In this document: positions 1 through 52,116 of the stretch, piece by piece
Position numbering within the stretch: position 1 is the stretch's first letter
Layout of the letters: each line of letters opens with the position of its first letter
IMG/VR virus record: IMGVR_UViG_3300043438_002211
Coordinates: 1-52,116 of that record
Source: a virus
Length of the DNA stretch: 52,116 nucleotides
Direction: 5' to 3' (one strand)
Translations under genes and position numbers: made by a program
The notes under the pieces: generated by a model
What the model was told of the DNA's origin: nothing
What the model saw: only the letters and a program-made list of their open reading frames with translations
Databases searched by the model: none

Positions 1-623
1 TCTATTTCGTCACTTTCTTCACTACTTAATGAAGTCCCTAACTTTAAATTTCTTAATTCATCATTTAAAGTGTACGTTATTAGAAGTTTCTTTTCCCAAA
101 ACAAATCTTCACTCTCAACCTCACCTGAACCTCCACATTCATCACAATTTTCTAACCCACTTCCAGAACAATTACCGCAAGTAACTCCCCCATCACCATT
201 ACATCCATAACAAGGATCACCAGTTTCATCTTCACCCGATCCATCACAAAGATCACAAGTGGATTCACCATTAGTGTCACATTCATTGCAATCAAACGCT
301 CCATTACCCTGACATTCGGGACACGTAAAATATCCACTACCCAATTCACTAAAGATCATACTTTCAATAATAGTAAATTGATTTAAAACATCGTTAACCG
401 ATTGATCAACATCACCCTCCAAATCATATAGATAAACCATAAATGATAATCTAATTTTATCTGTGTTTGTAACTCTTTGGGTTAAAATCTGTAGAAATTC
501 ATCATCAGTGATTTCTTTGTAAATTTTTGAAGGATTAAAAAGATAGTTTTCACCTTGATCGTCAATTATATGATTGTATATTTGTTTTGTAAAAATCTTG
601 TATTTTTTTTGATCTAAAGCCAT
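1..623 (-). CDS. DnaJ-type zinc-finger protein (3' end outside window)
   Basis: The reading frame starts at 623 on the minus strand and runs off the window edge, so at least 207 residues are visible. Residues 101-167 hold six CxxCxGxG-like repeats (CPECQGNG, CNECDTNG, CDLCDGSG, CYGCNGDG, CGNCSGSG, CDECGGSG), the zinc-binding pattern of the DnaJ/Hsp40 central domain. No J-domain HPD motif is visible in the first 100 residues, so this is not a complete DnaJ. In DnaJ the domain binds unfolded protein; a scaffold or chaperone role here is inference. A TATTTAT box lies at 638-644 on the minus strand, between this gene and the divergent one at 660. Confidence 0.85.
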   Translation of the reverse strand, partial: MALDQKKYKIFTKQIYNHIIDDQGENYLFNPSKIYKEITDDEFLQILTQRVTNTDKIRLSFMVYLYDLEGDVDQSVNDVLNQFTIIESMIFSELGSGYFTCPECQGNGAFDCNECDTNGESTCDLCDGSGEDETGDPCYGCNGDGGVTCGNCSGSGLENCDECGGSGEVESEDLFWEKKLLITYTLNDELRNLKLGTSLSSEESDEI

Positions 624-659
624 CTTCCCTTTTAGTTATAAATATTGTATAATTATAAT

Positions 660-941
660 ATGGAAAAAAATCCACAAATAAATAAAGATTTGTTTTATCA
701 TTTGGCGAGACACCATAGTATAGTGTTCCCACCTGATGGGATTTATAATTCTGAATTACCAAGTTTATTTATAGAGGATGGTAGGACGTTTAAGATTGAA
801 GGTAATAAGAAATATCTTAAACATAAACTACTTGAAGAGGTGGAATTTAGTAACCCTGAATTAATTAATGACGATAACATCGGATCAACAAATAAAACAA
901 TAAAACACTTTTTAGAAAGTGCATCAAAAATAAGAAAATAA
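660..941 (+). CDS. hypothetical protein, 93 aa
   Basis: Unrecognised small soluble protein. I prefer the ATG at 660 over an upstream in-frame ATG at 645 because the 645 start would lie within the AT-rich leader. The stop codon overlaps the next start by one base (TAATG), so the two genes are translationally coupled. The sequence is rich in Lys, Glu and Asn with no membrane segment. It is divergent from the zinc-finger gene. Confidence 0.75.
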   Translation: MEKNPQINKDLFYHLARHHSIVFPPDGIYNSELPSLFIEDGRTFKIEGNKKYLKHKLLEEVEFSNPELINDDNIGSTNKTIKHFLESASKIRK

Positions 942-1294
942 TGGCACATCCAAACCTACATTCAAAAAGTTCAGCCAAAAAGTTTGGCGGAAAATGGGAA
1001 GATTATATACATCTACACAATTGGTTAGATGAGAGTAAGGGTTGGTACGGACATTCCTTACATAGAGCCTTCAGACACCATTCAGAGGGGATATTTGAAA
1101 TGGAACAAAAGTTTGGGTCTGAGTTTATAAATAGTGATGGGAAGATTGTTTACACAAGATATGTTGGGGAACAACACGTAAAAGAAGATTGTGACGGACA
1201 CATTCCTTCGGCATCAGAGTGGATGAAAATATTAATATCAGGTGAGAGACCTACTTGGGTAACAAGAACTAAAAAGTTGGAGTTTGAAGATTAA
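941..1294 (+). CDS. conserved phage-type protein, 117 aa (DUF6915-like)
   Basis: The N-terminus contains HSKSSAKKFGGKWEDY, followed by a His-rich middle (HSLHRAFRHHSEGIF) and a C-terminal AEQHV-like segment (GEQHVKEDC). This matches my memory of a small conserved phage family whose members read KFGGKWEDY....AEQHV.ED, listed I believe as DUF6915. That assignment was not checked. Function is unknown; the clustered histidines could bind metal. Coupled by a one-base overlap to the upstream gene. Confidence 0.75.
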   Translation: MAHPNLHSKSSAKKFGGKWEDYIHLHNWLDESKGWYGHSLHRAFRHHSEGIFEMEQKFGSEFINSDGKIVYTRYVGEQHVKEDCDGHIPSASEWMKILISGERPTWVTRTKKLEFED

Positions 1295-1318
1295 TGTATT
1301 TATAAATAAATAAGCAGA

Positions 1319-2056
1319 ATGGAATTAACTGAAATACAAAAAAAAGACCTACAAAAATATTCATTATTACTTAACTCATTAAATGAAGAAGATGGGATAA
1401 GTTGGAGTAGAAATTATTACGACGGTGAATGGGAGGATGACTTAGGAGGACCATTTTATAATGGTAAGTATACTGATGAACCAAGTTTCATACCTAAATC
1501 AATAGAAGAATTATTCGACAACATTGTGGAAGGATTTGACACTAGTAATTTTTATGATGAAATGTATGATAACGAAACTGGAACTTTGTATTTTGAGATT
1601 AATGCTCAAGATAGACAAGTTGTTGTGACATATGAGTATCCAGAACTAAATTCTGAGGAAACAAGTGTAACCAAAACTTTTGTTGATTTAGCTAATATAC
1701 CTAACCCTTGGTATAGTCAAAATAACCCAAATAAACGTGAAAGGTTTTTAGATAAGGAATTCATTAATGAATTAAAAACTAAATATGGTAATGAAATTTT
1801 GTTAACATATGAAGGTAGTGGTGATGAAGGATGGATAAATGATTTTATGGAAACTGACAAAGGGGAAGTTAGAATGGATTCACTATTGGAAGATATATCT
1901 TACAACGTCATTGATTTGTTTCACGGTGGTTGGGAAAATAATGAAGGGTCTAATGGGTCGATACTAATTAATTTAGATGATGAAGATATTACAATTACAC
2001 ACAATAACAATTATGTTGAGGAAGTCCTAAAACATAATTTTACATTAAACTTCTAA
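1319..2056 (+). CDS. hypothetical acidic protein, 245 aa, class A-like N-terminus
   Basis: Unrecognised acidic protein. It begins MELTEIQKKDLQKY, which resembles class A tags (LTE followed by Gln), with LLNSLNEE shortly after giving an L-x-E site near residue 22. The rest is rich in Asp, Glu, Asn and Tyr with no membrane segment. A late-type box (TATTTAT, 1297-1303) precedes the start by 15 bases. It opens the operon that continues into the nuclease-like gene at 2074. Confidence 0.8.
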   Translation: MELTEIQKKDLQKYSLLLNSLNEEDGISWSRNYYDGEWEDDLGGPFYNGKYTDEPSFIPKSIEELFDNIVEGFDTSNFYDEMYDNETGTLYFEINAQDRQVVVTYEYPELNSEETSVTKTFVDLANIPNPWYSQNNPNKRERFLDKEFINELKTKYGNEILLTYEGSGDEGWINDFMETDKGEVRMDSLLEDISYNVIDLFHGGWENNEGSNGSILINLDDEDITITHNNNYVEEVLKHNFTLNF

Positions 2057-2073
2057 CTGAATATTTATCATTA

Positions 2074-2937
2074 ATGGAAAAGTTAATAAAAGAAGAGATA
2101 TTAAGAATCTCAGAAGTGATGAGGATCCAAACTCTAAACGAATCAGAGTATATGGAGTGTGGGAGATTTTCGGACAACAAACAAAAAATGTTGCTTTGCA
2201 AAAAAATCGCATCATTAAAAAGCTGGTTACATAAAGACGATGGACTTGGACTTAAAAGGATTATTAACAATAAAACCGAAGAACTTAAAACAGACGTTCC
2301 TGATTCCTTGAAACAACAATTCATTAAGGGGGCGGAACTACTCCAATCATTAGGTAAGATAAGTGAGAAACAAAAAGAATACTTTATAAATAACAAAGTT
2401 AATTCAAGTAAGTTAGTTTACATAAATGGCGAATGGCAACCAATTAATAAGTTGAATACCAACTATTCGGATCTTTCTGAGTTGATTACGGATTTAATTT
2501 ATAAAGGTGGTGAAAATGCTAAACCCACAATACAATCTATCATTAATAACCCAACCGAAGGATTAAAAAAAATCAAACCATACATTGGAAGATTGGTTGA
2601 TAAGTATTTTGAAGATCCTAACGTACTATTGGATTATACTAAAAACATTCAAAGAGCAAGTGCGATCGGTGAGAGTGCTGAGAATAGAATTAAAGAAACC
2701 TTAGAGGATATGGGGTTTGAATCCGAATATAGTGGAGGTAATGGTGATCTAATTGATATGACTTTTGGTACCGATCTAATAATGACACACCCAACTCACG
2801 GAACAAAAACAATTCAGGTTAAAAATTCAGAAAGAGCTTGGGATAGAAAAGATGCTTACTCTTATGTTGATTGGGTTATTATTGCAAATCCTTTTACTAT
2901 CTACGATAATAAAACTAAAAAACCTATTCAGATATGA
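2074..2937 (+). CDS. tagged protein with PD-(D/E)XK nuclease-like C-terminus
   Basis: The N-terminus (MEKLIKEEILRISEVMR, then TLNES) is a class B tag with an L-x-E site. The last 90 residues read as a restriction-endonuclease-like core: a helix with E (ESAENRIKETLE), then GGNGDLIDMTFGTDLIM with candidate acidic metal ligands, then TIQVKNS, which supplies the QxK half of the (D/E)-x-K motif. The region between (about 60-195) is unassigned helical sequence. DNA or RNA cleavage is inferred from the motif only. A late-type box at 2062-2068 precedes the start, and the stop overlaps the next gene. Confidence 0.75.
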   Translation: MEKLIKEEILRISEVMRIQTLNESEYMECGRFSDNKQKMLLCKKIASLKSWLHKDDGLGLKRIINNKTEELKTDVPDSLKQQFIKGAELLQSLGKISEKQKEYFINNKVNSSKLVYINGEWQPINKLNTNYSDLSELITDLIYKGGENAKPTIQSIINNPTEGLKKIKPYIGRLVDKYFEDPNVLLDYTKNIQRASAIGESAENRIKETLEDMGFESEYSGGNGDLIDMTFGTDLIMTHPTHGTKTIQVKNSERAWDRKDAYSYVDWVIIANPFTIYDNKTKKPIQI

Positions 2938-3665
2938 TGACACCAGGGCAAATGTGGGTTAAAAGAAGATATAAGGATCTTATAAGTGATGTTGAAGAGG
3001 CAACATCTCTCATAAATGTTGAGGATCATAAAGACTTCAAAGACTATGCTACTGAAGTATATGATTCGGCTTTAGATATCTATATGTCACATACTGACCA
3101 CGAGTTAGATAATTTTTGGGACATATATAGTAGTATAATGGATTCAATGGAAGATATTTTTAATGATCAGTTGAAAGATTATTACGGTAATTCTGAAGAA
3201 ACCCTAAATGAAAACTTTGATCAGATTCTTGATTTATACAAAAAAGTTAAGGAAGGCGAAAAGTTAAAACCATCCGAACAATCTATGATGAGGTCGTTTA
3301 AAAATTTTGTTGATAAAGGTGGTAACGCAGAAGAGTTTGTTTACGATCTTGATCAAGAGATGATGCCAGATGAAAGAGAGGGTGAAAGATTTAGATGGGA
3401 AAGACACGGAACTCCTTTAACTTATGAGTTTTCCGAAGAATATGAATCAGATGGGGAAATAAATTACTTCGGTGAGATAAAATATATGGGCGATGAATTC
3501 CTTGGGGTTATCTCAACAGACAAAAGAGGTTATCTAACCGATTATGACTTTTATAGTGTGTTCGATGAAGAAGTTAGATTACAGGATATTTTAAAAGAAA
3601 ATGGACTCGAACCTGAAATAACCAACTTCTTTCAAGAAGAGATAATCAATTCATTAAGAAAATGA
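2934..3665 (+). CDS. hypothetical acidic protein, 243 aa
   Basis: Starts in an ATGATGA overlap with the nuclease-like gene, so either ATG (2934 or 2937) could serve. Acidic, unrecognised. Residues near 90-140 include a helical stretch (DQILDLYKKVKEGEKLKP...SFKNFVDKGG), and the second half has alternating charged beta-type sequence. It ends coupled to the class A gene at 3662, so translation probably passes along the operon without a separate promoter. Confidence 0.75.
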   Translation: MMTPGQMWVKRRYKDLISDVEEATSLINVEDHKDFKDYATEVYDSALDIYMSHTDHELDNFWDIYSSIMDSMEDIFNDQLKDYYGNSEETLNENFDQILDLYKKVKEGEKLKPSEQSMMRSFKNFVDKGGNAEEFVYDLDQEMMPDEREGERFRWERHGTPLTYEFSEEYESDGEINYFGEIKYMGDEFLGVISTDKRGYLTDYDFYSVFDEEVRLQDILKENGLEPEITNFFQEEIINSLRK

Positions 3666-4213
3666 AAATAGTTATCACGGAATCTCAAATGAGAATGGTG
3701 ATTGAGAGTTCAAACAAACCCACTCGTAAATCCGAAATTCTTAAAAAAATGTGGGATAAACAAACTAAAGAGAAAGGTTACCCGACTTTTGATGAAGATA
3801 TCTTAGGTTATTTCGGTATAGATAGATGGACGGATATTAGGGACTATGGTGAGTTCTTCAATGATTACATTGGCGGAGAAGAAAAAACTATGGAAATAAT
3901 TGATAACTTATCAATTAATAACTTCTCAACAAAAGATTTTCCTGAAATGTTTGTTGGTGGGTATGACTTTGATTGGAGAATCACTAATGTTTACGTAAAA
4001 GATGATGTTTATAAAATAGAGTGTCAAGTATCAGAAGGGGGATCTGTTACCACTATGGATGGTAGACACTTATCTTTAGAAGATGCTTTGAATGATGATG
4101 AGGTTGGATTTGAGATACAGGGTGAAGTAAGTGGAGTTATACAAGATTGTTTAAACTCATTAATATATCCGAGAACGGGAATAAAGGTTTTAGTGTATTA
4201 CGTGGAGATATGA
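3662..4213 (+). CDS. class A tagged protein, 183 aa
   Basis: Opens MKIVITESQMRMVIESS, a textbook class A tag (ITES gives an I-x-E site). Positions 20-60 contain a helical segment (EILKKMWDKQTKEKGYPTFDEDILGYFGI). The C-terminal half is predicted beta-rich and ends in a short Ile/Val-rich strand. Function unknown. The start overlaps the upstream stop (ATGA) and its own stop overlaps the next start, forming a chain of class A genes (3662, 4210, 4581, 4915). Confidence 0.8.
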   Translation: MKIVITESQMRMVIESSNKPTRKSEILKKMWDKQTKEKGYPTFDEDILGYFGIDRWTDIRDYGEFFNDYIGGEEKTMEIIDNLSINNFSTKDFPEMFVGGYDFDWRITNVYVKDDVYKIECQVSEGGSVTTMDGRHLSLEDALNDDEVGFEIQGEVSGVIQDCLNSLIYPRTGIKVLVYYVEI

Positions 4214-4581
4214 AAATAATAATTACAGAATCACAATTAAAAACTATAACATTTCAAAATACGGTTGATATGTCATTTGACGATATCAAAAAAAAATGTA
4301 ATAAGATGAACGAACTTGGCGCCGATGCCCCTGAGATTATTAGTTTTGATGTTTGTGATCAAATAGAGTCAATTTCAAAAGTTGAAGTTGTAAATGTGTA
4401 TAAAACAAACAATATGATTGAAATATCGATTATTGTTTATTACGAAACTATTTTTCAATCGTTAGATGTTGGTGGATTCCTCTATGAGTTAGAATATCAT
4501 TTGAGAGAATATTTAGGGAAAGGGAACTTTAAGTTAAAACTACTTAATTCAATAAATACAAGAGAGGACTTTAACTGGTGA
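4210..4581 (+). CDS. class A tagged protein, 123 aa
   Basis: I place the start at 4210 (MKIIITESQLKTITFQN) rather than at an upstream in-frame ATG at 4147, because the tag aligns with its paralogues and the ATGA overlap with the previous stop is typical here. The body has FDDIKKKCNKMNELGADAPEI and a C-terminal helix YELEYHLREYLGKGNF, similar in layout to other small tagged proteins. Function unknown. Confidence 0.8.
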   Translation: MKIIITESQLKTITFQNTVDMSFDDIKKKCNKMNELGADAPEIISFDVCDQIESISKVEVVNVYKTNNMIEISIIVYYETIFQSLDVGGFLYELEYHLREYLGKGNFKLKLLNSINTREDFNW

Positions 4582-4913
4582 TGAAAATAATAATAAGTGA
4601 AAATCAAATGATGAGTTTAAGGTTCAGACGAAGAGGTGTGGAACTTGATAAAATAAGTGATATAATTGAGTATCAAACTGAAATACAAGATCCTTGTAAT
4701 TTTGATGATGGTGAAGAATATGCGGATTTTTGTATAAACCAAGGAATTAGTTTTTATTATTGTGATGAAAATTATTGTGATGAAGATGATGAGGATTACA
4801 GAGAACCTTCTGATGAAATGATTGAGGTTAGAGAAGAAGTTGAAACATACCTAAATAATAAGTACTATAATTATTTAGTTAATTTATGGGAAGAAGATGG
4901 AAATTGTGATTAA
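4581..4913 (+). CDS. class A tagged protein with RRR motif, 110 aa
   Basis: Start at ATG 4581 (MKIIISENQMMSLRFRRRG); a GTG three bases upstream is in frame but unneeded. The segment after the tag, LRFRRRG....ISDIIEYQ, resembles LSLRRRLG....ASDLIDMG in the gene at 28921, so the two are likely paralogues. The middle is very acidic (YCDENYCDEDDEDY). No known domain. Confidence 0.8.
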   Translation: MKIIISENQMMSLRFRRRGVELDKISDIIEYQTEIQDPCNFDDGEEYADFCINQGISFYYCDENYCDEDDEDYREPSDEMIEVREEVETYLNNKYYNYLVNLWEEDGNCD

Positions 4914-4914
4914 T

Positions 4915-5217
4915 ATGAAAATAATACTAACAGAAAAGCAGGCGGATAGAATATTCAAAGACGAGATTGTTTGTGAGAAATGTGAACACTCTTGGAATAA
5001 AGAGGAGGGTGATAGACATCCATACCTTTGCCACGATTGTGGTTGGGACCTGAAGGAACAAAAATATGACAAAGAAAATCTTTATAAGTTTTGGAAGAAG
5101 AAATTATCTAAAGATCCTATTGAGGAAAAATGGTCTGAAAAATATAAAAAATCAATAAATTGTAAAAACCCAAAAGGTTTTAGTCAGAAGGCTCATTGTC
5201 AAGGGAGAAAAAAATAA
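4915..5217 (+). CDS. class A tagged zinc-ribbon protein, 100 aa
   Basis: The tag MKIILTEKQADRIF fixes the start at 4915, one base after the upstream stop; an in-frame ATG at 4897 would bury the tag. Residues 20-45 form a zinc ribbon (CEKC ... CHDCG). The C-terminus reads NCKNPKGFSQKAHCQGRKK, a Cys/His-containing tail I recall from unrelated phage proteins of unknown role. Likely metal-binding; function unknown. Last gene of the class A chain. Confidence 0.8.
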   Translation: MKIILTEKQADRIFKDEIVCEKCEHSWNKEEGDRHPYLCHDCGWDLKEQKYDKENLYKFWKKKLSKDPIEEKWSEKYKKSINCKNPKGFSQKAHCQGRKK

Positions 5218-5224
5218 GTCATTT

Positions 5225-5782
5225 ATGAATTTAATTACATTTATAATACCATCGATTAATAGACCCACAATAGACAATACAATCCAATCCTTACTTAATC
5301 AAACTAACCCAAATTGGAGTTGTTTTGTTCTTTACGACGGAGTTGTCGGGAAAGAATTTAATGACCCAAGAATACGAACATTCAACATAGAAAAGTTAGG
5401 AGTAAAGGGGGAAAGACACGGAAATGCTGGGTTAGTTAGAAATGAAGGGATTAAAATGTGTGAAACAGAATGGATTGGATTCTTAGATGATGATGATACA
5501 ATACACGAAGATTATGTTAAAACACTTGTAGAAAAATACTTACAATATGATTTTGTTGTTTGGAGAATGAAAACAACCGACGGTAAGATATTTCCCGAAC
5601 TTTCAAGAAACAATCTTATTAGAAACCGAGTTGGTATATCAATATCGTTTAAGACTACAATACCTAATATGTTATTCGACACTAATGACGATGGTGAAGA
5701 TTTTGAGTTTGTCGATAAATTACAAAATACCACGAACAATTTTATAATTGCACCTGAGATCTATTATAACATTAGACACTAA
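5225..5782 (+). CDS. family 2-type glycosyltransferase, 185 aa
   Basis: The N-terminus ITFIIPSINRPTIDNTIQSLLNQ is the opening strand and helix of a GT-A fold. Near residue 88 EWIGFLDDDDTIHEDYV supplies the DxD-type metal and nucleotide-sugar site. The length is short for family 2, covering mainly the nucleotide-binding half. Catalysis would be sugar transfer from an NDP-sugar; donor and acceptor cannot be read from sequence. It is first of six glycosyltransferase genes in the same direction. Confidence 0.85.
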   Translation: MNLITFIIPSINRPTIDNTIQSLLNQTNPNWSCFVLYDGVVGKEFNDPRIRTFNIEKLGVKGERHGNAGLVRNEGIKMCETEWIGFLDDDDTIHEDYVKTLVEKYLQYDFVVWRMKTTDGKIFPELSRNNLIRNRVGISISFKTTIPNMLFDTNDDGEDFEFVDKLQNTTNNFIIAPEIYYNIRH

Positions 5783-5832
5783 AAACAATTTATTAAAATT
5801 AATTTTTTCCTATAGTTATAATAAAAAAAGAT

Positions 5833-6579
5833 ATGGGAATGCCTTTAATTGAACAAAACGCTGGTTATGCTTTAGGTAATTTTATAATGTTAACACCAGG
5901 GATAAAAAGGTTATCGGAAAAGGTAGGTCATAAAATAGATGTTTTTTTCACAATACCTTACGTTAAAGATTGTTTTATTGATTGTGATTTTATGAATCAC
6001 GTAGGTAAATTACGAAGAGAACCAACGTTCTCCTCAAAAATGATTAATCTAAATGTTCCAGATTACGAATACACATTTGAATTAATGGTTGGTGAAAAAT
6101 GGACTGACAAATACCACACATATGTTGATCCCGCAATTGAAATACCAAAGAATAACGGAGATTATTTATTGTTATTAAATGGTTTGGGTGGGTTATCACT
6201 TAACGATAATGATCCGAAACCAAAATGGTACGGAAAGAAGGAAGTACCTGAAGAGATATACGACCTAATAAAAGAAAATAGTAACTTACCAATTTATTTC
6301 ACGGGATCGGAATCAGATATGAAACAAAATCCTTGGATGGAAAAGATATGTGATAGAATTGAAATTGGTGATATCCGAAAATCATTATCATTAGTGAGAG
6401 ATGCTAAAAAGATTATTTCTAACGATACTGGATTAGCACATTGTGCTGGTGCAATGAATAAAGATCTCTTAATACTTTGGAAAGATACTCCATTTATAAA
6501 AAATCAAAACCCCGGTAAAAATACAAGATACTCCCAAAAAGAAAGTTGGATAAAAGATATTAATGAATACTTAAGTTAA
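5833..6579 (+). CDS. GT9/heptosyltransferase-like glycosyltransferase, 248 aa
   Basis: The C-terminal half contains KKIISNDTGLAHCAGAMNK, matching the donor-binding signature of GT-B family 9 enzymes (D-T-G-x-x-H-x-A-x-A). The N-terminal GYALGNFIMLTPGIKRL corresponds to the usual G-D-x-x-x-x-T/P-x-x-x-x-L opening of this family. At 248 residues it is shorter than bacterial heptosyltransferases (about 320-350). It may have its own promoter in the 50-base AT-rich gap upstream. It overlaps the next gene by one base. Confidence 0.8.
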   Translation: MGMPLIEQNAGYALGNFIMLTPGIKRLSEKVGHKIDVFFTIPYVKDCFIDCDFMNHVGKLRREPTFSSKMINLNVPDYEYTFELMVGEKWTDKYHTYVDPAIEIPKNNGDYLLLLNGLGGLSLNDNDPKPKWYGKKEVPEEIYDLIKENSNLPIYFTGSESDMKQNPWMEKICDRIEIGDIRKSLSLVRDAKKIISNDTGLAHCAGAMNKDLLILWKDTPFIKNQNPGKNTRYSQKESWIKDINEYLS

Positions 6580-7199
6580 TGCACATTATAACATTTTACG
6601 ATAAAAAGATAAAACCATTAGTTGTTGATTTACAACAAAAAGTTTTTAATAAATATGGTTTCACAATTAACCAAATTATGGTTGAGAATTGGACAACACA
6701 CGGAGATGCGGTTGACAATTATTTGAAAGACATATATGACCCTGAAGAGATAATTGTTTTATTTGACATTGATGCAATACCATTAAATAAAAAAATAATA
6801 CCACTTGCAGTTGAATGGGCTAAAAATAACGTTGGATTATTTGGTAATGCTCAAGTGGCTTCTAAATTAAAACCACCACATAACAAATTTATTTTTGCGG
6901 CACCATCATTCTTAGTTTTTAGTATAAGAACATATAATGAGTTAGGGAGACCATCCTTCAATACGACTAACAGATCGGATTGTGCTGGAGAACTTTCTCA
7001 CATTGCGACGGAAAATGAGATGTCAATTAATTTATTATTTCCTAATCACGCTGAAATACCAAATGTTAAACTTGATGAGAATCATAGTTTTGGGTATGGA
7101 ACAACATATGGTAACAATACGTACCACGCATTTGAATCTAGGTTCGGTAAAAAAGATGTATTCTTTATTAATAAATGTAATTCAATATTAGGGGTATGA
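6579..7199 (+). CDS. putative glycosyltransferase, 206 aa
   Basis: Contains EEIIVLFDIDAIPLNKKII, a DxD motif after a hydrophobic strand as in GT-A enzymes, and later FAAPSFLVFSIRTYNELG, resembling the acceptor-side strand. The overall family is not recognised. Position inside the glycosyltransferase cluster, one base after one and overlapping the next, supports the call. Confidence 0.65.
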   Translation: MHIITFYDKKIKPLVVDLQQKVFNKYGFTINQIMVENWTTHGDAVDNYLKDIYDPEEIIVLFDIDAIPLNKKIIPLAVEWAKNNVGLFGNAQVASKLKPPHNKFIFAAPSFLVFSIRTYNELGRPSFNTTNRSDCAGELSHIATENEMSINLLFPNHAEIPNVKLDENHSFGYGTTYGNNTYHAFESRFGKKDVFFINKCNSILGV

Positions 7200-7894
7200 T
7201 TATGGAATATGATTTTTGTGTTTTAATTACAACCTACAATAGATCGGAGATGCTTTATAAGTTATTGGACGATATTGATCGTAATAAAAAAGATTATAAA
7301 ATATTAGTTGCGGTCTTTGATGATGGGTCGACTGAAAAAATAGATTTGTCAGGAAGAGATGTTATTAAAATAGGTATGTTTCCAAATATGGGTAAGAAGA
7401 AATATTACGTTACATACAACGCAACCTTTAGTTTTGTTAAAAACGTAAATTCAAAGTATTTTATTTATTTACCTGACGATATTTCTTTAGTAGATAACTT
7501 TTTTGATGAAACCAAAAGATTATACGAATCGATAGACTCGACTAAAAAAATATGTTTAAGTATATTAACTGACGATAGGGTTAATAAATCACATTGGGGT
7601 TATAAAAACCCAAAAGATTTAGGTGAGGTTTTGCGGACACAATGGAATGACCTATGTTTCATATGTGAGAAGAATTTCTTTGAATTACTTGATTATAGGG
7701 TTAATGCGATTAGCGAAAAAAGATGGATTAATGATCCGCTAATAAGTTCTGGTGTTGGTCATCAAATCACCCAAAGACTTAATAGTAGTGGTAAATTTTT
7801 GTATCACGTAAAAAAATCATTAGTGTATCACGGAGTTCACGAATCCAAAATGAATAAAAACGAAAGAAAAAAGAATAATTTAATCACAATATGA
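7196..7894 (+). CDS. family 2-type glycosyltransferase, 232 aa
   Basis: Starts with VLITTYNRSEMLYKLLDDID, a classical GT2 beginning, then VAVFDDGSTEK (first Asp pair) and YFIYLPDDISLVD (second, DxD-like). The reading frame allows ATG at 7196 or 7202; the former overlaps the upstream stop. The acceptor is unknown. Part of the overlapping glycosyltransferase run. Confidence 0.85.
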   Translation: MIMEYDFCVLITTYNRSEMLYKLLDDIDRNKKDYKILVAVFDDGSTEKIDLSGRDVIKIGMFPNMGKKKYYVTYNATFSFVKNVNSKYFIYLPDDISLVDNFFDETKRLYESIDSTKKICLSILTDDRVNKSHWGYKNPKDLGEVLRTQWNDLCFICEKNFFELLDYRVNAISEKRWINDPLISSGVGHQITQRLNSSGKFLYHVKKSLVYHGVHESKMNKNERKKNNLITI

Positions 7895-8793
7895 GTGAAA
7901 AAAGAATAGTTAGTGTTGCGTCTTACAAAAGAATAGATAGTTTGGTTAAAACAATCGATTCAATTTATGATCAGTGTGATGAGATTAATATATTTTTAAA
8001 TGATCACGAAGGGGAAATTCCCCCTCAATTTTTAGATGAAAAAATAAACTTATATTTTTCCGATAATAGGTATGGGGACGCACTAAAGTTTGCAAAATTA
8101 ATTGATTCGGACGGTTATTACCTTACAATAGATGACGACTTAATTTACCCACCAAACTACGTTGACCATATGATCACAAGGTGTAAAGAGTTTTCAAATA
8201 AGAGGGTTATAACCCTACACGGAAGAAAGTTTTCTAAAGAACCAATAAAATCATTTTATAGTTCTTACATTGAATTTTATCATTGTCTTAGACATCAAAA
8301 AAGAGACGCGTTTATACATTTTGGAGGCACTGGTGTTATGTGTTTTCATACAAGTTTAATGAAAATACCAATCACATATTTTGAACATCCAAATATGGCA
8401 GACGTATGGGTTGGTAAGTATTGTATTGAAAATAATATTGAAGTATTATCAATTGCTCACGAGAAAGATTTCTTGACATACCAACCACAAACAACAACGA
8501 TATTTGATACTCATTCTAACTCAGATACAATACAAACAAAAATAGTAAATGATTTGTTTAACCCAAGTAAGGAGGTAAACGTGGTAATAGAAACACCACC
8601 TATTCATACTAAAATAGAAAAAACTATAGAAAAGAGCCAAAAAACTTTAAATTATGAAATGGTAAACAAAATATTTGGGAACCAACACCACTCCACGCCC
8701 AAATCGATTAAACCCGTCCAAACCCAACAAACAAGACCTTCAGGTAATGTCCATATGTTAAGTAAAATAATGGGTAAAAAAAGAGGTAGATGA
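7891..8793 (+). CDS. glycosyltransferase-like protein with extended C-terminus, 300 aa
   Basis: The first 200 residues have a GT-A layout: SVASYKRIDSLVKTIDSI at the start and YLTIDDDLIYPPNYV as the metal-binding segment. A FGGTGVMCF segment follows. Residues 225-300 form a low-complexity, Thr/Lys/Gln-rich tail ending in a basic KIMGKKRGR, possibly an anchor. ATGA overlaps couple it on both sides. Confidence 0.8.
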   Translation: MSEKRIVSVASYKRIDSLVKTIDSIYDQCDEINIFLNDHEGEIPPQFLDEKINLYFSDNRYGDALKFAKLIDSDGYYLTIDDDLIYPPNYVDHMITRCKEFSNKRVITLHGRKFSKEPIKSFYSSYIEFYHCLRHQKRDAFIHFGGTGVMCFHTSLMKIPITYFEHPNMADVWVGKYCIENNIEVLSIAHEKDFLTYQPQTTTIFDTHSNSDTIQTKIVNDLFNPSKEVNVVIETPPIHTKIEKTIEKSQKTLNYEMVNKIFGNQHHSTPKSIKPVQTQQTRPSGNVHMLSKIMGKKRGR

Positions 8794-9749
8794 GTTTAAG
8801 TGTAATTATACCTACATATGATAATGTGGATTTTTTGGATGAACTATTCGACTCAATTAAAAAAAATCAAGCTAACTTCCCCTTTGAGGTTTTAGTAGGT
8901 ATTGATAATTGCGAAAAAACAAAAGAATATATTAAAGATAAAACCTTCCCACCTAATTTCTTCTTTTTTTTCTTTTTGGAAAATGTTGGACCATATAAGA
9001 TAAAAAATACTTTGTCTGAAATATCAAAATATGATAATTTATTTTTCTTTGATTCCGATGATGTTATGACGGAAAGTTGTTTATCTGAATTAAATAGTTT
9101 GACCTTAAAATATGAATGTGTCAAACCCAAATTTATAAACTTTAGAGATAATAATTTTGGTAGGGATTATAAAGACGAAAAGGGGCTTTACGGGGAAGGA
9201 GTATTCGCAATAAGAAAGAACTTATTTCTTGCAATGAATGGATTTGAGGGTTGGAGATGTGCTGCTGATTCGGATTTTATGGGTAGATTATATAGGATGA
9301 AAAGAAAAATTAATTTAACAAGTAATATATTATTTCATAGACGACTACACCCAAAAAGTTTAACATTAAGTAATGAAACGGGGTATGCCTCCCAAATACG
9401 AGGTAAATATTTTAGAATGTCAAAAAATAAAACTAATTTCGGTCCATTGACGATATTAGAGAAGGCTGACTACCAAATGTTGGATAATACTACGATTGAG
9501 TGGTCAGAATCAATTTCTGTGATAGAACAAAATGAAGTTGATCTGATAAAAGATCTAAAAGATAAGAAGCACCGATTATTAGAAACAATCTTCCAAAACC
9601 TACCAAAAGAAGTTAAACCAAAAGAAGTTAAGGTGATTGATTATAATAGGGTGAATCAGAATAGTAATACCCAAACAACGAATACTTTAAATAATGCCCT
9701 GAAAAAGGCCAAATTAGAAAACCTCAAAAAAAATTATGGAAGAAGATAG
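8790..9749 (+). CDS. family 2-type glycosyltransferase, 319 aa
   Basis: Begins LSVIIPTYDNVDFLDELFDS and has NLFFFDSDDVMTESCL as the DxD site, then GFEGWRCAADSDFMGRLYR, the usual acceptor-side ED/DxD region. A long T/C-rich tract (8962-8979) encodes a run of six Phe in the loop before the third strand; its length is a possible sequencing or phase-variation weak point. The charged C-terminus contains a PKEVK duplication and ends KKNYGRR. Last gene of the cluster. Confidence 0.85.
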   Translation: MSLSVIIPTYDNVDFLDELFDSIKKNQANFPFEVLVGIDNCEKTKEYIKDKTFPPNFFFFFFLENVGPYKIKNTLSEISKYDNLFFFDSDDVMTESCLSELNSLTLKYECVKPKFINFRDNNFGRDYKDEKGLYGEGVFAIRKNLFLAMNGFEGWRCAADSDFMGRLYRMKRKINLTSNILFHRRLHPKSLTLSNETGYASQIRGKYFRMSKNKTNFGPLTILEKADYQMLDNTTIEWSESISVIEQNEVDLIKDLKDKKHRLLETIFQNLPKEVKPKEVKVIDYNRVNQNSNTQTTNTLNNALKKAKLENLKKNYGRR

Positions 9750-9768
9750 TTGATTTTAAAAAATTAAC

Positions 9769-9776
9769 TATATTTG
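9769..9776 (+). promoter_or_regulatory. Bacteroidota-type -7 element
   Basis: TATATTTG matches TAnnTTTG and lies four bases before the start codon of the gene at 9781. A TTG at 9750-9752 is 16 bases upstream, slightly short for the usual spacing. If used, the transcript would be almost leaderless. Confidence 0.5.
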
Positions 9777-9780
9777 TTCT

Positions 9781-10140
9781 ATGGAACACAGCTTAAAAAT
9801 AGGGAGAGCAATTAAATGTACGGATATTAAGTTTGTTAAAAAATTAATTAAGAAAAAAGGAATTGAATTCCAAGGAAGATTCCAAAGACCTAATGATTGT
9901 ACCATCAAGGTAGTTAATATTCGAAAATATCAAAACTTATATTACTCTGATAAATGTGTTTACGAGGTGGACGTTACTGTTAAACTTAATGAATACTACT
10001 ACACTTACTTTAATAGAAGAAATAACATCCACGCAAATAAACGAATTAGAAACTACCAAAATATAACGGATCTTTTAAATGAACTAGTTTATTTTAACAT
10101 TAAGGATATACAAATTTCAAAAATTACTTTTGAACAGTAA
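9781..10140 (+). CDS. hypothetical basic protein, 119 aa
   Basis: Unrecognised, strongly basic (many Lys and Arg) and Tyr/Asn-rich, as in small nucleic-acid-binding phage proteins, though no motif supports that. It carries no N-terminal tag and is preceded by a host-like promoter element, which suggests expression apart from the tagged genes around it. Confidence 0.75.
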   Translation: MEHSLKIGRAIKCTDIKFVKKLIKKKGIEFQGRFQRPNDCTIKVVNIRKYQNLYYSDKCVYEVDVTVKLNEYYYTYFNRRNNIHANKRIRNYQNITDLLNELVYFNIKDIQISKITFEQ

Positions 10141-10158
10141 TTGATTATATTTATTAAT

Positions 10159-11070
10159 ATGAAATTATCAATAACTGAGCAACAATATAAGATCATACAA
10201 TCTCGATTAAATTATAATCAAGTACTTGAGGAGATGGTATTTAAACTTTCCATCCTTACTGAAGATGAAGAAAGACAACCCGATATGGAGTGGGATTTCA
10301 CTGAAGTTAAAAATGAGTTAGACCTTTCAAAACTATGGGTTAAGACCAAAGAAGACGCAAAAGAATATCTATCCAACTTAAAAGAAAAGATTAAAAACCT
10401 ACCAAGTGATTTAAAAAAAAGAATATTAAAATATGTTCTATATTCTTTCTTAGGGTTATTATCGTTAAACCAAATCAACAATTACTTAGAAACACCATTA
10501 CAGAATGTTGTTAAAACAGAGAAGAAGATTTTTAAATCTATGGAGATCCCAAGGATTCGAAAATCTTCTGAAGGGATCTTTAACCATTTAAAAAGAGAGG
10601 AAGGGTCTGTTAGACATAAAGGCGAACCGATTTTAACAGCATACGACATTGGTGACGGAGCATATACAATAGGATATGGTCACGCAATATTTCCAGGTGA
10701 AGATGAGGGTTATGAATTCTTACCTAACTACAATGATATCGTACCAGGTCAAACTGCAATAACCAAAAAAAATGCTGAAACATTACTTAAAAATGATATC
10801 ATTGAAGCTGAAGGTATCATAAATAAAATTTTAGATGATTGGGAGAAAAAAGGTATTAAAACAAAAATAACGCAAGGTATGTATGATGCGATGGTGTCAA
10901 TGGCATACAATATGGGTAGTGGAATTAGGAAAAGTGATTTCATACAAGCGGTTAAAAGAGGTGATTTAGAAGGAGCCAAAGAATTGATCCTTCAGACAAG
11001 TTCACATATGTTTGATAAATTCCCTGGCCTTGAGGTGAGAAGGAATAATGAATATAATATGTTTGTATGA
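10159..11070 (+). CDS. class A tagged GH24 (T4-type) lysozyme with internal membrane segment
   Basis: The start at 10159 gives the tag MKLSITEQQYKII; an in-frame start at 10141 would precede the late-type box (10148-10154) and is rejected. A second L-x-E site (ILTE) is near residue 35. Residues 89-104 (ILKYVLYSFLGLLSL) are hydrophobic and may span a membrane. From about 137 the protein is a GH24 muramidase: E147/E148 in LKREEGS, then D163 and T170 in YDIGDGAYTIGYGH align with T4 lysozyme E11, D20 and T26, and FPGLEVRRNNEYNMF closes the fold. It would cleave the MurNAc-GlcNAc bond of peptidoglycan. Tag plus membrane segment suggests a virion-borne or exported enzyme rather than a simple endolysin. 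Confidence 0.9.
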   Translation: MKLSITEQQYKIIQSRLNYNQVLEEMVFKLSILTEDEERQPDMEWDFTEVKNELDLSKLWVKTKEDAKEYLSNLKEKIKNLPSDLKKRILKYVLYSFLGLLSLNQINNYLETPLQNVVKTEKKIFKSMEIPRIRKSSEGIFNHLKREEGSVRHKGEPILTAYDIGDGAYTIGYGHAIFPGEDEGYEFLPNYNDIVPGQTAITKKNAETLLKNDIIEAEGIINKILDDWEKKGIKTKITQGMYDAMVSMAYNMGSGIRKSDFIQAVKRGDLEGAKELILQTSSHMFDKFPGLEVRRNNEYNMFV

Positions 11071-11705
11071 TGAACGATAAAAAAATATTAAGTTTATTAA
11101 AAAAGTTTGAAGGTGGCACCATTGATGTTGATGGGATGATACTCACACCAGTAAAAGTGTCCGAAAAAAATGAATATGTTTATTTTAGGGCTCAAAATCC
11201 AAACGATGTGCCATATTTTAGACCAATATTATTTTATAAACTTGAAGGTGTGTTGGATGAATTTGGGGATTATATAAATCAAAAATTAAAACCTATGATT
11301 CATAACGAAGACATTGATAATGGGTTATATTTGAGTGAAGAGGTAACCGAAAAAATACAAAATGTATTAAATAATATTTCCGTTATAACTTTTCATTATC
11401 CCGACAAATATAGTGAGGTTAAGATTTATGGGGTTTCTGAAGGATTTAACACTGATTGGGAATTTGATAATTACTCAATAAAAAATATATTTAAACCATT
11501 AAGAGCATCCGTTAACGGTAAAGAGGAAAATGTTGGTGAAGCTGTGGAAAAATATTACGATTTTTTAGAAGAGAAAGAAACGTATTGGGAGTCAGAGCGT
11601 TTGTACTCTAACATAGACGATGTGATTAATGAATATCCACTTTTACAGGACTACTATAGTGATACCGCTACATATTACGCAACTAGGTTTAACTTAAAAT
11701 CTTAA
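11067..11705 (+). CDS. hypothetical protein, 212 aa
   Basis: Unrecognised soluble acidic protein coupled to the lysozyme by an ATGATGA overlap (start 11067 or 11070). No membrane segment or catalytic motif seen. Being translated with the lysozyme, it could be an immunity, regulatory or structural partner; nothing in the sequence decides this. Confidence 0.75.
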   Translation: MMNDKKILSLLKKFEGGTIDVDGMILTPVKVSEKNEYVYFRAQNPNDVPYFRPILFYKLEGVLDEFGDYINQKLKPMIHNEDIDNGLYLSEEVTEKIQNVLNNISVITFHYPDKYSEVKIYGVSEGFNTDWEFDNYSIKNIFKPLRASVNGKEENVGEAVEKYYDFLEEKETYWESERLYSNIDDVINEYPLLQDYYSDTATYYATRFNLKS

Positions 11706-11788
11706 CATAAATCAAGACATTTTTAATTTACAAGTCCCGATAAAAGGATTATGTTTTGGTAAGAAAATAAACCAAAATAAATATAAAA

Positions 11789-12340
11789 ATGAAACAATTA
11801 GTAATTGACCCATCTCACTCTGACTTGGGATTTAAAATTAAACACTTGATGGTATCAAATGTTAAAGGAACATTAACTGATTATTCAGGTGGAATGAAAT
11901 ACACTATGGATGATATGTCAGATGCTGAGGTTAGATTTGAGGCTGAAGTTAAATCAATTTCTACTGGTAACACAGATAGAGATAAACACCTTAACAATGA
12001 AGATTTCTTCAACACGGAGAGGTTCCCTAAAATGTATTTTGAATCAACTTACGTTAATCTTGACAATGGAAAGATGAAAGGTGAAATGACAATCAAAGAT
12101 ACAACAAAAGAAATTGAGTTGGACATCGAATACAATGGTAAAAATACGGATCCTTGGGGTAACACAAAACACGGATTTGAAATTAGCGGAGTAATTAATC
12201 GTTCAGATTATGATCTTACTTGGAACGCGACTCTTGACACAGGAGGAGTATTATTAAGTGATGAGGTGAAGTTAAACTTAGATGTTCAGATGTTAGAAAT
12301 GGTAGAAAATTTAGAACCTCAATCTGAAACTGCGGAATAA
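11789..12340 (+). CDS. YceI-like lipid-binding family protein, 183 aa
   Basis: The opening IDPSHSDLGFKIKHLMVSNVKGTL and later GNTDRDKHLNNEDFFNTERFPKMYFES are diagnostic of the YceI family, a lipocalin-like barrel that binds polyisoprenoid-type lipids. KGEMTIKDTTKEIELDIEY completes the fold. Unlike E. coli YceI there is no signal peptide, so it would be cytoplasmic. Isolated between noncoding gaps, with no tag, it looks like an acquired host-type gene. The stretch around 11740-11790 probably carries its promoter. Confidence 0.9.
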   Translation: MKQLVIDPSHSDLGFKIKHLMVSNVKGTLTDYSGGMKYTMDDMSDAEVRFEAEVKSISTGNTDRDKHLNNEDFFNTERFPKMYFESTYVNLDNGKMKGEMTIKDTTKEIELDIEYNGKNTDPWGNTKHGFEISGVINRSDYDLTWNATLDTGGVLLSDEVKLNLDVQMLEMVENLEPQSETAE

Positions 12341-12369
12341 TATAATTTTCGTACAACACAAAACTATAA

Positions 12370-12398
12370 AATCCCTACATAATTGTGGGGATTTTTCT
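12370..12398 (+). terminator. intrinsic terminator
   Basis: AATCCC pairs with GGGGATT across a short loop and is followed by a T-rich tract. It closes the YceI-like transcript; the next late-type box begins at 12409. Confidence 0.75.
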
Positions 12399-12420
12399 TT
12401 TATTAAAGTATTTATATGTG

Positions 12421-13962
12421 ATGAAAAGTTTAATTAAAAAAGTATTACAGGAAGAGGTTAAAGGTATTTTAACTGAAAGTGGTATAAGAAACATACGTGA
12501 ATTAGCAAAGAGATACCCAATGGCTAAAATTTACTTTCACCAAGATTTGGATGGAGTAACTACGGCTTTAGCGATGAAAAACTATTTGGAACAACACGGG
12601 ATCAAAGTTGTTGATGCTGAGATAATCCAATATGGGGACAAAGAGTTTGCGATTAAGAAACAAGATGCTTCAGGTGATATAATGCCAGTACTTGTTGATT
12701 TTGCTCACGGAAAACCAATGTTTGTTATTCATACAGATCACCACGATACTCAAGCGGGTGTTGAAAAAGGAACCTCAACAAACTTTAAACCATCAAGATC
12801 AAACGTTGAGACGATCTCTCAAACAATTTCACCAAAGGATATCTTCACCAAAGATGATATTGAGTTAATTTCAATGGTGGATTCGGCTGACTACGCAAAG
12901 AATGATATCACACCAGAACAGGTAATGAATTATTTGTATAAGTTCGATAGAGAAAAATCAGTAGGTCAAAACAAAAAACTATTAGGTTTGATTACAAACA
13001 AACTTCTTTTAGCATTTAAAAACAAACCTAATTTCTTAAGAGATATTGTTATGAATGCTAAACCATCTTTAATGAGTATGTTATTAAACATTAAAGATCA
13101 GATGAAAACAAAAGGGTATGCTAGTATTGAGAACTTAGAAAAAAACAAAGAAGATTATGTTAGGTCTCAGAAAATGAATCCAAACGTCGATCTTCAAGAT
13201 AAAGTAATCGTTCAATATGGTGGTGGTAATATGATGAGACCTGGATCATATGATCGATTTACTCCATTTAGAAATAATCCTGAAGCTGACTTCTTGGTAA
13301 TTGCTTGGCCAATGGGAATGGTTCAGGCATCTTGTAATCCATTTAAGAAAGAAAGAGCACTTAAAGGTGTTAACTTAGGTGAGGTTAAAGATGAGGTCTT
13401 AGGTAAATGGGAATCTCAATTAAGAGAAAAAATGATTCCATTATCAACAATAAAGTGGGTATCTGAATCAGGAAAAGATTTCGGAGGAGAGTCAGTTGGA
13501 TTTACATTCAAAGATTTTATGGCACTTTATGGTGATAAATTCGATGGATCAAAAACAAGTGAAAAATCTTTAGAGGTTATCAAAAAAGCAATGGATACAC
13601 CATTCAAGGAATTATCCGAAAAAGAAATGGACTTAATGGATTCTATACAAGTTAGCGCTTGGGATTTAATAAATGCTAATAGTGGTGGACACAAATGTAT
13701 TACAAACATATCGGCATTGAATTACTTTGGTCGTGGAAAAAGACCACCAAAAGGAAAATATAGTTACGATGCAAATGCTGAAGATTCGGCATATGTTAAG
13801 TTTACGAAGATGATCCAACGTGAGTTTGCAAGAGTTCTTAAAGAAAAGATTGCAAAAGCTGGTGACGAAAGATATGAACCTGAGTATGAGATTGATGTTA
13901 ACGAATCGGTTAGAATTACCAAATCAAAAATCAAATCAAAACCTTATAAAATCAACAGATAA
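12421..13962 (+). CDS. class B tagged DHH-family phosphoesterase, 513 aa
   Basis: I use ATG 12421 (MKSLIKKVLQEEVKGILTES) because it sits six bases after the late-type box at 12409-12415 and recreates the class B tag; the longer frame from 12385 would translate the terminator. Motif DLDG at 42-45 (HQDLDGVTTALA), VDF near 93 and HTDHHDT at 104-110 are motifs of DHH/RecJ-like phosphoesterases, which use two metal ions to hydrolyse oligonucleotides, cyclic dinucleotides or pyrophosphate-type bonds. GGHKCITNISALNYFG is near the end. Substrate unknown. L-x-E sites at KVLQEE and GILTE. Confidence 0.85.
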   Translation: MKSLIKKVLQEEVKGILTESGIRNIRELAKRYPMAKIYFHQDLDGVTTALAMKNYLEQHGIKVVDAEIIQYGDKEFAIKKQDASGDIMPVLVDFAHGKPMFVIHTDHHDTQAGVEKGTSTNFKPSRSNVETISQTISPKDIFTKDDIELISMVDSADYAKNDITPEQVMNYLYKFDREKSVGQNKKLLGLITNKLLLAFKNKPNFLRDIVMNAKPSLMSMLLNIKDQMKTKGYASIENLEKNKEDYVRSQKMNPNVDLQDKVIVQYGGGNMMRPGSYDRFTPFRNNPEADFLVIAWPMGMVQASCNPFKKERALKGVNLGEVKDEVLGKWESQLREKMIPLSTIKWVSESGKDFGGESVGFTFKDFMALYGDKFDGSKTSEKSLEVIKKAMDTPFKELSEKEMDLMDSIQVSAWDLINANSGGHKCITNISALNYFGRGKRPPKGKYSYDANAEDSAYVKFTKMIQREFARVLKEKIAKAGDERYEPEYEIDVNESVRITKSKIKSKPYKINR

Positions 13963-13966
13963 TAAA

Positions 13967-14239
13967 CTACGCAAGATTCTTTAGAACCATCTCCAAAGAG
14001 TAGATGGATTCTTTGTCTTGTTTAGTTTTATTTGTCTTAGATCTTAAGTAGTTCAAACTATCAATAATTTCTTCTCTCTTACTTTTTGATCTCAAAGGTG
14101 GGGTTACCAATGAGGGAGTTTTTCTTGTATTCGCCTTACTTAAATTATCAGATCCAAGAAACTCTCTAACAATCTCTAACGACTTATCAGGATTCCAAGT
14201 GAAGATGTTAACCAAAACGTATGCGAATATCTTTTTCAT
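13967..14239 (-). CDS. hypothetical protein, 90 aa
   Basis: Start taken at 14239 (MKKIFAYVLVNIF...), since the upstream in-frame ATG lies before a TATCTTTA promoter-like element. Hydrophobic first 13 residues are followed by a basic, Ser/Thr/Lys-rich body (NTRKTPSLVTPPLRSKSKREE). It is convergent with the phosphoesterase gene, four bases from its stop. Function unknown. Confidence 0.6.
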   Translation of the reverse strand: MKKIFAYVLVNIFTWNPDKSLEIVREFLGSDNLSKANTRKTPSLVTPPLRSKSKREEIIDSLNYLRSKTNKTKQDKESIYSLEMVLKNLA

Positions 14240-14295
14240 ATTATAAAGATACAAAATATTCAACACATAACTATCTTTAAGGATATTTATTTATA

Positions 14296-14937
14296 ATGAA
14301 ACAACTCATCAGACATATATTAAAAGAAGAAGTTAATCGAAAATATTCTAAACCTACACCAAAGGTAGAACAACTTGTTTATAGATGGTTAAATGATTAT
14401 TTTAATGGTGCTCAAATGTACCACAACAAATCGTGGGAATCAACACATAGTTTTGAATTTTGTAATCACGGAAAAGAAATATTACATATTACTTTATATT
14501 TTAATGTTGATTATAGTGTTTATGATGATAAAAGAAAAACCGAAGAAAGAGATCTTGAGCGAGGTTACCTAACAGTTCCAAAAAATGTATTTGAAGAGTT
14601 ATCGTTAGATATTCCTGTAAGGGCAAGTTATTTAAAATACCTTTTTGAAGAATGGTTTGACGATACTTATTTAGGTGAAATTCAAAAGTTTATGGGTAGA
14701 AATGATATCTATATTGATGAATTTGATGTTACTGGTAGAGACGCTGAAACTTGCGTACCACCAGTAACAAAACCTGAAGATGTGAGTGATGAGGATATGA
14801 TACAATATATTCTTAAAACCACACTTTTTAAAAAAGATGATATATTAAAATATGAAAATGAAGAACCAGGTTGGATTGAAAAAACTTATTTAGAAAAACT
14901 TCGCGGTGATGAAATGGAAAGATTAAGAGGACAATGA
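14296..14937 (+). CDS. class B tagged protein, 213 aa
   Basis: MKQLIRHILKEEVNRKYS is the canonical class B tag. The remainder includes a helix-turn YLKYLFEEWFDDTYLGEIQKF near 120-140, a motif type (two aromatic residues before a W/F-x-x-x-F) repeated in sister genes. Late-type box at 14284-14290. First of five overlapping class B genes (14296 to 18374); function unknown. Confidence 0.8.
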   Translation: MKQLIRHILKEEVNRKYSKPTPKVEQLVYRWLNDYFNGAQMYHNKSWESTHSFEFCNHGKEILHITLYFNVDYSVYDDKRKTEERDLERGYLTVPKNVFEELSLDIPVRASYLKYLFEEWFDDTYLGEIQKFMGRNDIYIDEFDVTGRDAETCVPPVTKPEDVSDEDMIQYILKTTLFKKDDILKYENEEPGWIEKTYLEKLRGDEMERLRGQ

Positions 14938-15440
14938 GAGAACTAATAAGAAAAATATTAAATGAAAGTATAGTCAAGGATCAAGTTAAACAATTGATTG
15001 ATGATGAAGGTCTTGCAGGTGCTATAGAATATATTGGTGGTGCCGATAATTTAATTAAGATCTTATATAATGGTGATATAATGAAATACTACGAAGAAAC
15101 GGGATTCCGACCGATAAGATTAACTATAGATCCCAATTTATATATTGATGATCTAATTGTTCAAAAGTTAAATTTACCATCAATTAGGTTTTCAGGTCAA
15201 GATATGAAAGATTTAGGTGAGTTTAGTTGGACAACTAATGGTCATACTTATAAGTTTAATGCTCAATTGATACCAAGGGATCTTTACTCAGGTCAAAAAA
15301 TATGGAGAGTTGTTGGTCAATCAGGTGATTATGGATTTGGTTATTCATTTATTACTAAAAGAAATACATTAGGTAAAAGGGCAAGAACACAAATATACAA
15401 CCAAATAATAGATAAATACGATTTACAAGAGTACCTGTGA
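14934..15440 (+). CDS. class B tagged protein with EG-GG module, 168 aa
   Basis: Tag MRELIRKILNES is followed by a module at about 20-45 (DDEGLAGAIEYIGGADNLIKIL) that recurs in the genes at 15437, 23439 and 28045. The C-terminal half is beta-rich, ending in a basic helix. Function unknown. ATGA overlap with the upstream gene. Confidence 0.8.
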   Translation: MRELIRKILNESIVKDQVKQLIDDEGLAGAIEYIGGADNLIKILYNGDIMKYYEETGFRPIRLTIDPNLYIDDLIVQKLNLPSIRFSGQDMKDLGEFSWTTNGHTYKFNAQLIPRDLYSGQKIWRVVGQSGDYGFGYSFITKRNTLGKRARTQIYNQIIDKYDLQEYL

Positions 15441-16282
15441 GAGAACTAATTAGACATATCTTAAAAGAACAATCGAATAAACTTAAGTTATTAAAAGTAA
15501 TTCAAAATGAAGGTATTTTTAGTGCCGCTGAACTTGTCGGTGGACTAAATAACCTTAAAAGAGTATTCAAAGATAACAAGGCAATAATTGATAGAATTGA
15601 ATCTCTTAAAGGTAAAGTCACCTTTGGTTATGATGGAATCGATTTCCCGTTCAACTTTGATATCATTGGAATGAAGGCAAACAAGTGGAATACTAATTTT
15701 TGGCCAATAGTTAATGTTACTTATGACAATAGTGAATTAACTGAGGAGGAAGATAACTTGGTTAAACGTTTTATTATTGAAGGACAAGATAGTCCATATA
15801 ATGTTTCTTTAGATAAAAATTACGAAAAAATTAGGTTCAACACACCTAATTATATTACTATTAAGGAAATAAATGGTGAAAATGCTGATCAAATTGATTT
15901 CCCTATAGTACCATTTACAGATCCATTTGATGAAATGTTACAATTAAGAAGTAAGTTATATAAAAAAACATCTCTTTACGAAAGTGTTGAGGACACACAG
16001 AAAAACGTAATCAATTTTCTTATGAGAAGATATGAAGTTGAGGATAAAGATTTGGGTTGGGGTGAAGATAATTTACCGATGAGGTTAGTTAAATTCGACG
16101 TTAACGGACAAACCTACGTTATCACAAGTTTCGACACAAAAAGAAAACAGATAAATGAGATACTTTATATGTTAATCGAAAATAATATAATCGAGAGACC
16201 GTTTGAAAACTTTAACGAAAACGATCCGTATAGACAAAAAATAGTTAGAACAATTAAAATGTTTTTGAATAAAGTAATGTAA
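15437..16282 (+). CDS. class B tagged protein with EG-GG module, 281 aa
   Basis: Uses a GTG start inside a GTGA overlap; it then reads RELIRHILKEQSNK, nearly identical to the neighbouring tags, which supports that start. The EG-GG module follows (QNEGIFSAAELVGGLNNLKRVF). Residues from about 185 (ESVEDTQKNVINFLMRRYEVEDKDLGW) resemble a second unit joined to the first. Function unknown. Confidence 0.8.
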   Translation: MRELIRHILKEQSNKLKLLKVIQNEGIFSAAELVGGLNNLKRVFKDNKAIIDRIESLKGKVTFGYDGIDFPFNFDIIGMKANKWNTNFWPIVNVTYDNSELTEEEDNLVKRFIIEGQDSPYNVSLDKNYEKIRFNTPNYITIKEINGENADQIDFPIVPFTDPFDEMLQLRSKLYKKTSLYESVEDTQKNVINFLMRRYEVEDKDLGWGEDNLPMRLVKFDVNGQTYVITSFDTKRKQINEILYMLIENNIIERPFENFNENDPYRQKIVRTIKMFLNKVM

Positions 16283-16731
16283 TGAAAGAATTAATTAGAC
16301 ATATATTAAAAGAGGAGGTTAACAATAGTAAAAACATTACTAAAGGTATTAATCTTGCGGTTAAATTACTATCCAAAAAATATCCATTCATTGTTGGATG
16401 GAAATTGGCTAACGAATTAAATGATTATACATATACTATTTATGTGAACTTACTTGTAGATTTCCCAAAAGTTAAAGAATATTATGGACTTGAGACAAAT
16501 AAAGTATATTTAAGATCTCCCGAATTTATTTATGACTCAGGACACGGAAAACCTTACCCTTTCTCTGCTTTGGATTATGATAAAGTATTTGATGACCCAT
16601 TTTTTATTAATAAAGAGTTAGTGAATAATTTTTCTGACATATATAATGATTTACCTGATAGTTTAAAAATGGAACGTGGTGACGACAAATATAAAGATAT
16701 AAATGTGGATAGTTATTTTTATGTCAAATGA
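16282..16731 (+). CDS. class B tagged protein, 149 aa
   Basis: Tag MKELIRHILKEEVNNSK, then INLAVKLLSKKYPFIVGWKLANE and a strand-rich remainder. No catalytic motif. Overlaps both neighbours (TAATG at the start, ATGA at the end). Likely one of the duplicated tagged proteins of this stretch. Confidence 0.8.
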   Translation: MKELIRHILKEEVNNSKNITKGINLAVKLLSKKYPFIVGWKLANELNDYTYTIYVNLLVDFPKVKEYYGLETNKVYLRSPEFIYDSGHGKPYPFSALDYDKVFDDPFFINKELVNNFSDIYNDLPDSLKMERGDDKYKDINVDSYFYVK

Positions 16732-18374
16732 AAAAATTACTTAATAAAATAATACAGGATTTTATTTTACCTGAATACAAACACGTAATATGTGATATTG
16801 AGGTTAAAGATCCAAATGAAAGATTTGATACCTTGGGAGGAACTCCATTTAAATCACCAAGTGTTACTATAACATTTATTGGTGGTCGAGGAACAAAACT
16901 TTGGCCCGTTACTCAAGGGATTCAGAAAATGTATGATGACGTAATGGATGAGGTTTGGCATACCATATATGATTATACTGAAACTGCTGTCGACATCTAT
17001 AGCAACACCACAAAAGATTGTGGGAAAGAAAACATTTACCTTAAAGAACATATTAAAAAAGTTTTAAAAGAAGAAACACAAAAAATTAAAAAAAGAGCTC
17101 CATTGGAAAAGGCCGTTACAACTTTTATTGAATCGTTGTTGGAAGATTATGATCTACCTGAAAATTTTAAAGGAGTCGCTGTTGATATTGTTGATGGTGG
17201 TAAAGAATGTCATATTACAGGACTATTCGAGAATAGTTTTAATCAAAATGATTCTAATAAACTATTTTCAGTCTTCAATAAAATAAAGAAAGAAATACCA
17301 AATTATTTTGGAGACCAATTTGATTACGTAACAACTGGTAACTCAACCATAAATAATTATAACGATCATCAGTGGTGGTATGATAAGAAAAAATCAATTA
17401 ATGAATCAAAATTCTTTCGTAGAAGAATTGATATGGTCCTGATGGACAAAGAATTCTATGAGTATTTAAATATCGTTACCAGTCTTTCTTTAGAAAGGAT
17501 TCTTAATAATGTTGAATTTAATTTTAATGATTTCAACGACGGAGTTATAACTCACCTTATAGATGCTTACTATATGGATTTATCCGATAATAGATCAAAC
17601 AAAGTACCTTATGATGAAATTTATGACTTCCTGTCAAAATATTATTACGATAAGATCAAAGATAGGTATGATAGTTTGTTTACCCAAAACATCAATGAAC
17701 TTTTTAATCGAAAAGACATTAGAAGAAGAACATCTGAATTTAACGAGGAGAACATCATACGATTGATTAAAAAGGAAATGAGTGAAACAGACCCGAACGA
17801 TTATTCGGATGAGTATGATTATGCTTCCGACATAATAAGTTGGGTTATTCCACATTTTTATCCATATAATGAATACGACCCAAAGTATGAGGACACATAT
17901 GAGGAGATTGATGATTTTATGAAGATGGAATACGGAGGAATGATATTTGATTACTTCAATGAAATTAATCCTGATATTAACGATTTAAATGAATCGGAAA
18001 ACAAAAAGTATGGATTACTTAGACCAATAGAAGAGAATGGTTTATTTCAGGTAATGCAAGACACAGGACTATCTCTTCAACAAATCATATCAAAGACAGG
18101 TGAACTACCAAGAGAAGTATTAGAGAGATACATTAGGGACTTTATAAATGAGGAAGGATATCATCAGACAAAAGGAGATGTAACGATAGAATTTTCAATA
18201 GAATTAGATAAAGATAAAAGTGCCGATTCATTTTATTTGTCGGGAGATAAGGTTACGGTAGAAGTAAATGAGTATGGTAAGTATGGTATGCAAATAAATG
18301 GATTTATAGAAAGACTATCAAACTTCACTGATAAAGAAATTTATATGGTAGTTAAAGGTATGATTAATTGGTGA
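16728..18374 (+). CDS. multi-unit tagged protein, 548 aa, with an internal class B tag
   Basis: Looks like several tagged units joined in frame. It starts MKKLLNKIIQDFILPEY; near residue 106 a full class B tag recurs internally (LKEHIKKVLKEETQKIKK), followed by FIESLLEDYDLPENFKGVAVDI, which resembles a domain in the gene at 29405. Further NES/LNES-type sites at about 224 and 422 precede new domains, the last containing PIEENGLFQVMQDTGLSLQQI. No enzymatic motif seen. It may be a natural concatenation of smaller genes or a polyprotein cut at [I/L]-x-E sites. Confidence 0.75.
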   Translation: MKKLLNKIIQDFILPEYKHVICDIEVKDPNERFDTLGGTPFKSPSVTITFIGGRGTKLWPVTQGIQKMYDDVMDEVWHTIYDYTETAVDIYSNTTKDCGKENIYLKEHIKKVLKEETQKIKKRAPLEKAVTTFIESLLEDYDLPENFKGVAVDIVDGGKECHITGLFENSFNQNDSNKLFSVFNKIKKEIPNYFGDQFDYVTTGNSTINNYNDHQWWYDKKKSINESKFFRRRIDMVLMDKEFYEYLNIVTSLSLERILNNVEFNFNDFNDGVITHLIDAYYMDLSDNRSNKVPYDEIYDFLSKYYYDKIKDRYDSLFTQNINELFNRKDIRRRTSEFNEENIIRLIKKEMSETDPNDYSDEYDYASDIISWVIPHFYPYNEYDPKYEDTYEEIDDFMKMEYGGMIFDYFNEINPDINDLNESENKKYGLLRPIEENGLFQVMQDTGLSLQQIISKTGELPREVLERYIRDFINEEGYHQTKGDVTIEFSIELDKDKSADSFYLSGDKVTVEVNEYGKYGMQINGFIERLSNFTDKEIYMVVKGMINW

Positions 18375-18402
18375 TAATATATTATTACATATTGATAGTG
18401 AA

Positions 18403-18474
18403 ATGATGGGTAAAGTATTTGAAAAGTTATTTAAAAAGAAAGTTAATATTGTAAGAGGATATGGTGAATTATAA
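18403..18474 (+). CDS. possible micro-ORF or gene remnant, 23 aa
   Basis: ATGATGGG opens a 23-codon frame (MMGKVFEKLFKKKVNIVRGYGEL). It lies between the 548-aa gene and the nuclease at 18498 and could be the surviving tail of a lost tagged paralogue. Too short for certainty. Confidence 0.25.
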   Translation: MMGKVFEKLFKKKVNIVRGYGEL

Positions 18475-18485
18475 ATAATTTCTAC

Positions 18486-18493
18486 TATATTTG
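18486..18493 (+). promoter_or_regulatory. Bacteroidota-type -7 element
   Basis: TATATTTG, four bases before the start codon of the gene at 18498. No clear TTG lies at the expected distance, so strength is uncertain. Confidence 0.45.
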
Positions 18494-18497
18494 CCAT

Positions 18498-19103
18498 ATG
18501 GAAGGATATATCTATTTGGGTGAATACTATGATGTTCTCGGAAGAGAACTCGACACAACCGACAAGAAGATCGGGAAAACAATCTCTTTAACTCAAAGAG
18601 AGTATCAACTTAACAGAACAAAATCTCCAATAGGATATAAGATTATCTCTGCGTATATGGTAGACGATATGGATAAGGTGGAAAAACTATTACACGCCAT
18701 CCTCGATAGTCGAAGATTGGTTGGGGAGTGGTTTAAAGATGATGAGGACACATTAACAGGTGAGTTCATCAACTTTATGAATATCTATGGGGCTACCACT
18801 ATGGATATGAAACAACTCAAAGAAGAACAAATCTCATTAAGTGGTGATGAAAGATTAGTGAAGATCGCCGACTCATTTGGTAAAGATACGATGTTGATCC
18901 GAACATACAAAGGAATCGACTACGACGTACTATTAGATTCAAAAGGAATATTACACTTCAACGGAGAAACCTTTGACACTCCAAATAAGTTCTACAATAG
19001 TGGTTTACTTAAGTTCTTAACTGGTAAACGAGGTAATAGTGGTACCAATCAGGTAACTCAATTTAAAGTTAAGGAAACGAAGGAATCACTAAGAGAATTA
19101 TAA
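18498..19103 (+). CDS. T5orf172/GIY-YIG-type nuclease-like protein, 201 aa
   Basis: Residues 1-95 match the T5orf172 branch of GIY-YIG proteins: GYIYLGEYY, KIGKTISLTQREYQLNRTKSP, then AYMVDDMDKVEKLLHAIL and RLVGEWFKDDED. The R..L, E..LH and EWF positions are the family hallmarks. The C-terminal 70 residues (TYKGIDYDVLLDSKGILHFNGETFDTPNKF) resemble the RAMA/DUF4357-type DNA-associated module. Probably a DNA-cleaving or DNA-binding early protein. Untagged, with a host-like promoter. Confidence 0.8.
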   Translation: MEGYIYLGEYYDVLGRELDTTDKKIGKTISLTQREYQLNRTKSPIGYKIISAYMVDDMDKVEKLLHAILDSRRLVGEWFKDDEDTLTGEFINFMNIYGATTMDMKQLKEEQISLSGDERLVKIADSFGKDTMLIRTYKGIDYDVLLDSKGILHFNGETFDTPNKFYNSGLLKFLTGKRGNSGTNQVTQFKVKETKESLREL

Positions 19104-19122
19104 TTTAATGAAAACAATAATT

Positions 19123-19230
19123 AGTCAGGTGGCGGAATTGGTAACGTACATATAATGAGAGTTCTGCAGGCTCGCCCGAAAAGTAAGTTATATGGTGGTA
19201 TAAATACAGGTTCGAATCCTGTCCTGACTA
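19123..19230 (+). ncRNA. tRNA-like element 1 (no anticodon arm)
   Basis: AGTCAGG (19123-19129) pairs with CCTGACT (19223-19229), followed by an A. A leucine-tRNA-like D arm (GGCGGAATTGGTAACG) and a perfect T arm (ACAGG TTCGAAT CCTGT) are present. The centre has no 7-base anticodon loop; instead CATATAA pairs with TTATATG around about 32 bases. It lies 19 bases after the nuclease stop codon. Probably folded and end-processed like tRNA, but not a decoder. Confidence 0.7.
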
Positions 19231-19234
19231 CATA

Positions 19235-19264
19235 AAAATCCTTCACAATGGTGGGGGATTTTTA
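19235..19264 (+). terminator. intrinsic terminator
   Basis: AAATCC...CAC pairs with GTG...GGATTT and is followed by T-rich sequence. It lies directly after tRNA-like element 1 and before the late-type box at 19273. Confidence 0.75.
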
Positions 19265-19284
19265 TTTTAGTATATTTATTAGAT

Positions 19285-19740
19285 ATGAATCTTAAGGAAC
19301 AAATAAAGAAAGTATTAAGGGAAGAGACAAACATTAAACCTGCGTTAAGAAATCTAATTGATATGGCGGTTGATGGATTAGACGACTTATATTATGATTG
19401 GGCAGAATATGATTGTGGTATGGGAGTATGTTGTGACCCATATGCAATAGGATTTGTAAAACAAACAAGTGAGTATAACGATTACACCTTCAAGTTGGTT
19501 GATGGAGATAAATGGGATGTGTATGGGGATTACCCTGAAGAATTTATTGATGACTTACCTGAAGTATGTTATGACACACCCGACCTTAGAAACCCAAACT
19601 TCAATACAATAATTTTATATGAAGAATTGGCTAGCGAAATTGAGGATTACTTCGGATCGGTTAAAAATTGGGAATCACCTCTATTGGATTTAATAAACGA
19701 AAAGTATCATAGTCACGCAACTAGAATATTATTCATATAA
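19285..19740 (+). CDS. class B tagged acidic protein, 151 aa
   Basis: Tag MNLKEQIKKVLREETNIK with a late-type box at 19273-19279. The body holds a Cys cluster (YDCGMGVCCDPYA) and a C-terminal FGSVKNWESPLLDLINEKY helix of the type seen in sister proteins. Acidic; function unknown. Confidence 0.8.
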   Translation: MNLKEQIKKVLREETNIKPALRNLIDMAVDGLDDLYYDWAEYDCGMGVCCDPYAIGFVKQTSEYNDYTFKLVDGDKWDVYGDYPEEFIDDLPEVCYDTPDLRNPNFNTIILYEELASEIEDYFGSVKNWESPLLDLINEKYHSHATRILFI

Positions 19741-19811
19741 TTCACAATAAAAATCACAAAATAATAGATGTTTTCGTTATTCCATATATTTATTAATTAA
19801 AGTAGACAACT

Positions 19812-20423
19812 ATGGAATTAAATAGATTTAAACAATTATTAGAATCAACAATGGGCGATGCCAAACCATTGATCTCAGAACAAGAAGAAATGGGTTATAC
19901 GGTCAAAAATGACGCAACTTTTGAAAATGCAACTAGTGAGGCTAAACCTGAGTTAAAGATTTTTAAAGGAACTAAGTTTGTTAAAAACGGTGATGTGTTA
20001 GTCGCTAACACTAAGTATCAATTTGTTGATAGTAGAACTGGGGTTAAACTAGGTTATGGACCAAAAGATGCGTTAAAATTTGAGTACGCGGGTAAAGTTA
20101 CTTACAACTGCGCCGAGGGTAAATTTACGGTAAACGCATCTAAAGATAAGTATTTCCAACAATACGGCGGTCTAACAAAAGCTTTAGCTCCATTATGTAA
20201 AACAAAGGTTGCGCCAACGAACACCGAAACCAAATCAAACCATATATGTGACACAGATAAAACAAGTCAATTACAGACAGGTAGATCTTTCAAGTATTGT
20301 AAAAATGGTGAGGATTATTATTTCATCGGAACTGCAGGTGAGTTCCAAACTAAATACCCTGAATGGACACAGGCGAAAGGTACAGGTTTAGAATCAATCA
20401 AGACAAAGATATTCTATAAGTAA
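19812..20423 (+). CDS. FK.LLES-type tagged protein, 203 aa
   Basis: The N-terminus MELNRFKQLLESTMGDAKPL followed by ISEQ is nearly the same as residues 30-47 of the 57-aa protein at 32046 (FKSLLESKLGDSKPL). L-x-E and I-x-E sites are both present. The rest is two beta-rich repeats with paired Cys (YNCAEGKFTV; FKYCKNGEDYYFIGTAGEFQTKYPEW), each resembling a small SH3-like fold. Late-type box at 19787-19793. Probably a virion-associated protein. Confidence 0.8.
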   Translation: MELNRFKQLLESTMGDAKPLISEQEEMGYTVKNDATFENATSEAKPELKIFKGTKFVKNGDVLVANTKYQFVDSRTGVKLGYGPKDALKFEYAGKVTYNCAEGKFTVNASKDKYFQQYGGLTKALAPLCKTKVAPTNTETKSNHICDTDKTSQLQTGRSFKYCKNGEDYYFIGTAGEFQTKYPEWTQAKGTGLESIKTKIFYK

Positions 20424-20450
20424 AATAACATTACATAAAATAAATAATTT

Positions 20451-20482
20451 AATCCTCCACTTGTAAAGATGGGGGATTTTTT
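20451..20482 (+). terminator. intrinsic terminator
   Basis: ATCCTCCA pairs with TGGGGGAT (one G-T pair) and is followed by six T residues. It separates the late-type gene at 19812 from the small-gene block that follows. Confidence 0.75.
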
Positions 20483-20496
20483 ATATATTAGCGGTA

Positions 20497-20898
20497 ATGA
20501 AAGATCTGACGAAATATATTGACTCATTAGTGGAGGGAAATGTGGATAACTATGAGATAAACTTCAAAGATGGGGCGTATGTTGTTACGATCATAATAGA
20601 TATTTCAGATAAAACTTTCCCTGCATATCTTCTTGTGGATATGTTAGCTATGTCACGTAGAGATATAGTTAGAAGAATGTTAAGTGGTTATTTACCTAAA
20701 AATTTATTTGTTGTAGATCACAAAGTGGTTGGTCAGGAGATAAATGTAAAATTAACCTATCCCGATGACATTAGAATAACAGGGTATGTTGATATGGACG
20801 ACATTCAACCACTAAACATCGGTGACTACATTAATATGAGAGTAGATCCTTGTAATATAAACGACATATCTACATTCGTAACATATGATCCATTATGA
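20497..20898 (+). CDS. hypothetical protein, 133 aa
   Basis: Unrecognised. MKDLTKYIDSLVEGNVDNY has a weak resemblance to the tags (L-x-E at SLVEG) but no late-type box. Strand-rich with a hydrophobic FPAYLLVDMLAM segment that is too short for a clear membrane helix. Overlaps the next gene by four bases. Confidence 0.7.
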   Translation: MKDLTKYIDSLVEGNVDNYEINFKDGAYVVTIIIDISDKTFPAYLLVDMLAMSRRDIVRRMLSGYLPKNLFVVDHKVVGQEINVKLTYPDDIRITGYVDMDDIQPLNIGDYINMRVDPCNINDISTFVTYDPL

Positions 20899-21149
20899 AT
20901 AAGTTAGAGAACATAATGTTGAGATACTTTGAGTTAATAAACTCATTACCTTACGATGAGGTAAAGATGGCTACGAGTTTAATGGAACCAATGGGGATTG
21001 TGGTATTAACAATATACGTTAAAACGATGGATGAAAAATACCTGTATCAAAAAATGATAAATAGGAAAAGAGTAATTGATATATTAAATGGTGAGATGTC
21101 ATATATGTTCCCATATGTATTTTTAATGAAGTGTAAAGTAAAAATTTAA
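20895..21149 (+). CDS. hypothetical protein, 84 aa
   Basis: Small unrecognised protein (MNKLENIMLRYFELINSLP...) coupled to the preceding gene by ATGA. Met-rich, mildly basic C-terminus. No domain recognised. Confidence 0.65.
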   Translation: MNKLENIMLRYFELINSLPYDEVKMATSLMEPMGIVVLTIYVKTMDEKYLYQKMINRKRVIDILNGEMSYMFPYVFLMKCKVKI

Positions 21150-21151
21150 AA

Positions 21152-21313
21152 ATGAAAAAGGAATTAAAAGAAGATCTAATAGCATTAACAATATTGGTGG
21201 TGATGTTTTCGGGGTTGGCAATGGGAGTGTTAGGTGGATCATTAACTAGTTCGTTAGGTGTTGCTTTATTTGTGGTGTCGATAATAGTGGCTTACTGGGT
21301 AACATTAGATTGA
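21152..21313 (+). CDS. small two-helix membrane protein, 53 aa
   Basis: MKKELKEDLIALTILVVMFS..., then VLGGSLTSSLGVALFVVSIIVAYW: two hydrophobic segments joined by a Gly/Ser turn. It starts two bases after the preceding stop. Function unknown; small membrane proteins of this kind are common among early phage genes. Confidence 0.65.
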   Translation: MKKELKEDLIALTILVVMFSGLAMGVLGGSLTSSLGVALFVVSIIVAYWVTLD

Positions 21314-21383
21314 TGATTCCGATTGCATAACCTATAATTGGTTTTGGAAATAAAAAAATAATGTATTATATTTGAAAAATATT

Positions 21384-21528
21384 AGTCAGGTGGCGGAATG
21401 GTAGACGCTAACCAAGTAAATCCAAAAGACAGCCTTGCTACTGCAATAGGTGTAGGGGATATGGATTTAATAGTATAATGTGCAGAATGATTACTAACGA
21501 TTTACAGGTTCGAATCCTGTCCTGACTA
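21384..21528 (+). ncRNA. tRNA-like element 2 (95-base insert)
   Basis: The same AGTCAGG/CCTGACT acceptor pair, D arm (GGCGGAATGGTAGACGC) and T arm (ACAGG TTCGAAT CCTGT) as element 1, but with the longest centre. Within it TAAATCC pairs with GGATTTA. No anticodon stem-loop of tRNA geometry is evident. It sits 70 bases after one small membrane gene and 22 bases before the next. Confidence 0.7.
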
Positions 21529-21550
21529 CAAAAAATTAAAACAAATAGAT

Positions 21551-21667
21551 ATGGACTTTGATGAAGAAAAAGAATGGGATAGACTGTGGATAAAACATAG
21601 AAATGCAATGATTCATATGTTAATATGTGGTGTGATACTCGGTTGGTGTATTGGAATTTATTGTTAA
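21551..21667 (+). CDS. small membrane protein, 38 aa
   Basis: MDFDEEKEWDRLWIKHRN is an acidic head, followed by AMIHMLICGVILGWCIGIYC, one membrane helix with two cysteines. It lies between tRNA-like elements 2 and 3, nine bases before the latter. Function unknown. Confidence 0.55.
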   Translation: MDFDEEKEWDRLWIKHRNAMIHMLICGVILGWCIGIYC

Positions 21668-21676
21668 CTAACAAAT

Positions 21677-21713
21677 AGTCAGGTGGTGGAATTGGTAGAC
21701 TCAGTCCTGACTA
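21677..21713 (+). ncRNA. tRNA-like element 3 (37-base minimal copy)
   Basis: AGTCAGG, the D-arm-like sequence GGTGGAATTGGTAGAC, five bases, then CCTGACT and A. Anticodon region, variable region and T arm are all missing, yet the seven acceptor pairs are perfect. This is a stripped copy of the family, sitting exactly between two small genes like its fuller relatives. Confidence 0.6.
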
Positions 21714-21728
21714 CAAAAAATTAAAGAT

Positions 21729-21962
21729 ATGGAACAAGAGGAAAAACAAAAATTGATCAATCTAATGTTTGAGATGGTTTTAGCGACAACTAATGACCCT
21801 GTTTTTTGTAAAAGACCTAGAGGTGAGAGAATGGCTTGGGTTGCAAATAATCTAAGAGATATTGGAATTGACACACACCCAATCGGGATGAGTTGGGGTG
21901 TAATGGTAAGTGAAGACTTTAGAGATACCGTTGAAGTCATCAAAGATAATTTAGATAATTAA
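21729..21962 (+). CDS. hypothetical protein, 77 aa
   Basis: Soluble helical protein beginning MEQEEKQKLINLMFEMVLAT. The middle (GERMAWVANNLRDIGIDTHPIG) and the tail are helical. No known family. Bounded by tRNA-like element 3 (16 bases upstream) and element 4 (four bases downstream). Confidence 0.7.
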   Translation: MEQEEKQKLINLMFEMVLATTNDPVFCKRPRGERMAWVANNLRDIGIDTHPIGMSWGVMVSEDFRDTVEVIKDNLDN

Positions 21963-21966
21963 TCAT

Positions 21967-22063
21967 AGTCAGGTGGCGGAATGGTAGACGCTGATATTTG
22001 AGACTACAAGAAACCTAGGAACGGAAGTGGCAGCTCATACAGGTTCGAATCCTGTCCTGACTA
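21967..22063 (+). ncRNA. tRNA-like element 4
   Basis: Same acceptor, D arm and T arm as elements 1 and 2. The centre (about 47 bases) contains TGAG and CTCA that could pair across it and a palindromic CCTAGG, but no anticodon loop. No gene follows; a 69-base spacer leads to element 5. Confidence 0.65.
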
Positions 22064-22132
22064 CGAAATCCTGAAAATACATACGTCCGTTTACGGCTAT
22101 GGAAGTGGTTGACAGCTGGAAAGACAGCAAAT

Positions 22133-22254
22133 AGTCAGGTGGCGGAAGTGGTGTACGCAGTGGTGTGTTAAATGTGGGAATAGACATAATCCCTAACCCT
22201 GAAAGGGGCTAACTGCTTGTCTCTTAGCTACAGGTTCGATTCCTGTCCTGACTA
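22133..22254 (+). ncRNA. tRNA-like element 5
   Basis: Acceptor AGTCAGG/CCTGACT; T arm ACAGG TTCGATT CCTGT with one loop change. The centre holds GCAGT (22158-22162) that can pair with ACTGC, enclosing a CCC TGAAA GGGG-type hairpin. It ends 18 bases before the next gene. Confidence 0.65.
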
Positions 22255-22272
22255 CAATTAAAAATAAATGTT

Positions 22273-22530
22273 ATGAATATTAAACAATTAAAAGAATCAA
22301 TCTCAAATCTTCCTGATGAAATGGAAGTGGTTTTACAAAAAGATAGTGAAGGTAACGGGTATAGTCCACTTAAAGGTGTTGACTCAGATGCTGTTTATAT
22401 TCCTTATAATACGTGGTCAGGAGATGTTTATTCAATGGGATGGACTTCAGATGAAGCTGATATGTCAGATAAACAATGGCAAGAAATAAAGTCAAAACCA
22501 AGAACTTTGATTTTATATCCTGTCAATTAA
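22273..22530 (+). CDS. conserved phage-type protein, 85 aa
   Basis: MNIKQLKESISNLPDEMEVV, then LQKDSEGNGYSPLKGVDSDA and ending PRTLILYPVN. Small proteins with E/DxxVVLxxDxEGNxxSPL are widespread in phages and described only as hypothetical. Likely a real gene of unknown role, between tRNA-like elements 5 and 6. Confidence 0.75.
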   Translation: MNIKQLKESISNLPDEMEVVLQKDSEGNGYSPLKGVDSDAVYIPYNTWSGDVYSMGWTSDEADMSDKQWQEIKSKPRTLILYPVN

Positions 22531-22539
22531 CATTAACAT

Positions 22540-22640
22540 AGTCAGGTGGCGGAATTGGTAGACGTATCTCACTCAGGTGTAGATTTGGTGAAACATAAAA
22601 TGTATCGAATACATTACAGGTTCGAATCCTGTCCTGACTA
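22540..22640 (+). ncRNA. tRNA-like element 6
   Basis: Acceptor, D arm and T arm as before. The centre has two hairpins: ATCT-CAC with GTG-T-AGAT around a 4-base loop, and AATGTA with TACATT around TCGAA, placed where a long variable arm would be. A CAG occurs in the first loop, but it is a tetraloop, not a 7-base anticodon loop. It lies nine bases after one stop codon and 16 before the next start. Confidence 0.7.
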
Positions 22641-22656
22641 CAAATAATAAAAACAT

Positions 22657-23040
22657 ATGAATGGATTAGAATTTAAAGACAAACTCAAGGAATATATTAA
22701 TTCGGAGTATGAAAGATTACAGGAACAAAGAAAGGATCCTAACCATAATAATTCATTAGAGTGGGCATACTTACAAAAATGTGAAGCTGAACAACTATTG
22801 TTACAATATATAGAAACATTAAAGTACACCAAAAAGAGATGGTTTAGAAAACCTGAAACACTATATAAAGATGTTAAACTATGGGAGTTTGACCGTTTTT
22901 GGTCCAAGTATTCTGAATCTTATCGTAACCATCCAGCAGACAGTGCCGAAGCCAACCTAAGAAGTTGGTACAGATATAAGGCACCATATTCTTACGGTAA
23001 TAACATCATTCATAAAATATTAAAAGATTCCCTCATATAA
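22657..23040 (+). CDS. hypothetical protein, 127 aa
   Basis: Highly charged helical protein, rich in Tyr, Trp, Arg and Lys (YINSEYERLQEQRKDP; KKRWFRKPETLYKDVKLWEF). No tag. Its last codons form the left half of the terminator at 23026. Function unknown; possibly nucleic-acid-binding by composition. Confidence 0.7.
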   Translation: MNGLEFKDKLKEYINSEYERLQEQRKDPNHNNSLEWAYLQKCEAEQLLLQYIETLKYTKKRWFRKPETLYKDVKLWEFDRFWSKYSESYRNHPADSAEANLRSWYRYKAPYSYGNNIIHKILKDSLI

Positions 23041-23057
23041 CAATGGGGGGATTTTTT
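23026..23057 (+). terminator. intrinsic terminator overlapping a stop codon
   Basis: TCCCTCAT pairs with ATGGGGGGA, followed by six T residues. The stop codon of the upstream gene is in the loop, ending the tRNA-like/small-gene block. Confidence 0.7.
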
Positions 23058-23079
23058 GTTTACGGGTATATTTATTAAT

Positions 23080-23442
23080 ATGAACCTACAAGAAAACATA
23101 CAAAGAATTAGAGAAATGATGGGAATGGATAATTCTCGTTTAACTTTTGACATACAAAAACTTGTGGATGATGAAATTATATTCGTTACAGAACCAGGTG
23201 ATGGACAAGGAGGAATTGCAAAACCAAATTGGGAAGGGGATTGTAGTGTAATAACATTAGCCAACTTAACAGATGATGAAATAAAATTAAATCCGTGGAG
23301 ATTAAAGGCAATAGAAAGACCTTTTAGTGATTGCATACCATATGTCCAAGATAGACAAAATGAATGGAGTGAAGAAAAATACCAACAAGTTATTGATTCA
23401 ATAAAAATGAAAGGTGAAGAAGTTGATAATTATATAATATGA
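23080..23442 (+). CDS. class B-like tagged protein, 120 aa
   Basis: Start at 23080 gives MNLQENIQRIREMMGMDNS; the longer frame from 23056 would include the late-type box (23069-23075). The tag is an I-R-E variant of class B. The middle mentions GDGQGGIAKPNWEGDCSVITL, and the C-terminus is helical. Unrecognised. ATGA overlap with the next tagged gene. Confidence 0.75.
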   Translation: MNLQENIQRIREMMGMDNSRLTFDIQKLVDDEIIFVTEPGDGQGGIAKPNWEGDCSVITLANLTDDEIKLNPWRLKAIERPFSDCIPYVQDRQNEWSEEKYQQVIDSIKMKGEEVDNYII

Positions 23443-23894
23443 ACCTACAGGAACACATAAGAAGAGTACTAAAGGAAGAGACGTTAAAGACCAAATTAAT
23501 TCACAACATCAAGAATGATGGTTGGTTTAATGTTTCGCCATATGTAGGTGGTGATGATAATCTTAAAAAAGTTACTGACATACATAACGCGTTAGGTTTT
23601 ATGAAGTTGTTTTTAGATCTAAAAGGAGTTGTAAGCGAACAAGAACCACTAATGAGGTTATATAAAAATGAGAATGGGGAAAACGTATTTGTTATAAGAA
23701 CTATATGGAATGAAAATACGATTTACGTTAATTATGATTTAATTTTTAGACCATTAAAGGTTTTTTTAGAAACGGATACAAATATGAAGACAAGAGATTT
23801 TTTAGACAAATGGTTTAAAAATAAGTACGGTATTATAGTTAATGATTGGGTAAATCATTTCTCAAAGGATGATTATATAGGGATGATTAATTAA
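23439..23894 (+). CDS. class B tagged protein with EG-GG module, 151 aa
   Basis: Tag MNLQEHIRRVLKEETLKTK, then the module KNDGWFNVSPYVGGDDNLKKV shared with 14934, 15437 and 28045, a beta-rich centre, and the C-terminal FLDKWFKNKYGIIVNDWV motif. Function unknown. Overlaps the convergent HAD gene by four bases at its 3' end. Confidence 0.8.
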   Translation: MNLQEHIRRVLKEETLKTKLIHNIKNDGWFNVSPYVGGDDNLKKVTDIHNALGFMKLFLDLKGVVSEQEPLMRLYKNENGENVFVIRTIWNENTIYVNYDLIFRPLKVFLETDTNMKTRDFLDKWFKNKYGIIVNDWVNHFSKDDYIGMIN

Positions 23895-24370
23895 TACTCA
23901 TCGGAGATCAATCTCTCATAGTTTCTAGCAACCCCAACCAAATCATAGTCATCCAAGCATCTCCAAGAGTTAACAAATAAGATACGATTATATCCGATCT
24001 CAGACACGTTCTCATAATATTCAAGAGATTCGTCATCAATAATAAGAAACTTCGTGTAACCCTCAGATTTACGTTTAATAACAAACCCAGCACGATCATC
24101 GGGATCACCAAAGGTAAGACCATTCACAATGATACCTCTACTAATCAAGAAATCCTTAAACTCCTCACCATCATTAGATCCGTTCCAATAAGAGCGACCC
24201 CAAGTAGATACAATACATATATGAGCATCAAACATTGTGATGATACTATTAAGGACTTCAACAGATTTAGGGATGAAAGAATGTTTACCATCAGGATCAC
24301 GGTCCTTTAGTTTAAGGTAACTAACAAGTACACCATCAATGTCAAGATATATAGTAAACGGTTTTTCCAT
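23891..24370 (-). CDS. HAD-superfamily phosphatase-like protein, 159 aa
   Basis: Start at 24370 (MEKPFTIYLDIDGVLV) right after a TATCTTTG promoter; an in-frame ATG further up would include the promoter. Motif I is D10-x-D12-G; motif II lies in ICIVSTWGRSYW (S/T then R); acidic motif IV is FLIIDDESLEYY. These are hallmarks of small HAD hydrolases, which form an aspartyl-phosphate intermediate; the layout recalls HAD domains of phage nucleic-acid repair proteins. Substrate unknown. Confidence 0.85.
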   Translation of the reverse strand: MEKPFTIYLDIDGVLVSYLKLKDRDPDGKHSFIPKSVEVLNSIITMFDAHICIVSTWGRSYWNGSNDGEEFKDFLISRGIIVNGLTFGDPDDRAGFVIKRKSEGYTKFLIIDDESLEYYENVSEIGYNRILFVNSWRCLDDYDLVGVARNYERLISDEY

Positions 24371-24374
24371 AGTA

Positions 24375-24382
24375 CAAAGATA
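24375..24382 (-). promoter_or_regulatory. Bacteroidota-type -7 element for the HAD gene
   Basis: On the minus strand this reads TATCTTTG, four bases before the start codon at 24370. It fits TAnnTTTG. Confidence 0.5.
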
Positions 24383-24405
24383 ATAATAATATATGTATGA
24401 CACAA

Positions 24406-24492
24406 TAAGAGTATACGATTAAACTATTCATTACATCCTCCCGTTCGTAAACTCACTACGGACTTCATTCATAATTTTATCCTATACTCTTT
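24406..24492. ncRNA. structured repeat element, copy 1
   Basis: A terminal inverted repeat (AAGAGTATA with TATACTCTT) encloses about 68 bases with an internal CCGT/ACGG stem (CCGTTCG...CTACGG). The same layout recurs at 25504-25587 with shared CGAT, TCCTCCCGT/TCCTCCGT, CTCACTACGG/ATCACTACGG and TTTATCCTA blocks. It lies in the divergent gap between the HAD gene and the gene at 24525. Strand and function unknown. Confidence 0.6.
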
Positions 24493-24512
24493 TGTAGAAT
24501 GGGAATCTTTTA

Positions 24513-24520
24513 TATATTTG
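24513..24520 (+). promoter_or_regulatory. Bacteroidota-type promoter (TTG-N18-TATATTTG)
   Basis: TTG at 24492-24494 and TATATTTG at 24513-24520 with an 18-base spacer, four bases before the start at 24525. Confidence 0.6.
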
Positions 24521-24524
24521 TATT

Positions 24525-24707
24525 ATGGAAAATACAAAATCACTTTTAGATGAGGTTCTCGAACACTATGAGAACAACGATCAACCTACAGACGAAACTC
24601 CGTCGGAGGTTAAAGAATCTTTCTGTAAATTACAGGAGTATTTAGTTGGGGATGGGGATATTCGACATCTGTATGATTACTACAATTTAGTTAATCAAGG
24701 TAAGTAA
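24525..24707 (+). CDS. hypothetical acidic protein, 60 aa
   Basis: MENTKSLLDEVLEHYENNDQ and a second helix (LQEYLVGDGDIRHLYDYYNL). Small, acidic, helical, no known family. It has its own promoter and terminator and so forms a single-gene unit between the two structured repeats. Confidence 0.7.
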   Translation: MENTKSLLDEVLEHYENNDQPTDETPSEVKESFCKLQEYLVGDGDIRHLYDYYNLVNQGK

Positions 24708-24716
24708 AAAAACTTA

Positions 24717-24748
24717 GATCCTCCATTGTGAAGTGGGGGATTTTTTGT
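24717..24748 (+). terminator. terminator overlapping the next promoter
   Basis: ATCCTCCAT pairs with GTGGGGGAT, then six T residues. The TTG of the following promoter (24726-24728) lies in the hairpin loop and TATATTTG (24748-24755) begins at the end of the T tract. Confidence 0.7.
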
Positions 24749-24755
24749 ATATTTG
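24748..24755 (+). promoter_or_regulatory. Bacteroidota-type promoter (TTG-N19-TATATTTG)
   Basis: TTG at 24726-24728, 19-base spacer, TATATTTG at 24748-24755; the start codon follows at 24760. Terminator and promoter share the same bases. Confidence 0.6.
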
Positions 24756-24759
24756 TTTT

Positions 24760-25506
24760 ATGGACATTGAAAAAAAGATATCAATTAAGAATTTTATTAA
24801 AGACCTCACAGTCTCTGAAGTAGTTGATTTTTTTGGGTCTTTAAAAAACGTATCAAAAATTCTTGGATATGAATCAATTTTAAATCTTTATGGTGCGACT
24901 GATAACGGACATCCCGATTATATTTTTTATGACGGAGTTAAACAAACAGTAACAAATGATTTTAATTTTGGTGATTGGACTAGTATAAATAAAATTATTT
25001 GGGACTCAGGTCAATGTTTCCACACAAACATTACTAACCTTTCCAATATGCAATCTACATCAGGTAATTTTGGTATTTACGATTTAGTTTTAACTAATTT
25101 CGGAGGTTTAGAAATTCACAACGGGGATTTTATTGTGGGACACGATTCTACAATTATTATTTGGGACACTTTAAAAAATGTATTGGGCAATTTAGTAATC
25201 TATGAAACAGCTTGCGTGGAAAGTTTGGGAAATTTAAAGATAGTTGGTGGTAAGTTAGACATTAGAGGGGTAGTGCATGATTTAGGTGAGTTAGAATATG
25301 TCGGAGGAGATTTAATTGTAAAAAACAAGTTACTCAAATCTTTAGGTAATGTAAAACACATAAAAGGTAGACTTAGAATTAGAAATAGTGGGATATCAGA
25401 TATTGGTTCTTTAGAGAAAGTTGATGGTGGAGTTTTAATAGATAAAAACACGCCAACTTCTTTAATTAATCAACTTAAAGAACGAAACATTAAGTACAAA
25501 AAGTAA
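24760..25506 (+). CDS. solenoid (leucine-rich-like) repeat protein, 248 aa
   Basis: Start at 24760, right after the promoter; the frame from 24733 would cover the terminator. An N-terminal segment SEVVDFFGSLKNVSKILG recalls the EG-GG module of tagged genes. From about 100 the chain is a regular repeat of about 20 residues (SLGNLKIVGGKLDIRG, DLGELEYVGGDLIVKN, SLGNVKHIKGRLRIRN, DIGSLEKVDGGVLI), typical of a right-handed solenoid or short leucine-rich repeat. Such folds bind proteins; partner unknown. Its stop is within the second structured repeat. Confidence 0.8.
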   Translation: MDIEKKISIKNFIKDLTVSEVVDFFGSLKNVSKILGYESILNLYGATDNGHPDYIFYDGVKQTVTNDFNFGDWTSINKIIWDSGQCFHTNITNLSNMQSTSGNFGIYDLVLTNFGGLEIHNGDFIVGHDSTIIIWDTLKNVLGNLVIYETACVESLGNLKIVGGKLDIRGVVHDLGELEYVGGDLIVKNKLLKSLGNVKHIKGRLRIRNSGISDIGSLEKVDGGVLIDKNTPTSLINQLKERNIKYKK

Positions 25507-25587
25507 GAGTATACGATCAATTCATTCGGTTCATAGTCCTCCGTTATCACTACGGAATTCACCTCATAAATTTATCCTACACTCTTA
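25504..25587. ncRNA. structured repeat element, copy 2
   Basis: TAAGAGTATA at the left pairs with TACACTCTTA at the right (one A-C mismatch), with the inner CCGT/ACGG stem (CCGTTATCACTACGG) preserved despite divergence from copy 1. It starts at the stop codon of the solenoid gene and ends 47 bases before the ncRNA promoter. Confidence 0.6.
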
Positions 25588-25633
25588 CCGTTATTATAGG
25601 TCCATAAGGTAAAATATAATTTACAAATTAATG

Positions 25634-25641
25634 TATATTTG
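25634..25641 (+). promoter_or_regulatory. Bacteroidota-type -7 element of a noncoding transcript
   Basis: TATATTTG fits TAnnTTTG. No gene follows for over 600 bases, so it should drive the noncoding RNA described next. Confidence 0.5.
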
Positions 25642-25647
25642 TAAAAA

Positions 25648-26137
25648 GTATTTTCAGTTATTAATCCCCCCACTTATAAAAGACCCCCAATGAAAGACAG
25701 ACATTATGGTATACAATTTTGTTATACGATGAGGTATTCATTGTGGTGTTCATTTTAAAGGAATGTTCAGTTACACTGAACATAAAGAATTAGTGAACAG
25801 ATGAAGGAATATATGAAAGTATATTTTAGTATGTAGATGAAAGGGTTATTAAGTATATCATTCAGGTCAGGTTAAACCTGACTATAGTGATATAAAAGAT
25901 ACCCACTTATTACCACCACTTTACTTGTATGTTTAGTATGTCTATTATTAGGGGGTCAGATGTTGAATGGATCCCTTACGGGTCGTTGAAGAATGATTAT
26001 AATATGACATTATGTCCTACTCTAACGTCCTAAAGGACTGTCCCCGCTCATTGTACTCTAACACTATATTTTTTGCTGGAATTTATATATAGTAAAAAAA
26101 ATGGTCTTCTTGACCCCTACAGAGGGGATTTTTTATG
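25648..26137 (+). ncRNA. candidate structured long noncoding RNA (~490 nt)
   Basis: No credible gene lies in 25507-26301, yet the region has a promoter element at 25634 and a strong terminator at 26113-26137. Several perfect hairpins can be read: GTTCAGT/ACTGAAC, GTCAGGT/ACCTGAC and GTCC/GGAC with a TAAA loop. Large structured RNAs such as GOLLD and ROOL occur in phages near tRNA clusters; this could be one of those or a new class. A 22-codon frame (MKDRHYGIQ...) exists inside but is not convincing. The exact start is estimated. Confidence 0.5.
26113..26137 (+). terminator. intrinsic terminator of the noncoding RNA
   Basis: CCCCT-ACAG-AGGGG followed by ATTTTTTAT. No coding gene precedes it, which supports a noncoding transcript. 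Confidence 0.75.
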
Positions 26138-26301
26138 GCTGGTCATACAACCAGCAAGGATTATGGTGGTAGAAAGTGGTAATGAAATGGGGAAGTAATA
26201 GATCAAAACCCCGTGAGGGGATTGTGTGGTGAAGCGAACGTGACTGACATTTTGACAAAATCAAGTTTTTTAACATATATTTATTAACAAAAGTCCCCCT
26301 T

Positions 26302-26583
26302 ATGATAGAATTAATCAACAAGTTCTCAACAACACTAACCGATAATAACGGTACCATAATGGTTAATTATGAGAATGGTCCCCTAACAGGGTTCTGTGAG
26401 TATAGTATGATCGAAGTAAATAACCGATTTAAACAGAAGGCGTGGGTTCTTGTCAACACCGATATGGGTGATGTCATAGAGTTCATTCATTCCAACTCCC
26501 CTCTGTCAGGAGAGAAACTACAAGATGTTAATAAGTTATTAAGAGATCATTCCCTTTCAAAGGTCAAGGAGATCAATCCTTAA
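26302..26583 (+). CDS. hypothetical protein, 93 aa
   Basis: MIELINKFSTTLTDNNGTI with a strand-rich middle and a helical end. Untagged, although a late-type box lies at 26278-26284. Just upstream (26138-26270) are further hairpins (GCTGGT/AACCAGC; CCCCGTGAGGGG) that may form its leader. Convergent overlap of 11 bases with the minus gene. Function unknown. Confidence 0.7.
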   Translation: MIELINKFSTTLTDNNGTIMVNYENGPLTGFCEYSMIEVNNRFKQKAWVLVNTDMGDVIEFIHSNSPLSGEKLQDVNKLLRDHSLSKVKEINP

Positions 26584-26791
26584 TAGGGGGTTCAAGAACA
26601 TCATCCTCAAGTAAACCTTTCTCAAGGGGTTTAGTAGGTTCAAGATCTATATCAGAGATAATATGTTTACTGATCCACATCCCCAACTTAGTGTGGGGGC
26701 GTGTCTTAACTATATGAATACTGATTAGTATTGGTAAGGATAGAATGGCGATCCCCAACATACACAGAAGGAAGTATAAGATATAAATCAT
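26573..26791 (-). CDS. small membrane protein, 72 aa
   Basis: MIYILYFLLCMLGIAILSLPILISIHIV is one long or two short membrane helices, followed by a cytoplasmic-type tail ending in acidic residues and Pro (LEDDVLEPPIKD). Last gene of a three-gene minus-strand set of small membrane proteins (27034 to 26573), coupled by ATGA overlap. Confidence 0.65.
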   Translation of the reverse strand: MIYILYFLLCMLGIAILSLPILISIHIVKTRPHTKLGMWISKHIISDIDLEPTKPLEKGLLEDDVLEPPIKD

Positions 26792-26922
26792 TCTTCGTCC
26801 TCTTCTTCAATAAGGTTTAGTTCAGTAGATGGTAGAACACAAGGGATGGTTCTAACGATCATAGATGAAACCCCCAATCCAAATAGGGATGACAATAGTA
26901 CGATAAGTAAATTAGTTTTCAT
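26788..26922 (-). CDS. small membrane protein, 44 aa
   Basis: MKTNLLIVLLSSLFGLGVSSMIV then an acidic end (LNLIEEEDEE). A GGAG lies seven bases upstream of the ATG, one of the few Shine-Dalgarno-like sites in the window, which supports this start over a longer 61-codon frame. Could also be read as a signal peptide. Confidence 0.6.
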   Translation of the reverse strand: MKTNLLIVLLSSLFGLGVSSMIVRTIPCVLPSTELNLIEEEDEE

Positions 26923-27034
26923 ATATCTCCAAAAAGTTAATGGTCCAATCATACATTCTTCTAACAGGTCCAACCAATGAACAGTAGAGTCTGTACATAA
27001 TGAGGGGTAATGTTAAATAGAGAATAGTAATCAT
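26912..27034 (-). CDS. small membrane protein, 40 aa
   Basis: MITILYLTLPLIMYRLYCSLVG forms a hydrophobic segment, followed by PVRRMYDWTINFLEIYEN. It overlaps the start of the next minus gene by 11 bases, and an AT-rich TATATTTACAT leader precedes it. Inferred mainly from position and composition. Confidence 0.45.
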   Translation of the reverse strand: MITILYLTLPLIMYRLYCSLVGPVRRMYDWTINFLEIYEN

Positions 27035-27514
27035 ATGTAAATATAAGTATAATATTTTGATTGACAATATGTTTTTTATAATAGATGATTATATTTATAA
27101 TAGATCATTCACCCCACGCAGGGTGTTAGTTGTTCAGTCACTTCGGTACGTAAAGGATAAGATGATCACAACAAACAAACAATAAGATCTGTAATCTCTT
27201 ACAAACGTGGGGGAATTTTTTTATGCTTATATATATTATAAGGCAGGTTGGAGTCTACACTCCAAGGGGTGTTGTTCCCCCAGCCCGACATCTCTCTCAC
27301 ATTGTCCATACAAAGATAGGGAATATAATTGACACCACCAAAGGATCACTAAGTTATTTACTAAATAAAGTTATTAACAATATACCTACCTCCCCTGATC
27401 TTGGCATGGGGGTCCTCCTGTCATATAGACCCCTCCCCCCCTCCGTATCCCCCCCATATATGACATTTTGACACCCTATTAGGGGGGTCAATCCCGCGTG
27501 TAACGTATTCGTAA

Positions 27515-27547
27515 AAAATTTTCTGGAAAAAAATTTGGGAAAAATGG
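27515..27547 (+). repeat. direct repeat, copy 1
   Basis: A TTCTGGAAAAAAATTTGGG core followed by AAAAATGG, repeated with small changes at 27678-27712. The A-tracts are phased, as in bent DNA. Confidence 0.6.
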
Positions 27548-27677
27548 AAACTATTTCCCCCATCTATTCTTGGATTTATCTATATGAATACACCACATAA
27601 ATCCAATCATAATCCGTAAAGTAAAACTCTTCTAATCTGTAATGTCGACCCCCTCTTCAAATGGATCCCAAATACTG

Positions 27678-27712
27678 AAAAAAAATTTCTGGAAAAAATT
27701 GGGGAAAATGGG
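27678..27712 (+). repeat. direct repeat, copy 2
   Basis: A TTTCTGGAAAAAATTGGGG core followed by AAAATGGG, ending three bases before the late-type box at 27715-27721. Confidence 0.6.
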
Positions 27713-27738
27713 AGTATTTATAATTAAACAATAACATT

Positions 27739-27966
27739 ATGAAAAAAGTAATTAGATTAACTGAAAGGGATCTTGAGAATATCGTTAAACGAACAATCAA
27801 TGAGTGGGACGAAAATACTTTGTATAAGGACATCAAAGGAATAATCAGAAACTCCAATTCGGGACGAGAAGAAGTTATTAGTATTTTGAGAACCATTGCT
27901 GACGAAATGGAATCAGGTGGGAGAATGAGTGACAACATCAGAAAGAGATTTAGAGGTGAAATGTAA
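27739..27966 (+). CDS. class C tagged protein, 75 aa
   Basis: MKKVIRLTERDLENIVKRTI then NEWDEN: class C tag with L-T-E and I-N-E sites. The body is one long helix (EVISILRTIADEMESGG), basic at the end. It is nearly all tag plus a short payload. Late-type box 27715-27721. Confidence 0.8.
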   Translation: MKKVIRLTERDLENIVKRTINEWDENTLYKDIKGIIRNSNSGREEVISILRTIADEMESGGRMSDNIRKRFRGEM

Positions 27967-27992
27967 GTAACCCCTTTTGTAAATAAAAATTA

Positions 27993-28021
27993 AACCCCTT
28001 CAACCACGGAGGGGTTTTTTG
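27993..28021 (+). terminator. intrinsic terminator
   Basis: AAACCCCTT pairs with GGAGGGGTTT around CAACCAC, followed by T residues. Confidence 0.75.
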
Positions 28022-28044
28022 TTTTCCATAGTATTTATTTATAT

Positions 28045-28521
28045 ATGAAAATCATTATCACAGAATCTCAATTAAATCTATTTCTTAATGAAGAATCATT
28101 AAAACAGAATCTACTATCTCAGATTGAGGAGAACGGGTGGGCTGAAACCGCCGAACTTGTTGGGTATAAAAACCTTTTAAACATTGTTGGTTATGATAAG
28201 TTGGTTGACTTATTGATTTCCTCTTTTAATGATTTAAATGTAATAACAAGGGGTCGTAATGTAATCTTACGTGATAACCACCTCCCATTAATGGAAACAA
28301 CTAAAGATGTATTTGGGGATAATTGGGTAATGGTATATAACGATCATATTATATTGAGACTCGAACTTAGATTGGGTTCCGACATTTTAGAAATTTATGA
28401 AAAAGTAAGAAGGGAATTCATTAGGGAACTAATAAATAGATTTCCTGAATTATCTGGACAAAAAGTTGAGGTCTTTAAAGACAGCGGACTTTATCAAAAA
28501 TACGATTCATTTGAGTTATAA
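28045..28521 (+). CDS. class A tagged protein with EG-GG-like module, 158 aa
   Basis: MKIIITESQLNLFLNEESL carries both I-T-E and L-N-E sites. The module follows (EENGWAETAELVGYKNLLNIVG), though here the usual second Gly is Tyr. It ends in a helix with FIRELINRFPELSGQKV. It combines a class A tag with a body otherwise found behind class B tags, so tags and bodies appear exchangeable. Late-type box 28032-28038. Confidence 0.8.
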   Translation: MKIIITESQLNLFLNEESLKQNLLSQIEENGWAETAELVGYKNLLNIVGYDKLVDLLISSFNDLNVITRGRNVILRDNHLPLMETTKDVFGDNWVMVYNDHIILRLELRLGSDILEIYEKVRREFIRELINRFPELSGQKVEVFKDSGLYQKYDSFEL

Positions 28522-28532
28522 TATTTATTAAT

Positions 28533-28913
28533 ATGGAACAATTAATTAAAAGGATTATTAGGGAGTCGGTTATGGGGAAGTTCGTTGAATCTCATATCCC
28601 CCAGCTTAACAACCTTAAAAGGAAATCTAATTATAGTTCTCGTTTGTATGGATCAAACGTTATCTATTACGATAAGGACAGTAAGGAATATTATTTTAGG
28701 GTTGCCGAACCAAGGGACGTATATTATTGGGACGAAGTTGAGGATAAGTACATATTAAGGAATGTCGGGAAAACCTTATATATCCTTAAAGATCTTTATA
28801 ATGAAATATCTGACTTCATCCCTAACGATGATATGATATTAAAATGGTTTAACGAGAAGTATAAACAAGATGCCGAAAGGTTGCAAACACATTATATTCT
28901 AAAACAAGCATAA
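28533..28913 (+). CDS. class B tagged protein, 126 aa
   Basis: MEQLIKRIIRESVMGKFVES is a class B tag. The strand-rich centre (NVIYYDKDSKEYYFRVAEP) is followed by MILKWFNEKYKQDAERL, the W-F-x-x-K-Y/F end seen in several sisters. Function unknown. Late-type box 28522-28528 overlaps the previous stop. Confidence 0.8.
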   Translation: MEQLIKRIIRESVMGKFVESHIPQLNNLKRKSNYSSRLYGSNVIYYDKDSKEYYFRVAEPRDVYYWDEVEDKYILRNVGKTLYILKDLYNEISDFIPNDDMILKWFNEKYKQDAERLQTHYILKQA

Positions 28914-28920
28914 CTCATCT

Positions 28921-29250
28921 ATGAAATTAATAATCACTGAAGATCAATATAATAAATTATCCCTACGTAGAAGATTGGGGGATATGTTAAATGTTGCGTC
29001 TGATTTAATCGATATGGGTGATGAATTTTATGGTAATCTTGATTTCTGTAAGTATTTCCCCACGTTTCAGAAATACATAAGTAATATAGTTGGGGACATT
29101 ATAGAACTTTATGACCCTGATTATGGTATTGATGATATATCTGATTTTATTTATGAGGGTGTTGGTTACGAAACCTTCGTTAAGTTATTAATGGATGAAC
29201 ACGGGGCTAAGATTAGAAGTTTCTATAATAGAAAAACAAGAGATTGTTAA
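28921..29250 (+). CDS. class A tagged protein with RRR motif, 109 aa
   Basis: MKLIITEDQYNKLSLRRRLG; the RRR segment and following helix resemble the gene at 4581. Cys at DFCKYFPTF and at the very end. Function unknown; co-transcribed with 28533. Confidence 0.8.
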   Translation: MKLIITEDQYNKLSLRRRLGDMLNVASDLIDMGDEFYGNLDFCKYFPTFQKYISNIVGDIIELYDPDYGIDDISDFIYEGVGYETFVKLLMDEHGAKIRSFYNRKTRDC

Positions 29251-29317
29251 TAATTCTGCCTTTCTTATTGAATCCGGAAACGGATCCCGACTTCGTCGGA
29301 AAAAAATCGACCGACCG

Positions 29318-29336
29318 AACCCTTCGGGTCTTTTTG
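29318..29336 (+). terminator. intrinsic terminator after tandem hairpins
   Basis: ACCC-TTC-GGGT followed by five T residues. Two further hairpins precede it (TCCGGAAACGGA and CCGACTTCGTCGG, 29274-29300), making a stack of three. Confidence 0.7.
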
Positions 29337-29404
29337 TGATTATTAAGTTGTTTACTTTAGTAGTCCCTTCAGAAAAAGGTGGTTGTTAATATATTTATTA
29401 TAAT

Positions 29405-30034
29405 ATGAAATACATTATAACCGAATCTCAGTATCAGTCCATTAAGGAGTCTTTAGAAAAAAACAAAAAGTTTTTAATTAAAACTATGGGTGTTGATCTA
29501 ACCGACAATATTCAGATGGTAAACTCACGATATGATGTCCCGACGGAATTTGATGAAGGTATTAGTCCTGATTTGGTTAGACGTATGTTAAACAATTGGG
29601 GACCTATGTATCTTTTTAATCTGAATGGTAAGGATTATTTATATCAGGATCGTGGGGAGTACGAATGGTTTATTGATACGGAGGGTTTTGAGTTTGTTGA
29701 TAATGAAATTATTGAGAAACTTGGGGTTGATGTATTGGGTATGGATTTTTCTGATATAATTAAAGTATTTTATACTGAAGATCAATCCATAAACGAATCC
29801 ACAGAAAAGGATTATACTTCCCTGATCGATAAGTTTATTTCCGAATATGATTTCCCTGATTATTTTAAGGGATATAACATTGGTAGAGATGACGACGCGT
29901 ATAAGGTCACATTTGTTGTCGGTAAAGAACAAATGAAAAGATACCAAGAGGTCTTCAAGGTAATCGAACCATTATTTGACGATATAAATTCTTTCATTCC
30001 AATTAATGTGTGGCCAAAGGTTGAGTATAAGTAA
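29405..30034 (+). CDS. class A tagged two-unit protein, 209 aa
   Basis: MKYIITESQYQSIKESLEK is the tag. A second I-N-E-S site (SINESTEKDY) near residue 120 precedes a domain (FISEYDFPDYFKGYNI...) that resembles the domain behind the internal tag of the 548-aa protein at 16728 (FIESLLEDYDLPENFKGV). So this too looks like a fused pair. Late-type box 29392-29398. Confidence 0.8.
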   Translation: MKYIITESQYQSIKESLEKNKKFLIKTMGVDLTDNIQMVNSRYDVPTEFDEGISPDLVRRMLNNWGPMYLFNLNGKDYLYQDRGEYEWFIDTEGFEFVDNEIIEKLGVDVLGMDFSDIIKVFYTEDQSINESTEKDYTSLIDKFISEYDFPDYFKGYNIGRDDDAYKVTFVVGKEQMKRYQEVFKVIEPLFDDINSFIPINVWPKVEYK

Positions 30035-30155
30035 AATCTCAAATTGACCTTTCAGGTAAAGTGTCTACCTTTTTTACTCTTTCTTTTTATTTATAAAGAA
30101 AAATCCCTATGAAAAAAATAGTAAAATCAGACACATCCAAGAATCCAATAGGTTA

Positions 30156-30761
30156 ATGGAAAACAGAACCTTAGGAAGAAAAGTTTTGCTTGAGTACGAC
30201 ATTGATGATGATAAAATGTCATCTGTTGATCAAGAATTAAATTCCGTTGCACCCGATGTTCAGGCATTAAACCCTCAATTCGATTTTAGTAGTGTTGAAG
30301 CTGCTCAAAATAGCGTTGATAATAGTGAGATATGTCAAATCGGTGATGATGTTGAGGGATTTGTTTCAAGAAGATTTGGACAAAAGATTAAGGAGATGTT
30401 TCCTGACAAAGCTCAAGAGGTAATTAAAACAATGTCAGGTTACATTAGTAAGTTTATTGATTATTTATCATCATTAAAGTTATCCGACCTTAAATCATTG
30501 GTTAAAAGTCTGAAGTCAAAAATAAAAGGTGATGAGGTTGTTTCTGAAGAAATAATTAAAGAGTTCTTTGGTACAAGTATGGCTCTTGTTACGATCGGAT
30601 CATTTGCAATGCCAGCATTAGTTTTAACAATCGCGTCTTGGGTAATTGTAGGTTTGGTTACACTTTGGTTATTAAAAGTCATTTTGTGCTCATTCAACAT
30701 AAATATAACTACGAAAAATAAGTGTCGAGTTAAAAGTTTTTCTTGGGGTCAGTGTAATTAA
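30156..30761 (+). CDS. membrane protein, 201 aa, possible upstream -1 frameshift extension
   Basis: From ATG 30156 the protein reads MENRTLGRKVLLEYDIDDD and ends with two membrane helices (about 148-180). However, the late-type box (30088-30094) and an ATG at 30109 lie upstream; from there ATGAAAAAAATAG reads out after 15 codons. A -1 slip on the seven A residues would yield MKKNSKIRHIQESNRLME in frame with this gene, a tag-like peptide. Either translation shifts frame, the A-run is mis-sequenced, or 30156 is the real start. Confidence 0.7.
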   Translation: MENRTLGRKVLLEYDIDDDKMSSVDQELNSVAPDVQALNPQFDFSSVEAAQNSVDNSEICQIGDDVEGFVSRRFGQKIKEMFPDKAQEVIKTMSGYISKFIDYLSSLKLSDLKSLVKSLKSKIKGDEVVSEEIIKEFFGTSMALVTIGSFAMPALVLTIASWVIVGLVTLWLLKVILCSFNINITTKNKCRVKSFSWGQCN

Positions 30762-30767
30762 GATATA

Positions 30768-31121
30768 ATGAAAAAAATAATAAAATTAACTGAGTCGGAA
30801 TTAATTAACGTTGTTAAAATGGTAATTGAATCAAATGATGGTCCCACCATTCCAAAACACATTCAAAGGAGATACTCAGACATTAAAGATGCTGTTTATG
30901 ATTATTTGCTTTTTTTTAATATGAATCAATTGGTTGGTAATTTTGATGATTTTAGATCAGAACTTGCTTGGGACGTAGCAAACGAAGTACTGACTAAGTC
31001 CAAAAACGACGGTGATTTAACAACGAGTAGAAATCAAATGATCCAATTCATTAAAAATCACTTTTACGAAGAACTAAAAGAATATTACGATCGGAATAAT
31101 TATTGGTCCAGAAAAAAATAA
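30768..31121 (+). CDS. class C tagged protein, 117 aa
   Basis: MKKIIKLTESELINVVKMVI then ESNDGP: class C tag. The rest is helical with aromatic residues (YDYLLFFNMNQLVGNFDDF; FIKNHFYEELKEYYDR). Six bases after the membrane-protein gene, so same transcript. Function unknown. Confidence 0.8.
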   Translation: MKKIIKLTESELINVVKMVIESNDGPTIPKHIQRRYSDIKDAVYDYLLFFNMNQLVGNFDDFRSELAWDVANEVLTKSKNDGDLTTSRNQMIQFIKNHFYEELKEYYDRNNYWSRKK

Positions 31122-31123
31122 CA

Positions 31124-31159
31124 AAATCCTCCATCATAATTGATTGGGGGATTTTTTTT
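31124..31159 (+). terminator. intrinsic terminator
   Basis: AAATCCTCCATC pairs imperfectly with GATTGGGGGATTT, followed by a run of T residues. Confidence 0.7.
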
Positions 31160-31174
31160 TATTATATTTTTTTT

Positions 31175-31675
31175 ATGGAACGAAGTAATGAACATAACTC
31201 CTATATGGCGTATAAACAACACAAAGAAGATAATGAATTAAGAGGACTCATTTACAATAAATATCTTAAGGTATTAGGTAGATTTATTGAGAATATGTAT
31301 CCTAAATTAAAATTTGATATTTTTGTTTGTGAACGCAATAAAAAACAAAGAAAGTCGGACTGGTATGGAATGGTATATATGAATTTAGTCATTTATGATG
31401 TAATCAGGCAACCAATATATAACCCAAGAACCTTTGACCCCAGTTATAGGTCGTTAAGTTACGATGGGTTTATATCGTCTTACGATTTTTATGACACAAT
31501 AGATTCTTATATGTCAGAAATAAATAAACATCTTTTAATATCCTTTGAACCTCCAAGAGATGAAAATATGTCGACCACTATGATGATGTCTAATATGTTA
31601 CAAATTCCTGACTTTGAATGTTGGGTGGAACATTGGAAAAAATCCTACGTCAAAGGCGATTTTCAAATATATTAA
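31175..31675 (+). CDS. hypothetical protein, 166 aa
   Basis: I start at ATG 31175 (MERSNEHNSYMAYKQHKED), after the terminator and a TATATTTT element; an in-frame start at 31103 would run through the terminator. Tyr- and Met-rich, mixed charge, with no membrane segment. Untagged and unrecognised. Confidence 0.7.
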   Translation: MERSNEHNSYMAYKQHKEDNELRGLIYNKYLKVLGRFIENMYPKLKFDIFVCERNKKQRKSDWYGMVYMNLVIYDVIRQPIYNPRTFDPSYRSLSYDGFISSYDFYDTIDSYMSEINKHLLISFEPPRDENMSTTMMMSNMLQIPDFECWVEHWKKSYVKGDFQIY

Positions 31676-31695
31676 CTAAAATAAAAACAGAAACA

Positions 31696-31953
31696 ATGGC
31701 AAAAATTAATGTTTATCGTACTGAATCCTACGACACTTGGATTCTTAAAGAACCTGTGGAAATTGACACAGACAACTACCCTGAAATGGAGGGAATGACC
31801 GAAGAGGAAATGAAAGATTATATTCGTGATAATTATCACGATATGAAACCAGTCAATGGTGAGTGGTATGATAGTCTGTCAGAAGAATTGGACAGTCAGG
31901 ACATCCGTAGAGATAAGATCACAAACGAAGATCAAGACATTATGTTTGATTAA
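31696..31953 (+). CDS. hypothetical acidic protein, 85 aa
   Basis: MAKINVYRTESYDTWILKEP then an acidic helix (GMTEEEMKDYIRDNYHDM) and a C-terminus ending EDQDIMFD. Small acidic, possibly inhibitory or protein-binding, but no family recognised. Shares the transcript with the gene at 31175. Confidence 0.7.
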   Translation: MAKINVYRTESYDTWILKEPVEIDTDNYPEMEGMTEEEMKDYIRDNYHDMKPVNGEWYDSLSEELDSQDIRRDKITNEDQDIMFD

Positions 31954-31957
31954 ATTT

Positions 31958-31982
31958 AAAACCCCCTTAATTGGGGGTTTTT
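31958..31982 (+). terminator. intrinsic terminator
   Basis: AAACCCCC-TTAA-GGGGGTTT (with T-A closing) followed by T residues; perfect palindrome. Confidence 0.8.
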
Positions 31983-32045
31983 ATATGGTAATTACCATAT
32001 ATTCACAATTATATGATGATTACCATATATTTATAGTAAAAAACT

Positions 32046-32219
32046 ATGAAACATTTATTGAACGATATGAGTTCTGAGGAGAAGAATAGTATCCGAGAAC
32101 AACACGAAGGTGGAATTAAAGTAGACACTTCAAAATTTAAATCACTTTTGGAATCTAAATTAGGGGATTCAAAACCATTGGTTGATGAAGTTTCTGAAAC
32201 AAAAAATAAAACTAAATAA
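32046..32219 (+). CDS. class D small tagged protein, 57 aa
   Basis: MKHLLNDMSSEEKNSIREQH then EGGIKVDTSKFKSLLES, KLGDSKPLVDEV and a Lys-rich end. It holds both marks of class D: the EEKN.I..QH motif seen at 34373 and 44115, and FK.LLES.xGD.KPL seen at the start of 19812. It is therefore almost pure tag. Late-type box 32028-32034. Candidate free core/scaffold-type peptide. Confidence 0.7.
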   Translation: MKHLLNDMSSEEKNSIREQHEGGIKVDTSKFKSLLESKLGDSKPLVDEVSETKNKTK

Positions 32220-32223
32220 TGAT

Positions 32224-32248
32224 TAACCCACCACAAGTGGGTTTTTTA
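32224..32248 (+). terminator. intrinsic terminator
   Basis: AACCCACCACAAGTGGGTT followed by T residues; CCCAC pairs with GTGGG. Confidence 0.75.
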
Positions 32249-32282
32249 TTTATTTGTGAATCTTTTAAATTATTATTATAAT

Positions 32283-32462
32283 ATGACGAACGAACAAAAA
32301 GGGGTGGCTTACGGCAAGTTAATGGTTGAACACACCAAATTACAGAACAAAATGGCAGAAATACAAGGATCATCTATCAATTTATCTAACGATCAATTGA
32401 AAGAGGTTGAGGAGATCAAAAGGAAAATGGTTTACATTTTTAATTTAGCGTCTCGTCTCTAA
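32283..32462 (+). CDS. small coiled-coil-like protein, 59 aa
   Basis: Start at 32283 (MTNEQKGVAYGKLMVEHTKL) rather than the upstream 32256 ATG. Heptad-like helices (LQNKMAEIQG; LKEVEEIKRKMVYIFNLA) suggest a coiled coil. Its last four codons belong to a 50-base sequence duplicated at 33106. Function unknown. Confidence 0.65.
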   Translation: MTNEQKGVAYGKLMVEHTKLQNKMAEIQGSSINLSNDQLKEVEEIKRKMVYIFNLASRL

Positions 32463-32500
32463 TGAAACTACCCACCTCATCGGTGGGTTTTTTGTTTTAT
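32451..32500 (+). repeat. 50-bp direct repeat, copy 1 (gene tail plus terminator)
   Basis: Identical to 33106-33155. It carries the final codons TCTCGTCTCTAA of the gene at 32283 and a terminator (CCCACCTCATCGGTGGG then T-run). Confidence 0.9.
32466..32499 (+). terminator. intrinsic terminator
   Basis: CCCACC pairs with GGTGGG around TCATC, followed by six T residues. Within repeat copy 1. Confidence 0.8.
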
Positions 32501-32516
32501 GTAGTATTTATATCAT

Positions 32517-33086
32517 ATGAAAATTGTTATTTCTGAATCCCAATATCATAGTCTTTTTAAAAGTCAAGATGAAAAGAACTCAAACCTCATCTATAAGATG
32601 TGGAATGATGGTATGGACATTTATGAGATTTCAGAACTATTGGGTATGAAGGAAACCCAAGTGGTCGTCCTACTTAAAGATAAAGAAATCAATATTGATT
32701 GCGGATTTGCCGATTACTTACTTCCAATACTTTATAAGACAAATTTACTTAATACAAAATTTAACTTTAACGGGGGTCAGATGAAAATTGAGTTAGAATG
32801 GTCGAATTTTGGTGGGTATCTAGAATTTGAATATGAGGACAAAGATTGTAGGTTAGTGGGAATGGCAACCCCTTATTGGAACGGTGATTGTACAACACCT
32901 GTTGATGGGAGTGAATTTGAAAATAAAATCACGGGTGATTACGTTGATAGTTACACAGAATTAGGTTTACGTATTGACTCCCCCTCTAATTTTAAATCAA
33001 TACAAGAACTTATGGATTTTCTAAACAACTATTTCCCAAAACAATTGATCATCCCAATAAGAACATTAATAGACTACTATAAATAA
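32517..33086 (+). CDS. class A tagged protein with helix-turn-helix-like segment, 189 aa
   Basis: MKIVISESQYHSLFKSQ is the tag (I-S-E). Residues 25-52 (LIYKMWNDGMDIYEISELLG then MKETQVVVLLKD) have the spacing of a helix-turn-helix of the Hin/Sigma-4 type. The remaining 120 residues are strand-rich (KFNFNGGQMKIELEW) and end in FLNNYFPKQLI. A DNA-binding function is possible but not shown. Late-type box 32505-32511. Confidence 0.75.
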   Translation: MKIVISESQYHSLFKSQDEKNSNLIYKMWNDGMDIYEISELLGMKETQVVVLLKDKEINIDCGFADYLLPILYKTNLLNTKFNFNGGQMKIELEWSNFGGYLEFEYEDKDCRLVGMATPYWNGDCTTPVDGSEFENKITGDYVDSYTELGLRIDSPSNFKSIQELMDFLNNYFPKQLIIPIRTLIDYYK

Positions 33087-33105
33087 AAATACGTTTAATA
33101 TATCA

Positions 33106-33155
33106 TCTCGTCTCTAATGAAACTACCCACCTCATCGGTGGGTTTTTTGTTTTAT
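33106..33155 (+). repeat. 50-bp direct repeat, copy 2
   Basis: Exact copy of 32451-32500, including the gene-tail codons that have no matching gene here. It serves as terminator for the gene ending at 33086. Confidence 0.9.
33121..33154 (+). terminator. intrinsic terminator (duplicate)
   Basis: Same CCCACC/GGTGGG hairpin and T-run as at 32466. Confidence 0.8.
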
Positions 33156-33171
33156 CGTATATTTATTATTG

Positions 33172-33591
33172 ATGGACAAACCGGAAGCGATATCAAAAGA
33201 AAAAATAAAAAAGATCAATAAGGTCATTAAAGATATGGTCTTTACTTATAAAGGACCTGTGTCAGAATACAACAATGGAGAATTCCAATATCAGATTAGT
33301 ATTTCGGGTCAAAAACATATGATTTCTGTTGGTGAGTATTATAATTATTTAATTATGGATGTTGTTATAATTGACGGATCACCTATGACAACATTATTCA
33401 TAAAATACTTACCTTATATCTTGGGTGATTATAAAACTTTAAATTATTTAAGTCGTGAAATTTCAGAAGAATTACAATATTTTTTCGGAGTTGAGTACGT
33501 TAGAGTTGTTTATAGTGATGGGAAAATTAAGGTAAGCGAAGAATATCAACAGAAGATAGATAATACTGAACCAGAACAATTTCATAAATAG
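33172..33591 (+). CDS. tagged-family body without clear tag, 139 aa
   Basis: ATG 33172 (MDKPEAISKEKIKKINKVIK) is chosen over a TTG three bases earlier. I-S-K replaces the usual I-x-E. The middle beta-region and SREISEELQYFFGVEYVRVV end recall the bodies of tagged paralogues. Late-type box 33160-33166. Function unknown. Confidence 0.7.
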   Translation: MDKPEAISKEKIKKINKVIKDMVFTYKGPVSEYNNGEFQYQISISGQKHMISVGEYYNYLIMDVVIIDGSPMTTLFIKYLPYILGDYKTLNYLSREISEELQYFFGVEYVRVVYSDGKIKVSEEYQQKIDNTEPEQFHK

Positions 33592-33630
33592 TATTTAAAA
33601 TGTCAATTACTCTGTCTATTATTGTTTTTA

Positions 33631-33942
33631 ATGAAAAAGGCAATCTCAAATTTATTTGATTTAGTTTATGGGACTATCAGTCCGTTGGAATCAAAAATAT
33701 TTGGTAAAATATGTTTTATTTTCTATGATGAAGATACATTTAAACCCATAATTGTTTATTATCCATCCACCAGAGATGTTAAAACGTTAAGAGATAAGGA
33801 AATGGACTTCTCAACATTTATCCCCCTTCATAGTCAAGATTTTAAGGAACAGTTTTCATATTGGATGGAACAAAAATTTGGTAAGGAAATATTGTTCAAG
33901 GGTATTGACTTCATTGAATTTACTGAAGAACTACTTATGTGA
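33631..33942 (+). CDS. hypothetical protein, 103 aa
   Basis: MKKAISNLFDLVYGTISPLESK, strand-rich middle and FKEQFSYWMEQKFGKEILFKG end, again the aromatic W-x-x-x-F layout of the tagged paralogues. No clear tag. Lies 39 bases after the previous stop; no promoter recognised. Confidence 0.7.
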   Translation: MKKAISNLFDLVYGTISPLESKIFGKICFIFYDEDTFKPIIVYYPSTRDVKTLRDKEMDFSTFIPLHSQDFKEQFSYWMEQKFGKEILFKGIDFIEFTEELLM

Positions 33943-33953
33943 TATTTATTATT

Positions 33954-34295
33954 ATGAGTGTAAGAGACGAACTATTAAAATTTAAAAATTCATCACCAAG
34001 GAATAAAAAACAATCTTTAAACGAGCAAAGTGTTTTTTCTAACTTACCGGGAGTACAACCTGATAAGATGAATTATCAGAGACCCATCCCCGACCCTGTT
34101 ACAATACCGGATTGTTTTTCGGTTCTTATGAACCTAAAAGATAATATGGTTTCTTTTGATAAAAACTCACTTAAAGACGAAGTTCAAAAAAGAATGAATG
34201 GGGTTGACATCATATTTGATCCTAACGCTCATTCTAATGATTTAGGAATTACCGTAATGAAGGATGGTAAACCATTTTGTTTTGTTAGTAAGTAA
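33954..34295 (+). CDS. tagged-type protein, 113 aa
   Basis: MSVRDELLKFKNSSPRNKKQ followed by SLNEQSVF: an L-N-E site near residue 23, though the first residues fit none of the four classes closely. The remainder includes Cys at IPDCFSVLMNL and near the end. Late-type box 33943-33949. Unknown function. Confidence 0.7.
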   Translation: MSVRDELLKFKNSSPRNKKQSLNEQSVFSNLPGVQPDKMNYQRPIPDPVTIPDCFSVLMNLKDNMVSFDKNSLKDEVQKRMNGVDIIFDPNAHSNDLGITVMKDGKPFCFVSK

Positions 34296-34309
34296 AAAAT
34301 ATTTAAATT

Positions 34310-34336
34310 AAAACCTCATAGAATGGGGTTTTTTTA
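34310..34336 (+). terminator. intrinsic terminator
   Basis: AAACCTCATAGAATGGGGTTT followed by T residues; CCTCAT pairs with ATGGGG with one G-T. Confidence 0.7.
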
Positions 34337-34372
34337 TTTATTGAAATATTTATTAATGTATAAAAATTACAT

Positions 34373-35206
34373 ATGAAAAAAAATCTATTTATAATAAGTG
34401 AATCCGAAAAAGAAAGAATCTTAGGGATGCACAAAGAAGCTACCAAAAGAAGTTATATTTCTGAACAAGCGGCACCGGCAGCACCTGCGGCAACTACACC
34501 GGCAGCACCTGCGGCAACTACACCGGCAGCACCTGCGGCAACTACACCGGCAGCACCTGCGGCAACTACACCTGAGGCAACCGCACCAACTGGAGAAACA
34601 ACATATAGTTCTTATAGTGATTACGATTACGACTATAAAAAAGAAGGAGATAAATACTTTTTCAAATTAAAGTTTGAACCTAAGAGTCCTAAAGCGTTGG
34701 CATACAAAAATGCTGGTAAATTTTTATCTTGGACCGAACCAACAGGAAAAGCATTAGAGGCAATAAAAAAATTACCATTCTCAAGTGAGAAATTAGCAAC
34801 CAAACCAGCAACGGCAGTTACTGGCCAACTTGCTGCTGACCAATCTAAGACATTGGCGGCATCAGGTGGTGGTGGTAGTGTACCAAAACTTGCTGACCCA
34901 ATTGGTGATGCTAAAAAATTGATGCCTAAGATAGATACTTTAGACCCTGTAAAATCAAGTGAGGTTATTGCTTGGTCAAAATCACCTTCAGGTCAATACG
35001 TCCTTAATACACCGGCAGATCAAAGAGAGGCCGCGTTGGATAATTTAGATCGTAGAAAGGGTGATGCAAAAACGAGAGAACTTAAAAAAGAGATTAGACA
35101 AGCTTTAGGTATGTCAGCTGACACTTTAGTTGGTAAGGTAGCATCTTCAGTAAGAGGAGGCGTCCAAGGACTTAAACAAGGGTTCCGACAACAAGTAACT
35201 AAATAA
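34373..35206 (+). CDS. class D tagged protein with Ala-Pro-Thr repeat linker, 277 aa
   Basis: MKKNLFIISESEKERILGMH then KEATKRSYISEQ: class D tag, ending at an I-S-E site. It is followed directly by four exact APAATTPA-type repeats, a flexible Ala/Pro/Thr linker. Then comes a Tyr/Asp patch (SYSDYDYDYK), a short beta domain, a Gly-rich hinge (AASGGGGS) and a basic C-terminal helix region. The layout of tag, linker and domains suits a structural or carried virion protein. Late-type box 34347-34353. Confidence 0.8.
   Translation: MKKNLFIISESEKERILGMHKEATKRSYISEQAAPAAPAATTPAAPAATTPAAPAATTPAAPAATTPEATAPTGETTYSSYSDYDYDYKKEGDKYFFKLKFEPKSPKALAYKNAGKFLSWTEPTGKALEAIKKLPFSSEKLATKPATAVTGQLAADQSKTLAASGGGGSVPKLADPIGDAKKLMPKIDTLDPVKSSEVIAWSKSPSGQYVLNTPADQREAALDNLDRRKGDAKTRELKKEIRQALGMSADTLVGKVASSVRGGVQGLKQGFRQQVTK
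34474..34569 (+). repeat. 24-bp tandem repeat, four units
   Basis: Four exact copies of a 24-base unit (begins ACCGGCAGCACC) encode TPAAPAAT-type repeats in the linker of the class D protein. GC is far above the surroundings; copy number may vary between isolates. Confidence 0.9.
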
Positions 35207-35226
35207 ATAATTAATTAAATAAAAAT

Positions 35227-35790
35227 ATGAAAAAAATTAGATTAACCGAGACAGAATTTAGATCACTTATAAAAAGAATTGTGGTTGAAGCTCAAAATGA
35301 AATGTATAATGATGAAATTGAAGAGGGTATGTTCGGAGGTTTTGGGGATAAACTTGACGATGCTGTAAAAGGTGTTGCTGATTTCTTTAAGAATGAAGTG
35401 TTATCTGATTTATCCGATGAGGACAAAATGAATTTAAAAAGAAGAATATCTAACGTTAACATTGAAAGAGAAATGGAAAAGGTTGACAATGGTGAAGAAG
35501 ATATGTTAGAAGAAGGAATTATCACTGAGGGTATTGGTGATCGATTAAGAAGTTTCTTTGAGAGATTAGGTATTGGTAGTGGTCTTGGTATTTCCGCTTC
35601 TGGACTTTTAGGTCTTGTATCAAACGGAGCTGGATGGTCTGAAAGTGAAATATTAACAAATGTTCACGATATTATGCAGAACGCAGGGATTGGTAATTAC
35701 GGTGGACCTGTTTCACTTTTGGTAATTATCGCAGGAATTGCCTTGGCGTTAAAATCAACATCAATGAGACATAATAGAATGGGTAAGTAA
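35227..35790 (+). CDS. class C tagged membrane protein, 187 aa
   Basis: MKKIRLTETEFRSLIKRIVV then EAQNEM: class C tag with L-T-E and V-V-E sites. A charged helical middle contains LEEGIITEGIGDRL (second I-T-E). Two Gly/Ala-rich hydrophobic segments follow (about 115-135 and 158-175), probably membrane-active. Such a protein could form a pore on delivery; inference only. Confidence 0.8.
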   Translation: MKKIRLTETEFRSLIKRIVVEAQNEMYNDEIEEGMFGGFGDKLDDAVKGVADFFKNEVLSDLSDEDKMNLKRRISNVNIEREMEKVDNGEEDMLEEGIITEGIGDRLRSFFERLGIGSGLGISASGLLGLVSNGAGWSESEILTNVHDIMQNAGIGNYGGPVSLLVIIAGIALALKSTSMRHNRMGK

Positions 35791-35807
35791 TAATTACTCA
35801 CATAATA

Positions 35808-35837
35808 AAAAACCCCATAGTAATATGGGGTTTTTTT
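35808..35837. terminator. bidirectional terminator
   Basis: A-run, ACCCCATA paired with TATGGGGT, T-run: usable from both the tagged operon to its left and the minus-strand gene to its right. Confidence 0.8.
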
Positions 35838-35841
35838 GTGT

Positions 35842-36183
35842 CTAAACTTTTTTTCTTTCCTTGATAAATCTTTCTAAGATAAGAATGATCTCTTTAATTT
35901 CTTCCATTTCCTCATCGGTTACTAACTTTAATTTAAGTTTAACCCTAACAAATTTCCAAAATAAAAAGTAATGAATTACGATTGCCAAAATTAATGTAGT
36001 CAAATTCTGATTAACAAAAAGAACGTACACAATAAAATATGGTGTTAAAGATAAGATAAAATCCACCTCTTCTTTACCGAAAAATCTCAAAAATTTATAC
36101 GCAAAGATAGTTAACCTTAATTTTAAAAGTGATGAATTTTTGTATTCGTAAGCTTCTTTTTCGGACTTAGACATTTCCTTCAT
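35842..36183 (-). CDS. membrane protein, 113 aa
   Basis: MKEMSKSEKEAYEYKNSSLL, then two hydrophobic helices (FILSLTPYFIVYVLFV; LTTLILAIVIHYFLFWKFV) and a charged tail (EEMEEIKEIILILERFIKER). A TATATTTG element lies on the minus strand at 36209-36216, about 25 bases upstream. No tag; function unknown. Confidence 0.7.
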   Translation of the reverse strand: MKEMSKSEKEAYEYKNSSLLKLRLTIFAYKFLRFFGKEEVDFILSLTPYFIVYVLFVNQNLTTLILAIVIHYFLFWKFVRVKLKLKLVTDEEMEEIKEIILILERFIKERKKV

Positions 36184-36208
36184 AATATCTTATTTTATAG
36201 TATTCCCA

Positions 36209-36216
36209 CAAATATA
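36209..36216 (-). promoter_or_regulatory. Bacteroidota-type -7 element
   Basis: Minus-strand TATATTTG upstream of the membrane-protein gene; no good TTG at standard spacing. Confidence 0.4.
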
Positions 36217-36239
36217 GGAATATAAATTAAAATAAAAAA

Positions 36240-36665
36240 TTATCCCACAGAAATAACTTCTAAATCAAAAATTAAATCCTTACCCGCTAATGGATGATTT
36301 GCGTCCAAAATAACTTTATCTTCAGTAACTTCTTTAACCACAACATTCATAGGACCTTGTGGTGTCATTGTTTGTAACATTTGACCTTCCGCAACTCCTT
36401 CAGGAACTTGAGTTTTATCTACTTCAGCAATTAATTGAGGATTAAACTCTCCGTACGCTTCGGTTGCCGGTATATTAATAGTTTTTTTCTCACCTTCTTC
36501 CATTCCAACAAGACCCTTTTCAAAACCAGGGATTAAAGATCCTTGTCCTAATGTTGCTGATAACGGTTCACGACCTTCATTCAATGATGAATCAAACACA
36601 CTACCATCTTCCAATTTACCCGTGTAATTAACAGTCACGGTACTGTTTACGTCAACTTTTTTCAT
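36240..36665 (-). CDS. FKBP-type (SlyD-like) peptidyl-prolyl isomerase, 141 aa
   Basis: VTVNYTGKLEDGSVFDSS, PLSATLGQGSLIPGFEKGLVG and MEEGEKKTINIPATEAYGEF are the FKBP core. The insert after EAYGEFNPQLIAEVDKTQVP and the C-terminal DANHPLAGKDLIFDLEV are typical of SlyD-type enzymes, which combine isomerase and chaperone activity. There is no His-rich metal tail. Start at 36665 (MKKVDVN) preferred to 36674. It may assist folding of virion proteins; a host-derived gene. Confidence 0.92.
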   Translation of the reverse strand: MKKVDVNSTVTVNYTGKLEDGSVFDSSLNEGREPLSATLGQGSLIPGFEKGLVGMEEGEKKTINIPATEAYGEFNPQLIAEVDKTQVPEGVAEGQMLQTMTPQGPMNVVVKEVTEDKVILDANHPLAGKDLIFDLEVISVG

Positions 36666-36729
36666 AAAATACAATTTCTATAAAAACTAACAAATAAAAA
36701 CTATTATGTAAAACGATATTTATAATAAA

Positions 36730-36924
36730 ATGAAAAATTTTCTAAAATACCTTTATATTAATTTGATGAACAAATATGGATCCTTTATGTGGTTTGGTAT
36801 TCATATGGGTGTGACTCAAGTTACTTGGCATTGGTTAATGGAAATTGGTTTGTGCGTGTTGATTAATTCAATGGTTTTACATACCCTTTACCTTGAATGG
36901 AAAGATTCGTTTAAAAAAAATTAA
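36730..36924 (+). CDS. small membrane protein, 64 aa
   Basis: MKNFLKYLYINLMNKYGSFM, then VTWHWLMEIGLCVLINSMVLHTL, giving one or two membrane helices with a His/Trp cluster between. Late-type box 36717-36723. Function unknown. Confidence 0.65.
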   Translation: MKNFLKYLYINLMNKYGSFMWFGIHMGVTQVTWHWLMEIGLCVLINSMVLHTLYLEWKDSFKKN

Positions 36925-36959
36925 ACACAACCCCATTAACATAAATTCGTTTATATAGT

Positions 36960-39188
36960 ATGAGACATTTATTACTTTTATTTTTATTCCCCCTTTTTGT
37001 TTATTCACAATATTGTCCTGACTTGGGTCCAGATCAATTTTTACCTTGTGGGGTAGGAACAACAACTCTAACGGCTAATTTAAGTCAATGTGGGCCTGGA
37101 GGTCCTAACCCTAAACAAACTACGAATTATGGGGTGACTAACATTCCGTATGTTTCACAAACTAATACAGGGACTCAGTTATTTATGACTGATGATTCAC
37201 AACAGGGTCCATTTAATATTGGGTTTAACTTTTGTTTTTTTGGAACAACATATACTCAATTTTATGTTGGGTCTAATGGGTGGATATCATTCGGTGGGGG
37301 ACAACCAACAACGTTTACATCACAATCAATCCCAACGGGAAATGTGTTAGTCCCTAATAATTGTATTATGGGTCCTTGGCAAGATTGGCATCCAGGGATT
37401 GGTGGTCAGATAAGATATCAATTACAAGGCACTGCTCCTTGTAGGAAGTTAGTTATCAGTTGGATCGGTGTACCTATGTTCCAATGTAATAGTAATTTTG
37501 GAACATTCCATATTGTAATATATGAGACAACAAATATTATTGAAAATCATATCCAAGATAAACCTGATTGTTCTCAATGGCAGAATGGTACGTCAGTTCA
37601 AGGGATACATAACTCAACAGGTACGATTGGAATACCGGTTCCTGGTAGAAACTCAACCTCTTGGACTGCAAATAACGACGCATATCGATGGACGCCAAGT
37701 GGACCTACGGTAAATCCTGTTTTAACTTGGTTTAGAATAGGTAACCCTAACCCAATTGGGACTGGACCGACAATAAATGTAACTCCTCCCGCAATAGGTG
37801 CTCAATATACGTGTCGATATGTCTATCCTATCTGTAATGCGGGGTGGTCAACTTGTAATTCAGTTGCAGGACCAGGTCCTGACACCGTATTTGTTTTACC
37901 GGGTCTACCGAATCTACCTCAACCCACTATAACAACAACAAACCCAACGTGTTATCAGTATTGTGACGGATCAATAAATGTTGTTCCTGTTGGTGGAAAC
38001 GGAGTTCAAACAATTTCGTGGAATAACGGGATACCAAATAACTTTACTAACAACTTTTTATGTTCTGGTGTCTATAACTTTTTAATAACTGACTCTCAAG
38101 GTTGTACCGTAAGTGGGAATGTTACATTAGTGGATCCACCACAAATAATTGTAGACCCTATTGTTGGAACAAGTATCCTATGTTATAACTCAACTACTAA
38201 TCAGTTCACCACCTCGAGTCTAAACCCTAATTTAAATTACGTTTGGACGACAACAAATGGTAATATTACCTCAGGACAAGGGACTCCTCAAGTTAATTTA
38301 GACGTTACGGGTGTTAATGGGGGTAATTACCCTAATATGTTGTCGGTATACGCTGAAAATAACCTTGGATGTTTAAGTCAAACTGAAAATTTCACTATTG
38401 ATGTGTTAAACATACTCCCAATTATCGATCCTCTTGGTCCATATTGTGAATATGATGGGTGTGTTAACATTAATACAACACCTACAGGTGGTATTTTATT
38501 CGGTAATAACGTTTGGGGAACACAATATTGTCCTGACAATGGATTTATTGGGTTAGATAATGTTACTTACTCCTACACTCAGTCAGGATGTATGTTTGAT
38601 ACTACAATCAACGTACAAGTTTACCCAAGACCAACTTTAATTTCGGTAATTGATGGGAGACCAAACGTTAATTATGAGTTTCACGAACTATGTGAGGGTG
38701 ATAGTATTGTCGATTTATATGAAGCAACCTCATCTTTTGGTGGATATAACGAATGGTACGTGTTTGGGGACACATTACAAGGTCCTACAATAAACATTAC
38801 TTGGGATACTGAAGGATTATTTAGTTTTAATGTGGTAAGATGGGATAACGGGTGTGTTTCTTTACCCGAAACAATAGATGTTAACATAGAATTGTGTCCT
38901 GAAGAGTTAATTTACATACCTAATTCATTTACACCCAACGGTGATGAGTATAATCAAACGTTTTCACCTAGATTTACCGCAGGTTTTGACCCATATGACT
39001 TTAATATGAAGGTTTTTAACAGATGGGGTGAGTTAATTTGGGAAAGTAACGACCATAAATCGCCTTGGGATGGGACATACAATGGTAAAATGTGTCCTGA
39101 TGGATCATATAACTGGGTTTTAACGTTTGGACACCCTAAAACGGGTCTAAAAAAAGAAATAAGAGGTAATTTAACTATTACAAGATAG
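36960..39188 (+). CDS. secreted adhesin-like protein with type IX secretion C-terminal domain, 742 aa
   Basis: A signal peptide (MRHLLLLFLFPLFVYSQ, cut near S16) starts the protein. Residues 95-240 resemble a lectin- or nidogen-like beta domain (FYVGSNGWISFGG). A SprB-type repeat follows (CYQYCDGSINVVPVGGNG...CSGVYNFLITDSQGC). Residues 649-742 form a gliding-motility-type C-terminal domain: IPNSFTPNGDEYNQTF, MKVFNRWGELIWES, WDGTYNGKMCPDGSYNW. In Bacteroidota this type B domain directs export through the type IX system and surface attachment. A phage-encoded copy would be displayed on the infected cell or on the particle. Confidence 0.88.
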   Translation: MRHLLLLFLFPLFVYSQYCPDLGPDQFLPCGVGTTTLTANLSQCGPGGPNPKQTTNYGVTNIPYVSQTNTGTQLFMTDDSQQGPFNIGFNFCFFGTTYTQFYVGSNGWISFGGGQPTTFTSQSIPTGNVLVPNNCIMGPWQDWHPGIGGQIRYQLQGTAPCRKLVISWIGVPMFQCNSNFGTFHIVIYETTNIIENHIQDKPDCSQWQNGTSVQGIHNSTGTIGIPVPGRNSTSWTANNDAYRWTPSGPTVNPVLTWFRIGNPNPIGTGPTINVTPPAIGAQYTCRYVYPICNAGWSTCNSVAGPGPDTVFVLPGLPNLPQPTITTTNPTCYQYCDGSINVVPVGGNGVQTISWNNGIPNNFTNNFLCSGVYNFLITDSQGCTVSGNVTLVDPPQIIVDPIVGTSILCYNSTTNQFTTSSLNPNLNYVWTTTNGNITSGQGTPQVNLDVTGVNGGNYPNMLSVYAENNLGCLSQTENFTIDVLNILPIIDPLGPYCEYDGCVNINTTPTGGILFGNNVWGTQYCPDNGFIGLDNVTYSYTQSGCMFDTTINVQVYPRPTLISVIDGRPNVNYEFHELCEGDSIVDLYEATSSFGGYNEWYVFGDTLQGPTINITWDTEGLFSFNVVRWDNGCVSLPETIDVNIELCPEELIYIPNSFTPNGDEYNQTFSPRFTAGFDPYDFNMKVFNRWGELIWESNDHKSPWDGTYNGKMCPDGSYNWVLTFGHPKTGLKKEIRGNLTITR

Positions 39189-39202
39189 ACATATTTATTA
39201 AT

Positions 39203-39859
39203 ATGAAGAAAATTAAGAATCCTGAGTTAAAAATTGGGGATAGAGTCATATTAGTATACATGCCAGGGGAGGATTTGGACTCTGGAACCAAAGGAAAGGT
39301 AATTAAAATTGAAAAATCACCTGATTTTGGTGATGGAGTTAATTATCAATACAGAATGGAGTGGTATGACGACGATAATAAGGTAATTAGTACTTTGGCA
39401 ATGATACCAAACTCCGATTCTTGGTTATATGACCCTGAATTCCTTGTAAACCCACTAAATGAGGCTAAAATTGATAACATTGATCAATTAATAACTAAGG
39501 TTGATTGGTTAAACCTGTTTAGAAAAGAAGATTTAAGGTATGTTTTAGAGTATTTGGAGAATATTAGACGATCAGGTGTGGTAAATATGTTCCAATCAGG
39601 TGAATTTATGGGTGTAACTAAGGAATATCTTGAAAAATATATGGATTTACACAGAATGCGTCGTGAATTGGATGATAATCAAGAGGAATCCATCGAAAAT
39701 ATGTTAAAAATGGTGGATAACGTAAGAAGTATTATGATTGGGGCGGCAGTTAAGGATTTAGAACAAAAATCTACCGAAATTACCATAAGAGGGGTCGAAA
39801 ATAGGTTAAAAAGGCTCTCAACAGAGTTAGTTAAAGAATTTATGACTAAAAACAAGTAA
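39203..39859 (+). CDS. KOW/SH3-like N-terminal domain protein, 218 aa
   Basis: Residues 8-70 (KIGDRVILVYMPGED...GTKGKVIKIE...YRMEWYDD) have the layout of a KOW/SH3-type beta barrel. The C-terminal two thirds are helical (RYVLEYLENIRRSG...ELVKEFMTKN). Such modules sit in nucleic-acid- or protein-binding proteins. Late-type box 39192-39198, five bases after the stop of the secreted protein. No canonical tag, though PLNEAK offers an L-x-E site before the helical part. Confidence 0.7.
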   Translation: MKKIKNPELKIGDRVILVYMPGEDLDSGTKGKVIKIEKSPDFGDGVNYQYRMEWYDDDNKVISTLAMIPNSDSWLYDPEFLVNPLNEAKIDNIDQLITKVDWLNLFRKEDLRYVLEYLENIRRSGVVNMFQSGEFMGVTKEYLEKYMDLHRMRRELDDNQEESIENMLKMVDNVRSIMIGAAVKDLEQKSTEITIRGVENRLKRLSTELVKEFMTKNK

Positions 39860-39913
39860 AAACCCTTGATTTAATGAAAAAAAACACTCATTCTTTATAA
39901 AAATATACAAATT

Positions 39914-40147
39914 ATGACATTTTTAGCAGTTTCTTTATTAGTTTTTAGTATTACTATACTATCTATGATTATTTTGGGGTTAATTTGGTGGAAAAAGTAC
40001 GGTAAAGGACTATTTTCTACTATGAAAAACCTAAATAACATGCCAAATCCCGAAAATTTTATGAAAAATATGGGGAATATGGGGAATTTAGGTGATTTTA
40101 ACAAAAGAATGGGTCAATTTATGAAAAATATGGACAAATTTAAGTAA
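39914..40147 (+). CDS. single-pass membrane protein with Met/Asn-rich tail, 77 aa
   Basis: Residues 2-26 form a membrane helix (FLAVSLLVFSITILSMIIL...), followed by WWKKYGKG and a tail of NM/NMGN repeats (NMPNPENFMKNMGNMGNLG). Low complexity; function unknown. Confidence 0.65.
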   Translation: MTFLAVSLLVFSITILSMIILGLIWWKKYGKGLFSTMKNLNNMPNPENFMKNMGNMGNLGDFNKRMGQFMKNMDKFK

Positions 40148-40200
40148 AAAACCCTCAAAATTAGCCATTTAATGGTCTTTTTTTGTCTATATATAGAGTA

Positions 40201-40228
40201 AAAAACCTCCTTTTTGGGGGTTTTTTTG
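40201..40228 (+). terminator. intrinsic terminator
   Basis: AAAAACCTCC-TTTT-GGGGGTTTTT-type hairpin with flanking A and T runs, usable in both directions. Confidence 0.7.
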
Positions 40229-40245
40229 GTATAAATAGGTGTTTT

Positions 40246-40506
40246 TTAGTTGTTTTCTGAGGTTTCTTCCTTAAAGAAGTTAGTTAAGAATTTACCCAAA
40301 ACACCTAATATTATGGATGTTACTATCAATCCTTTGATTTCTGACGTTGTAAACACCTCTTTTAGGTTGTCAAATTGCCATAAACCACCTATTGCAATGA
40401 CTGATGATGAGGCTAAAAGAGCGTCACCAAACTTTCTCCACTTTTTTGGGGTTGGTTTCCAATAACGACAGACCAATTCTTTAAATTTCTCCATATTGTG
40501 CAACAT
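40246..40506 (-). CDS. putative holin, 86 aa
   Basis: YWKPTPKKWRKFGDALLASS followed by a hydrophobic segment, and a second (GLIVTSIILGVLGKFLTNFF) before a short charged tail. The WKPTPKKWRK.GDALL motif is one I recall from holins of Bacteroidota phages; two membrane spans and 80-90 residues fit. An internal ATG at 40494 (MEKFKE) could also start it. It would form pores that release the endolysin. It is separated from the lysozyme gene by 30 kb. Confidence 0.65.
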   Translation of the reverse strand: MLHNMEKFKELVCRYWKPTPKKWRKFGDALLASSSVIAIGGLWQFDNLKEVFTTSEIKGLIVTSIILGVLGKFLTNFFKEETSENN

Positions 40507-40544
40507 TTAATTTTGTGTTGTTACCTTGTGATGGGTTTTTGAGA

Positions 40545-41078
40545 TTATAATCCTTTTACAAGGTTAAGTGATTGTTTTAAATACTCCTTTGCTCTTGGGG
40601 ATGGAGTATACTCATCTTCTTTAGTTTGTAGATTCAACACTTTTTCAATGTCTTTAACTAACTCAGTACCGTGCTCACTTTCCTTATATAATTCGATGAT
40701 CTTATCCATCGCTTTGTTACAATCGCCTGTTGTCTCATCATAATAATTTTTATTACGAAACCTGTTAAGGTTATTCATCATTTCGTAAGCCAAATGAGAA
40801 CCACCATCCTTAATATCTTTAAACAATCTTAGGTTATTCAAAATACCTAAAGTATCGACCATAGAATTAACACCTGATAATCTTTTTGTTATACCTGGAG
40901 TATATCTTGAGAACTCATCCGCTCTACCGGCAATCTCATCTAACGAAATTACATTTTCAGGAACGCAACGAGCTTTTTTATCTTTCTTTTTAGTTTTTTC
41001 ATCTTCAGACGATTGTTCTGATAAAATAGATTTAATCATTCTTTCTAAATCTGACTCGGTTAATCTAATTGTTTTCAT
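40545..41078 (-). CDS. class C tagged protein, 177 aa
   Basis: MKTIRLTESDLERMIKSILS then EQSSEDEKTKKKDKK: class C tag with L-T-E and L-S-E sites, followed by a charged linker. The body is helical (DEIAGRADEFSRY...IDKIIELY-like segments) with two Cys. Function unknown. The tag occurs here on the opposite strand from most others, so tags are tied to the gene, not to a strand. Confidence 0.8.
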   Translation of the reverse strand: MKTIRLTESDLERMIKSILSEQSSEDEKTKKKDKKARCVPENVISLDEIAGRADEFSRYTPGITKRLSGVNSMVDTLGILNNLRLFKDIKDGGSHLAYEMMNNLNRFRNKNYYDETTGDCNKAMDKIIELYKESEHGTELVKDIEKVLNLQTKEDEYTPSPRAKEYLKQSLNLVKGL

Positions 41079-41132
41079 ATATCTTTTTTATTTAATCTTT
41101 TTAAGAGTATTTATTAATAAATATCACTAGGT

Positions 41133-41720
41133 ATGAGAATTTTAGAAAACATAGTTAGAAGGGCACTTAAAGAACATATTAATCACTCAATGAAGTTGAT
41201 TGAGGATACTAAAGTATCCGATATTCTTAAATATCATCTTGATAAAAAAATACCTTTATCTGAAACAAACCTTAAAACATATTCAAAATCACATCTTAAT
41301 TTAATAAATGAAGTGAGAGATCTTTTTATTAAAGGTAAGTTAGACATTAATGAAAATGACATTAAATTAATTGAATCCGATCTTGGAAAATCTATTATAT
41401 TAGAAAGTGGGGAACGAATCTATTTGGAGGTTCCAATGGAAGATACCGAATACCTATCTGAGGGTGAATATCAAGGGAGAAAAGTCCAACTTGGTAAGAT
41501 TATGCAAGGGGACATTAAAAAGTTCAAGGTATACGTTAAAAACGATAAAGGAAAGGTAGTTAAGGTAAACTTTGGTTTTGGTGGGAAATCCGCTAAAGGT
41601 AAAAGAATGGTTATAAAGAAAAATAACCCAAAAAGAAGAAAATCATTTAGAGCAAGACACAATTGTGCTAACCCAGGACCTAGATGGAAACCAAGATATT
41701 GGGCTTGTAAAACTTGGTAA
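41133..41720 (+). CDS. class B tagged protein with conserved Cys-rich basic tail, 195 aa
   Basis: MRILENIVRRALKEHINHSM is a class B tag. The C-terminal 65 residues (KFKVYVKNDKGKVVKVNFGF ... KRRKSFRARHNCANPGPRW, then YWACKTW) form a module I remember in many myophage proteins, usually with two Cys and one His; basic, possibly zinc-binding. Its role is not established. Late-type box 41108-41114. Confidence 0.8.
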   Translation: MRILENIVRRALKEHINHSMKLIEDTKVSDILKYHLDKKIPLSETNLKTYSKSHLNLINEVRDLFIKGKLDINENDIKLIESDLGKSIILESGERIYLEVPMEDTEYLSEGEYQGRKVQLGKIMQGDIKKFKVYVKNDKGKVVKVNFGFGGKSAKGKRMVIKKNNPKRRKSFRARHNCANPGPRWKPRYWACKTW

Positions 41721-41723
41721 TTT

Positions 41724-42338
41724 ATGTCAGTATTAATTGAAAGAATAGTAAGAAAAAATCTTAAGCGATACATTAACGAGACCGAGATCAAACCTTCTGA
41801 GTCGGCAGTTAAGAATATCTGTGATGCGGAAAAGTTTTGTAGTGCTCAAGGTAAAATAACATTTGGGCAATTAAGAGCGTTAGTCGAAACGGCAACCACT
41901 AAAAGATTATATAAACATATTGGTGAAGGTGGGTATAAGGCAATATTAAGATTACTACCTTGGTTCTTACCTCAATTATCAATTGCTGGATTCACAGGAT
42001 CAATTATTAGAGCAGCAAACAAAATATTAAGACCTACTTTAGAAGAAACCACAAACTATAAAACGTGGTGGGGTAAAACTATTATGAGATCTTTTGATTT
42101 AGCTGAAGGTGAATTAGGGATTAGTGACCCGTTAACAAAAATATTCTTTATATCAGATGGTCTATTAACATTAATGGATGACAGATTTAAAGTTAAATTC
42201 GCAAGATATATCTCCGAATTAGCGTCAGAAATGCCTGACGATCAAGAAGTTCCTGAATACTTTGTTGAAAATGAATTAAGACATTGGCTTAACGAGAAAT
42301 TCTTACTTGATCCCCCGTTACCCCCAAAAACAAATTAA
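41724..42338 (+). CDS. class B tagged conserved phage-type protein, 204 aa
   Basis: MSVLIERIVRKNLKRYINET is the tag with an I-N-E site. The body (KNICDAEKFCSAQGKITFGQ; RLLPWFLPQLSIAGFTGSII; LEETTNYKTWWGKTIMRSFD) is a distinct, well-formed globular sequence with a hydrophobic region, like hypothetical proteins of large Bacteroidota phages. Function unknown; three bases from the previous gene. Confidence 0.75.
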   Translation: MSVLIERIVRKNLKRYINETEIKPSESAVKNICDAEKFCSAQGKITFGQLRALVETATTKRLYKHIGEGGYKAILRLLPWFLPQLSIAGFTGSIIRAANKILRPTLEETTNYKTWWGKTIMRSFDLAEGELGISDPLTKIFFISDGLLTLMDDRFKVKFARYISELASEMPDDQEVPEYFVENELRHWLNEKFLLDPPLPPKTN

Positions 42339-42739
42339 TTTTCTTCCTCAATAATATTTGTCAATCTTATTCTACCCTTCTCCCCAATTGGAATTGGATT
42401 ACCATCCTCATCTATTGAAACGAATTTAATGTTTGTTTTTAATACAATACCTTGTTTACCGGTATATACATTATGAGCTCTTGCCTCCATATATAATGTA
42501 ACAGATGTTGTCCCCAACTTTGAAGGTTTACCATAGATCTTAAGTAATTGACCTTCCTTTGCTGGTTTCTCAAAGAAACACTTATCGATCGATACCGTAA
42601 CCATACGAGGGGTATCACATAGCTGCATTGAATATCCTGCCGCTGCGGCATCAATCCAAGCTAATAATTTTCCACCAAATAAATTCCCGTGAAAACCCAA
42701 ATCTGATTTTTTGATTGGGTGAGTGTTCAATAATTCCAT
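42335..42739 (-). CDS. hotdog-fold acyl-CoA thioesterase, 134 aa
   Basis: LGFHGNLFGGKLLAWIDAAA (N-x-x-G-G-x-L-L-x-x-x-D) is the active-site strand and helix of the YciA/BACH-like thioesterases; MVTVSIDKCFFEKPAKEGQL continues the fold. It would hydrolyse acyl-CoA or related thioesters. A metabolic gene of host type, on the minus strand between tagged operons. It overlaps the preceding tagged gene by four bases. Confidence 0.88.
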   Translation of the reverse strand: MELLNTHPIKKSDLGFHGNLFGGKLLAWIDAAAAGYSMQLCDTPRMVTVSIDKCFFEKPAKEGQLLKIYGKPSKLGTTSVTLYMEARAHNVYTGKQGIVLKTNIKFVSIDEDGNPIPIGEKGRIRLTNIIEEEN

Positions 42740-42788
42740 AATCTATATATTCTGTATAATTATAAAAATTAATCTTATATTTATCAAT

Positions 42789-43391
42789 ATGAATACTATT
42801 AGAAAATCGTTAATTTTGGAGGGAAACGCATTTAGAGAAGAAATAAGAACAATAGTTAGAGATATTGTAACAATGTTCAAATCTAAAGATGAGGGAGAAT
42901 ATTATTTACCGAATGAAGTTAACAATCAAGTTGAATATAGATTTAAGAACTTTAACCTTGAGGTTGAGTTAATTATCCAACCCAATGAGGACGTTGATGA
43001 TTTTTTAATGAATGCAGAATACTACAGGGACGAACATATTATTGCAATATTGATTGTTTATAACCCAAAAAAAAAGAATCAAATGTTGTATAATATAGTT
43101 GGCGAGTTAAATGAACTTGTTGCTCACGAATTACGACATATCTATCAGAAACACAATAATATTTACGACCTTAATGTTGAGGAGCCAGAGGAACCATTAG
43201 ATTACTACACTCAACCTCACGAATTAGATGCTCAAGTTGCCGGATTTAAAAGAATGTCAAAAATCACAAAAAGACCTTTTGAGGAAGTTGTTAGAAATTG
43301 GTTCAGAACACATAGAGATATTCATAATTTAACCAATGATGAAGAACAGGAAGTTATAAGTAAGATAATGGAGTTTAAATCTAAGATCTAA
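42789..43391 (+). CDS. HExxH-type zinc-peptidase-like protein, 200 aa
   Basis: Start at 42789 (MNTIRKSLILEGNAFREEIR), eleven codons after an upstream in-frame start that would precede the late-type box (42778-42784). Residues 113-117 are HELRH in ELVAHELRHIYQK, a zinc-binding helix; HELDAQVAGFK at 144-154 could give the third ligand. This fits small gluzincin-like metallopeptidases. I-L-E at residues 9-11 provides the tag-like site. Substrate unknown. Confidence 0.75.
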   Translation: MNTIRKSLILEGNAFREEIRTIVRDIVTMFKSKDEGEYYLPNEVNNQVEYRFKNFNLEVELIIQPNEDVDDFLMNAEYYRDEHIIAILIVYNPKKKNQMLYNIVGELNELVAHELRHIYQKHNNIYDLNVEEPEEPLDYYTQPHELDAQVAGFKRMSKITKRPFEEVVRNWFRTHRDIHNLTNDEEQEVISKIMEFKSKI

Positions 43392-44001
43392 ATCTTTTAA
43401 TTATTTTTTTAACTAACTCAAATATTATTGTTGAACTAACTGCGGTACCGGTATAACTAGCGATACCCTTAGCAATCATTGCCACTTGACTTGGATCTAA
43501 ATCCATATCCGATAACTCTTTTAACATTGGAACTAACGGAACCAAAAATGTGTAAGACAACATATTAGAAGTTCTAGAGAATGTTACATTCAAACTCTCA
43601 ATAAAATCAATGAACGATTCTTTTAGGTCAAACGATTTGCGTAAAGCTCTGTCAAAAAAAGTAACCAATCCTTTTTCTTTAATTAAAGTTAATACTTTGT
43701 TTATTTTTTCTTTATTCGAAGAAAAAAATGTCATAATAATACCAAAGGTTAATAACGTAATATCTGATTGACTTAAACTTGGGTACGTCCCCTCGAGGTA
43801 TCTCGAAATAGGACCAACAAACCCACCAATGGTAGGTCCCCACGTTAATGCGAATGAAAAATCCATTCCGTGTTGTTTTTTAATATCACCTACAACTCGT
43901 TTAACAAAACTTTTAGAGTCGTCAAAAGTACTTTCGATTTCATTTTTCTTCTCTTCGGTTAATAACTTAACGTACTGAGATTTGGTTATAATAACTTCCA
44001 T
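43381..44001 (-). CDS. class A tagged membrane protein, 206 aa
   Basis: MEVIITKSQYVKLLTEEKKN: class A tag, with Lys in place of the Glu after IIT but an L-L-T-E site after it. The body has several hydrophobic segments (FALTWGPTIGGFVGPISRYL; ITLLTFGIIMTFF; MLSYTFLVPLVPML; VAMIAKGIASYTGTAVSSTI) and resembles membrane proteins seen in large Bacteroidota phages. A TATTTAC variant of the late-type box lies upstream on the minus strand. Overlaps the convergent zinc-peptidase-like gene by 11 bases. Confidence 0.8.
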   Translation of the reverse strand: MEVIITKSQYVKLLTEEKKNEIESTFDDSKSFVKRVVGDIKKQHGMDFSFALTWGPTIGGFVGPISRYLEGTYPSLSQSDITLLTFGIIMTFFSSNKEKINKVLTLIKEKGLVTFFDRALRKSFDLKESFIDFIESLNVTFSRTSNMLSYTFLVPLVPMLKELSDMDLDPSQVAMIAKGIASYTGTAVSSTIIFELVKKIIKRFRS

Positions 44002-44114
44002 ATTACTAGTAAATATCTTTAAATTTTATAATAATTTATTTAACAGATATTTAAATTATATTCTACTTACAAAAATTTGTGTAGAAAAATGATATTTATT
44101 ATAAAACAAATCTT

Positions 44115-44672
44115 ATGAACGCGTACTTTTTTAAAATGACAAATGAGGAAAGAGAAAATATTCTCGACCAACACAAACATCTTTATGATGGTTATGTTAC
44201 AAAATATAATCAAGAAAGTAATATGACTCCTCTGTATGTTCAAGATCTTGCAAACGATAAAAACGGAATTACCTTGAATAATAAAGGTGAAGTTAAGACA
44301 TATAGAAATGTTGGGATCAACGAATCTCCTTTGGATAGGATTGCTGATGGTGATACTGACTTAGAAAATGGGACCGTGGATTTAGATGATGCTAACAACG
44401 ATAGAGAAGAAGTTGATGCAATCATTGATAACGATAGATATCCATCACCAAGTGAGGATGACTCTTTAAGAGATTTTGCTGGTGAAATGGAATTAAATAA
44501 TGATGAATACGAATACGATATTGATGAATTAGAAGATTATTCTTCTGAAGAAATGGGAGAAGGATTTAGTGAGGAAGTGTATGATGAAATCGATGAAGAC
44601 GACTTACCTGAATTCAAATCAAAACTACAAGAATCGTTAGATATGTTCAGAAGATTCGGAAACTACAATTAA
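44115..44672 (+). CDS. class D acidic protein, 185 aa
   Basis: MNAYFFKMTNEERENILDQH then KHLYDGYV: class D motif. A long, very acidic low-complexity region follows (ELNNDEYEYDIDELEDYSSE), ending LPEFKSKLQESLDMFRRFGN. This last segment resembles the FK.LLES motif of 19812 and 32046, here at the C-terminus. Acidic extended proteins of this kind serve as scaffolds or core proteins in phage heads; that role is inference. Late-type box 44093-44099. Confidence 0.8.
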   Translation: MNAYFFKMTNEERENILDQHKHLYDGYVTKYNQESNMTPLYVQDLANDKNGITLNNKGEVKTYRNVGINESPLDRIADGDTDLENGTVDLDDANNDREEVDAIIDNDRYPSPSEDDSLRDFAGEMELNNDEYEYDIDELEDYSSEEMGEGFSEEVYDEIDEDDLPEFKSKLQESLDMFRRFGNYN

Positions 44673-44675
44673 GAA

Positions 44676-44975
44676 ATGGAAATACAAGAATTAATATTCT
44701 TCTACTTACACGAAAACACAAGTATGGTAGAAGTTCAGTTTAGATTGAATGTTGATTCTGAAGAAGAATTGAGAACTGATTTTATCCATTTGGATGAAGC
44801 CAACGACTTCGGATATGAATTATTAATGGAGGACTATAACCTTCAAGAAGATGAGGAAGAAGACGAATTCTATTGGTTGGAGTCCCCTTCGGTTGATGAG
44901 GATGTTCTTTTATCGTTTCTCAATGAATACTATATTATAAATCCCGATAAATTACCTAAACCCGAGTTGATCTAA
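44676..44975 (+). CDS. hypothetical acidic protein, 99 aa
   Basis: MEIQELIFFYLHENTSMVEV, then a strongly acidic centre (LQEDEEEDEFYWLESPSVDE). Three bases after the class D gene, so co-expressed. Convergent overlap of four bases with the lipoprotein gene. Unknown function. Confidence 0.7.
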   Translation: MEIQELIFFYLHENTSMVEVQFRLNVDSEEELRTDFIHLDEANDFGYELLMEDYNLQEDEEEDEFYWLESPSVDEDVLLSFLNEYYIINPDKLPKPELI

Positions 44976-45472
44976 GGACCAACTCGAGTTAAGTACATTG
45001 TTGTAGATTCCCCGCTAGAACTTGATCCGTAGTCGTAACTTCCTGAAGTTCTAATAACCAAACTCTCAACACCATCGTCAATAATTTTCCATACACGACG
45101 AGTCCCATCGTAATCAAAAACAATATATCCATACTCATAAAGGCTATTGTGACCCTGAACGTAGTAAGTGAATTTTTTATTCCAAGTAGTTGACCCATCA
45201 ACGTTATTAGTTGGATTAAAGTAGATTACACTATAATCTAATGCCATTTTGGTGAATCCTACTTGAATGGAGTCAATTGGTTTTGTCTCACTTGGGTTAA
45301 CATATAAGTCACCAGGGTAAAACACTTGGTTTTGAGATTGATTGTCTCTGTTGTCATAAGTTATCTTATCGATAACATACTCACCACTCAAACTTAATGA
45401 GACAGGTTCACCATATTTAACACAAGATGTTAAAACAAATAAAGACAAAAGGATATAGAATATATTTTTCAT
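44972..45472 (-). CDS. putative lipoprotein, 166 aa
   Basis: MKNIFYILLSLFVLTSCVKY is a lipoprotein signal with lipobox LTSC (C17). The mature part has alternating polar/aromatic strands, a Ser/Gly-rich loop (YDYGSSSSGEST) and resembles lipocalin-like lipoproteins of Bacteroidota. Start 45472 is preferred because the 45499 ATG lies within the promoter region. TATCTTTG promoter upstream. Possibly host-derived; could be a superinfection-exclusion lipoprotein, but that is untested. Confidence 0.8.
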   Translation of the reverse strand: MKNIFYILLSLFVLTSCVKYGEPVSLSLSGEYVIDKITYDNRDNQSQNQVFYPGDLYVNPSETKPIDSIQVGFTKMALDYSVIYFNPTNNVDGSTTWNKKFTYYVQGHNSLYEYGYIVFDYDGTRRVWKIIDDGVESLVIRTSGSYDYGSSSSGESTTMYLTRVGP

Positions 45473-45488
45473 AATTTTTTTATTTCTA

Positions 45489-45496
45489 CAAAGATA
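45489..45496 (-). promoter_or_regulatory. Bacteroidota-type promoter for the lipoprotein
   Basis: Minus-strand TATCTTTG with TTG 18 bases further upstream (45515-45517). The leader to the start codon is 16 bases. Confidence 0.6.
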
Positions 45497-45534
45497 CACT
45501 TTTTTTCTAATTACAACGAATATTTATAAAAATA

Positions 45535-45780
45535 ATGGAAGTAGACGAAATAATATATCTTTTAAAGAGATACACCAAAAATGAACCTGAAGAAAATGGT
45601 GAGTTAGGTGAACAAGACGACGCTGCGGCATCGACATCAAGTGATGGTGGGTCAACATACCCTACGGTTACTAAGTGGGAAACTGGGTTAACAAGAAGTG
45701 TTGCAAATCAAATAGACCCAAAATCAAAGTGGAAAGATTTATATAAGGTAACGAGAGGTAAAGGTAATACTTTATTGTAA
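45535..45780 (+). CDS. conserved phage-type protein, 81 aa
   Basis: MEVDEIIYLLKRYTKNEPEE, then LGEQDDAAASTSSDGGSTYP and TVTKWETGLTRSVANQIDPK...TRGKGNTLL. The TKWETG...RGKGNTL end is one I associate with a hypothetical family of Bacteroidota jumbo phages. L-G-E site after the N-terminal helix. Late-type box 45521-45527. Unknown function. Confidence 0.75.
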   Translation: MEVDEIIYLLKRYTKNEPEENGELGEQDDAAASTSSDGGSTYPTVTKWETGLTRSVANQIDPKSKWKDLYKVTRGKGNTLL

Positions 45781-45882
45781 TTAGTTTTTGGGATAAAAAT
45801 TTTCCGAAAACTCCGATATTTATTTAAGAAACATTAATAAACACATTTATATAGTGTGCGATGAAATTTAATTAGTTAAGAT

Positions 45883-47034
45883 ATGAACATAGATAAAATG
45901 ATAAGACAAGCCATTTCAGAGGCTGACGAAAAAGTAAGAGGATTAAATTTTGAAGATCAAAGAGATCTATTAGAAAAAGGTAGATTAAACTGCCCTACTT
46001 TTGAAGCAAAAATTAAGGATAGAGTTGTAAAACGTTTAGAGACATCTGACATAGTTAAATTTCCAGGTTTAAAAGGTCAGACAGAAGCGGCTTACATATC
46101 GACGCCAGTACAACCTGATGGATCAATTATTATGTTTTTTGCAATAAAAGACCCATCAAGCCCAAAAACATCTTTTTTAACATATAATGTTAAATCTGGT
46201 ATGTCACCTAGAAAATACACCGAAGGGTGGGGTATAGATTGTGATTTTATGCAACAGACATCTGAGTTGGGTAAAGATACTATGAGTGAAGAACAAAGAA
46301 AAACTTTGGACTCATTCTTAGCGTCAAACAAAGATAATTATTATGAATTTGTGGATGATGCAAATCAAGGTGAATTTGTAAAAGTACCATATAGTGAGTT
46401 AACTTGGCCAAATTCAGGAAGACCTGTATTACCTAATTACAAAGGGTCTGGTTATTTATTTGTTCGTAAAAACTTAGAGAATGTTAACCAAGATTTGGCA
46501 AAACAAACTAGCGAGGTGTTAGAAAAACAAGGATTTACAAGAGTAGCACCTGAAGATGCGTCTTCACCTGAAGCAAATGCAGGTTTCTTCTTAAAAGATA
46601 TTGCTAAAGATTATCCAGCATTAGCTGAAATGGCAAAAAAATCACCAAACACAAAAGTTTGGCCTAAACCAGGAACGTTAATTATTCCAAGTAGAGGAGC
46701 GTGTAAAACGGCGATTAAATTATTATATAAATGTTCTAAGTCGTCATCAATATCATCGGAATGTCTTACTGACCTTTGGAAAAACAAAATGTTGGCATTA
46801 CAATGTGGTGACAGAAACTTCGTTGGTGGATCTTTAGGTATTGGGGATGAGTTTGATCAACTTACAATCGACAATAGTAGGTTTGGTTTGGCATCATTAA
46901 GAAATGCTCGTCAAAAAGGTTTCGATAGAAGTTCTGATAATCAGGGTCCTGACTTAAACATTAAGGAAAGTGTTGGGAGTGTAGTTTCTAAATTCCTTAA
47001 CGAAGAATTTAAAAGAAGAAATTTTAGATCTTAA
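45883..47034 (+). CDS. class B tagged protein, 383 aa
   Basis: MNIDKMIRQAISEADEKVRG is a class B variant with I-S-E. The body has a beta-rich first half (IMFFAIKDPSSPKTSFLTYN), a segment with a Cys pattern at 285-310 (GACKTAIKLLYKCSKSSSIS) and a C-terminal helix that ends KFLNEEFKRRNFRS, again with L-N-E-E. Domain not recognised. Late-type box at 45817-45823, 60 bases before the start. Confidence 0.8.
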   Translation: MNIDKMIRQAISEADEKVRGLNFEDQRDLLEKGRLNCPTFEAKIKDRVVKRLETSDIVKFPGLKGQTEAAYISTPVQPDGSIIMFFAIKDPSSPKTSFLTYNVKSGMSPRKYTEGWGIDCDFMQQTSELGKDTMSEEQRKTLDSFLASNKDNYYEFVDDANQGEFVKVPYSELTWPNSGRPVLPNYKGSGYLFVRKNLENVNQDLAKQTSEVLEKQGFTRVAPEDASSPEANAGFFLKDIAKDYPALAEMAKKSPNTKVWPKPGTLIIPSRGACKTAIKLLYKCSKSSSISSECLTDLWKNKMLALQCGDRNFVGGSLGIGDEFDQLTIDNSRFGLASLRNARQKGFDRSSDNQGPDLNIKESVGSVVSKFLNEEFKRRNFRS

Positions 47035-47035
47035 T

Positions 47036-47557
47036 ATGAAAAATAAAAACGAGGTTATTAATGCGTTGTCTAAAGAAATGGACAAACTTATTAGTGAGGG
47101 ACACGATAAGAAAGTAGTTCAAGAAAGTTTTTATGACTTACTTGGAGGTCTTAAGGGTAATGTAGGATCAGGAATTGTTCAAACATTTAAAAAAACAATC
47201 TTTAGTTATTTTATTTCAAAATTAGGAATTGACCCTAAATCATTTATGGGTAACGTATTATCGAATGCATTTGCAAACGTTGAGTTTAAAGATTATTATA
47301 GGCTTTTTACCGATTGTAATTTCACAACCGATATCCTCGCTAAAACATTATTAGAATCATTTATCGATAAATTTAGAATGCAAGCAGGGTTTGACTCCAT
47401 ATTGCATACAGCACTTAAAGAAGTTTTAGTTGAGACTGCAACAAATACCGATATGTATAAAGGATTATCGGGGAAACTTCACGGATTTGTGTGTCCGGCG
47501 CTGAAAGGTTTAACATCTAAAATAGATATAGAACCTTTAAAAAAAATAGCTAGATAG
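47036..47557 (+). CDS. hypothetical protein with hydrophobic helices, 173 aa
   Basis: MKNKNEVINALSKEMDKLIS then EGHDKKVVQESFYDLLGG; an I-S-E site near residue 21 places it with the tagged group. Gly-rich GGLKGNVGSGIVQTFKKTIF and amphipathic helices follow. One base after the 383-aa gene, so one transcript. Unknown function. Confidence 0.75.
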   Translation: MKNKNEVINALSKEMDKLISEGHDKKVVQESFYDLLGGLKGNVGSGIVQTFKKTIFSYFISKLGIDPKSFMGNVLSNAFANVEFKDYYRLFTDCNFTTDILAKTLLESFIDKFRMQAGFDSILHTALKEVLVETATNTDMYKGLSGKLHGFVCPALKGLTSKIDIEPLKKIAR

Positions 47558-47601
47558 TTAAATTAATTTTTAAAATATTTTTGTGGTTTAATAAAAAGTG
47601 T

Positions 47602-47609
47602 TATATTTG
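47602..47609 (+). promoter_or_regulatory. Bacteroidota-type promoter (TTG-N18-TATATTTG)
   Basis: TTG at 47581-47583 and TATATTTG at 47602-47609, 23 bases before the start at 47633. Confidence 0.6.
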
Positions 47610-47632
47610 TAGAAATAAAAACACAAAGAACT

Positions 47633-47797
47633 ATGAAAACTCTATTCAGTATTACCAAATTAGTATTAGGAATCGCAATCTTCTCAGCAGTAATGTACGT
47701 AGTGTGTGACGCTATGAAAAACGACGAAGACAACTTTGATGTTGACAAAGCATTTGAGGAAATGACAATCGGACCTGATCCCACACAATCAAAATAA
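47633..47797 (+). CDS. small membrane-anchored protein, 54 aa
   Basis: MKTLFSITKLVLGIAIFSAV, then MYVVCDAMKNDEDNFDVDKA and an acidic tail. One N-terminal membrane helix or signal anchor. It precedes the DUF2927-like exported protein, so the two may act together at the envelope. Own promoter at 47602. Confidence 0.65.
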   Translation: MKTLFSITKLVLGIAIFSAVMYVVCDAMKNDEDNFDVDKAFEEMTIGPDPTQSK

Positions 47798-47852
47798 ACG
47801 AATAATAAAATCGTTTATTTAAAAAAATGTCTTATCTTTATAAAAAAAAGCA

Positions 47853-48581
47853 ATGGTAAAATTAATAACTTCAGTATTAGGGATCTCAACAATTTTGTTC
47901 TTCACTTATTGTCTTAAAAGTAACAATTCGGAATATAATGTAGATCAAGATTTTGACATTATCTCAACTTTCAATGGTGGTGACGAATCAATCATTGAGG
48001 ACAACGCTAACGGAGGTGGTGGGTCTCAAGAAGAAGTTGAAACTAAAGTTCACTCAGACGAAGCTATGTCATACTTTAAGGAGATTGCTTATGGGACTGA
48101 ATTTGATGGGGAACTTTCTTCACCATACAAATGGAAAAGTGATATGAAGATTTATGTTGACGGACAAAAACCTGAATACTTAATGTCTGAACTTAAAAGA
48201 ATCGTTGCGGAATTAAACGATATCATCAACCCAATTGACATTAAGTTCGTTTCAACTAAAGAATTATCTAATTTCGTAATATACTTCGGTGATGGTAAAA
48301 CGTTTGACCAAAAATATAATTTAGTTTACCCTAAATACTTAGAGGACAATTGGGGTTACTTTGAATTATACGGAAGTACAGGTGTGATGTATGTTGACTT
48401 ATATCGCGCAGACGAAATTGATGAACAAAAACACTTACTTCGTGAAGAATTAACTCAATCTTTAGGTTTAGTTAACGACTCTTGGAAATACAAAAACAGC
48501 ATCTTCTACCAAGGTTGGACTACGACTACAGAATACTCTGACATCGACAGAGAACTTATTGACATATTGTATAATAACTAA
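47853..48581 (+). CDS. DUF2927-like exported protein, 242 aa
   Basis: MVKLITSVLGISTILFFTYC is a signal sequence or membrane anchor; FTYC is a poor lipobox. After an acidic/Gly-rich linker, residues 65-242 match the DUF2927 layout: MKIYVDGQKPEYLMSELKRI, VAELNDIINPI, then HLLREELTQSLGLVNDSWKY and SIFYQGWTTTTEYSDID. LREELTQSLG resembles a degenerate metallopeptidase helix without HExxH. Envelope role inferred. A TATCTTTA element lies about 17 bases upstream. Confidence 0.78.
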   Translation: MVKLITSVLGISTILFFTYCLKSNNSEYNVDQDFDIISTFNGGDESIIEDNANGGGGSQEEVETKVHSDEAMSYFKEIAYGTEFDGELSSPYKWKSDMKIYVDGQKPEYLMSELKRIVAELNDIINPIDIKFVSTKELSNFVIYFGDGKTFDQKYNLVYPKYLEDNWGYFELYGSTGVMYVDLYRADEIDEQKHLLREELTQSLGLVNDSWKYKNSIFYQGWTTTTEYSDIDRELIDILYNN

Positions 48582-48593
48582 TATATTTGAATT

Positions 48594-48770
48594 ATGTATG
48601 TGATAGTAAAACACGTAAAGACAAACAATAACAGAAGATTACCTGTTATTATGTTAGACACTCAAGGTGAGGTTTGGGAATTTGACGATAAAGATGAGGC
48701 ACAGGAAATGGCAAACATCTTTAACACCAACTCCGATTCAGGTCATAAATACGAAATTAAAAAAGTATAA
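48594..48770 (+). CDS. hypothetical protein, 58 aa
   Basis: MYVIVKHVKTNNNRRLPVIM, LDTQGEVWEFDDKDEAQEMA, and an end KYEIKKV. This short strand-helix-strand pattern resembles small phage proteins of unknown role. It is followed six bases later by tRNA-Arg, so it may be co-transcribed with the tRNA array. Confidence 0.65.
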   Translation: MYVIVKHVKTNNNRRLPVIMLDTQGEVWEFDDKDEAQEMANIFNTNSDSGHKYEIKKV

Positions 48771-48776
48771 AGGTAT

Positions 48777-48850
48777 GGTCCGCTAGCTCAGCTGGATAGA
48801 GCAACTGCCTTCTAAGCAGTAGGTCTCAGGTTCGAATCCTGAGCGGATCA
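48777..48850 (+). tRNA. tRNA-Arg (TCT)
   Basis: Acceptor GGTCCGC/GCGGATC (one G-T), D arm GCTCAGCTGGATAGAGC, anticodon arm ACTGC CTTCTAA GCAGT, T arm CTCAGG TTCGAAT CCTGAG. Reads AGA. No CCA encoded, as for the other tRNAs here. Confidence 0.93.
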
Positions 48851-48864
48851 CTAAAAATTAAGTT

Positions 48865-48969
48865 ATGGAAGATATCTTTGAAGATGTTCACAATGAGTTT
48901 ATTAATTCAGAAGAATTTCTGAATTTTATTAAAGAAATGAACGAATTTGAAGAAAAATTAATAAAATAA
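48865..48969 (+). CDS. micro-protein, 34 aa
   Basis: MEDIFEDVHNEFINSEEFLN then FIKEMNEFEEKLIK: a single acidic helix. It starts 14 bases after tRNA-Arg and ends before the promoter at 48993. Plausible but short. Confidence 0.45.
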   Translation: MEDIFEDVHNEFINSEEFLNFIKEMNEFEEKLIK

Positions 48970-48992
48970 CTTGTCAATTAAAAAAAAATACC

Positions 48993-49000
48993 TATATTTG
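48993..49000 (+). promoter_or_regulatory. Bacteroidota-type promoter (TTG-N19-TATATTTG)
   Basis: TTG 48971-48973, 19-base spacer, TATATTTG 48993-49000, followed by TAGGAG and a 50-base AT-rich leader. Confidence 0.65.
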
Positions 49001-49047
49001 TAGGAGAAATTAAAACTTTTAGTAAAAACGATATAATTATAATAGAA

Positions 49048-49158
49048 ATGAAAACAACTCAAAAACATATGGTCATTTGTAATCCGAGCACTCAGTGGTC
49101 GTTTAATAGCTATAGAACGCTTAAGTCGCGTAGTAGGGCATTTTCATTTATGAGTTGA
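49048..49158 (+). CDS. micro-protein, 36 aa
   Basis: MKTTQKHMVICNPSTQWSFN then SYRTLKSRSRAFSFMS: basic, Ser-rich. It sits between a good promoter (48993) and a terminator (49193), so the unit is transcribed; whether the frame or the RNA is the product is open. Confidence 0.5.
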   Translation: MKTTQKHMVICNPSTQWSFNSYRTLKSRSRAFSFMS

Positions 49159-49192
49159 TATAGATTGACTTAATTATATAAAAGGAATATAA

Positions 49193-49225
49193 GACCCGAA
49201 CTCAAAACAAGTTCGGGTTTTTTTA
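49193..49225 (+). terminator. strong intrinsic terminator
   Basis: CCCGAACT pairs perfectly with AGTTCGGG around CAAAACA, followed by seven T residues. Confidence 0.85.
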
Positions 49226-49238
49226 TACCCAAAAAATC

Positions 49239-49310
49239 GGTCTTTTAGTATAGTTGGTAATACCCCGGCTTTGTAACCCGGAGTCATCAGTTCGAACCTG
49301 ATAGAGACCT
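49239..49310 (+). tRNA. tRNA-Thr (TGT)
   Basis: Acceptor GGTCTTT/AGAGACC, D arm with GTTGGTAA, T arm ATCAG TTCGAAC CTGAT. Anticodon arm CCGG...CCGG with loop TTTGTAA gives TGT (Thr); the inner stem pair is a C-C mismatch, so the isotype is slightly uncertain. Confidence 0.8.
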
Positions 49311-49345
49311 CAAAAGAAAAGTTCTTTGACATATTGGCCATAAAT

Positions 49346-49417
49346 TCTCCCCTCGTCTAATTGGCAGGACACCTGGTTTTGGGCCAGGGAATCAAGGTTC
49401 GAGACCTTGGGGGAGAT
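49346..49417 (+). tRNA. tRNA-Gln (TTG)
   Basis: Acceptor TCTCCCC/GGGGAGA, anticodon arm CCTGG TTTTGGG CCAGG, T arm CAAGG TTCGAGA CCTTG. Reads CAA. Confidence 0.92.
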
Positions 49418-49425
49418 CAATAATT

Positions 49426-49509
49426 GGAAGATGAATCACAGCGGCCTGTGACCCCGTCTTGAAAACGGGCGGTACTGAAAGGTATTGGGATCGACACCTA
49501 CTTCTTCCT
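49426..49509 (+). tRNA. tRNA-Ser (TGA)
   Basis: Acceptor GGAAGA/TCTTCC, D-region TCACA/TGTGA, anticodon arm CCCGT CTTGAAA ACGGG, long variable arm (GGTACT-GAAA-GGTATT) typical of Ser. The T loop (ATCGACA) is unusual. Confidence 0.85.
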
Positions 49510-49513
49510 CTAA

Positions 49514-49570
49514 CTAACACAGAATGAATGATACGAGCCTCACAAGTTCGAAAGGAGTCAGGGTGTTAGT
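49514..49570 (+). other. mini tRNA-like remnant
   Basis: CTAACAC pairs with GTGTTAG around only about 42 bases, with an AAGTTCGAAAG T-loop-like core but no anticodon arm. It sits exactly in a tRNA slot between Ser and Pro, like a shortened tRNA. Confidence 0.45.
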
Positions 49571-49576
49571 TTTTAA

Positions 49577-49652
49577 CTAGGTGTAGAGGAGTCCGGTTTA
49601 TCTCGGGTCGTTTGGGGCGATCAGCACGCAGGTTCGAATCCTGCCACCTAGA
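49577..49652 (+). tRNA. tRNA-Pro (TGG)
   Basis: Acceptor CTAGGTG/CACCTAG, divergent D arm (GAG...CTC), anticodon arm GGTCG TTTGGGG CGATC, T arm GCAGG TTCGAAT CCTGC. Reads CCA. Confidence 0.88.
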
Positions 49653-49667
49653 CAAATAAATAAACAA

Positions 49668-49856
49668 ATGATAACAAACGAAGAATGTGAAAAAATTTCT
49701 ATCAAAGGTAAGTTAAGTGGTTTAAATAATTACTACCTTAGCCTTGTTAGAATCAGTAAGGATACAACTTATCGTGGTGATCTTACAGAAGAACTTAAAA
49801 GAGTAGAAACAGAAATAAACATAAACAAACAAAAACTAATGTCTTATGGAAAGTGA
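49668..49856 (+). CDS. hypothetical protein, 62 aa
   Basis: MITNEECEKISIKGKLSGLN then a coiled-coil-like helix pair (LTEELKRVETEININKQKLM). It is wedged between tRNA-Pro and tRNA-Lys with 15 bases upstream, so expressed with the array. Function unknown. Confidence 0.6.
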   Translation: MITNEECEKISIKGKLSGLNNYYLSLVRISKDTTYRGDLTEELKRVETEININKQKLMSYGK

Positions 49857-49884
49857 CAAGGACGACAAGAGTCGTAAACAGAAA

Positions 49885-49959
49885 GATCTCGTAGCTCAGT
49901 TGGTTTAGAGCACCTAACTTTTAATTAGGGAGTCGTGGGTTCGAGCCCCACCGGGATCA
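49885..49959 (+). tRNA. tRNA-Lys (TTT)
   Basis: Acceptor GATCTCG/CGGGATC (one T-G), D arm GCTCAGTTGGTTTAGAGC, anticodon arm CCTAA CTTTTAA TTAGG, T arm GTGGG TTCGAGC CCCAC. Confidence 0.93.
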
Positions 49960-50013
49960 CATAGTAGTTTTGAGGTTGGCGAATTCTACTTAAAAAAAAT
50001 AATCCATCCACCA

Positions 50014-50087
50014 GCACTCTTAGCTCAGATGGTAGTAGCGGTTGTCTTACATACAACAGGTCACAGGTTCGATCCCTGTAGAGTGCA
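50014..50087 (+). tRNA. tRNA-Val (TAC)
   Basis: Acceptor GCACTCT/AGAGTGC, anticodon arm GTTGT CTTACAT ACAAC, T arm ACAGG TTCGATC CCTGT. Reads GTA. Confidence 0.93.
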
Positions 50088-50094
50088 CAGAAAA

Positions 50095-50177
50095 GGGAGT
50101 GTTGAGCAATTGGTTGGCTCAGCGGACTGTAAATCCGTCGTCGTGAGACCTTGGGGGTTCGAGTCCCTCCTCTCCCA
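50095..50177 (+). tRNA. tRNA-Tyr (GTA)
   Basis: GGGAG/CTCCC acceptor core, anticodon arm GCGGA CTGTAAA TCCGT, long variable arm, T arm GGGGG TTCGAGT CCCTC-like. The long variable arm and GTA agree on Tyr. Confidence 0.9.
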
Positions 50178-50267
50178 CTAGTGAAAAATGTCGGTTCGAA
50201 TCCGTCAGTAGTTTAATTGGTAAAACAACCCGGCAGGGTGATGGGGGTTCGAGTCCTCCCTTAGTGT
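50178..50267 (+). other. anomalous tRNA-like segment (two T arms)
   Basis: Two T arms follow each other: CGG TTCGAAT CCG (50193-50208) and GGGGG TTCGAGT CCTCC (50243-50259), with a D-arm-like GTTTAATTGGTAAAAC between. ACTAGTG can pair with CAGTAGT around the first T arm as a minihelix; a weak CACTAG/TTAGTG pairing spans the whole. No anticodon loop is evident (ACCCGGCAGGGT instead). A degenerate or fused tRNA. Confidence 0.45.
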
Positions 50268-50293
50268 AATCAGGTAACACATTCAAGTTATTT

Positions 50294-50365
50294 GGACAAG
50301 TAGCTCAATGGCAGAGCCCTCGACTGTTAATCGAGTGGTTGAAGGTTCGAGTCCTTCCTTGTCCG
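50294..50365 (+). tRNA. tRNA-Asn (GTT)
   Basis: Acceptor GGACAAG/CTTGTCC, anticodon arm CTCGA CTGTTAA TCGAG, T arm GAAGG TTCGAGT CCTTC. Confidence 0.93.
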
Positions 50366-50477
50366 CAAAGATACAATGTTGGGGTCCCCAGTGGTAACGG
50401 TATGAACTATAGTAAGTAGACCACAAGAATCTAGTAAGAAGTGAAAGATGGGTTCCTCACGACTAAAGTATCTAATT
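50366..50477. other. structured spacer between tRNAs
   Basis: AGATAC (50369) can pair with GTATCT (50468) around about 95 bases containing TGGGGTCCCCA and a D-arm-like GTGGTAACGG. It shares its opening GATACAATG with the element at 50932. No gene; possibly a second family of structured RNA or a decayed tRNA. Confidence 0.4.
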
Positions 50478-50550
50478 GTTCACGTAGCTCAATTGGTAGA
50501 GCGCCGATCTGATACGTCGGAGGTAATGGGATCGTAACCCGTCGTGAACA
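50478..50550 (+). tRNA. tRNA-Ile (GAT)
   Basis: Acceptor GTTCACG/CGTGAAC, D arm GCTCAATTGGTAGAGC, anticodon arm CCGAT CTGATAC GTCGG, T arm with loop ATCGTAA (unusual). Confidence 0.92.
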
Positions 50551-50608
50551 CAAAAAGGGGAATAACTTGTGTGGGTGCCCCAACTACTGCAGTAGTACCA
50601 CACTCTAT
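50551..50608. other. hairpin-rich tRNA spacer
   Basis: GTGTGG pairs with CCACAC and encloses a perfect palindrome (ACTACTGCAGTAGT). No gene or recognised RNA. Confidence 0.4.
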
Positions 50609-50697
50609 GGAAAGTAATCCCTGAAGGCGACGGGACTTGTTTGCTAAACAATGTGATCGGTGAGAAACCGATTGTGGATCGTTACCACTGCTTTCCT
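50609..50697 (+). tRNA. tRNA-Ser (GCT)
   Basis: Acceptor GGAAAGT/GCTTTCC, anticodon region TTGT TTGCTAA ACAA with GCT, long variable arm ATCGGT-GAGA-ACCGAT, T arm GTGG ATCGTTA CCAC. Diverged but complete in layout; reads AGC/AGT. Confidence 0.8.
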
Positions 50698-50702
50698 CAA
50701 CT

Positions 50703-50770
50703 CCCGTATGATCAGGGATCAAAGTTGGCTCATATCCGACTTTAGAGTGGTTCGATACCACTATACGGGA
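50703..50770 (+). tRNA. unusual tRNA with CAT anticodon (Met or Ile2)
   Basis: Acceptor CCCGTAT/ATACGGG and T arm AGTGG TTCGATA CCACT are perfect. The anticodon arm is eight pairs long (AAAGTTGG/CCGACTTT) around the 7-base loop CTCATAT, and the D arm is a dwarf of 11 bases (GATC AGG GATC). 68 bases in all. Whether charged with Met or, after lysidine editing, Ile cannot be read. Confidence 0.65.
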
Positions 50771-50778
50771 CTTACATG

Positions 50779-50851
50779 GTGTATGTAGCTCAGTTGGCAG
50801 AGTGCTTGATTGTGATTCAAGAGGTCATGGGTTCGACCCCCATCATACACA
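50779..50851 (+). tRNA. tRNA-His (GTG)
   Basis: Acceptor GTGTATG/CATACAC with an extra G before it (G-1, as in His tRNAs), anticodon arm CTTGA TTGTGAT TCAAG, T arm ATGGG TTCGACC CCCAT. Confidence 0.93.
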
Positions 50852-50856
50852 CAACA

Positions 50857-50931
50857 TACCTTCGTAGTTAAATAGAATAGAACCTACGGTTACGACCCGT
50901 AAGATGTGAGTTTGAATCTCGCCGAAGGTAC
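50857..50931 (+). tRNA. tRNA-Arg (ACG)
   Basis: Acceptor TACCTTC/GAAGGTA, anticodon arm TACGG TTACGAC CCGTA, T arm GTGAG TTTGAAT CTCGC. Reads CGN if A34 is edited to inosine by a TadA-type enzyme. The D arm is weak. Confidence 0.85.
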
Positions 50932-51086
50932 AAAAGATGATACAATGCGTAGAATGATAGACGTGGAGAGACGTGTCGCAAGGGTACACACTAAGGACAA
51001 GTAATAATGCTCAACTCTCTTATGGTGTGTGAAGCGTCGTAGAAATACGAATCCCAGATTCCTGATAAAGTCATTCATCATCTTTT
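50932..51086. ncRNA. structured RNA element closed by a long stem
   Basis: CAAAAGATGAT at the left and ATCATCTTTT at the right form a 10-11 bp stem, extended by AATG/CATT. Inside are ACACAC-TAAG with CTTA-TG-GTGTGT, CGTA-GAAA-TACG with a stable tetraloop, and GAATC-CCA-GATTC. No gene; a separate RNA type within the tRNA array. Confidence 0.5.
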
Positions 51087-51090
51087 ATTT

Positions 51091-51162
51091 ACCCCTTTCG
51101 TATAACGGAAGTACAACACTCTTCTAAGGTGTCAGGTCGGAGTTCGAATCTCTGAGGGGGTA
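51091..51162 (+). tRNA. tRNA-Arg (TCT), second copy
   Basis: Acceptor ACCCCTT/AGGGGGT, anticodon arm ACACT CTTCTAA GGTGT, T arm with TTCGAAT. Sequence differs throughout from the Arg(TCT) at 48777, so not a recent duplicate. Confidence 0.88.
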
Positions 51163-51176
51163 CAATAAACTAAAAA

Positions 51177-51212
51177 TTGCTACACTAAACTTTGTTAGTT
51201 TATCGTAGCAAA
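51177..51212 (+). other. two-step hairpin
   Basis: TTGCTAC pairs with GTAGCAA and TAAACT with AGTTTA inside it, followed by A residues rather than T. It could protect an RNA end or separate tRNAs. Confidence 0.5.
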
Positions 51213-51229
51213 AATAGGTTTATCATACG

Positions 51230-51298
51230 CGTCTCTGGTGTAACGGTAGCATGATGGATTCCAAACCCATCGGTCAGGGTTCGAAACCTTGGGGGCGT
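51230..51298 (+). tRNA. tRNA-Trp (CCA)
   Basis: Acceptor CGTCTCT/GGGGGCG with several G-T pairs, anticodon arm ATGGA TTCCAAA CCCAT, T arm CAGGG TTCGAAA CCTTG. Anticodon CCA reads UGG, so the standard code is kept. Confidence 0.85.
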
Positions 51299-51397
51299 GC
51301 ATAGGACGGGAGACAAGTGTTGGGGGTACAACCGTTAGGATACCCCAACCGAGTTCTCCCTGAAGAAATTAAATTTGGCAGTTTAAAAAGAAATTTG

Positions 51398-51405
51398 TAT
51401 CTTTG
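51398..51405 (+). promoter_or_regulatory. Bacteroidota-type promoter (TTG-N20-TATCTTTG)
   Basis: TTG 51375-51377, spacer 20, TATCTTTG 51398-51405, start codon four bases later. Confidence 0.65.
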
Positions 51406-51409
51406 TCTT

Positions 51410-51913
51410 ATGAAAACAAATTTACCATACTGTTCAAATAACGTTGGAATCATTGGTTATCAGGATTCCGAAATTGCGAAAAAAGAAAAAAACGATTGTG
51501 TTGTGAGGGCATTTGCATCGGCATTTGAAATCCCTTATGATAAGGCCCACAAATACGTTAAAGAAAAGTTTGGGAGAAAAGATTATTGTGGTACTTATGG
51601 TACCGTTTTTACAATGGTTAAGTTGGCAAAAAAACAAACTCAAATAAACTATAAGAAGATTAAGCCAATTGGGACTCCCAAAACGATAGCAAACCACAAA
51701 GTATATACTTTGGATTATATGGTTAAAGTAAAAGGTAAAAAAGTTAATAGACAAATGACCGTTGGGACATTTATAAAAGAAAAACCATTCGGAACATTTT
51801 TTGTGTTGGTTGATGGTCACGCTTTTACCATTAAAGATGGGATCGTACATGGTAATTATGAAGATTCAACCAAAAAAAGAAAAATTATGAAACACGCATT
51901 TCAAATTAAATAA
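51410..51913 (+). CDS. putative cysteine-peptidase-like protein, 167 aa
   Basis: Start ATG 51410, directly after the promoter; a longer frame from 51317 would cross it. KNDCVVRAFASAFEIPYDKA places a Cys (C30) at the head of a helix, and LVDGHAFTIKDGIVHGNYED supplies a His, the arrangement of small papain-like/C39-type phage peptidases. The rest is basic. Substrate unknown, activity inferred from two residues. It is followed at once by tRNA-Phe. Confidence 0.7.
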   Translation: MKTNLPYCSNNVGIIGYQDSEIAKKEKNDCVVRAFASAFEIPYDKAHKYVKEKFGRKDYCGTYGTVFTMVKLAKKQTQINYKKIKPIGTPKTIANHKVYTLDYMVKVKGKKVNRQMTVGTFIKEKPFGTFFVLVDGHAFTIKDGIVHGNYEDSTKKRKIMKHAFQIK

Positions 51914-51986
51914 GGGGTTGTGGCAGATCAGGTGATTGCGCTGGACTGAAAATCCAGAGGAATGGGTTCGATACCCGTCAGCCCCA
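51914..51986 (+). tRNA. tRNA-Phe (GAA)
   Basis: Acceptor GGGGTTG/CAGCCCC, anticodon arm CTGGA CTGAAAA TCCAG, T arm ATGGG TTCGATA CCCGT. It begins at the base after the upstream stop codon. Confidence 0.93.
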
Positions 51987-52002
51987 CAAAAAAATAGATA
52001 GT

Positions 52003-52116
52003 ATGAACAGAGTATTTAGAACGGTACAGGGCGAATCAGTAGATGTGGTATCTCACACCTTGGATGTTTTAAACGAATGTCCATACGTTGAGGTTCATAT
52101 TGGAACAGATTCACAG
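52003..52116 (+). CDS. RNase H-like (DUF458/YkuK-type) protein, 5' part
   Basis: MNRVFRTVQGESVDVVSHTL, ending at the window edge in VEVHIGTDSQ. The hIGTDSQ strand is the first acidic motif of the DUF458 RNase H-like family (YkuK). Only 38 codons are visible, so the remaining acidic residues cannot be checked. Confidence 0.6.
   Translation, partial: MNRVFRTVQGESVDVVSHTLDVLNECPYVEVHIGTDSQ

What the first reader, a model, noticed from the sequence alone, without database searches (positions are those of the whole stretch)
12421..13962. Tagged DHH phosphoesterase as a potential injected nuclease or signal-degrading enzyme
A full DHH catalytic core follows a class B tag with L-x-E sites. If packaged, it would act at the moment of entry. 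DHH enzymes degrade nanoRNA, single-stranded DNA ends or cyclic dinucleotides; the last would counter CBASS-type defences.
Basis: inference. Interest (0 to 1): 0.7.

Follow-up and report, generated by a model that had tools for sequence, protein, structure and literature searches.

The report
Tagged phage DHH enzyme; stop-hopping relatives
A large phage of Bacteroidota carries a phosphodiester-cutting enzyme with a short tag that probably gets it packed into the virus particle, and in many related phages the same gene is interrupted, in the middle of its active-site code, by a stop codon that ribosomes apparently jump over.

Summary
Window 12421-13962 encodes a 513-aa DHH-DHHA1 phosphoesterase behind an N-terminal tag (MKSLIKKVLQEEVKGILTES) with two L-x-E sites. 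The family is almost confined to phages (at least 598 IMG/VR stretches). Its tag glutamate is invariant, and an [L/I]-x-E tag precedes the domain in three distant phage clades but not in the one convincing cellular homologue. A related 257-kb phage has T4-type capsid and prohead-protease genes. Packaging and injection are therefore well supported, though unproven. The predicted fold is closest to small pAp, pGpG and nanoRNA hydrolases, then RecJ; nothing points specifically to CBASS.

The unexpected result lies in relatives, not in the window. In 37 contigs (19 sequences) the catalytic motif HQD-L-DG reads HQD-CTN-STOP-CTN-DG. The stop may be TGA, TAG or TAA; no sense codon ever fills the slot. 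In 18 of the 19 sequences a conserved stem of up to 19 bp ends at the take-off codon; homologues without the stop lack it. Downstream code is under strong purifying selection. This looks like a natural in-frame ribosomal stop-hop, shown in synthetic constructs but, per a 2016 review, with no known natural case.

The parts
12421..13962 (+). DHH-DHHA1 phosphoesterase gene, 513 aa
12421..12477 (+). N-terminal tag, residues 1-19 (class B: MKSLIKKVLQEEVKGILTE), putative capsid-targeting propeptide
   Evidence: class B tag on 5 of 81 N-termini, 0 of 206 internal Met; E19 invariant in 37 of 37
12445..12453 (+). first L-x-E site (LQE, residues 9-11)
   Evidence: sequence; T4 gp21 cuts after L/I-x-E (PMC9026906)
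12469..12477 (+). second L-x-E site (LTE, residues 17-19), the one conserved through the family directly before the SGIR start of the domain
12538..12555 (+). motif I HQDLDG (residues 40-45), DxDG form; here uninterrupted (Leu codon TTA). In 37 related contigs this is where the in-frame stop sits
12697..12699 (+). motif II Asp93 (LVDFAH)
12736..12744 (+). motif III Asp-His-His (residues 106-108)
12880..12882 (+). motif IV Asp154
13684..13692 (+). DHHA1 motif GGH (residues 422-424), followed by x-x-I-T-N instead of the usual x-x-A-x-G
14296..14937 (+). class B tagged protein MKQLIRHILKEEV, unknown function
14934..15440 (+). class B tagged protein MRELIRKILNES, unknown function
15437..16282 (+). 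class B tagged protein (GTG start) MRELIRHILKEQ, unknown function
16282..16731 (+). class B tagged protein MKELIRHILKEEV, unknown function
28533..28913 (+). class B tagged protein MEQLIKRIIRES, unknown function

Best explanation
The gene encodes a two-domain DHH-DHHA1 metal-dependent phosphodiesterase that is probably a virion-internal protein. Shown: intact catalytic motifs, the fold (predicted, pLDDT 85), the conserved tag, and T4-type head genes in a close relative. Inferred: the 19-residue tag acts like a T4 capsid-targeting sequence, binding the prohead core; the prohead protease cuts after the conserved L-x-E; the freed enzyme rides inside the head and enters the cell with the DNA. Most likely activity, inferred from fold ranking and the absence of a RecJ OB domain: hydrolysis of short substrates (linear dinucleotides, pAp-like nucleotides or 2-5-nt oligonucleotides) in the first minutes of infection, either to remove signalling or toxic nucleotides or to clear nano-RNA/DNA. 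Cyclic dinucleotides and SAM-AMP are possible but unproven substrates.
For: Motifs invariant. AlphaFold model of residues 22-490: pLDDT 85.3. VIA-align: PAP phosphatase 8a8k Z 16.5 (rmsd 3.9, 283 residues), PggH 7d62 Z 16.4 (4.9, 276), T. maritima PDE Z 13.6, RecJ Z 12.9, NrN 9lqc Z 11.4. Tag: E invariant in 37 of 37 while the other tag residues vary. Short form MKKLIKES in most relatives, MISKYNQFINE in the 634-kb phage and MLRKYGQFINE in the 642-kb phage, the latter two resembling the T4 CTS, and MxxxLxESG in a remote clade. A Myxococcales homologue has an apparent signal peptide and no L-x-E at that place, so the site is not needed by the domain. A related 257-kb phage, with tRNA genes in much the same order as the window, encodes Peptidase_S77 (E 2e-23) and Gp23 (E 2e-64), the latter with LINE before ATSEG. 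Relatives fuse the enzyme to peptidoglycan-binding/hydrolase-like, SET and probably GNAT domains, which suits a delivered protein.
Against: No virion proteomics, and the window is a fragment without its own head genes. L-x-E is a short motif. Most relatives have only an 8-residue tag, which could be simply a conserved N-terminal segment of the domain. In other phages of the family the gene lies beside a DNA methylase, SmpB, NUDIX or glutamine synthetase genes rather than head genes. Substrate specificity cannot be read from the fold.
Confidence: 0.6

Rival explanations
1. RecJ-like single-stranded DNA exonuclease used in phage recombination or replication, or against ends of incoming DNA; packaging is incidental.
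For: The NCBIfam RecJ profile matches 28 of 37 members weakly (E down to 9e-5); Foldseek lists archaeal and bacterial RecJ at E 4e-6 to 5e-4; motif I is of the DxDG type that RecJ shares.
Against: No room for the RecJ OB-fold domain; small dinucleotide and PAP hydrolases rank above RecJ with Z 16 against 13; the DHHA1 motif departs from GGHxxAxG; the tag suggests a virion protein.
Confidence: 0.22
2. Injected counter-signalling phosphodiesterase against CBASS, type III CRISPR cOA or SAM-AMP.
For: DHH enzymes with such activities exist; NrN, which hydrolyses SAM-AMP in Bacteroides fragilis (PMC10600005), is a structural neighbour (Z 11.4); jumbo-phage DHH proteins have been proposed to do this (PMC7824862); host probably Bacteroidota.
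Against: No sequence kinship with NrN or a ring nuclease was found; better fold matches have other substrates; no anti-defence neighbours recognised in the window.
Confidence: 0.25
3. Ordinary late cytoplasmic nanoRNase that recycles oligonucleotides; the N-terminal segment is part of the fold, not a targeting tag.
For: The fold is closest to such enzymes; most relatives have a very short N-terminus.
Against: The same class B tag stands on at least five other window proteins; the tag changes type between clades while L/I-x-E stays; the cellular homologue has none; residues 1-22 are predicted with low confidence.
Confidence: 0.25
4. For the relatives with the in-frame stop: stop-codon readthrough, or a broken gene, or termination and re-initiation, rather than a hop.
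For: Readthrough is the commoner recoding event; five contigs of one sequence (L099 group) lack the 5' arm and carry a second stop, so at least that lineage looks degraded.
Against: Readthrough would add two residues between the metal-binding aspartates, and a scan for any two-codon insertion at this point found 37 Leu-stop-Leu genes and no DHH gene with a sense codon. dN/dS downstream is 0.04-0.19, mostly below 0.1, as in uninterrupted genes. The codons between stop and first ATG are conserved as protein with free synonymous change, and two of 18 sequences lack that ATG. The 257-kb phage has no suppressor tRNA.
Confidence: 0.2

Closest known systems
PggH (pGpG phosphodiesterase) and archaeal PAP phosphatase, DHH-DHHA1 enzymes
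   Same: Two-domain fold, DHH and GGH motifs; best structural matches (Z 16.4 and 16.5).
   Different: About 12% identity; larger (513 aa); altered DHHA1 motif; N-terminal L-x-E tag; phage-borne.
T4 capsid-targeting sequence of internal proteins IPI-IPIII and Alt, cut by gp21 after L/I-x-E (PMC9026906)
   Same: Short N-terminal peptide ending in L/I-x-E, on several unrelated proteins, in phages with gp21-like protease and gp23-like capsid; MxxYxxFIxE form in the huge-phage relatives.
   Different: Class B sequence (MKxLIRxILxEE) is not the T4 consensus; packaging and cleavage not shown.
Jumbo-phage DHH phosphodiesterases proposed to counter SMODS/CRISPR signals (Iyer et al. 2021, PMC7824862)
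   Same: Phage-encoded DHH superfamily protein, possible counter-signalling role.
   Different: The passages read give no tag or packaging argument for the DHH proteins; whether the example protein named there belongs to this family was not tested.
T4 gene 60 translational bypassing, and synthetic stop-hops (Atkins et al. 2016, PMC5009743)
   Same: Relatives only: take-off codon directly before a stop, landing codon readable by the same tRNA, strong stem-loop 5' of take-off.
   Different: Gap of 6 nt, in frame, instead of 50 nt; different gene; any of three stops; the window's own gene lacks it.

Membership tests
DHH-DHHA1 phosphoesterase superfamily | Motifs I-IV (DxD, D, DHH, D) and the DHHA1 GGH motif | tested here: met
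   Invariant in 37 homologues and kept in eight remote ones
DHH-DHHA1 phosphoesterase superfamily | Two-domain DHH-DHHA1 fold | tested here: met
   Whole-length matches, Z 16.5 to 11, to many DHH-DHHA1 structures
DHH-DHHA1 phosphoesterase superfamily | Significant profile match | tested here: inconclusive
   Pfam DHH E 6.6e-4 for the window, 37 of 37 members at E below 0.01, but under the curated cut-off
Bacterial RecJ | OB-fold domain after DHHA1 | tested here: not met
   The match to RecJ ends at its DHHA1 domain (chain residues 61-426); only about 30 residues of low confidence follow in the window protein
Protein with T4-type capsid-targeting sequence | N-terminal 10-20-residue peptide ending in L/I-x-E | tested here: met
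Protein with T4-type capsid-targeting sequence | Same peptide on other, unrelated proteins of the phage | tested here: met
   (class B 5 of 81 against none expected)
Protein with T4-type capsid-targeting sequence | gp21-like protease encoded by the same phage | tested here: inconclusive
   Present in a related 257-kb phage and weakly in the huge phages; the window is a fragment
Protein with T4-type capsid-targeting sequence | Presence in virions and cleavage after L-x-E | not testable with these tools
   Needs virion proteomics
NrN / ring nuclease / anti-CBASS phosphodiesterase | Hydrolysis of SAM-AMP, cOA or cyclic dinucleotides | not testable with these tools
   Fold similarity to NrN only (Z 11.4)
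T4 gene 60-type bypassing (stop-containing relatives) | Take-off codon followed by a stop; landing codon readable by the same tRNA | tested here: met
   CTT/CTT in 11, CTT/CTG in 5, CTG/CTT in 2 of 18 distinct sequences
T4 gene 60-type bypassing (stop-containing relatives) | 5' stem-loop next to take-off | tested here: met
   19 pairs, 97% paired against 36-51% when slid; mean MFE -35.1 against -9.7 in uninterrupted homologues
T4 gene 60-type bypassing (stop-containing relatives) | 50-nt out-of-frame coding gap | tested here: not met
   The gap is 6 nt and in frame; hence a stop-hop, not a gene 60 homologue
Programmed stop-hop (stop-containing relatives) | Product lacking the skipped residue | not testable with these tools
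   Needs peptide sequencing

The most novel reading that the evidence does not exclude
In relatives of the window's gene, ribosomes carry out a programmed in-frame stop-hop: tRNA-Leu leaves CUU (or CUG), skips the stop and re-pairs on CUU or CUG six bases on, helped by an mRNA stem of up to 19 bp that refolds behind the ribosome. The result is an exact HQDLDG active site. The element looks like an exchangeable 5' cassette of this one gene. It would be the first natural stop-hop known to me, found in tens of phage contigs and in a probably packaged enzyme family.
Probability: 0.72. Interest if true: 0.9.

Novelty: new variant of a known kind. Interest (0 to 1): 0.72.

Why it matters
A DHH enzyme that enters with phage DNA would act before any phage gene is expressed, which is when nucleotide-signal defences fire. 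The tag also gives a sequence handle on the whole set of packaged proteins of an abundant, uncultured group of Bacteroidota phages. The recoding in relatives matters more broadly. Stop-hops were shown with synthetic constructs in 1987, and the 2016 review of recoding states that no natural in-frame case is known (PMC5009743); a 2024 study still names only T4 gene 60 and yeast mitochondria as bypassing cases in its introduction (PMC11194080). Here are 18 diverged natural examples with all three stop codons, a conserved stem with one covarying pair and clean negative controls, short enough for a simple reporter assay.

Tried and rejected
PDB sequence search gave only chance hits, even with a profile. 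The first structure model was poor around motif III (pLDDT 70.9); adding a remote clade raised it to 85.3. Considered for the stop-containing relatives and rejected: a prfB-type +1 frameshift at CTTTGAC (the +1 frame soon stops, the downstream code is in frame 0, and TAG and TAA versions exist); reassigned stop codon (three different stops at one homologous position); suppressor tRNA (none in the 257-kb phage, nor among the few tRNAs in the other stop-containing contigs); phage release factor as the link (no match above cut-off in the stop-containing phages); known Rfam element (none); a general feature of these genomes (the contigs held gave 35 same-codon stop joints; only the three DHH sites had a strong upstream stem; a covariance model matched only DHH genes). 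A link of the element to phage SmpB was looked at; SmpB occurs with and without the stop. L151 matched the pattern by chance in an unrelated gene.

Full report
1. What is in the window. The frame 12421-13962 (+) encodes 513 residues. The first 19 residues form the class B tag, with L-x-E at 9-11 and 17-19. DHH motifs I to IV and the DHHA1 GGH motif are all present and are invariant in 37 homologues; they are kept in eight remote homologues at 36-42% identity. Pfam DHH matches every one of the 37 members, but weakly, and PHROGs does not know the family.

2. Distribution. In the phage collection only uncultured huge phages of 635-735 kb carry relatives. Among 84,980 bacterial and archaeal genomes only two loci were found: L146, whose protein is of the phage type and which I take for a phage contig, and a Myxococcales MAG protein (L147) with an apparent signal peptide. 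The family is essentially viral. Another gene of the window, at 36960-39188, ends in a CHU_C type IX secretion domain, which points to a Bacteroidota host; this is inference.

3. The tag. In A3 the tag glutamate (E19) is invariant in 37 of 37 rows and the residue two before it is always L, I or V, while the rest of the tag varies. Most relatives have only MKKLIKES before the domain. The 634- and 642-kb phages have MISKYNQFINEE and MLRKYGQFINEE, which resemble the T4 capsid-targeting sequence; a remote clade has MxxxLxESG. The Myxococcales protein has no L-x-E there. In the window, class B tags stand on 5 of 81 crude gene calls (a sixth has a GTG start) and a second tag class, A, on 9, against none or almost none in shuffles and at internal methionines. 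T4 gp21 cuts after L/I-x-E and the first ten residues of IPIII suffice for packaging (PMC9026906). A related 257-kb phage (contig of L076) has a Peptidase_S77 prohead protease (E 2e-23) and a gp23 capsid protein (E 2e-64) with a plausible cleavage site LINE before ATSEG. It also shares much of the tRNA gene order of the window. The bS21-encoding freshwater Bacteroidetes phages described in PMC9723584 likewise carry prohead protease and capsid genes. Packaging is thus well supported, not proven.

4. The enzyme. The second model (residues 22-490, pLDDT 85.3) matches PAP phosphatase (Z 16.5), PggH (16.4), T. maritima PDE (13.6), RecJ (12.9), nanoRNases (12.6) and NrN (11.4). There is no OB domain as in bacterial RecJ. 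Some relatives carry C-terminal additions with SET or peptidoglycan-binding/hydrolase profile matches; a GNAT-like one in L025 and a muramidase-like one in L010 were judged by eye only. I favour short substrates; an anti-signalling role is one of several possibilities and had been proposed for jumbo-phage DHH enzymes before (PMC7824862).

5. Unexpected: an in-frame stop inside motif I of relatives. One search showed, at the position of HQDLDG, the DNA CAC CAG GAC CTT TGA CTT GAC GGN. Pattern scans found 37 contigs, 19 distinct sequences. Of the 18 that carry the full element, 13 have TGA, 4 TAG and 1 TAA; the flanking codons are CTT/CTT (11), CTT/CTG (5) or CTG/CTT (2). A scan that allowed any nine bases between HQD and DG found the same 37 contigs and one unrelated gene: no DHH gene has a sense codon in the slot, so a two-residue insertion is not seen. 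In uninterrupted genes the Leu codon is TTA 25, TTG 22, CTT 5.

6. The stem. The 5' arm (GTCCTGGTTGAAAGTGGATT, which encodes VLVESGL and so also the L-x-E) pairs with AATCTACTTTCACCAGGAC, which ends at the base before the take-off codon. In A1, 97.1% of cells over 19 pairs are paired, against 36-51% when slid, and one pair is G-C in 11 and A-U in 7 sequences. Mean folding energy of the 90 nt before take-off is -35.1 kcal/mol (z -5.1 to -10.4), against -9.7 in 52 uninterrupted homologues, window included (z no lower than -2.9). Synonymous codon identity is 0.95 and 0.82 in the arms, 0.69 in the loop and 0.54-0.55 downstream. A caution: both arms are coding, so part of their conservation is owed to the protein, and only one pair shows a two-sided change.

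7. The gene is alive. dN/dS downstream of the stop is 0.04-0.19 (dS is near saturation in some pairs). The eight codons between stop and first ATG keep their amino acids with free synonymous change, and two sequences lack that ATG, which argues against re-initiation there. Exact skipping of one stop-plus-Leu unit restores HQDLDG. The simplest mechanism is a peptidyl-tRNA-Leu hop of six bases, helped by refolding of the stem behind the ribosome, as proposed for T4 gene 60 (PMC5009743, PMC11194080). That step is inferred.

8. Spread. On a tree of 80 proteins the 24 interrupted rows need nine changes of state, and at least six are forced by well-supported branches (some interrupted rows sit on long branches). 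The 81 nt before take-off are only 58-68% identical between an interrupted gene and its nearest uninterrupted relative, although the rest is 80-91% identical. Recombination of a 5' cassette is the likeliest reading. A covariance model of the element gives 96-117 bits at intact sites, 59 bits in the L099 group (no 5' arm, a second stop, apparently decaying) and at most 37 bits in uninterrupted DHH genes. In the contigs fetched, a scan for stops between identical codons with a strong upstream stem picked out only the DHH sites.

9. Verdict. Observation confirmed. The interpretation of a packaged enzyme is supported; the CBASS emphasis is not. The more surprising matter is the probable natural stop-hop in relatives, which the window's own gene does not have.

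Noticed in passing
L085:9083-9108, L088:8683-8708 (-), L094, L104, L106, L108, L114, L116 and 29 further contigs: In-frame stop (TGA, TAG or TAA) between two CTN codons inside motif I of the DHH gene, with a conserved upstream stem in all but the L099 group; probable ribosomal stop-hop.
   Followed up: yes
L099, L103, L113, L119, L120: Same stop without the 5' arm and with a second in-frame TAA 84 codons on: apparently a decaying copy of the gene.
   Followed up: partly
L031:10249-10758 and about 50 other loci, typically 0.5-1 kb downstream of the DHH gene: Phage-encoded SmpB (Pfam E 1.4e-48), the tmRNA partner protein; present with and without the stop.
   Followed up: partly
L129 (bases 40001-60000 of the 257-kb contig): 7331-7417, 8647-8726, 14782-14856: Phage tRNA-Leu(AAG) and tRNA-Leu(UAG), both for CUN codons, in a stop-hop phage, and a tRNA-like gene with a four-base anticodon call (actt).
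   Followed up: no
window 3662-5217, 10141-11070, 28045-30034, 32517-33086: Second N-terminal tag class MKIIITESQ on nine window proteins, among them a lysozyme; a third type, MKKxIITEEEKSRILGMH, occurs in the 257-kb relative (contig positions 73918-77303).
   Followed up: partly
L039, L066, L086, L071, L010, L025: C-terminal fusions or extensions of the DHH enzyme: SET, peptidoglycan-binding with hydrolase-like part, muramidase-like (by eye), GNAT-like (by eye).
   Followed up: partly
L147:7662-9491: Myxococcales MAG protein, about 34-36% identical to the window enzyme, with an apparent signal peptide: a DHH enzyme that may be exported.
   Followed up: no
window 36960-39188: 742-aa protein with a CHU_C type IX secretion signal domain, unusual for a phage; suggests a Bacteroidota host.
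   Followed up: no
window 11789-12340: YceI-like protein (Pfam E 1e-43) directly upstream of the DHH gene.
   Followed up: no
L033:4336-5610: Glutamine synthetase gene near the DHH gene; the gene family is found in 27 of the loci.
   Followed up: no

What the first reader, a model, noticed from the sequence alone, without database searches (positions are those of the whole stretch)
19123..22640. Six tRNA-like elements without anticodon arms punctuate a block of small genes
All six share a perfect AGTCAGG/CCTGACT acceptor and a Leu-like D arm; five share the T arm. Their centres (about 5 to 95 bases) differ completely and lack a tRNA anticodon loop. They sit within 4-25 bases of gene ends and starts, alternating gene, element, gene. 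This matches the tRNA-punctuation model of mitochondria: RNase P and RNase Z would cut the elements out, freeing separate mRNAs. Other options are decoys for tRNA nucleases, or variable-centre RNAs whose inserts are the functional part.
Basis: partly seen in the sequence, partly recalled or inferred. Interest (0 to 1): 0.93.

Follow-up and report, generated by a model that had tools for sequence, protein, structure and literature searches.

The report
Phage RNA cassettes on tRNA scaffolds
Many uncultured phages carry small RNA genes that keep the top half of a tRNA but replace the codon-reading half with one of very many different structured RNA pieces, which are swapped between phages; this appears to be a large undescribed class of viral RNA whose job is not yet known.

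Summary
The six elements are real. All have the perfect AGTCAGG/CCTGACT acceptor and a D arm; five have the T arm; none has a normal anticodon arm. They are not local oddities. Their flanks match those of the canonical tRNA genes of the same phages, so tRNA-type processing is likely. Two window centres (E1, E5) recur in unrelated phages, always inside a tRNA scaffold, even where the acceptor sequence has changed; E1 shows compensatory changes in scaffold and insert stem. In one phage group a single slot with about 90% identical flanks holds eight unrelated centres. This supports interchangeable RNA cassettes on a tRNA top half, the insert being the functional part, rather than mRNA punctuation: E1 is followed at once by a terminator, E4 and E5 adjoin without a gene, E2 has its own promoter-like site, and many relatives lie near tRNA clusters. 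The molecular target is unknown. T4 RNA C (species 1), an old orphan stable RNA, ends in a similar anticodon-less fold and is the closest precedent found.

The parts
19123..19230 (+). E1: tRNA-like element (acceptor, D arm, 58-nt insert, T arm, discriminator A)
   Evidence: Rfam tRNA 43.6 bits; family alignment with compensatory changes
19148..19205 (+). E1 insert: 8-bp stem CATATAAT/GTTATATG, conserved GAGTTCTGC(A/G)G(G/A)CTC hairpin, 3' linker GTGGTATAAAT
   Evidence: found in 19 IMG/VR loci plus MW202828, always inside a tRNA scaffold
19232..19265 (+). intrinsic terminator directly after E1
   Evidence: 15-pair stem, T tail; shuffles give 1.7 such sites in the region, so a consensus match only
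21343..21374 (+). promoter-like site of Bacteroidota type (TTTG, 20 nt, TATATTTG), 9 nt before E2
   Evidence: TAnnTTTG enriched upstream of relatives, 36 of 338 against about 10 in shuffles; consensus match only
21384..21528 (+). E2: tRNA-like element with ~95-nt insert
   Evidence: Rfam tRNA only 17 bits
21677..21713 (+). E3: 37-nt form with acceptor and D arm only, no T arm (possibly a deletion remnant)
   Evidence: no other such form in the held loci except copies of the same phage
21967..22063 (+). E4: tRNA-like element with ~47-nt insert
   Evidence: Rfam tRNA 38.6 bits
22108..22128 (+). GTTGACA plus hairpin with GAAAGA loop just upstream of E5, shared with L124 and L379
22133..22254 (+). 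E5: tRNA-like element with strongly conserved insert
   Evidence: Rfam tRNA 35.1 bits
22159..22229 (+). E5 insert: closing stem AGTGGT/ACTGCT, GGGA/TCCC hairpin, variable CCC..GGG hairpin, possible pseudoknot AGACA/TGTCT
   Evidence: all cells pair, but little covariation; model R1 hits only scaffolded copies
22540..22640 (+). E6: tRNA-like element with ~50-nt insert
   Evidence: Rfam tRNA 40.1 bits

Best explanation
The elements are genes for small stable RNAs built on the top half of a class-II (Leu-like) tRNA: acceptor, T arm and D-arm elbow. The anticodon half is replaced by a structured insert. Shown by sequence: the architecture, its abundance in phages, tRNA-like flanks, conservation of E1-type and E5-type inserts, and exchange of inserts at a fixed genomic slot. 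Inferred: host RNase P and RNase Z cut the RNA out of longer transcripts, CCA is added, and the tRNA cap gives stability and perhaps protein binding. The insert is then the working part, different in each element, exchanged between phages by recombination in the shared scaffold ends. The rapid swapping suggests a role in conflict with hosts or rival phages. The target of any insert is not known.
For: Flanks of 288 elements: -1 pyrimidine 94%, A at -4 70%, C74 99%; 411 canonical tRNAs of the same loci: 79%, 70% and 99.5%. Elbow kept: U8, A14, A15 and T at position 48 (161 of 177). E1 family: 12 rows, 99.4% of cells paired, 9 pairs with both sides changed in acceptor, D, insert and T stems, 0 of 500 shuffles. 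The complete circular podovirus MW202828 carries an E1 insert under acceptor AGTGCAG/CTGCACT. E5 core is near invariant in about six lineages, one with acceptor GGTTGAG/CTCAACC. R1 and R2 models hit only scaffolded copies. Slot swap: 10 distinct elements (8 unrelated insert types) in 11 loci, flanks 88-100% and 79-100% identical. Inserts fold better than control windows (mean z -0.82 against -0.13, p 4e-10).
Against: No RNA data: transcription, cleavage and stability are inferred. Insert-end closing helices are not more common than in shuffles, so there is no common insert fold; 184 of 213 insert clusters are singletons, for which function is unproven. The E1 and E5 sets were found with exact patterns, which inflates conservation inside those patterns. 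E5 covariation is weak. No gene family is linked to the elements.
Confidence: 0.68

Rival explanations
1. tRNA punctuation: the elements exist to be cut by RNase P and RNase Z so that polycistronic phage transcripts fall into separate mRNAs; the centre is neutral filler.
For: tRNA-like flanks at both ends; E3, E4 and E6 adjoin genes by 4-16 nt; elements nearly always on one strand of a locus (106 of 107 loci).
Against: Conserved, covarying inserts; E1 followed by a terminator; E4-E5 without a gene between; own promoter-like sites; many elements near tRNA clusters; an acceptor plus T arm alone would suffice for cutting.
Confidence: 0.12
2. Decoys that occupy tRNA-binding host enzymes: defence nucleases acting on the acceptor, elbow or T loop, or aminoacyl-tRNA synthetases (LeuRS does not need the anticodon), with the insert only a spacer or nuclease bait.
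For: Leu-like D arm, A73 in 93% and an intact elbow; phage tRNAs that evade tRNA-targeting defences are described (PMC10264068).
Against: Anticodon arms are not clearly enriched in inserts (11 vs 5.6), so anticodon nucleases are unlikely targets; does not explain insert families conserved across different acceptors.
Confidence: 0.12
3. Decaying tRNA genes: pseudogenes or chimeras produced by recombination in phage tRNA arrays, without function.
For: A few inserts hold a second T arm (7 of 285 vs 0.4 in shuffles); E3 lacks the T arm; at least one canonical-looking tRNA (L135, Lys-type arm) has the AGTCAGG acceptor.
Against: The acceptor is perfectly paired in nearly all and changes by compensation; E5 core unchanged across unrelated phages; processing flanks kept.
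Confidence: 0.05
4. Exchangeable units of a mobile element: the scaffold ends are recognised by an enzyme (for example a homing endonuclease) that moves the insert.
For: Constant ends, variable centre, slot swap; a GIY-YIG-type gene precedes E1, as segB lies in the T4 tRNA cluster.
Against: No common neighbouring gene (383 clusters among 469 neighbours); ends differ in some copies while the insert stays.
Confidence: 0.03

Closest known systems
Phage T4 RNA C (species 1 RNA), annotated 'small, stable RNA' in the T4 tRNA cluster
   Same: Its last 94 nt (NC_000866 complement of 70908-71001) fold as an 8-bp acceptor, T arm and a hairpin without an anticodon loop; its annotated 3' end is exactly the discriminator A.
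   Different: It has 45 nt of extra 5' sequence, no Leu-like D arm, and no known set of interchangeable inserts. The tRNA-like reading is computed here; its function is unknown.
tmRNA (SsrA)
   Same: Upper half of a tRNA with the anticodon arm replaced by an insert; RNase P processing (PMC3985003).
   Different: tmRNA holds a reading frame and pseudoknots in several hundred bases and is charged with alanine; these inserts are mostly 20-110 nt and do not match the Rfam tmRNA model.
Engineered tRNA scaffold for recombinant RNA (used in PMC3753655)
   Same: RNA of interest placed where the anticodon arm was, to be processed and protected as a tRNA.
   Different: Man-made; these are natural, numerous and exchanged between viruses.
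Canonical phage-encoded tRNA genes
   Same: Same flanking processing signals, near or in the same arrays.
   Different: No anticodon arm, so no decoding role.
Mitochondrial tRNA punctuation
   Same: tRNA-like structures beside genes in polycistronic units.
   Different: There the tRNAs are functional tRNAs; here inserts are the conserved part and many elements lie away from gene junctions.

Membership tests
canonical tRNA | acceptor, D and T arms with elbow contacts | tested here: met
   Rfam tRNA above cut-off for four of six
canonical tRNA | anticodon arm with 7-nt loop | tested here: not met
   ARAGORN none; 11 of 285 inserts against 5.6 in shuffles
intron-containing tRNA | removal of an insert restores an anticodon arm; known intron class | tested here: not met
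   no ARAGORN call, no Rfam intron; splicing itself cannot be tested
tmRNA | match to tmRNA model, tag reading frame | tested here: not met
tRNA punctuation system | elements lie between genes and separate their mRNAs | tested here: not met
   E1 before a terminator, E4-E5 adjacent; 47% of relatives within 1.5 kb of a canonical tRNA
tRNA punctuation system | cleavage at both ends by RNase P and RNase Z | not testable with these tools
   flanks are compatible
T4 RNA C-like stable RNA | tRNA-like 3' domain without anticodon arm in a phage tRNA region | tested here: met
   similarity of fold only, no sequence homology shown
T4 RNA C-like stable RNA | accumulates as a stable RNA in infection | not testable with these tools
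   no RNA data for these phages
described Rfam family of small RNA in the insert | insert matches a curated RNA family | tested here: not met
bacterial Y RNA (YrlA) | Ro60-binding stem with tRNA-like module | not tested
   considered from memory only; no Y RNA match appeared in the Rfam scans

The most novel reading that the evidence does not exclude
Aquatic phages, largely of Bacteroidota, draw on a common pool of roughly a thousand or more interchangeable RNA effectors (Chao1 about 1,060 insert families among sampled loci, a rough figure), displayed on a tRNA top half and swapped at fixed genome slots. This would be an RNA counterpart of the hypervariable anti-defence protein loci.
Probability: 0.3. 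Interest if true: 0.95.

Novelty: categorically new. Interest (0 to 1): 0.86.

Why it matters
If confirmed, it is a large, unannotated class of viral non-coding RNA that tRNA finders miss or misname, with a natural tRNA scaffold carrying exchangeable RNA modules. It would give a place to look for RNA-based weapons or counter-defences of phages, supply many tRNA-capped folds for study, and suggest a frame for the function of T4 RNA C, an old unexplained stable RNA.

Tried and rejected
Intron-containing tRNAs: no intron or anticodon arm found. Known ribozyme, riboswitch or sRNA inserts: none in Rfam. A common motif in inserts: no universal k-mer. A common closing helix: not above shuffles. Anticodon decoys: weak. 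A linked protein family: none among neighbours. Host origin of the E5 insert: no match in 295 genomes of the class of L231 (an empty answer without a positive control). Close relatives of this phage with a diverged array: only copies of the same phage, 100% identical. Cultured or named phages: E5 none, E1 one. Literature in the open library: nothing describing these elements.

Full report
Observation. The window is a 52-kb IMG/VR virus fragment of a phage probably infecting Bacteroidota (a CHU_C type IX secretion domain at 36960-39185). Six elements with a perfect 7-bp AGTCAGG/CCTGACT acceptor lie between 19123 and 22640. Five carry the T arm. E3 (21677-21713) is a 37-nt form with only acceptor and D arm. 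ARAGORN calls none. The Rfam tRNA model accepts four, treating the centre as an insertion.

Not a local oddity. A wider detector found 350 unique sequences. In 50 contigs searched whole, 47 had copies, up to 14 each. By contrast the 3' motif occurs in only 8 of 84,980 bacterial and archaeal species genomes, all metagenome-assembled. One complete circular podovirus in the public phage set carries one, unannotated, which argues against an assembly artefact. The AGTCAGG acceptor was the search seed, so its dominance is partly ascertained; but among copies found by their insert alone most still have it, with exceptions AGTCAGA, AGTGCAG and GGTTGAG. One contig uses AGTCTTG or AGTCCTG with CAGGACT in several elements.

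Processing signals. Upstream and downstream of 288 elements the bases follow a pattern: T or C at -1 (94%), A at -4 (70%), A73 (93%), C74 (99%), A75. The 411 canonical tRNA genes in the same loci show the same pattern (79% pyrimidine at -1, A at -4 70%, C74 99.5%). The elbow bases U8, A14, A15 and T48 are kept (T48 in 161 of 177). The inference is that host RNase P and the 3' tRNA enzymes would treat these RNAs as tRNAs. No RNA data were available to show it.

The insert is the conserved part in the families that could be followed. E1's insert recurs in 19 IMG/VR loci, always in a tRNA scaffold, and in podovirus MW202828 under a different acceptor. In 12 aligned rows 99.4% of cells pair; nine pairs have changes on both sides, spread over acceptor, D stem, insert stem and T stem; no shuffle out of 500 and no slid register reaches this. 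E5's insert recurs in 13 contigs of about six lineages, nearly invariant, with a variable side hairpin and in one case an entirely different acceptor. Its proposed helices all pair but hardly vary, so the pseudoknot is a suggestion only. Insert-only covariance models hit nothing outside scaffolds in 1.9 Mb of held DNA. The sets were collected with exact patterns, so invariance inside those patterns is by construction.

Diversity and exchange. 260 inserts fall into 213 clusters, 184 of them single, which gives a rough Chao1 of about 1,060. In one group of related phages the same slot, with flanks 88-100% and 79-100% identical, holds ten distinct elements of eight unrelated insert types. The flanks continue unbroken up to the first and from the last acceptor base, and a TATATTTG site lies 4 nt before the element. 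The insert type at this slot in L019 and L063 also occurs in an unrelated phage (L117). Inserts are thus exchanged as units. They are more structured than control windows (mean z -0.82 against -0.13, p 4e-10) but share no motif and no common closing helix.

Reading. The best account is a class of tRNA-capped small RNAs with interchangeable structured inserts. Punctuation is at most a side effect. Anticodon decoys are unlikely, since anticodon arms are near chance frequency; decoys for enzymes that touch only the elbow or acceptor remain possible. What the inserts act on is unknown; rapid exchange at fixed slots resembles loci used in conflict, and that is inference.

Closest known. T4 RNA C (species 1), annotated only as a small stable RNA beside the T4 tRNAs, has a 94-nt 3' part that folds as acceptor, T arm and a hairpin without an anticodon loop, ending exactly at the discriminator base. 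tmRNA and the engineered tRNA scaffold share the principle. No paper describing the present elements was found in the open library; subscription papers and preprints were mostly not searchable, so novelty is provisional.

Noticed in passing
window 50179-50265: In the tRNA cluster, a stretch with two T arms (GTCGGTTCGAATCCGTC and GGGGGTTCGAGTCCTCC) and a D-arm-like piece between them, not called by ARAGORN; another odd tRNA-like gene.
   Followed up: partly
window 18498-19103: Gene with T5orf172/MUG113 (GIY-YIG-type) domain directly upstream of E1; T4 has GIY-YIG segB in its tRNA cluster.
   Followed up: no
window 19285, 23056 and other genes: Several proteins begin with similar short motifs (MNLKEQIKKVLREE, MNLQENIQRIREMMG) after a TATATTTATTA box; possible capsid-targeting N-termini and late promoters.
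   Followed up: no
L061 5724-6218: A phage-encoded tmRNA (Rfam RF00023, 68.5 bits) in a tRNA-rich phage that also has many of the elements.
   Followed up: no
L024, L056, L061, L111, L122, L164, L205: Some elements carry a further insertion inside the D loop, and a few contain a complete second T arm, like a tRNA nested in a tRNA.
   Followed up: partly
L353 (MW202828.1) 630-715: Directly after the E1-type element a second short tRNA-like stretch with D and T arms and hardly any centre, followed by a terminator-like hairpin.
   Followed up: no
window 48777-51987: Fifteen canonical tRNA genes; in the phages examined canonical tRNAs keep C74 (99.5%) without an encoded CCA, an unusually strict pattern.
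   Followed up: partly
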